Positions 1 through 21,341 of a stretch of DNA of 21,341 bases are shown here, one piece after another. The position numbers were made by a program, and so were the translations under genes. This DNA comes from a virus. Below the pieces are notes generated by a model that did not search any database, was not told the DNA's origin, and was given only the letters and a program-made list of their open reading frames with translations. How positions within the stretch are numbered: position 1 is the first letter of the stretch; each line of letters opens with the position of its first letter. The DNA is taken from positions 1 through 21,341 of IMG/VR virus record IMGVR_UViG_3300037070_006320; one strand, written 5' to 3'.

Positions 1-69
1 AGATTAATTCCGAAGCAAGACTTCGCCGTTACTATTGACATGGACAATTTTAAAATCATTGAGCCATGA
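1..69 (+). CDS. C-terminal end of an upstream gene (partial)
   Basis: An open frame enters from the left edge and stops with TGA at 67-69, giving about 22 residues that end in FKIIEP. The next gene starts at ATG 66, so the two share a 4-nt ATGA overlap. This is the dense operon packing seen in most of the window and is the main reason to believe this is a coding tail. The visible part is too short to assign a function. Confidence 0.6.
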   Translation, partial: RLIPKQDFAVTIDMDNFKIIEP

Positions 70-434
70 TTCAAAACTTCGAAGAAATCACAGAAGATCT
101 AACTGAACAGGAAATTCAGTTCATCCCGGAAATGACACAATACTTTAAGATTGTTCTTTCTGGTGGGATTGTTCAGAAGCAATCAGACATCACTGAAATC
201 ATCAATATGAAACTTGTTCACGCTCATGGTCCCAGTGTCTTTAAAATAACCCCAATGAGGTTAAGAAAGTACTTCAACTATTTCAGGTCAAATGGCATTC
301 TTCCAATCATTGCAACTTCAAACGGGTGTTACATTTCCTATGATAAAGAAGAAATTGAAAAACAAATTTTAAGCATGAAACAAAGGGCCAGACAAATCGA
401 AAGGGCCGCTATAGGGATGGGGGCATTTTTATGA
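66..434 (+). CDS. Small phage protein, possible winged-helix DNA-binding protein
   Basis: A 122-residue soluble protein, not firmly recognised. Its middle part (about residues 40-95) reads as helix-helix followed by a beta hairpin: ITPMRLRKYFNYFRSNGI, then the strand-like IIATSNGCYISY. That layout resembles small winged-helix proteins found upstream of replication genes in Bacteroidetes phages. The C-terminus is a basic helix of about 25 residues. It overlaps its neighbours by 4 nt at both ends, and the DUF4373 initiator and helicase loader follow within 1.5 kb, so a role in early gene control or replication is plausible. That role is inferred; no catalytic motif is visible. Confidence 0.7.
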   Translation: MIQNFEEITEDLTEQEIQFIPEMTQYFKIVLSGGIVQKQSDITEIINMKLVHAHGPSVFKITPMRLRKYFNYFRSNGILPIIATSNGCYISYDKEEIEKQILSMKQRARQIERAAIGMGAFL

Positions 435-943
435 TAGAAATAATTAATTTTCACAGAATGATAGATAATTCAGACTTGTATCGAATTTCCAAGTGTGGAA
501 TTGTGAGAAAAATTAATAAAGATGGAGGCTTTATAATACTTAAAAAAAGTAAAACAAAAAAGGGGTATTGTACTGTTTCTATAACTTTTAATGGAAAATC
601 ATCAAATAAACTTTTACACAGGCTGGTTGCTTTGACTTTCATCCCAAACCCAGAAAACAAACCCCAAGTCAATCACAAGAACGGAATAAAAACAGACAAC
701 AGGGTTGAGAATCTTGAATGGTGTACTGCATCAGAAAACATAAATCACGCTTTTTCAACAGGATTAAAATGCAGTTCTGGAGAAAATAACAACTTTTCAA
801 TAATAAAGAATTATCAATTAGACCAAATAAAAAAAAGGTTAGAGAATGGGGAAACCTGCTTTGAAATAGCTAATTCTTATGGAGTGGACAGATCAACAAT
901 ATCAAAAATTAAAAACGGGGTTTCATTTAAAAACGTAACATGA
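431..943 (+). CDS. HNH homing endonuclease with NUMOD4-like and HTH parts
   Basis: A 170-residue protein in three parts. Residues about 10-30 (DLYRISKCGIVRKI) resemble a NUMOD4 DNA-binding motif. Residues 62-107 form an HNH_3-type nuclease core: LHRLVALTFIPNP, VNHKNG with His82, conserved Asn90 and Asn94, LEWCT, and the closing NINHA. Residues about 141-161 (CFEIANSYGVDRSTISKIKNG) form a helix-turn-helix. This is the standard architecture of free-standing phage homing endonucleases, which nick or cut intron-less alleles and spread by recombination. The gene is visibly more AT-rich than its neighbours, with many A-runs, which supports recent arrival. It nevertheless fits with exact 4-nt ATGA overlaps on both sides. 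Confidence 0.9.
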   Translation: MIEIINFHRMIDNSDLYRISKCGIVRKINKDGGFIILKKSKTKKGYCTVSITFNGKSSNKLLHRLVALTFIPNPENKPQVNHKNGIKTDNRVENLEWCTASENINHAFSTGLKCSSGENNNFSIIKNYQLDQIKKRLENGETCFEIANSYGVDRSTISKIKNGVSFKNVT

Positions 944-1134
944 TTTTAACTGCAGAAACAAGACTTACACTCTTAAAGCTTGAGAATTTAAGGATGTCAG
1001 CCCTTCGGAACGTGTACCGGATAAAACGGTCACTAAACAAAGGCGTTTACAATAAAACTTCAACGCTGGTTCACTGGCAATCAATGGCCGAAAAGTACCA
1101 ATCAGAAATAAATCAGCTGAAAAGTAAAGGGTAA
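940..1134 (+). CDS. Small basic helical protein, unknown function
   Basis: A 64-residue Lys/Arg/Leu-rich protein predicted by eye to be mostly helical, with no Cys and no catalytic motif. It starts at an ATGA overlap with the homing endonuclease and is followed by the promoter-bearing gap at 1135-1160. Its C-terminal portion (HWQSMAEKYQSEINQLKSKG) loosely resembles the end of the coiled-coil protein at 16528-16869 (AKWQSEIDRMKW). I take this as a similarity of composition rather than proof of homology. Function unknown. Confidence 0.65.
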   Translation: MILTAETRLTLLKLENLRMSALRNVYRIKRSLNKGVYNKTSTLVHWQSMAEKYQSEINQLKSKG

Positions 1135-1148
1135 TTAAAATATTTATA

Positions 1149-1156
1149 TATATTTG
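1149..1156 (+). promoter_or_regulatory. Bacteroidetes-type -7 promoter element TATATTTG
   Basis: TATATTTG fits the Bacteroidetes -7 consensus TAnnTTTG exactly. It lies in an AT-rich gap and is followed by CAAC and then ATG at 1161, only 4 nt downstream. No clear TTTG element is visible about 25 nt upstream. Transcription from it would start at or very near the ATG of the next small gene, giving a leaderless or nearly leaderless message for the replication genes. Confidence 0.6.
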
Positions 1157-1160
1157 CAAC

Positions 1161-1268
1161 ATGAAAAAGAACATTGCGCGTTCATCAAACACTTTACTGG
1201 CCCCTTTAAATGATTTCAGGCGCAATCTGGATGATTTTATTGGGGCCTTTCAATTATGGCAAGGGTAA
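1161..1268 (+). CDS. 35-residue leader protein ahead of the replication initiator
   Basis: A short open frame starting MKKNIARSSNTLLAP and ending AFQLWQG. The start is ATG 1161, four bases after the TATATTTG element, and the stop TAA is at 1266-1268, overlapping the initiator gene (ATG 1256) by 13 nt. The position directly behind the promoter and the overlap suggest that it is translated and couples translation into the DUF4373 gene. It has no recognisable domain. It could instead be an untranslated stretch with the real leader running to 1256, but the TAnnTTTG-N4-ATG spacing recurs at other genes and favours translation. Confidence 0.5.
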   Translation: MKKNIARSSNTLLAPLNDFRRNLDDFIGAFQLWQG

Positions 1269-2011
1269 AAAAAGATACAATTGATTATTTTCCGCATCCG
1301 GTGAAAAACGGATCTAAAATGTTTATCATGGAACAAACCTATGGTGACAAGGGATATATCGTGTATTATAAGCTTCTGGAATCATTAGGGGCCGCTGAAG
1401 GGCACTTTTTGGACTTCAGCAAGGATAAGGACCGTTTGTACTTTTGCGCTTCTGTAAGGGCTGATTCTGAACTTATGGAAAAAATGATACTGACTTTGTG
1501 TGAAATTGGTGCTGTTGATAAATCACTTTGGATTGATAAAAAAGTGATTTGGTGTCAAGATTTGCTTGATTCTGTTTTTGAATTATACAAAAAGAGAGGC
1601 CGTGAAATTCCAAAAAAACCCTTTTCTGATAACATTAATTCAATAATTGATAACAATAATCCTTTAAATGCTACAGAAATACCCCATAGTATAGTAAAGG
1701 ATAGTATAGTAGAGAAAAGTAAAGTAAAGGATAGGAAAGAATTTATTTACCCTATTTTTGCGAATGAGCAATTTTTTAAGGTTTGGGCATTGCTCATTCT
1801 TGAGAAAAAATGGAAAAACAAAAGCGATAATGCTTTGCAGTCTTGCCTTAACACTTTGGCCGAAGCGCCGAATGTTGAAGATTCAATAAAAATGATGGAA
1901 AACAGTCTTTCAGGAAATTGGCAAGGAATATTTCACTTAGATAAAAATAAAAATGTCGGAAACAAAACACATCAGCAGTCTTTTAAACCCGGTGGACCCG
2001 GAAAGCTTTGA
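1256..2011 (+). CDS. DUF4373 (Lin1244/Lin1753-like) replication initiator protein
   Basis: A 251-residue protein. Residues about 8-105 match the Lin1244/Lin1753 N-terminal domain (DUF4373): DYFPHPVKNGSKMFIMEQ, then YGDKGYIVYYKLLESLG and a winged-helix-like stretch through LWIDKKVIWCQDLL. These proteins are replication initiators or DnaD-like adaptors of phages, which bind origin DNA and recruit the helicase loader. A low-complexity charged linker (about 140-162, SIVKDSIVEKSKVKDRKE) is followed by a helical C-terminal part with WALLILEKKWKNKS and a GNWQGIF motif of the kind seen at the ends of DnaD/phage O-like proteins. The loader gene overlaps its 3' end by 59 nt in another frame, the usual initiator-loader pairing. 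The linker is encoded by an AGTATAGTAAAGGAT-like repeat that might serve as origin iterons. Confidence 0.85.
   Translation: MARVKKDTIDYFPHPVKNGSKMFIMEQTYGDKGYIVYYKLLESLGAAEGHFLDFSKDKDRLYFCASVRADSELMEKMILTLCEIGAVDKSLWIDKKVIWCQDLLDSVFELYKKRGREIPKKPFSDNINSIIDNNNPLNATEIPHSIVKDSIVEKSKVKDRKEFIYPIFANEQFFKVWALLILEKKWKNKSDNALQSCLNTLAEAPNVEDSIKMMENSLSGNWQGIFHLDKNKNVGNKTHQQSFKPGGPGKL
1684..1737 (+). repeat. Imperfect short repeats inside the initiator gene
   Basis: The stretch is built from repeated AGTATAGTA, AAAGTAAAG and AAAGGATAG units with almost no C. It encodes the charged linker of the DUF4373 protein. Lambda-like phages place origin iterons inside the initiator gene, so this is a candidate origin region. 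It could also be only a low-complexity linker. Confidence 0.4.
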
Positions 2012-2729
2012 TCAGTACAAAGAAGTTCAACTTTCAGAAGAAGAACAAAACGCCGCTTTATTTCAAGCAAGGCAAAAAAAGTATTTTGATAACAAGGTTA
2101 TCGAATACAACAAAAAATTGACTGAAGAAAGTGAAATTGTAAAATTAACGCCGAAGCAATTGTATCAAAATGTTTTTGATGCAGGGTTTGAAATGGATGC
2201 CTACAACAAGCAAATCATCTGGAACCTTTGCAGGTATTTCGCCGGTGATCCAAACGGACCATACAACCTCAGAAAAGGAATCATGTTATACGGGCCTGTC
2301 GGATGTTACAAAACTTCACTGATGCGATTTTTCAAAAAGAATCAATCAAATGGGTTTGTTGTTTTTCATGTGAATGACATTTCAATGAAGTTCACGAAAG
2401 AAGGACATGAAGCAATTCAGAGATACAAGGGTTTTATTGAAACCGCCGATGTGAAGGAAAACTTCGGACAAAAGCAGCTTGGAATTTGTTTTGATGATTT
2501 TGGTACCGAAGTAGATAAAAAGTTTTACGGGAATGAATCAAATGTAATGGCAGAAATTATTCTTTGCCGACACATGGACCATGAAAGGCTGATGTCAAAA
2601 ACTCACTTCACAACCAATTTAAGCGCCGATGCAATACAGGAAAGATACGGTGAACGCGTGAAGTCAAGGCTTCGCGAAATGGTGAACTTGGTTGCATTCC
2701 CTGATGATACCCCAGATAGAAGAAAATGA
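1953..2729 (+). CDS. DnaC-like AAA+ helicase loader
   Basis: A 258-residue ATPase. Walker A is GPVGCYKT at 114-121, Walker B is GICFDDFG at 177-184, a sensor-1 type FTTNLS is at 219-224, and an arginine-finger region RYGERVKSRLREM follows at 231-243. This order is that of DnaC/IstB-type loaders, which place the replicative helicase on origin DNA. The N-terminal 75 residues are charged and helical and would contact the helicase. ATG 1953 lies 59 nt inside the initiator frame behind an A-rich stretch, the kind of signal used in Bacteroidetes instead of a Shine-Dalgarno. The gene ends with an ATGA overlap into the small HNH gene. No replicative helicase is in the window, so either the host enzyme or one outside is used. 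Confidence 0.88.
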   Translation: MSETKHISSLLNPVDPESFDQYKEVQLSEEEQNAALFQARQKKYFDNKVIEYNKKLTEESEIVKLTPKQLYQNVFDAGFEMDAYNKQIIWNLCRYFAGDPNGPYNLRKGIMLYGPVGCYKTSLMRFFKKNQSNGFVVFHVNDISMKFTKEGHEAIQRYKGFIETADVKENFGQKQLGICFDDFGTEVDKKFYGNESNVMAEIILCRHMDHERLMSKTHFTTNLSADAIQERYGERVKSRLREMVNLVAFPDDTPDRRK

Positions 2730-2974
2730 AGTCTTATGTGAAAAAATACCTTGAATATTTTGGGTATGGTCCTGAAGACTTTATTCCTTGTGAAATTTGC
2801 TCAAAAAAAGCTGTTGATATTCACCACGTTGAACCCAGATCAAAAAGGATGGACTTATTGAATGATATTCAAAATATTATGGCACTTTGTAGAGAATGTC
2901 ATAACAAGTACGGTGATGTTCCAGAAAAAAAGGATTGGTTAAGGGATATACACTTACAAAAAATGAACTGTTAA
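2726..2974 (+). CDS. Small HNH endonuclease
   Basis: An 82-residue protein with a compact HNH core and a structural zinc site: C22-x2-C25, then DIHHVEP (H33, H34), N50, and C55-x2-C58-H59. This is the McrA-like HNH layout used by phage-encoded nickases, DNA-processing enzymes and packaging-associated nucleases. It differs from the 431-943 homing enzyme in lacking DNA-binding repeats and in having base composition like its neighbours. It overlaps the loader by 4 nt, so it is probably co-expressed with replication; a recombination or repair job is inferred. It is the last gene before a new promoter. Confidence 0.85.
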   Translation: MKSYVKKYLEYFGYGPEDFIPCEICSKKAVDIHHVEPRSKRMDLLNDIQNIMALCRECHNKYGDVPEKKDWLRDIHLQKMNC

Positions 2975-3015
2975 TATCTTATTCAAAATATATCGAAACA
3001 CTTTAAAACATTTTA

Positions 3016-3023
3016 TACATTTG
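3016..3023 (+). promoter_or_regulatory. Bacteroidetes-type -7 promoter element TACATTTG
   Basis: TACATTTG matches TAnnTTTG and is followed by AAAT and then ATG 3028, again with four bases between. It sits in the 53-nt AT-rich gap that separates the replication genes from the glycan operon. No obvious upstream TTTG is visible. It is the best candidate start of the long run 3028-10038, in which no other intergenic gap exists. Confidence 0.6.
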
Positions 3024-3027
3024 AAAT

Positions 3028-3306
3028 ATGGAAGAAAGCACAACCAAAAAAACAGAGCCAACAAAAGAGGAACAAAAACCTAAACAGGTCGCGATTCCAA
3101 CACAAAAAACATTTTCCTTCAATACGCTTTTCAATAGCCCTGAAAAGATTGATCAGAAAATAAATAAATGGCTGAAAGATCAGACCATGAAAAAACAAAC
3201 CCCGATGCTTGGGAAGGTTTCCACAACCACAGGCTTATTCGGCAAGCAAATTGTTTATGTTTTTATGTTCAGTACTGTTTTTGAAATTCAATTGAAAAAA
3301 GCGTGA
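3028..3306 (+). CDS. Small protein at the head of the glycan operon, unknown
   Basis: A 92-residue protein with a Lys/Glu/Thr-rich, probably disordered N-terminus (about 1-28). After that come FSFNTLFNSPEKIDQKINKWL and a hydrophobic C-terminal third (IVYVFMFSTVFEIQL, about 75-89), which could be a buried strand or a marginal membrane segment. The start is ATG 3028 directly behind the TACATTTG element. The 3' end overlaps the first glycosyltransferase by 4 nt (GTGA). I do not recognise a family; the position suggests an accessory protein of the glycan genes or a leftover of the phage core. Confidence 0.7.
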   Translation: MEESTTKKTEPTKEEQKPKQVAIPTQKTFSFNTLFNSPEKIDQKINKWLKDQTMKKQTPMLGKVSTTTGLFGKQIVYVFMFSTVFEIQLKKA

Positions 3307-4016
3307 AAAATATTCCAATCATCATCCCGGTATTTAATCAACTCACTTACCTGCAGAATTTAATTAACTGGTGGAAGTGGTACTATCCAGAAAACCCGAT
3401 TTTCATTGTTGACAACAGATCAACATACGCGCCGCTTCTGGAGTTTTACAAAGACGTAAAAGTTGAAGTTCACATTTACCCTGAAAACAAATTCATTCCA
3501 AACATGACCGATTTCATCAAAAGGTTCATCAATGGAAAATATGAATTTTATGTGATTTCAGATCCTGACATCATGCCACATCCAGCAACACCACCGAATT
3601 TTCTTGAAATCTGGAAGAACTACATTGAAACACACAAGTTTCACCGTGTTGGGTTCAACCTGATAACAAAAGATTTGCCGCTATTCCTGAATGAGCGTGA
3701 AATGATCATCGGAAATGAATCCGAATTGCTAAGAGGAAAAGAGGCTGTTGCCTTTGGTGGTTTCACTGGTTACAAGGCCCCAATTGATACAACCTTCTGC
3801 CTTTATTCTACAAAGAACGGCGGCTGGAGTGCCCCGATGAACGGAAAAGATTGGGGGAACTGCTTGAGATTATTTGAAGCGTTTCATTTGGGCTGGTACA
3901 TTGATGGGGATCACCTGAATGATGAAATGAAGTTCTACTTCGAAACATCAAAATACAGAATTCCCGGTCAGCCTTCTGCAGGGAGTAACAACAACAGACC
4001 AAAGCAATTCCAATAA
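3303..4016 (+). CDS. GT-A fold glycosyltransferase (family 2-like)
   Basis: A 237-residue soluble enzyme beginning at GTG 3303. The N-terminus [14 protein letters not shown] and the following IFIVDNRST (about 33-41) form the nucleotide-binding Rossmann half of a GT-A fold. VISDPDIMP (about 84-92) carries the DxD-type metal and sugar-nucleotide motif, DPD at 87-89. This should transfer a sugar from a nucleotide-sugar donor to a glycan or protein in the cytoplasm; donor and acceptor cannot be read from sequence. Its short length and lack of membrane helices fit phage-borne transferases. It is the first enzyme of a tightly overlapping series of nine. Confidence 0.82.
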
Positions 4017-4537
4017 TGGCAGGTAAGGTCAATATGGGTTACAGAAGTTATTCGAATGGCGCGCCGATCACAAGGGGTGACATTTCAGATCTTCACATTG
4101 GTAAATTCTGCTGCATTGCTCAGAATGTTGTTTTTGATCTTGGGTTTCACCATGAAACCGAATTTGTGACAACATACCCCTTGAACGTAATGTTCAACCA
4201 ATTAAAACACATCACAGGGCACCCAAAATCAAAAGGTGACATCACAATTGGAAGTGATGTTTGGATTGGTGAAGGCTCAATCATAATGGGAGGCATCACA
4301 ATAGGACACGGCGCTGTAATTGCAGCCGGTGCAGTTGTGACAAAAGACGTTGAACCTTATGAAATTGTTGGAGGTGTTCCAGCAAAAGCAATCAAGAAAA
4401 GATTCAATCACTTTCAGGTTGTTGACCTTTTAAAAATTTCTTGGTGGGATTGGTCGGATGCAAAAATTGTAGAAAACGCCGAATTACTCATGGGAAAAGA
4501 CATTCAAAAATTTATAGACAAACATAAACATGACTGA
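4016..4537 (+). CDS. Hexapeptide-repeat acetyltransferase (CatB/Vat-like)
   Basis: A 173-residue left-handed beta-helix acyltransferase. Hexapeptide turns are clear from about residue 78 to 125 ([18 protein letters not shown], then [15 protein letters not shown] and [14 protein letters not shown]). The early [12 protein letters not shown] and FHH...TTYP region (about 29-60) resembles the CatB/VatD branch, where a His in that loop is catalytic. In a glycan operon the acceptor is more likely a sugar hydroxyl or amino group than an antibiotic, so O- or N-acetylation of the product glycan is inferred. The C-terminal helix ([13 protein letters not shown]) is typical of the family. TAATG overlap with the upstream enzyme. 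Confidence 0.88.
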
Positions 4538-5108
4538 AAAAAAATCACATCAGGTCTTCTTTGAACTTGAAGACGCGCTTATTCACGATGCACACACTGG
4601 TTTTCGTGAAGATTACCAAGTAATCCACAGCCTTCTGAGAATGCACAAACCAAAATCTATTTTCGAAATAGGCACCAACATTGGCAGCGGAATTAACGTC
4701 ATGGCAAGGGCCCTGCCTGAAGCGAAAATTTTCAGCCTTGATTTGGATTACGAAACCATGAAGCTGAACAGTAAACAATATCCTATTGGTCCACAAGGAC
4801 AAGATCGGGTTGGTTCTGCTGCAAAGGTACCTTATACGCAATTGAGGGGTGACAGCTTAACTTTTGATTATTCAGCGCATCCATGCGAGGCTTATTTTTG
4901 TGACGGTGAACACGATGAACATCACCCGTACATTGAAACGCTTGGAATGCTTTCACAGCTGCCTGAACTTATCATTTACCATGATGCTGACATCAAAGAG
5001 GTATATTCTGGAATCACAAAGGCATTTGCAGAACACGAAAACGGAAAAAAATACAACCTTGTAAGGGTAATTGACACCCGTATTTTATACGCTCTAAAAA
5101 AGAAATAA
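4530..5108 (+). CDS. Class I SAM-dependent methyltransferase
   Basis: A 192-residue enzyme with SAM-binding motif [13 protein letters not shown] at about 43-54, an acidic strand-2 end (IFSLDLDYE, about 71-79), a motif-II/III area ending in [13 protein letters not shown], and IIYHDADI in the fourth strand. It looks like the Methyltransf_24 group, many of which act on sugars or small metabolites in surface-polysaccharide clusters. Here it probably methylates a sugar of the glycan built by the neighbouring transferases. DNA methyltransferase motifs such as DPPY or PCQ are absent. It overlaps neighbours by 8 nt upstream and 1 nt downstream. Confidence 0.82.
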
Positions 5109-5803
5109 TGCTGGCAGTTGTTGTAATTACTTACAATGTTTCTTCTTTGCTTAGAAAGCAGGTTGAACTTATAAAAAGGTTTTGCAAAGATCCTTTTGAA
5201 ATCATCATCATTGATAACAGCAGTTTTGCGCATGAAGCTAAGTCAATAAAGTACCATGCAGAATTGACCGGCTGCAAGTACATCAAAACACTATCTTCAG
5301 CGCAATTCGGGAGTGAATCCCATGCCTTTGCCGCAAACCTAAGTTACAACCTTCTTTACAAAAAATATGATCAAATGCTTTATTTAGATCATGACTGCTT
5401 CCCGTTGAAGAACTTTTCAGTGAAGGCAACAATAAAAGGAAAGTGTTTGGGTGGAATCGCTCAAGAAAAAACAAAGACATACTTCTGGCCCGGGTGCCTT
5501 ATGATCAATAACACCATGATTCTTCCCGGAATGGTTGACTTTTCAACTTCACCCGGACTTGATACCGGCGGCGGTCTTCACAAAGTCATTGAGAGGTACG
5601 GAATAGGAAATTGCGCTGTGTTCGATGAAGTACACGTTCAGAATCCCGGGTTCAGCAAATCATTCTACAATTTTTATTCTTCAATAAACAACGGCCAGTT
5701 CATGCATTTTATAAATGGTTCAAACTGGAACCAGAGCGCCGAAAATGAAGAACGCCTTAATTCTCTTTTAAACGTACTTGAAACACTTACAAAAGAAGAC
5801 TGA
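5108..5803 (+). CDS. Glycosyltransferase, GT-A fold
   Basis: A 231-residue protein. LAVVVITYNVSSLL and IIIIDNSS (about 2-15, 32-39) form the nucleotide-binding half, and YLDHDCFPL (about 92-100) carries a DxD-type motif (DHD, 94-96). The later part is rich in aromatic residues and Gly (TYFWPGCLMINNTM, GLDTGGGLHKVIERYG), as in acceptor-binding loops. The DxD motif points to a metal-dependent transferase, but the family is not clear enough to name. It starts one base inside the methyltransferase stop (TAATG) and ends one base into the next transferase, consistent with one transcript and coupled translation. Confidence 0.75.
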   Translation: MLAVVVITYNVSSLLRKQVELIKRFCKDPFEIIIIDNSSFAHEAKSIKYHAELTGCKYIKTLSSAQFGSESHAFAANLSYNLLYKKYDQMLYLDHDCFPLKNFSVKATIKGKCLGGIAQEKTKTYFWPGCLMINNTMILPGMVDFSTSPGLDTGGGLHKVIERYGIGNCAVFDEVHVQNPGFSKSFYNFYSSINNGQFMHFINGSNWNQSAENEERLNSLLNVLETLTKED

Positions 5804-6441
5804 TGCCAAAGTGTGCAGTAATTTTTTACCACAAAAACATAAATAACCTTTACCGCCCGGAATGGATTCAGCTTTGTGTTGATTCAATAAAGAACCAGAC
5901 GTTCAAAGACTTTGATGTTTTTGAATTGTGTTATGGTGGGCTTGCGGCAAAGTATTGTGAAGGAATCAGTCCAAGATATTATTTCCTTGAAACTCAGTTT
6001 GAAAATCACATCGGGGCGATGAACTTTTGTTATGACCTGATTTTTAATGCTGGTTATGATGTTGTGTTCAATACAAACATGGATGATTTTTATTCTGCAG
6101 GTAGATTTGAAAAGCAACTTGATGCAATCGAAAAAGGGGCCCAACTTGTAAGTTCAAACTTCAGGTACTTCAACAACGGTGCATATATCAAGGATCTGAT
6201 TTTCCACAACAGAAGCATTTCAAAGGAATTAATGAGGGGACACAACATAATTGCACACCCTGTAATTGCAATGCACCGTTCATTCTGGGATGGACTGAGA
6301 TATAAAGATTCACTTGGGAATGAAGATCTTCTTTTGTGGAAAGAGGCCGTGACAAAAGGCAAAAAAATTGTAATATTGCCTGACTTCTTACTTTCTTACA
6401 GGCTGCACCAAAACCAAGTAACAAAAAAATATCGAAGATGA
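5803..6441 (+). CDS. Glycosyltransferase family 2-like
   Basis: A 212-residue enzyme. The order AVIFYHKN, then WIQLCVDSIKNQTFKDFDVFE, then IGAMNFCYDLIF, then VVFNTNMDDFY follows GT2 enzymes, with the metal motif NMDD at about 92-95. It is followed by SGxF-like AGRFEKQLD and by GNEDLLLWKEA, the usual ED acidic motif of the catalytic base region. The substrate cannot be inferred. The glycosyltransferases of this run differ strongly from one another in sequence, so they are not recent tandem copies and likely add different sugars. Overlap of 4 nt with the GT6 gene. Confidence 0.82.
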   Translation: MPKCAVIFYHKNINNLYRPEWIQLCVDSIKNQTFKDFDVFELCYGGLAAKYCEGISPRYYFLETQFENHIGAMNFCYDLIFNAGYDVVFNTNMDDFYSAGRFEKQLDAIEKGAQLVSSNFRYFNNGAYIKDLIFHNRSISKELMRGHNIIAHPVIAMHRSFWDGLRYKDSLGNEDLLLWKEAVTKGKKIVILPDFLLSYRLHQNQVTKKYRR

Positions 6442-7133
6442 AAAAAGTTGCCCTTCTTTTAATTGCAACCGGAAAATATGATCGATTTTTGCCAGCGCTG
6501 CTTGAATCGGTGAATAAGTATTTCCTGAAAGACTGTGAAGTTAGTATTCATGTGTTTGCTGACAGGGCACAGCCTGAAGGATGTTTCATTCACAGGGTTG
6601 AACATCGCCCATTTCCTTACACAACCTTAATGAGGTATCATTTTTTCTATGACTATCAAGAAGAAATTGGTGGAAACGATTACTATTTTTATCTTGATGT
6701 TGACACGATCATAAAGGATCACATCACTTCTGAAATTCTCAGTGACAGGACAGCCGTTCAGCATTGCGGCTTTGTGAATCGTGAAGGGCCATTTGAAACG
6801 AATGAGAAATCACAATGTTTTGTCCCAAAAGAACAAAGAATGAACCCTTATTTCGGCGGTGGATTTTGGGGATTTTCTGATACTCAGTTTTGGATGTTTG
6901 TCAAGCAATCAATACACATGATCAATGAAGACCAGAAAAACAATATTTCACCGGTTTGGGATGATGAATCTGTGTTGAACAAATACCTGATGATGAAGGC
7001 ACCGACCAAAATTTTAAGCCCGTCTTACCACTATCCAGAAGGCAACATTCAAAGGTATAAAGCCATGTGGCCGGAAAATTACCCATGTAAAATATTGCTC
7101 ATAGACAAAAATCATAAAGAAGTAAGATCATGA
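6438..7133 (+). CDS. GT6 family glycosyltransferase (ABO blood-group transferase type)
   Basis: A 231-residue homologue of the catalytic domain of histo-blood-group A/B transferases and alpha-1,3-galactosyltransferases. Matching landmarks in family order are ATGKYDRFLPALLESVNKYF near the N-terminus, HVFADR (38-43), PYTTLMRYHFF (60-70), the metal site YLDVDTII with DVD at 87-89, the acceptor loop YFGGGFWGFSDTQFW (138-152), WDDESVLNKYLM (174-185) and PTKILSPSYHYPE (189-201). Family members are retaining enzymes that transfer Gal or GalNAc in alpha-1,3 linkage to Gal, often to Fuc-alpha-1,2-Gal. Most bacterial members are known to have NxN in place of DxD, so an intact DVD is notable. No membrane anchor is present. 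An alpha-1,2-fucosyltransferase gene follows directly with a 4-nt overlap. Confidence 0.9.
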   Translation: MKKVALLLIATGKYDRFLPALLESVNKYFLKDCEVSIHVFADRAQPEGCFIHRVEHRPFPYTTLMRYHFFYDYQEEIGGNDYYFYLDVDTIIKDHITSEILSDRTAVQHCGFVNREGPFETNEKSQCFVPKEQRMNPYFGGGFWGFSDTQFWMFVKQSIHMINEDQKNNISPVWDDESVLNKYLMMKAPTKILSPSYHYPEGNIQRYKAMWPENYPCKILLIDKNHKEVRS

Positions 7134-7906
7134 TCACAATCAAAAAATTTGGTATTGCAGAAGCTGGAGGCCGTTTAGGAAATGCATTATTTCAATTGAA
7201 TTCCTTGATCGGTGTTTCAGAAACAACCGGGCACCCTTATGTTTTGGCCGGCTGGAAATACGCCGATTATTTCAACCTGAATATAAAATTCGGGTCCATG
7301 CCCGGAAATTGTATTTCGCTGAAGGAATCATCATTCCATTTTGACATGACCCAATTCGACGGGCTCAAGCAGGGCAAGAACTATGACTTCACCGGGTACC
7401 TTCAAAGTGAAAAGTACTTCGGCCAGCAAAGAATCAAATTCAAATCACCACCCCAACACCTTGTAAACCTTTATCTGAAGTACTTCGGTGGATCCGAAGA
7501 ACAAACTGTTGCCATTCATGTAAGGCGCGGTGATTACGTTGATAACCCGTATTACTATCAACTGCCTTACATTTACTACTTCAAAGCCCTTGAAAACAAG
7601 ATCCCGGAAATGCACAAAAAACGGATTTTGATTTTCTCTGATGATATTGAATATTGCAGGGAGGTGTTCCCAAAGACTTCAAATTTTGTATTCATCGCCG
7701 GAAATACGGAAATCGAAGATCTTTATCTTATGGCTCAGTGTGACTATCACATTCTTTCAAATTCAACCTTCAGCTGGTGGGGTGCTTACCTGTCAGCAAG
7801 CAGGAAAGTGATTTATCCGGCCCAATATTTTGCCGGTTCCGGGCTGAAAAATGACACAAAAGATTTCTGGCCTGACCGCTGGCACAAATTTGATCACAAT
7901 GAGTAA
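7130..7906 (+). CDS. GT11 alpha-1,2-fucosyltransferase
   Basis: A 258-residue enzyme with all main GT11 signatures: GGRLGNALFQL at about 13-23 (family GGxGNxLFQ), HVRRGDYVDNP at 130-140 (the donor-binding HxRRxDY motif), LIFSDDIEYCR near 168-178, and the C-terminal block DYHILSNSTFSWWGAYLS. GT11 enzymes transfer L-fucose from GDP-fucose in alpha-1,2 linkage, usually to terminal galactose, making H-antigen type ends. No GDP-fucose synthesis genes are in the window, so the host pool would be used. The sequence is of normal length with no missing motif. It sits directly after the GT6 gene, and the two could act in succession. Confidence 0.93.
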   Translation: MITIKKFGIAEAGGRLGNALFQLNSLIGVSETTGHPYVLAGWKYADYFNLNIKFGSMPGNCISLKESSFHFDMTQFDGLKQGKNYDFTGYLQSEKYFGQQRIKFKSPPQHLVNLYLKYFGGSEEQTVAIHVRRGDYVDNPYYYQLPYIYYFKALENKIPEMHKKRILIFSDDIEYCREVFPKTSNFVFIAGNTEIEDLYLMAQCDYHILSNSTFSWWGAYLSASRKVIYPAQYFAGSGLKNDTKDFWPDRWHKFDHNE

Positions 7907-8588
7907 AGTCAGCATCATAATCCCTTGCTACAATCAGGGGCATTTCCTGCATGAGGCCATAAAAAGCGCTCTGGACCAAACACATCAAGAAGTTGAAGTT
8001 GTTGTTGTGAATGATGGGTCCACCGACCAAACCGCCCGGGTAATTCAGCACTTTGAACAAAGAAAGTCTTCAGGACACGCCGAATTTGTGTCAATCACCC
8101 AAGAAAACAGGGGATTAAGTGCTGCCAGAAATGCAGGAATTTCGAAATCATCCGGTGAATTTATTGTTTGCCTTGATGCCGATGATCGCCTTTCACCTGC
8201 CTACATCGAAAAAACAGTCAAGTTTCTTGAAGATTATGACATTGTGGGCACTGGAACACAGGAATTCGGCAACAAGTTCAGGCGCTGGAAAACACCCCTT
8301 GTTGAAGTCAGGTATAAGGAACTGCTGATAAAGAACCGGTTGAATTATGCTTCCATTTACAAAAAAAAGCTTTGGACCGATGTCGGGGGGTATGATGAAG
8401 GAATGAAAATCGGCTTTGAAGACTTCATGTTCTGGCTTGACTGTTCCCTTTCAGGTGCTAAAATTATGGTCTTGAATGAATTCCTATTTTACTACAGGAA
8501 ACACGAAAAATCAATGTTCAGCGATGCCTTGCAACGCCGGGCCGAAATCATAAAATACATGAACGCCAAACACCCAATGACAACATGA
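7899..8588 (+). CDS. Glycosyltransferase family 2
   Basis: A 229-residue classic GT2 enzyme: SIIIPCYNQGHFLHEAI at the N-terminus, VVVVNDGSTDQT (about 35-45), ITQENRGLSAARNAGI (about 66-81) and FIVCLDADDRLSP with the DxD at 93-95. Then IGFEDFMFWLDCSLSG holds the catalytic acidic pair. I place the start at ATG 7899, 8 nt inside the fucosyltransferase end, because the canonical GT2 N-terminus begins there; an in-frame ATG 48 bases upstream would add residues with no family match. It likely adds one sugar to a cytoplasmic acceptor; donor unknown. Confidence 0.92.
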   Translation: MSKVSIIIPCYNQGHFLHEAIKSALDQTHQEVEVVVVNDGSTDQTARVIQHFEQRKSSGHAEFVSITQENRGLSAARNAGISKSSGEFIVCLDADDRLSPAYIEKTVKFLEDYDIVGTGTQEFGNKFRRWKTPLVEVRYKELLIKNRLNYASIYKKKLWTDVGGYDEGMKIGFEDFMFWLDCSLSGAKIMVLNEFLFYYRKHEKSMFSDALQRRAEIIKYMNAKHPMTT

Positions 8589-8743
8589 TGAAAATTTATA
8601 CTACAGACGGCCAATTTTTGCCTTTTCAAACATTTTTTGCATGGGTGAAGCAAAAATTCTGCAAACACAATTACATCAAAATGGGGAATGTTTCTTCATG
8701 TACAAATTGCTTAAAAACAGTTTCAGATGGAAGAACCAGTTGA
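8585..8743 (+). CDS. 52-residue zinc-ribbon-like small protein
   Basis: A short frame starting at ATG 8585 in an ATGA overlap with the GT2 gene and ending at TGA 8741-8743, 16 nt inside the next gene (ATG 8727). The protein has FCKHNY (Cys26, His28) and SSCTNCLK (Cys39, Cys42), spaced as in small zinc ribbons that fold around C-x-H and C-x2-C. An N-terminal helix (PFQTFFAWVKQKFC) precedes it. It fills what would otherwise be a 138-nt gap in a region with no gaps, and it has overlaps on both sides, so translation is likely. Function unknown. Confidence 0.7.
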   Translation: MMKIYTTDGQFLPFQTFFAWVKQKFCKHNYIKMGNVSSCTNCLKTVSDGRTS

Positions 8744-9449
8744 TGTTGTTTACCTTCTAAGTAAGGGGTCCCAATGGCAGGACAATGAAATCCGGTATTC
8801 TTTAAGGTCGCTGGAAAAGCACCTGAAAAACTACAGGAACGTGTATATTGTCGGGTACCGCCCCCCATTTTTAAACGACAAGGCCATAGAAATACCGTTT
8901 AAGGACTTTTATTCCAACCGTTCACGGAATATCATGGCAAAGATTCACCGCGCCGCAAGTGATACCAGAGTGACCCAAAAGTTCATTTTATTCAATGATG
9001 ATTATTTCCTGCTGCAGGATGTCGAAGCGCCGGAATATCCCTATTATTTCAACAACAGCCTTGAAATCACAGCGGCAAGACAGTACAATTCCTATAAAAA
9101 GTATGTTGATGCAACTTTGAAGATCCTGAAGGAAAACAACCTGCCAACGGTACACTTTGATCTTCATTGCCCTATCATTTACGATAAATTCAAGTTTAAG
9201 AAAATGGTGGATCACTACAACTGGAACATTCCACACGGCTACATTGTGAAATCTATGTATTGCAATCATTTCGGAATTACCGGAGTTCAAAGGGAAGATC
9301 ACAAAATCAACTATCCTTACCGGGCGAATATGTTAGATGATATGAACTACAACAAAGAAATGTTTTCAATCAGTGACAAGGCCCTGACCCATTCGATGAA
9401 GGCCTACATCATGAAGAAATACCCAGAAAAATCAACTTTCGAAATATGA
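8727..9449 (+). CDS. Stealth-like sugar-phosphate transferase
   Basis: A 240-residue protein resembling the conserved core of Stealth proteins (hexose-1-phosphate transferases such as capsule phosphotransferases). VDVVYLLSKGSQWQDNEIRY with SLRSLEKHLKNYRNVYIVG (about 5-43) matches the CR1/CR2 start, RNIMAKIHRAA (68-78) matches the middle, and KFILFNDDYFLL (85-96) contains the NDD active-site motif. A later HFDLHCPIIYDK fits the downstream conserved His block. It is shorter than typical bacterial members (300 or more residues), a minimal form. The family transfers a sugar-phosphate in capsular polymers, so here it could cap or decorate a surface glycan. It closes the glycan series. Confidence 0.78.
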   Translation: MEEPVDVVYLLSKGSQWQDNEIRYSLRSLEKHLKNYRNVYIVGYRPPFLNDKAIEIPFKDFYSNRSRNIMAKIHRAASDTRVTQKFILFNDDYFLLQDVEAPEYPYYFNNSLEITAARQYNSYKKYVDATLKILKENNLPTVHFDLHCPIIYDKFKFKKMVDHYNWNIPHGYIVKSMYCNHFGITGVQREDHKINYPYRANMLDDMNYNKEMFSISDKALTHSMKAYIMKKYPEKSTFEI

Positions 9450-9823
9450 GTGAATTAGCAGAAATCACCCTCACGGGGGTACCCAGAAGAACTTTAGCTG
9501 AACAAATCAAAAAAATAAGGGATTGGGACAACGGGAACAACAACCCGGTGAAGATCTTCATCAATGATTCGGATGTTCAGGCAGAAGCCAGCATTTCAGA
9601 AATCGAAGAAGCAATTGATTCCGACCTTTCGACCTTCATCAGGAAAAAGTTCAGTATAAGCCGAAATATTGACATAAAGACCGGGGGAAAAGATGATCTT
9701 TACATTTGTCCGGTGGGATTTGACCCGAAACACCCTGCAACCAAAAAAATCAGGAACAAGGTGCTGCACTTAATCCCGGCGAAGAAGAAACGCAAGAAAG
9801 CCAAAAAAACACACCGCAAGTGA
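9446..9823 (+). CDS. Small protein with highly basic C-terminus, unknown
   Basis: A 125-residue soluble protein. The first part (about 1-60) looks alpha/beta with many acidic residues (ISEIEEAIDSDLSTF). The middle contains a strand-like DDLYICPVGFDPKHPATKKI, and the last 15 residues are nearly all Lys, Arg and Ala (AKKKRKKAKKTHRK), which would bind nucleic acid or another polyanion. It overlaps the Stealth-like gene by 4 nt. No family recognised. Its place between glycan genes and packaging genes does not decide its job. Confidence 0.7.
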   Translation: MSELAEITLTGVPRRTLAEQIKKIRDWDNGNNNPVKIFINDSDVQAEASISEIEEAIDSDLSTFIRKKFSISRNIDIKTGGKDDLYICPVGFDPKHPATKKIRNKVLHLIPAKKKRKKAKKTHRK

Positions 9824-10038
9824 TGGACAGTTCAAACCTTAATGCAATAGTGCAAATCGTGAACGGAAAGCTTTCGGTCACTATGACCGACAACGGTCAA
9901 GAAGTCACAGATCGCGGAATGCAAATTTTCAAACTCAGGGACCTGATCCAAAAACAGCTTGAAAACTACGAAAGGGAACATCAACAGTCCTACAGGCCAA
10001 CAAAGGAAACTGTGTATAAGTTACCGCCAGAGGGTTGA
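9823..10038 (+). CDS. Small protein, unknown
   Basis: A 71-residue protein that starts MDSSNLNAIVQIVNGKLSV. I chose ATG 9823, which overlaps the preceding TGA by one base (TGATG); a GTG three bases upstream is the alternative. The N-terminal half is strand-rich and the second half is a long charged helix (RGMQIFKLRDLIQKQLENYEREHQQ). No family recognised. Its stop overlaps an in-frame TTG of the next reading frame, but the next gene more likely starts further on at a GTG behind a promoter. Confidence 0.65.
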   Translation: MDSSNLNAIVQIVNGKLSVTMTDNGQEVTDRGMQIFKLRDLIQKQLENYEREHQQSYRPTKETVYKLPPEG

Positions 10039-10071
10039 AAAGCCGACAACAAACGGATAAAAATATTTCTG

Positions 10072-10079
10072 TATATTTG
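10072..10079 (+). promoter_or_regulatory. Bacteroidetes-type -7 promoter element TATATTTG
   Basis: TATATTTG lies in an AT-rich stretch and is followed by TTT and then GTG at 10083, so the gap is three bases, close to the four-base gaps at 1149, 3016 and 10934. No good upstream TTTG is seen at the expected distance. It would drive the gene pair 10083-10884, including the small terminase. Confidence 0.55.
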
Positions 10080-10082
10080 TTT

Positions 10083-10346
10083 GTGCCTACACCAAACGAT
10101 TTACTGAAGGACCTTCCAAGCTTCTACAAGCATCAAACCTATCACGGGGTGCTTTTTGGTTTCGTAAGGTGCTACAAATTAATTTACCCCTCAGTAACTG
10201 TTAAAGAAGTGGCCGGGGCTTTCATGAAAGAATTCGATATCCAAGAAGATCAGCTTGATCTTATGGCCGCAATCAATACCTACAACCGAATGAACAAGGA
10301 CTTTATCAATGGCAAAAGACAAGAACATAAGAAAGAAAGCCGATAA
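10083..10346 (+). CDS. Small helical protein upstream of the small terminase
   Basis: An 87-residue protein when started at GTG 10083 (VPTPNDLLKDLPSFYKHQ). The frame is open back to a TTG at 10035, but the extra 16 residues lie across the TATATTTG promoter, and the GTG falls at the position used by other genes here (element, 3-4 nt, start codon). The protein is mostly helical (VKEVAGAFMKEFDI, DLMAAINTYNRMNKDF) and ends in a basic tail. It overlaps the small-terminase gene by 38 nt. The pairing suggests a packaging or DNA-binding accessory role, but no family is recognised. Confidence 0.65.
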   Translation: MPTPNDLLKDLPSFYKHQTYHGVLFGFVRCYKLIYPSVTVKEVAGAFMKEFDIQEDQLDLMAAINTYNRMNKDFINGKRQEHKKESR

Positions 10347-10884
10347 AAAAATTACCAATCAGGGCATCAAAAGAAAACCAACACAAAAACCAACTGTGAA
10401 GGTTTTACTGCCTGCTGTAATTCCCGGGCGCGGTGCTTACGATCCAGAACCACCACCATGTGAACATGAACTGTCCTATCAGGATGCAATACTTGCCGTT
10501 AAAATGGAAAAGCTTGCTGCTGAAGGCTTTAACAATGAAGAAATCATTGATAGAATCGGAGTTTCAAGGACAACATTTTACAAAAGACTGAAAGAAGATG
10601 TTTATTTTGCTTACGCCCTCAATAAACACAGGGGCAAGGCTGTCTTGGATGCACAAAGCGCCCTGTTTCAAAATGTGACCGGCTTCGAATATGAAGAAGA
10701 AGTTGCAACGCCAGCTGGAAAAGTTGTTTCGGTAACCAAAAGGAAACTTCCCGAAACCAAAGCCATTGAATTCTTTCTGACAAACCGGGACCCGGAAAAC
10801 TGGAAGAAGAAGGTTGAAACTACACATCAGGCCGGTGAAACAATGTCGGGCATGGTCTTCGCTATAAAGCGCCGTGAAGAATAA
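10309..10884 (+). CDS. Probable small terminase subunit
   Basis: A 191-residue protein with a Lys-rich disordered N-terminus (1-30), a Pro-rich link (RGAYDPEPPP), and then a helix-turn-helix at about 60-95 (KLAAEGFNNEEIIDRIGVSRTTFYKRL), as in resolvase-like and terminase small-subunit DNA-binding domains. After a helical central part, a beta stretch (VATPAGKVVSVTKRKLPE) leads to AIEFFLTNRDPENWKKKVE (about 152-170). That last ending is characteristic of phage small terminases, where it precedes the segment contacting the portal or large subunit. The role is to recognise packaging sites on phage DNA. The large-subunit gene is about 6 kb downstream, an unusually wide separation. Confidence 0.75.
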   Translation: MAKDKNIRKKADKKITNQGIKRKPTQKPTVKVLLPAVIPGRGAYDPEPPPCEHELSYQDAILAVKMEKLAAEGFNNEEIIDRIGVSRTTFYKRLKEDVYFAYALNKHRGKAVLDAQSALFQNVTGFEYEEEVATPAGKVVSVTKRKLPETKAIEFFLTNRDPENWKKKVETTHQAGETMSGMVFAIKRREE

Positions 10885-10933
10885 TCTGTTAATAACTTTT
10901 ATTGGGTTTGGTATGTATTCATAAATATTTGAG

Positions 10934-10941
10934 TATATTTG
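10934..10941 (+). promoter_or_regulatory. Bacteroidetes-type promoter: TATATTTG with upstream TTTG
   Basis: TATATTTG at 10934-10941 is followed by TACC and ATG 10946. A TTTG at 10907-10910 lies 23 nt before the element, near the expected -33 position, so this is the only promoter here with both parts visible. It lies in the 61-nt gap after the small terminase and starts the run of very small genes. Confidence 0.65.
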
Positions 10942-10945
10942 TACC

Positions 10946-11074
10946 ATGTTTAAAGCCTTTGTTGCTATAGCTTCTCTGGGTATCTTTTTCGGTGTGCTTT
11001 ACTTAGTATGGGTAAAAGTCTTAAAAGAATTTGGAAACGATGGCAGCGAAGAAAAAGGAAACATTCAACAATGA
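10946..11074 (+). CDS. 42-residue single-pass membrane protein
   Basis: A short frame from ATG 10946, four bases after the TATATTTG element, to TGA 11072-11074. The protein is a short N-terminus, one strong membrane helix (about 3-26, AFVAIASLGIFFGVLYLVWVKVL) given here in outline only, and a charged tail ending KGNIQQ. It overlaps the next gene by 4 nt (ATGA at 11071), which supports translation. Small membrane proteins like this in phages may be holins, antiholins or superinfection factors. Nothing in the sequence decides among these. Confidence 0.7.
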   Translation: MFKAFVAIASLGIFFGVLYLVWVKVLKEFGNDGSEEKGNIQQ

Positions 11075-11283
11075 AAACAGTGACTTGCAAAAACAGTTCG
11101 ATTTCAGGCGTTTCAGACGTTTCAGGACATTCAATGTCACTGATCGGTGAAAAGGTACCAGAGAGGGGAAAAGATTACCGTGTGACTGGTGAAATCAGTT
11201 TCAACGGGATCTTGTATTATTTACTGATGGGATTCGGAATCAAGACCGCTTTCAGGGCTGACAAATTTCAGGATGCTGTATAA
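11071..11283 (+). CDS. Small protein, unknown
   Basis: A 70-residue protein starting MKTVTCKNSSISG. I chose ATG 11071 because it forms the ATGA overlap with the upstream membrane protein. The frame remains open to ATG 11008, but that extension lies inside the membrane-protein gene and reads as a basic, Trp/Arg-rich artefact. The body has GEKVPERGKDYRVTGEISFNG followed by a short hydrophobic stretch (ILYYLLMGFGI), suggesting a small beta-barrel or a peripheral membrane contact. No family recognised. Confidence 0.65.
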   Translation: MKTVTCKNSSISGVSDVSGHSMSLIGEKVPERGKDYRVTGEISFNGILYYLLMGFGIKTAFRADKFQDAV

Positions 11284-11298
11284 ACTCAAAAAATAAGT

Positions 11299-11577
11299 AT
11301 GAAAAAAGGTGATCCAATACCAGAGCGTAAAATTGTAGAATACAAGGGTGACACATTTGTTCTTCAGCCCGGGCACAAAGTTTTTGAACTTAACACCAAA
11401 TCAGGCGAAGTGAAGGAACACAAACTTGTAAGGGTCTTTGACCTTTTGTTCTGGAGAAAACCCCGTTACACTGTGACGTATAAAGAACACCTTCTTCACA
11501 CGCCGGCATTTGATTTGCACAAGGCGAAGATAAAATTCAAGCAAATGACACGCAAAACTGATATTCCTGTAAAATGA
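11299..11577 (+). CDS. Small protein, unknown
   Basis: A 92-residue protein rich in Lys, Val and aromatic residues, with strand-like segments (DTFVLQPGHKVFELNT, RYTVTYKEHLLH) in the first 75 residues and a basic C-terminus. No Cys pair, membrane helix or catalytic motif is visible. It begins after a 15-nt A-rich gap and overlaps the next gene by 4 nt. Function unknown. Confidence 0.65.
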   Translation: MKKGDPIPERKIVEYKGDTFVLQPGHKVFELNTKSGEVKEHKLVRVFDLLFWRKPRYTVTYKEHLLHTPAFDLHKAKIKFKQMTRKTDIPVK

Positions 11578-11765
11578 CAAAAGAAGAATTGATTCAATTA
11601 ACTGAATCACTACCAGTTTTTGTGATGCCAGTTAGCAGCCAGTTATGGCAAAACGCTTTTAAAGAATACAACCAAGACATGAAGGAATTTTCCCATCCTT
11701 TAAGCATGGGATGTAAGCCTTGTTATCAAAAAGTTTTAATTCACCTTATGAAAAAACACCTGTAA
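11574..11765 (+). CDS. Small CxxC protein, unknown
   Basis: A 63-residue protein. After an N-terminal helix (KEELIQLTESL), it carries HPLSMGCKPCYQKVLIHLM near residues 41-59. A motif of the form LSxGCxPCYxKV recurs in small proteins of Bacteroidetes phages; this is recall of a pattern, not a verified match. The Cys pair (C47, C50) could bind metal or be redox active. TAATG overlap with the DUF3127 gene. Confidence 0.65.
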   Translation: MTKEELIQLTESLPVFVMPVSSQLWQNAFKEYNQDMKEFSHPLSMGCKPCYQKVLIHLMKKHL

Positions 11766-12058
11766 TGAGTGCAATCACATTGAACGGCCAGATCAAGAAG
11801 ATCTTCGATGAACGCCGAATCAGCGAAAGGTTCAACACCAGAGAATTTGTACTGCTCACTGAATCCGATTCGCCTTACCCCCAATCAATTCTTTTAACTT
11901 TGGTGAACCAGAATTGTGACCTTATCATTGGGAAACATCCCGGCGATAAAGTGCAATGCAACATCAACATAAAAGGCCGCGAGCATTCCGGGCCGAATGG
12001 TACCAGATACTACAACACAATTGAGTGTTGGAGAATTTACAAAGATGAAGCCGAATGA
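11765..12058 (+). CDS. DUF3127 OB-fold protein (SSB-like)
   Basis: A 97-residue protein starting MSAITLNGQIKKIFDERRIS. It matches DUF3127 across its whole length: GQIKKIF, the basic ERFNTREFVLLTE, PQSILLTLVNQNCDLI, PGDKVQCNINIKGREHSGPNG, and NTIECWRI at the end. DUF3127 proteins are small OB-fold proteins widespread in Bacteroidetes genomes and phages, thought to act like single-stranded DNA-binding proteins. I start at ATG 11765 (TAATG overlap) rather than an in-frame ATG 45 bases upstream, because the domain begins there. Its presence here, away from the replication genes at 1-3 kb, suggests repair, recombination or protection of packaged ends. Confidence 0.85.
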   Translation: MSAITLNGQIKKIFDERRISERFNTREFVLLTESDSPYPQSILLTLVNQNCDLIIGKHPGDKVQCNINIKGREHSGPNGTRYYNTIECWRIYKDEAE

Positions 12059-12243
12059 GTAATTCAGAAGATTTCAGAACAGGCGTAAGCCTCACATTCA
12101 ACGAATGGATGCAATGGATTAAGATTCAAAAAACTGTTGATTCTATAAATCAGATGTATTCAGGTATATTCAAGAACACACACAAGGCCGATCCTTCAGG
12201 CCGAATCACTTTAGCAGGGTTTTACGCCTCAAAAAAGAAATGA
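12055..12243 (+). CDS. Small protein, unknown
   Basis: A 62-residue soluble protein with a helical, Trp-containing middle (FNEWMQWIKIQKTVDSINQMY) and a basic end (FYASKKK). It overlaps the DUF3127 gene by 4 nt and the following small gene by 4 nt. No family or motif is recognised. Confidence 0.6.
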   Translation: MSNSEDFRTGVSLTFNEWMQWIKIQKTVDSINQMYSGIFKNTHKADPSGRITLAGFYASKKK

Positions 12244-12368
12244 GCAGAAGACCCATATACGTTGATCCACTCATTGAAAGGCTAAAGAACATAATTCATG
12301 ACCAATCCCGAAGTTTTGACTTCAGGTTCACGGTTTTCAAACTTTACATCAAAATGACAAAATCATGA
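12240..12368 (+). CDS. 42-residue basic protein, unknown
   Basis: A short frame with ATG 12240 inside the previous stop (ATGA) and TGA 12366-12368 overlapping the next ATG at 12365, again ATGA. These double 4-nt overlaps on an otherwise 121-nt gap strongly suggest a translated gene. The protein (MSRRPIYVDPLIERLKNI at its start) is basic, helical and rich in Phe near the end. No family is recognised. Confidence 0.65.
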   Translation: MSRRPIYVDPLIERLKNIIHDQSRSFDFRFTVFKLYIKMTKS

Positions 12369-12703
12369 GCAATGACATTGAACACCGCGCGCATTTCGAA
12401 GAACCGGGGCCGATTATAAAAGCGCATTTCTTAGAAGAATCTGGTGAAATAAAAGAATCAGACGTTAAAAGTGTGATTGAAAAAGGCAAAATGATTAAAA
12501 AAATAGCCGTTATCGGTGTAGGTGGTTTAGGTGCTGGCAAAACTTTTTGTGATCAGGTGAACAAATTCATTAAAAATCCAACAGGCAAAGACAATGATCC
12601 GAAATTCATAAATCAAATTTTAAAAGACAGTGTAATAACATTTGCAGAACCAAATCAACTAATCAATGAAATCAAAGCTTCTAAAGTCAATAAGGAACAA
12701 TAA
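12365..12703 (+). CDS. Small protein with a P-loop-like glycine-rich segment
   Basis: A 112-residue protein. The acidic N-terminal 35 residues are followed by KKIAVIGVGGLGAGKTFCD (about 44-62). GGLGAGKT formally fits the Walker A pattern G-x4-G-K-T and follows a hydrophobic strand as in true P-loops. No Walker B, sensor or further nucleotide-binding strand is visible, and the protein is far too short for a complete P-loop fold. A glycine-rich membrane hairpin is the alternative. The C-terminus is helical and charged. Function unresolved. Confidence 0.65.
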   Translation: MSNDIEHRAHFEEPGPIIKAHFLEESGEIKESDVKSVIEKGKMIKKIAVIGVGGLGAGKTFCDQVNKFIKNPTGKDNDPKFINQILKDSVITFAEPNQLINEIKASKVNKEQ

Positions 12704-13019
12704 ACGGTTCACAATCGAACAAAGACACACGAAACCGGGATTTGAACACTCTGGCTGGTGGTACCTGACCGACAACAAAACAAAAGTTGAATACAGGGAT
12801 AAGCAGCTTATGGTGATAATTGTTTCCTATGTCATGGCCCAAAGGCTTTTAATTAAGTGGCGAATCATCACAGCGGTACTTCTTACTTGCGCCGGCTGCA
12901 TCCTTTTATTTATGTTTGCCGGGTGTCAAAATGTTGCAATTGGGGAAAAGAATCCATATATTTACAAATATTCTCAAGATAGTATGTCAGTGTTCTGTGA
13001 TTCAATAACCCAGCCATGA
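12666..13019 (+). CDS. Membrane-anchored or lipoprotein-like small protein
   Basis: A 117-residue frame. Residues 1-56 are soluble and basic (HSGWWYLTDNKTKVEYRDK). They are followed by a hydrophobic segment (about 66-86) that ends in FMFAGCQN, a good lipobox (F-A-G-C). Signal peptides must be N-terminal, so a lipoprotein would start at ATG 12834 (MAQRLLIKWRIITAV), giving 61 residues and a mature part of about 31. Alternatively the full frame, which overlaps the previous gene by 38 nt, is a protein with one central membrane helix. The short mature lipoprotein followed by a membrane coiled-coil protein resembles a spanin pair. I give the longer frame because its N-terminal half looks like real protein. 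Confidence 0.6.
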   Translation: MKSKLLKSIRNNKRFTIEQRHTKPGFEHSGWWYLTDNKTKVEYRDKQLMVIIVSYVMAQRLLIKWRIITAVLLTCAGCILLFMFAGCQNVAIGEKNPYIYKYSQDSMSVFCDSITQP

Positions 13020-13282
13020 AAACAGCGTTTCAAGTATTAGTTTCGGGTGTACTTTTAAGTATAATCCTTTACTATTTTCTTGATCAGTCATTGAGGCTGC
13101 AGGTTGATAAGCTTGAAGAAAAACACCGGGAAGACAGCATTTCTTATTCCAAGCTGAACAAAAACTTTCTTGAAGCAAACGGGCAACTTATCGAACTGTC
13201 AGAATCACACATTTACAGGGAGTTCTTAAAGGCTCATGAGCCTGATAGTATAGCCTTTTACACCCCCTCAGTTAACGAATAA
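13016..13282 (+). CDS. Membrane-anchored coiled-coil protein (possible inner spanin)
   Basis: An 88-residue protein with one N-terminal membrane helix (about 5-22, VLVSGVLLSIILYYFL) and then a charged helical region (LQVDKLEEKHREDSISYSKLNKNF), a probable periplasmic coiled coil. This is the topology of Rz-like inner-membrane spanins. It overlaps the lipobox-containing gene by 4 nt. Against this, the usual order is inner spanin first or nested genes, and no endolysin is in the window. The last residues (YTPSVNE) come from the ACCCCCTC motif that recurs in the next 3 kb. Confidence 0.6.
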   Translation: MKTAFQVLVSGVLLSIILYYFLDQSLRLQVDKLEEKHREDSISYSKLNKNFLEANGQLIELSESHIYREFLKAHEPDSIAFYTPSVNE

Positions 13283-13305
13283 ACCAACAATTAAAAAGTA
13301 GAGAG

Positions 13306-13464
13306 ATGAAGCTAACAATATCAGTTTTAATAATCATTGCAAGAATACTTTTTGCTTATGGAGTATGTTTGTTATTCACGACAAACTTCAATATTTTAGA
13401 GTGGAGTAATACGGCAAAAGTTTGGTTTCTAATTATCTCTTTATTACTTATCGCACAAGATTAA
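13306..13464 (+). CDS. 52-residue two-helix membrane protein
   Basis: A short frame from ATG 13306, preceded by a purine-rich AAAGTAGAGAG leader, to TAA 13462-13464. The protein has two hydrophobic stretches (about 3-25 with VLIIIARILFAYGVCLLF, and 39-50 with VWFLIISLLLIA) separated by a polar turn (TNFNILEWSNTAK). Two-helix proteins of this size in phages include holins, antiholins and envelope-modifying morons. It is the first gene of the block in which genes are spaced by A-rich leaders instead of overlapping. Confidence 0.6.
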   Translation: MKLTISVLIIIARILFAYGVCLLFTTNFNILEWSNTAKVWFLIISLLLIAQD

Positions 13465-13491
13465 CCCCCTAACCAAGTAAAAAACTAAAAG

Positions 13492-13689
13492 ATGGAAATA
13501 ACAAAGTACAAATACGAGCCGTTCGATGTTGGCGACAAGAAACCTTGGTATGTAATCAAGAAACGTGGATTGTTTTGGGGATGGAATTTTGTGTGGGATT
13601 TTAGTATTCCGAATCATGTTTACTACTTAATATTCAGAAATGAGCAGGACGCACAAGAAAAAGTTAAACAACTAAACCAACTAACATGA
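13492..13689 (+). CDS. Small aromatic-rich protein, unknown
   Basis: A 65-residue soluble protein with many Trp, Phe and Tyr residues (PWYVIKKRGLFWGWNFVWDF) and a helical tail (EQDAQEKVKQLNQL). The alternation suggests a small beta sheet packed by the helix, similar to stress or moron proteins, but no family is recognised. It starts at ATGG after the leader AACCCCCTAACC plus an A-rich run. Its stop overlaps a tiny frame that begins ATGAAACCC. Confidence 0.65.
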   Translation: MEITKYKYEPFDVGDKKPWYVIKKRGLFWGWNFVWDFSIPNHVYYLIFRNEQDAQEKVKQLNQLT

Positions 13690-13721
13690 AACCCACAAAA
13701 GACTGGTTCTTTAAACTATAA
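13686..13721 (+). pseudogene. 11-codon remnant resembling the start of the KDWF protein gene
   Basis: ATG 13686 overlaps the previous stop by 4 nt and the frame reads MKPTKDWFFKL then TAA. The gene at 14216 starts MRATKDWFALLPEP, and the two share 15 identical bases (13695-13709 and 14225-14239). This looks like the broken first codons of a second copy, or a recombination scar; a very short translated leader is possible. Confidence 0.4.
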
Positions 13722-13725
13722 AACT

Positions 13726-14253
13726 ATGGAAATCACAAACGAGATTAAAGCAAAGGTGTTCGCTCAGTATTTGGGGCAAAGGATAAGGCCGAACCCTAAA
13801 TATCAGATACCGGAATACTACAAGCAGTATTTTGACGACCCAAATAATCCGGGCACCTATGAATGCAAAGGTAGTTTAATAACCACTGGAGCTGGTCGGG
13901 ACCTTTTAATCCTCCGCCCCCTGTCAGAAATAACGGATGAGGATGCGATTGAGGTTTGCAGAATGGTAATATCTGAAATAAAATATCCCGTTCAAGATTA
14001 CCACATAAAAAGACACAACACAAGTATTGAAGTACAATTAAACAATAGTCACTTTATGGATTCTGTTTTCATTGGATATTCCGGAAACGCATGGACTACC
14101 TCAAAACATCCAAGGTACGGAAACAATGTATTTGGATTTTTAACCTCAAGAGGATATGACCAAAAACAATACTTATTAAACAATCAAACCCTTCAGGAGG
14201 CGGGATTAGCAATTTATGAGAGCAACAAAAGACTGGTTCGCCCTTTTGCCTGA
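13726..14253 (+). CDS. Phage protein of unknown function
   Basis: A 175-residue soluble protein that begins MEITNEIKAKVFAQYLGQRI. Its central LRPLSEITDEDAIEVCRM (about 64-81) and late FLTSRGYDQKQYLLNNQTLQEAGLA (about 138-162) resemble a hypothetical protein type that recurs in Bacteroidetes phages and prophages; this is recalled and unverified. No catalytic motif can be named. The 3' end overlaps the next gene by 38 nt, the tightest packing within this spaced block, so the two probably travel as a pair. Confidence 0.75.
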   Translation: MEITNEIKAKVFAQYLGQRIRPNPKYQIPEYYKQYFDDPNNPGTYECKGSLITTGAGRDLLILRPLSEITDEDAIEVCRMVISEIKYPVQDYHIKRHNTSIEVQLNNSHFMDSVFIGYSGNAWTTSKHPRYGNNVFGFLTSRGYDQKQYLLNNQTLQEAGLAIYESNKRLVRPFA

Positions 14254-14581
14254 GCCTTATAGAAGTCAGGCGGTGGAGAATGCGACAATAAGAGGCACGT
14301 TAAACAGGTTGGCCGATGATATGAGCGATGCTTTAGATGCGTTTTTTTTGTCTACATCTACACAGGGACGTGATTATTGGGAGGACGTTGACAACAAATT
14401 CAAACACCTAACCTTCCCGGCTGAAGAGGAAATAGAAGCGTACGTTAACCTGTATAAAGATAAGGTAAACGGAGTATTGGCAGGAAGAGTTGTGTTTGGT
14501 AATATTGAAGATTGCAAGTCTTCTGCTGATGGCATTAGTGACTACCTCGGCACCTACCGTTTAACCAAAGTAGAAAAATAA
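14216..14581 (+). CDS. Phage protein with N-terminal KDWF motif, unknown function
   Basis: A 121-residue acidic, helical protein beginning MRATKDWFALLPEPYRSQAV. The KDWF...LPEPYR opening recurs in small Bacteroidetes phage proteins, and a truncated copy of the same opening lies 530 bases upstream. The middle (MSDALDAFFLSTSTQGRDYWEDV) looks like an amphipathic helix bundle. It has no recognisable catalytic residues. It overlaps the previous gene by 38 nt and is followed by the tRNA-like element. Confidence 0.75.
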   Translation: MRATKDWFALLPEPYRSQAVENATIRGTLNRLADDMSDALDAFFLSTSTQGRDYWEDVDNKFKHLTFPAEEEIEAYVNLYKDKVNGVLAGRVVFGNIEDCKSSADGISDYLGTYRLTKVEK

Positions 14582-14591
14582 GATGGAAAAT

Positions 14592-14722
14592 GTAGCGATG
14601 GCGGAATGGTAAACGCTATGTGGGAACAGATGGTATTAGTCGATTAACCGGAGCTGTTGGCAGAAGCAGCACCACAGAGGCAGAAGTACAATGTCTTGAG
14701 GGTTCGAGTCCCTCTCGCTACA
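14592..14722 (+). tRNA. tRNA-like gene, class II type, with oversized anticodon region
   Basis: Acceptor strands GTAGCGA (14592-14598) and TCGCTAC (14715-14721) pair perfectly. After TG comes a D arm GCG-GAATGGTAAA-CGC with the invariant GG. The T arm is GAGGG-TTCGAGT-CCCTC (14698-14714). A variable arm AGGCA/TGTCT fits a class II (Leu- or Ser-like) tRNA. Between the D and T arms there are 82 nt, about 45-50 more than normal. TGTGG and CCACA can close the anticodon arm, but they leave 48 nt between them, so no anticodon can be read with confidence. Inside, GCTGTT/AGCAGC may form a further hairpin. CCA is not encoded. It may be an intron-bearing, decayed or repurposed tRNA. Confidence 0.6.
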
Positions 14723-14740
14723 CAAAATATTAACGTAAAA

Positions 14741-15307
14741 ATGGATAACATGGATTATAAAAAAATAGAATCTTTTTTAAATAAAAGAGGAATTAATTCT
14801 AACCAATTAATAACAATAGAATCAGACGGCCCGACAGGAACGGCAATCGAAGTAGGTCAGTTGTTGTCTGTGTTTTTATTAGAATCCCAACCCCCCTCAA
14901 GCAATGCCTCATGCACCTGTGTAAAGAATGGTATTAATGTGTTTTGCGACAACTCCTGTAAACCCTCAAGCAAGGATGTGAAGACGGCTGAGGATATTTA
15001 TCACGAACGAATACATGAAGTTGATACACCTGATGGACTTATAATATCTGGAAGGCACGAAATATCACTTCAGGAAGAAATAATTGAGGCCATGAAAGAA
15101 TACGCCTCCCAGTTCAACCCTCCGAGTGGGGGTGGGAGTAAAGAGGATGCGGAGTTCTTGAGGGGTATTGCTGACAGAAAAGAAAAACACTATAATGAAT
15201 TAGCTAACAAAGCAAATAGCGAAAACCCTGAAAAAGTAACAATGTTTCACGACCCGGAAATTTACACTCTGCGCCGCATCGCCTCCAACATCGAACAGGG
15301 GAAGTAG
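14741..15307 (+). CDS. Modular phage protein with Cys-rich segment, unknown
   Basis: A 188-residue protein. I start at ATG 14741 (MDNMDYKKIESF); the frame is open further back but runs through the T arm of the tRNA-like gene. Segments in order are a helical/strand N-terminus, a Cys-rich part (about 57-76, SCTCVKNGINVFCDNSCKP) that could bind metal, then ISGRHEISLQEEIIEAMKEYASQFNPP, a Gly-rich PPSGGGS linker, and a helical tail ending NIEQGK. The short segments joined by linkers look like a mosaic assembled from parts shared among phage hypothetical proteins. Function unknown. Confidence 0.65.
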   Translation: MDNMDYKKIESFLNKRGINSNQLITIESDGPTGTAIEVGQLLSVFLLESQPPSSNASCTCVKNGINVFCDNSCKPSSKDVKTAEDIYHERIHEVDTPDGLIISGRHEISLQEEIIEAMKEYASQFNPPSGGGSKEDAEFLRGIADRKEKHYNELANKANSENPEKVTMFHDPEIYTLRRIASNIEQGK

Positions 15308-15329
15308 GGAGTAACTTAAAACTAAGACT

Positions 15330-15773
15330 ATGAATGATTTTTTAAACATTGTTAATAATAAAAAAGTAGCCTTTCTTGAGAATGGCGACTGCCTCGATGA
15401 AAATGCCCAAAAACTATCAGAGTATATGTCCATCAACAATGTTCCTTTTAGTTGCATTTTTGACGTAGAATCAAGAGGACTCAGGAGCGTTCTTTCCGAG
15501 TGTAGAGATAAAGAGGTGTTGATTTACGAAACCACTTGGGTTTATCCAGTAAGTCGTGAATTAAGGGATGCGTTTATGTCAATTCAAAACAAAGAATTTA
15601 AAAAAGTTTTTATTGAACTTTACAATTTCAAACCATCTTTTTCGAGAAAGCCTGAAAAAATAATTCACGACCTCTATATTATAGATGTATTTGAAAGAGA
15701 GCCGGGGGACTTTGAGCTTATAAAGTTGGATGAAAATATTTTATTTAACGAAATTAAACCGAGCTTATTTTAA
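15330..15773 (+). CDS. Soluble phage protein, unknown
   Basis: A 147-residue protein of alpha/beta character: IVNNKKVAFLENGD, SCIFDVESRGLRSVLSE, KEVLIYETTWVYPVSREL, KKVFIELYNF. No nucleotide-binding or catalytic signature is visible and no membrane helix. It starts at ATG 15330 after a leader with AACTTAAAACTAAGACT, resembling the leaders of the two following genes. Its TAA stop is the first part of the 43-bp repeated leader. Confidence 0.65.
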   Translation: MNDFLNIVNNKKVAFLENGDCLDENAQKLSEYMSINNVPFSCIFDVESRGLRSVLSECRDKEVLIYETTWVYPVSRELRDAFMSIQNKEFKKVFIELYNFKPSFSRKPEKIIHDLYIIDVFEREPGDFELIKLDENILFNEIKPSLF

Positions 15774-15809
15774 CCCCCTCACCCCAAAACAACTTAAAAC
15801 TTAAATAGG

Positions 15810-15813
<4 letters not shown>
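15771..15813 (+). repeat. 43-bp repeated gene leader, copy 1
   Basis: Begins TAACCCCCTCACCCC and ends TTAAATAGGATGG, running from the stop codon of one gene to the start of the next. It matches 15964-16006 at 41 of 43 positions. The copy includes an A-rich run and AGG four bases before ATG, so it probably carries the translation start signal. Confidence 0.85.
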
Positions 15814-16506
<693 letters not shown>

Positions 16507-16527
16507 TTTTAAAAACATGAATCCATA

Positions 16528-16869
16528 ATGACAGCTTCAGAAATAGAAAAATTCAGAACAGAATTTCAAAGTATTGTTTATTTTAAAGGAATGGTTAAAG
16601 AGGCCGCGAATAACATAAGCCGTCTTGAGGCATGGAACAAGGGAGGCAGTCACGATGATGCAATTCTGAAAGCGATTGATCGCCTGAAAGAAATCAGAAT
16701 AAAGTTGAACAGCAGGCTTTATGGGAAAAGTTACAAAGATTGGGCCACTTTCAGTAAGCGCTTGACGGTCCTTAAATCAAAAATAAAATCATCAAGACAG
16801 GAAACAACAAAAGCGAAATGGCAATCAGAAATTGACAGAATGAAATGGGACTTTGCAATTGAAATATAA
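16528..16869 (+). CDS. Coiled-coil protein, unknown
   Basis: A 113-residue, Lys/Glu-rich, almost entirely helical protein (ASEIEKFRTEFQSIVYF, DDAILKAIDRLKEIRIKL, LKSKIKSSRQETTKAK). It has no Cys and no membrane segment. It might be a scaffolding or DNA-associated helper, but nothing specific can be read. It lies immediately before a strong terminator, so it is the last gene of its transcript. Confidence 0.7.
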   Translation: MTASEIEKFRTEFQSIVYFKGMVKEAANNISRLEAWNKGGSHDDAILKAIDRLKEIRIKLNSRLYGKSYKDWATFSKRLTVLKSKIKSSRQETTKAKWQSEIDRMKWDFAIEI

Positions 16870-16906
16870 AATTGTTTAAAATAGCTGAAAATTTGCACAC
16901 CAAAAC

Positions 16907-16931
16907 AAAGCCGGGAACAACCCGGTTTTTT
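16907..16931 (+). terminator. Rho-independent terminator
   Basis: Stem CCGGG (16911-16915) and CCCGG (16921-16925) with loop AACAA, extended by A-T and G-T pairs of the flanking AAAG and TTTT to about nine pairs, followed by six T in a row. It lies between the coiled-coil gene and the next promoter-like element, so it separates the accessory transcript from the packaging genes. Confidence 0.85.
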
Positions 16932-16934
16932 ATT

Positions 16935-16942
16935 TAACTTTA
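16935..16942 (+). promoter_or_regulatory. Promoter-like element TAACTTTA before the packaging genes
   Basis: TAACTTTA differs from TAnnTTTG only in the last base and is followed by TCAC and ATG 16947, the same four-base gap seen at three other sites. It directly follows the terminator. Because of the mismatch this is the weakest of the set. Confidence 0.45.
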
Positions 16943-16946
16943 TCAC

Positions 16947-17153
16947 ATGAAACCAGAATTCAAACCTGAAGACGTTTGTTTCCTTAAAACAGATACTGAA
17001 GCACTTCCCAGAATTTGCACCAGTTACAAGGTAACAAAACGCGACATCATCTATGAATTGTCTTCGGGCCCTTGCGTTTCATGGCATTATGGCTTTGAGA
17101 TTTCAAAGGATAAACCAACTATCACAAATACCGCCGGCTTTGGAAGGACTTAA
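16947..17153 (+). CDS. Small beta-rich phage protein upstream of the large terminase
   Basis: A 68-residue protein: FKPEDVCFLKTDTEALPRICTSY, then DIIYELSSGPCVSWHYGFEIS. The order of short strands, with DxxxLKTD and SWHYGFEIS, resembles a small conserved protein of Bacteroidetes phages, perhaps an SH3- or barrel-like fold. The last 13 residues (PTITNTAGFGRT region) overlap the start of the terminase gene in another frame and may be less conserved. Role unknown. Confidence 0.65.
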   Translation: MKPEFKPEDVCFLKTDTEALPRICTSYKVTKRDIIYELSSGPCVSWHYGFEISKDKPTITNTAGFGRT

Positions 17154-18612
17154 ACAGCTTGAGTATAACGATCCACAAATTGAAATCCTTGAAACAACGT
17201 GTGACAGGGTTTTAATGCATTGCGGTGTTGGTATTGGGAAATCGCAAACAATCGGCATCCTTTCCGCTGAATTTGTGATCAATAACCCAGAAGTAAGGGG
17301 GTTCATCGGGGCGAATACCTACAGCCAACTTTCCAAATCAACACTGGACCGCGTTTTCAATGTGTGGGCAACTCAATTCGGACTAAGGGAAGGGGTTCAG
17401 TTTGTCACCGACAAGATACCGCCGAAACATTTCAAAACATTTGGCGCGCCTCTGAAGTCCTACGAAAACACAATCAGTTTCGAAAACGGGGCCTTGATAT
17501 TTCTGGCCTCCCTTGACAATTACAAGGTGATCGATGGAACAGAATTCGGATGGGCCTGTCTTGATGAAACCAAAGACACCAAAGAAGAAGCGGTGAAAGA
17601 AGTTATTGTTGCCCGTCTGAGGCAAAATGGAATGTGTATAAACCCAAAAACGGGGGCCATTTCCAAGACCATGAAACCCGGGTACATTGGTTACAATCCC
17701 CTTTTCATCTTCACTTCACCGGCAAAAGTAAAATGGCTCATTGAATGGTTTGATCTCACTGATCAGGCCGAAGAAATCACAAAGAAGATCTTCAGTGAAA
17801 CAGACTATTATCGCCGAAGGAAAGGCCGGCAATTTGTGGTGATTGCTTCTTCATTCCACAACAAAAAGAACCTGCCTGTTGGCTACATTGAGGGCTTAAT
17901 GTCCGATTACAGCCATAATGAAGGCCTTGTTGATGTGCTGATCTACGGTTCACCATTCGGTAAGACCGGTGGCGAATTCATCACCACTTTTTCACGAATG
18001 AAACACGTTAAAAAGACTGAAGTCTGGGAAGATGAAACGATTCACTTGTCCTTTGACTTTAACTATGTCCCTTACATGACCTGCACCTGCTGGCAAATAA
18101 AGCATATCAAGGAAACTGGCCGCTATTTAGTGCAAGCCTTCGATGAATTCTGCCTTGCCAACCCAAAGAATAACTGTGAAGCCATTTCAAAGGAAATTGA
18201 GTTAAAGTACGGCAAGCACATGAAGAAGGGAATCTTTTACTATGGTGATTATTCCGGAAAGAATGGAAGCGCAATGGTTACGGAATTCAAAAATCACTAT
18301 GCCGTAATTGAAAAGCACCTCAGACAGTACATAAACAACTCAAGTGACCGGGTAATTGTCAACAAGGGAGTGACAAAAAGACGGCATTTCGTGAATCAGG
18401 CCTTCGCCGGGCAGCTGCCTTTTGACATCGTAATCAGCGACAAATGCAAGGAACTGATCAGTGACTTGGAATTCTTAAAAGAGGGGCCAGACGGGGGCAA
18501 ATTGAAGCTGAAAATCAAGGTAAATGACATTTCTTTCGAGGAACACGGCCATTGTTGTGACAGCCTTGAGTACTTTCTAACAAGTGCCTTTGACACCCTG
18601 TTCAGTATGTGA
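17089..18612 (+). CDS. terL: Large terminase subunit (ATPase and nuclease)
   Basis: About 507 residues from ATG 17089. The ATPase domain has the Walker A variant CGVGIGKS (about 45-52), Walker B FGWACLDE (about 153-160) with catalytic Glu, and a coupling motif FTSP (about 208-211). The nuclease domain has the RuvC-like acidic triad: SFDFN (Asp about 323), YYGDYSG (Asp about 387) and HCCDSLEY (Asp about 491). The enzyme pumps DNA into the prohead and cuts it. The frame is open back to ATG 17053, but the first clear family-like residues are PPALEGLKQLEYND; TTG 17140 is another possible start with a shorter overlap with the previous gene. Portal and head genes follow as in most tailed phages. 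Confidence 0.92.
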   Translation: MALRFQRINQLSQIPPALEGLKQLEYNDPQIEILETTCDRVLMHCGVGIGKSQTIGILSAEFVINNPEVRGFIGANTYSQLSKSTLDRVFNVWATQFGLREGVQFVTDKIPPKHFKTFGAPLKSYENTISFENGALIFLASLDNYKVIDGTEFGWACLDETKDTKEEAVKEVIVARLRQNGMCINPKTGAISKTMKPGYIGYNPLFIFTSPAKVKWLIEWFDLTDQAEEITKKIFSETDYYRRRKGRQFVVIASSFHNKKNLPVGYIEGLMSDYSHNEGLVDVLIYGSPFGKTGGEFITTFSRMKHVKKTEVWEDETIHLSFDFNYVPYMTCTCWQIKHIKETGRYLVQAFDEFCLANPKNNCEAISKEIELKYGKHMKKGIFYYGDYSGKNGSAMVTEFKNHYAVIEKHLRQYINNSSDRVIVNKGVTKRRHFVNQAFAGQLPFDIVISDKCKELISDLEFLKEGPDGGKLKLKIKVNDISFEEHGHCCDSLEYFLTSAFDTLFSM

Positions 18613-18623
18613 CAATAAAATTT

Positions 18624-18631
18624 TATATTTG
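18624..18631 (+). promoter_or_regulatory. Bacteroidetes-type -7 element TATATTTG before the portal gene
   Basis: TATATTTG in an AT-rich stretch, 15 nt before the portal ATG at 18647. The spacing is longer than at the other sites, so transcription would give a leader of several bases rather than a leaderless message. It supports the portal start at 18647 over the open frame that extends back into the terminase gene. Confidence 0.5.
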
Positions 18632-18646
18632 TTAAAACTTCATGTC

Positions 18647-20779
18647 ATGCCTGTAACATTAAAAGAAGGTGCAGTAATTTTACTGGACACAATCATCGGT
18701 GAAAAAAGACATCCTGACTATAAACACGTTGTTGATTTGGCAAATGACTTTACAACTTATGCAACCGGGCACAACATCGGGGCGAAGCTGAAGCAGTTCA
18801 ATATGCGCGAAACAGAAGAAGCGTTCAAGCAGCGTGTTGCCCTTTCACAAATGAACACGCCCGACATTGTAAATTCTGTTTTCAAACCGCTGCAGAAGGT
18901 ACCAAGAACCCCGGCAAATATCCTTGTGGCATGGGATGGGGCAAAGGACATGAAGCAAAGCAATGAAAAGAAGAAAGAATTGTTTGAAGCCGGTTCAAAG
19001 TTTTGGGGTGAAAAAAGCTACGAAAAATATATTTCAAAACGCTTGCCGGAACTTGATACCACTGATCCGAATTCCTTTATTGTCATTGAATTCAAAGAAG
19101 ACGTTGATCCACTTGATCCAAGCAAAAAAGGACAGGCCAACCCTTACCCATTTGAGGTAAACAGCGCCGAAGCGATCAACTACAAATACAAAAACAACAT
19201 TCTGCAATGGCTTATTGTGCTGAATCATTACATGATGCCGGATGATAAAGGAAACCCAAACAAGGGCGAAATTTACTACACATACATTGATAATGAAACC
19301 ATAAGAGCAACAGAAATTCACCCGACAGTTGTATCAAATTACACTGACTTGGGTGTTAAGGTTTACAAAACAATTACCAGAGGTACCAACAGCATCAGGC
19401 CGAAAACACAAATCATTTTTCAGATTGGTGAAGATGCAGAAAAGGGAAGATTTTTCATCATTGAAGTATTTGAACACAAGATTGGAAGGGTTCCGGCCAA
19501 ACGTGTTGGGGCATTGACTGACACCGTGACCAGAGATAGAACAGCTGTTCCGATCATCAACCCGGCAAGGTCTTATTTTGAGAAATCAATTAAGACCATG
19601 AGTGAATTTGATCTCACAAACTGCCTTCATGTTTTCCCCCGTCTGATTCAGTATTCAGATGCCTGTGATGGAGAAAGAACCGGTGAAAATGTGATCGGGT
19701 GTGCTGGTGGACTTACTCCGGGTGGATCAAAATGTAAAGTTTGCGGTGGAACAGGATTCAAAACACATACTTCGGCGCAAGATGCTATTCATGTGAGAAT
19801 GCCAAAGGACCTGAACGATCTTAAAAGTTTGGAAAATGTTCTTGTGTACAAAAGCCCACCGATTGACTTGTTAAAGTTTCAGCAGGAATTCGCATTTGAT
19901 AAACTTCGCGAAGCTTCTATTGCGGCTGTGTATGGTGGAAACCAAAGGACAAAACTTGTCAAGACAGCAACAGAAACAGAAATTGATCTTGACGGGTACT
20001 ATGATACGCTTAAACCTTTCGCTGATAACTTTTCAGATTTCTTTGTTTGGGGATATACTTGTATTGCAGCACTCCGGGACATGGAAAACGGTCTTGTGAT
20101 CAAGCATCATTTCCCTTCGGACTTTGAATTTCAATCGCTTGGTTCACTGCTGGAAGAACTTAAAATTGCAAGTGAAAACGGCGCGGCTTCACACGTTAAG
20201 AAGGCAATCAATACAAAGATCATTAACAAAATCTATATTGATCAGCCTAAAGAGGTGCTGAAGATTGAAACAAAAGATAAGTATTACCCATTCCCGGGCA
20301 AGTCAACAGAAGAAATAAATTTCATCATCGCAAACGGAAAAACAACACGTTACTACGAAACGCTTTATTCACATTTTGATGTGATATTTGCTGATTTGGA
20401 GTTTCAGACCGAATCCAGAAGTCTTAACTTCTATGAAATGGAAGAAAAGCTTCAAAGAAATTTGTTGTCATTGAAGGTGAAAGAAATTCTTGGAGAAATT
20501 GACAACCAAGAAACCGCTGATTCTGCCAATGCATTTGGAACCACTGGAACAGAAGGAACGCCTTCTGATATTGAAGCCGAAGCGAAAGCGAATTTAAAAG
20601 GATCTGTTGGAGGTGTTCAGGGGATTCTTGATATTCAGGCCTCAGTTGCTGCAGGAACCACAGAAAGAAGCGCCGCTCTTGCTGTCCTTGACAAAATTTA
20701 CGGGTTCAGCGGCGAAGATGCCGAAGCCATTCTTGGGGAACCAAAACCACCCAAAACCACTGAATTAAAAATCGCATAA
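18647..20779 (+). CDS. Portal protein
   Basis: A 710-residue protein placed directly after the large terminase and before a head-morphogenesis gene, the standard portal position. The N-terminal half has stem/wing-like alpha/beta segments. The C-terminal part contains SVGGVQGILDIQASVAAGTTE, followed by ALAVLDKIYGFSGEDAEAILG, an ending I associate with portals of Bacteroidetes phages. The portal ring forms the channel for DNA packaging and ejection. An unusual feature is a Cys cluster at about 335-375: ACDGERTG, IGCAGG, and KCKVCGGTGF, like a zinc ribbon. The start at ATG 18647 (MPVTLKEGAVILL) lies after the promoter-like element; an in-frame upstream ATG at 18584 is inside the terminase gene. 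Confidence 0.8.
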   Translation: MPVTLKEGAVILLDTIIGEKRHPDYKHVVDLANDFTTYATGHNIGAKLKQFNMRETEEAFKQRVALSQMNTPDIVNSVFKPLQKVPRTPANILVAWDGAKDMKQSNEKKKELFEAGSKFWGEKSYEKYISKRLPELDTTDPNSFIVIEFKEDVDPLDPSKKGQANPYPFEVNSAEAINYKYKNNILQWLIVLNHYMMPDDKGNPNKGEIYYTYIDNETIRATEIHPTVVSNYTDLGVKVYKTITRGTNSIRPKTQIIFQIGEDAEKGRFFIIEVFEHKIGRVPAKRVGALTDTVTRDRTAVPIINPARSYFEKSIKTMSEFDLTNCLHVFPRLIQYSDACDGERTGENVIGCAGGLTPGGSKCKVCGGTGFKTHTSAQDAIHVRMPKDLNDLKSLENVLVYKSPPIDLLKFQQEFAFDKLREASIAAVYGGNQRTKLVKTATETEIDLDGYYDTLKPFADNFSDFFVWGYTCIAALRDMENGLVIKHHFPSDFEFQSLGSLLEELKIASENGAASHVKKAINTKIINKIYIDQPKEVLKIETKDKYYPFPGKSTEEINFIIANGKTTRYYETLYSHFDVIFADLEFQTESRSLNFYEMEEKLQRNLLSLKVKEILGEIDNQETADSANAFGTTGTEGTPSDIEAEAKANLKGSVGGVQGILDIQASVAAGTTERSAALAVLDKIYGFSGEDAEAILGEPKPPKTTELKIA

Positions 20780-21341
20780 TGCCATTATCAAGACAACAGG
20801 CCGCTGAATTAAGACAGGCTTACCTTGATAAGCGCGAAAAGCTTTTGCAATCAAAGGTTGATGCACTTGCCGTGAGGTTATTTGATAAGGTGTTCAATGA
20901 ATACCTTTCACAGCTTGAGCAAAGCAATGGCCGGTTGTCGAACAACGGCAAAAACATTAATGCTGTTTCTGGGATTGATAAAATTTACAAGCAGTTCAAT
21001 CTTAACGATAACATTCCAGTTGTAAAGGGATTCATCAAGGATCTTCAAGGCATCACACCGATGAATGAAGTATATTTCAAAACCATTTCACCGAAGCCCA
21101 CCGAAGTACCTGCAAGGCTTGCAATTGAAGAAGTCAACAAGCAGTTGGGAATAAATCCTAAAGGGGGCCTTGTCAAGGATGGATTTGCTGACAAATTTAT
21201 CAAGGATGAAACCCTTCTGAAGGCCATAAAAAAAGAAACCCTTCGCGCGATCACACAAAAAAGAGGCTTCCAGCAGTTCAAGGAATCGCTGAAAAGAACA
21301 ATTGAAGGTGAAACCGGAAAGCCTTTAAGCGGTGGACTATT
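20779..21341 (+). CDS. Head morphogenesis / minor head protein, N-terminal part
   Basis: A frame from ATG 20779 (TAATG overlap with the portal) that runs off the right edge with no stop; 187 codons are visible. It starts MPLSRQQAAELRQAYLDK and is helical and charged, then carries KAIKKETLRAITQKRGFQQFKES and a GETGKPLSGG loop. The position directly after the portal and the helical, basic character fit an SPP1 gp7/MuF-type minor head protein that binds the portal and DNA. The family-defining C-terminal region is outside the window, so the assignment rests mostly on gene order. Confidence 0.65.
   Translation, partial: MPLSRQQAAELRQAYLDKREKLLQSKVDALAVRLFDKVFNEYLSQLEQSNGRLSNNGKNINAVSGIDKIYKQFNLNDNIPVVKGFIKDLQGITPMNEVYFKTISPKPTEVPARLAIEEVNKQLGINPKGGLVKDGFADKFIKDETLLKAIKKETLRAITQKRGFQQFKESLKRTIEGETGKPLSGGL

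Follow-up and report, generated by a model that had tools for sequence, protein, structure and literature searches.

Phage tRNA genes have, to our knowledge, gone for decades without an agreed function. Those described as countering host defences decode, and resist or replace a cleaved tRNA (PMC11555353, PMC10264068, PMC13096335). Other described RNAs and genes combine tRNA parts with further material: tmRNA (SsrA) joins a tRNA-like end to a pseudoknot-containing domain, the 3′-terminal tRNA-like structures of plant RNA viruses mimic tRNA with the help of pseudoknots, and in bacterial tRNA genes that harbour a group I intron the two halves are split by an insert near the anticodon. Here we compare these systems with a tRNA-like element located between two same-strand genes on the + strand of a 21,341-base IMG/VR virus record with phage head and packaging genes (the whole of this stretch is the window in what follows), and with a class of related elements from other viral contigs.

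With ordinary phage tRNA-Leu the class shares the acceptor, D and T arms, U8, A14, G18G19, A15:U48 and A73, but it lacks the anticodon stem-loop and has in its place a separately folding centre of about 20-230 nt. The defence-countering tRNAs are likewise phage-borne genes, sometimes near homing endonucleases, whereas class elements are without the decoding arm. Unlike tmRNA, the class keeps a full D arm, has a much shorter insert and no conserved tag frame, and Rfam tmRNA models match neither the window nor the class elements. The plant virus structures differ in that each class element is a stand-alone DNA phage gene with normal acceptor, D and T arms, in which the anticodon region has been replaced. 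Compared with the intron-bearing bacterial tRNAs, the class insert is far too short and the anticodon inconsistent, and a search of the window with the group I intron model RF00028 gave no match (E up to 1).

The initial annotation, made from the letters of the window, had placed a tRNA-like gene here, and its letters and limits were exact, giving a 131-nt span from 14592 to A73 at 14722 (Table 1). The acceptor stem, D arm and T arm are as it described them, and 48 nt do separate TGTGG from CCACA. Its hairpin GCTGTT/AGCAGC within that span is strongly predicted. The repeat it had noted is also present, with GGCAGAAG starting at 14659 and a second copy at 14679, although an 8-nt repeat of this kind may be due to chance (rough estimate ~4%). 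TGTGG/CCACA, the putative anticodon stem, is a weak prediction. The features that recur across the class are found here as well (7/7 acceptor pairing, U8, A14, G18G19, A15:U48 and a T loop of the form TTCRANY). CCA is not encoded, since the genome continues CACAA after A73.

Table 1. Parts of the tRNA-like element in window coordinates; pair probabilities were computed with the tRNA scaffold enforced.
Feature	Position	Strand	Basis or remark
Acceptor stem, 5′ strand, GTAGCGA	14592-14598	+	7/7 pairs with 14715-14721; compensatory change keeps the stem across the class
U8 and G9	14599-14600	+	U8 in 111/111 of the acceptor-blind set, among the matches listed
D arm, GCG-loop-CGC with A14, A15, G18G19	14601-14616	+	Sequence
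Central region, 81 nt, replacing anticodon arm and variable region	14617-14697	+	Sequence
Putative anticodon-stem-like helix, 5′ strand, TGTGG	14619-14623	+	Pairing probability 0.46-0.57, weak
Centre hairpin, GCTGTT-GGCAGA-AGCAGC	14653-14670	+	Pair probability 0.95-0.99
Putative anticodon-stem-like helix, 3′ strand, CCACA	14672-14676	+	Pairing probability 0.46-0.57, weak
Variable-arm-like hairpin, GAGGCA-GAAGTACAA-TGTCTT, immediately 5′ of the T stem	14677-14697	+	Pair probability 0.83-0.99
Loop GAAGTACAA, 9 nt	14683-14691	+	Recurs in hairpins of other phage tRNA-like genes
U48, final base of the central region, able to form the A15:U48 Levitt pair	14697	+	Sequence
T arm, GAGGG-TTCGAGT-CCCTC	14698-14714	+	Sequence; covariance-model match
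Acceptor stem, 3′ strand, TCGCTAC	14715-14721	+	Sequence; covariance-model match
Discriminator A73	14722	+	Sequence

The tRNA-like core of the window element is far beyond chance. A covariance-model test had been proposed in the initial annotation, and support was found: a scaffold model (R1) built from 37 other phage elements, with the window excluded, matched the element with a score of 65.5 bits (E=7e-15), compared with 9.6 bits for the runner-up in the window. Standard annotation tools miss class elements or assign them a doubtful anticodon; an Rfam scan of the window returned nothing relevant and passed over 14592-14722. BLAST of the element and of two families of related elements (families A and K) against sequenced phages gave short matches to tRNA ends and a few unannotated spots, among them spots in two crAss-like phages. 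No matching description of such elements was found in the open-access papers searched, and this group of phage tRNA mimics is apparently undescribed.

IMG/VR viral contigs were searched with two patterns, the first requiring a Leu-type D arm and a T arm separated by a 65-95 nt gap, with the acceptor ignored, and the second requiring an acceptor and D arm regardless of length; among the matches listed for the second, total element length ranged from 72 to 162 nt. The same scaffold is present in at least 120 contigs, most commonly as AGTCAGG-TGGCGGAATTGGTAGACGC-centre-ACAGGTTCGAATCCTGT-CCTGACT-A, with mostly unrelated central regions. Elements on non-Leu scaffolds also exist, and their share is underestimated because the pattern that retrieved the Leu-like ones was itself seeded on a Leu-like D arm. 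The contigs come from many independent metagenomes and are mostly metagenomic fragments. In several phages, two to four or more copies share one scaffold but differ in their centres. Some elements sit inside arrays of ordinary tRNAs, and an ordinary tRNA lies within 1.5 kb of 62 of 171 non-decoding elements. The elements are nearly restricted to phages and rare in bacterial genomes: seven contigs matched among 85,000 bacterial and archaeal species genomes, all seven from metagenome-derived or uncultured assemblies, and 3 of 395 Bacteroidota genomes matched, one through a contig that had already been found. No conserved protein partner was identified beside the elements; since the neighbouring genes are mixed and include a few terminase and HNH genes, neither a packaging RNA nor a homing element is supported as a general role. 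One contig with a tRNA-like element also carries a GOLLD RNA (L131:1477-1884, 298.8 bits), and a 183-kb phage has about 24 ARAGORN tRNA calls in an array together with at least five tRNA-like elements (L270:3646-10899).

Across the class, the core is a real tRNA fold. Among the matches listed for the acceptor-blind set, 91 of 111 elements form 7/7 acceptor pairs, using 41 acceptor sequences, compared with 4.8% in a control with swapped 3′ acceptor strands. Compensatory changes occur in the acceptor and T stems. A 37-member alignment holds 127 cells with a pair changed on both sides versus 26.5 in shuffles, its rows having been preselected for acceptor pairing, and the acceptor-blind set of 111 is the fair test. 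U48 is conserved in 94% of the class. Among 37 elements with other scaffolds, 34 have A:U or G:C as the Levitt pair 15:48, which was not a selection criterion. The common D arm is identical to that of ordinary tRNA-Leu genes in Chitinophagaceae MAGs, and the window D arm is of the same type.

Despite this core, the class elements do not decode. A canonical anticodon arm, defined as a 5-bp stem with a 7-nt loop and U33, is found in 2 of 155 non-redundant centres versus 0.8 expected from shuffling. Of these, one belongs to an ordinary tRNA-Leu and one represents a possible exception, the family of L125, L127, L184 and L270, for which the ARAGORN call is Glu(ctc). Within it, ARAGORN labels L127 2223-2316 tRNA-Glu, and L270 5271-5364 (Glu ctc) is either a tRNA-like element or a borderline case. 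In default mode, ARAGORN called none of 97 elements as a tRNA spanning the element. The window itself has no ARAGORN tRNA anywhere, and its would-be anticodon loop is 48 nt long and starts with GA. A 5-bp stem at the place of the anticodon stem occurs in a fraction of 0.32-0.37 of centres versus 0.30-0.33 of shuffled ones. The best-scoring pseudoknots had suggested a conserved anticodon-stem hairpin in the centres; because the position test shows no clear enrichment there, only the helix adjacent to the T stem and the pseudoknot of family A, both described below, were retained.

The centres are RNA domains rather than filler. Exactly 2 nt separate the T stem from the 3′ strand of a helix (≥6 bp) in 28% of centres versus 12% of shuffled ones, and this enrichment falls to background from offset 5. 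In the window, the helix adjoining the T stem is GAGGCA/TGTCTT, a local hairpin and not a pseudoknot. Family A comprises 28 distinct members, of which 22 were aligned, and in its centre AGGTTA/TAACCT crosses GATAAC/GTTATC to form a pseudoknot. Counted together with the scaffold, 99.7% of cells in this family are paired versus 27-43% when slid. The pseudoknot is supported by covariation, each crossing helix containing a pair changed on both sides, though most of the pairs in each are invariant. Homologous centres recur in unrelated flanking DNA, and centre modules recombine, because in the pairs L032/L064 and L056/L103 the centres (86-91% identity) are more alike than the scaffolds (only 78-82%). 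No motif is common to all centres. The centre of the window element is a singleton with no close relative in the data, its relatives being confined to the scaffold and the GAAGTACAA hairpin. The D loop of one family A member, L453, is enlarged by a hairpin-like insertion (GGGAGGGTGGTGTCCATCCTCGCG), and some centres (L038, L019, L182, L115, L046 and L112) have a second T-arm-like hairpin.

Hairpins with the loop GAAGTACAA recur in other phage tRNA-like genes, including ones with non-Leu scaffolds. In 31 of the 67 T-arm-linked copies of this loop the stem has 4 bp or more, and loci not selected for GAAGTACAA contain 5 such hairpins versus 0.5 for permuted loops. An apparently ordinary phage tRNA-Leu(CAA) near 14721-14809 of L243 has GAAGTACAA as the loop of its variable arm, and a short hairpin with the loop GGAAAGAC lies just 5′ of several tRNA-like genes of the GAAGTACAA type (L206, L263, L265, L287 and L298).

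We tentatively read the window element, at a little under even probability, as a phage-encoded, non-decoding tRNA mimic derived from tRNA-Leu and serving most likely as a bait for, or inhibitor of, tRNA-attacking defences or toxins. The 'tRNA mimic' proposed in the initial annotation gains support from the tRNA-like core and from an anticodon arm that is no commoner than chance. Such a mimic would retain the acceptor stem, D and T arms, elbow and A73, which tRNA-processing and tRNA-binding factors read, with a separate folded domain replacing the lost codon-reading arm. Its RNA would be transcribed, trimmed by RNase P and processed at the 3′ end, and then receive CCA; the mature RNA would engage a host factor recognising the tRNA elbow, 3′ end or variable arm and take no part in decoding. 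A mimic engaging tRNA-handling factors outside translation fits the retention of parts read in RNase P cleavage, 3′ processing and CCA addition and by EF-Tu, LeuRS and elbow-binding factors, together with the loss of parts read by the ribosome and mRNA. A bait or inhibitor is our first choice of purpose because defences described in the literature attack the variable loop (Septu; PMC13096335) or the 3′ tail (Cas12a3; PMC12851939) of tRNA, and because phage tRNAs can neutralise tRNA-cutting systems (PMC11555353, PMC10264068). The centre might give each family its own target or block entry into the ribosome; the variety of centres alone does not predict a decoy. The more specific suggestion of the initial annotation, a decoy against anticodon nucleases, is unlikely because the element has no anticodon loop to offer; it may instead be a decoy for enzymes reading the elbow, 3′ end or variable arm.

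The main rival, which we consider unlikely but the strongest of the alternatives, is a scaffolded regulatory or effector RNA, in which the tRNA-like half would provide processing and stability and the centre would be the working part, a riboregulator or a binder of ligands or proteins whose target differs from family to family. It would account for centre families whose sequence and structure persist between unrelated flanks, sometimes better conserved than the scaffold, for the family A pseudoknot, and for several copies per phage on one scaffold with unlike centres. It accords less well with the strictness with which acceptor, elbow and A73 are kept, which exceeds what simple stability needs, or with the lack of a common motif in the centres. 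A centre acting as an antisense guide to the same contig is likewise disfavoured: the longest complements to a centre in its own contig are no longer than those of shuffled centres, so that such matches do not rise above chance.

It is improbable that the element is an aminoacylated, non-decoding carrier, charged by LeuRS, with the leucine or charged RNA used outside translation or titrating EF-Tu or LeuRS. A73 and the A15:U48 Levitt pair are identity elements of bacterial tRNA-Leu, and bacterial LeuRS is not known to read the anticodon; the strong retention of these predicted identity elements and the match to the tRNA-Leu D arm of Chitinophagaceae MAGs point towards such a carrier. Against it stand the elements with non-Leu scaffolds, and we know of no phage process that needs one.

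We regard as very improbable the mini-intron offered among the options of the initial annotation, that is, a tRNA-Leu whose anticodon loop contains an insert that is spliced out, even though TGTGG/CCACA can flank the 48-nt stretch and ARAGORN in intron mode accepts most members. The anticodons so predicted are scattered, nearly one per member, where a tRNA with an intron would show one consistent anticodon common to homologues, and family A alone yields six (act, cat, tcc, tga, gaa and aag). Canonical anticodon arms are at chance level, the inserts are far smaller than group I introns, and some members have centres of just 20-24 nt, with nothing to splice and still no anticodon arm. The one-off slippage insertion also raised there fits poorly with homologous centres in phages with unrelated flanks. 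Least probable of all is a decaying tRNA pseudogene or assembly artefact, for which one could cite the absent ARAGORN call, the lack of a matching Rfam family and the location of some elements inside tRNA arrays. Compensatory changes, seen in both the acceptor and the T stem, contradict this reading, and the conservation of centre families across phages with unrelated flanks and the occurrence in many independent metagenomes count against it as well.

Taking the non-decoding mimic as the preferred reading, we put forward with slightly more reserve the wider proposal that the class is a large undescribed phage superfamily of anticodon-less mimics, combining the top half of a tRNA with interchangeable structured domains, spread from phage to phage as cassettes and forming a modular RNA arsenal against tRNA-handling host factors. 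Widespread mimics unable to decode would set what phage tRNAs do outside translation apart from their part in codon supply, and would make the anti-defence idea directly testable.

The host of the window phage is likely one of the Bacteroidota, because the window terminase resembles those of Flavobacterium phages. No close IMG/VR relatives of the upstream protein or the terminase were found, and one candidate syntenic relative (L024) was rejected, its apparent 33% identity being an alignment artefact. Elsewhere in the window, 3303-9449 is a glycan-modifying block with several glycosyltransferases (GT2, GT6 and GT11), a hexapeptide acetyltransferase, a weak O-methyltransferase match and a Stealth-like protein. 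Finally, an unannotated region in the crAss-like phages cr4_1 and cr6_1 (L196:2600-3030 and L197:2530-3030), to which Rfam tmRNA models give no match, has a tmRNA-like start, GGGGCATTATGGTTTTGACAGCG, and a frame ending DYTRLAA or DYTRIAA before the stop. An upstream ATGCTCCAC could pair with GGGGCAT, possibly as in a permuted tmRNA, and a tRNA-like element without a normal anticodon arm lies directly downstream.
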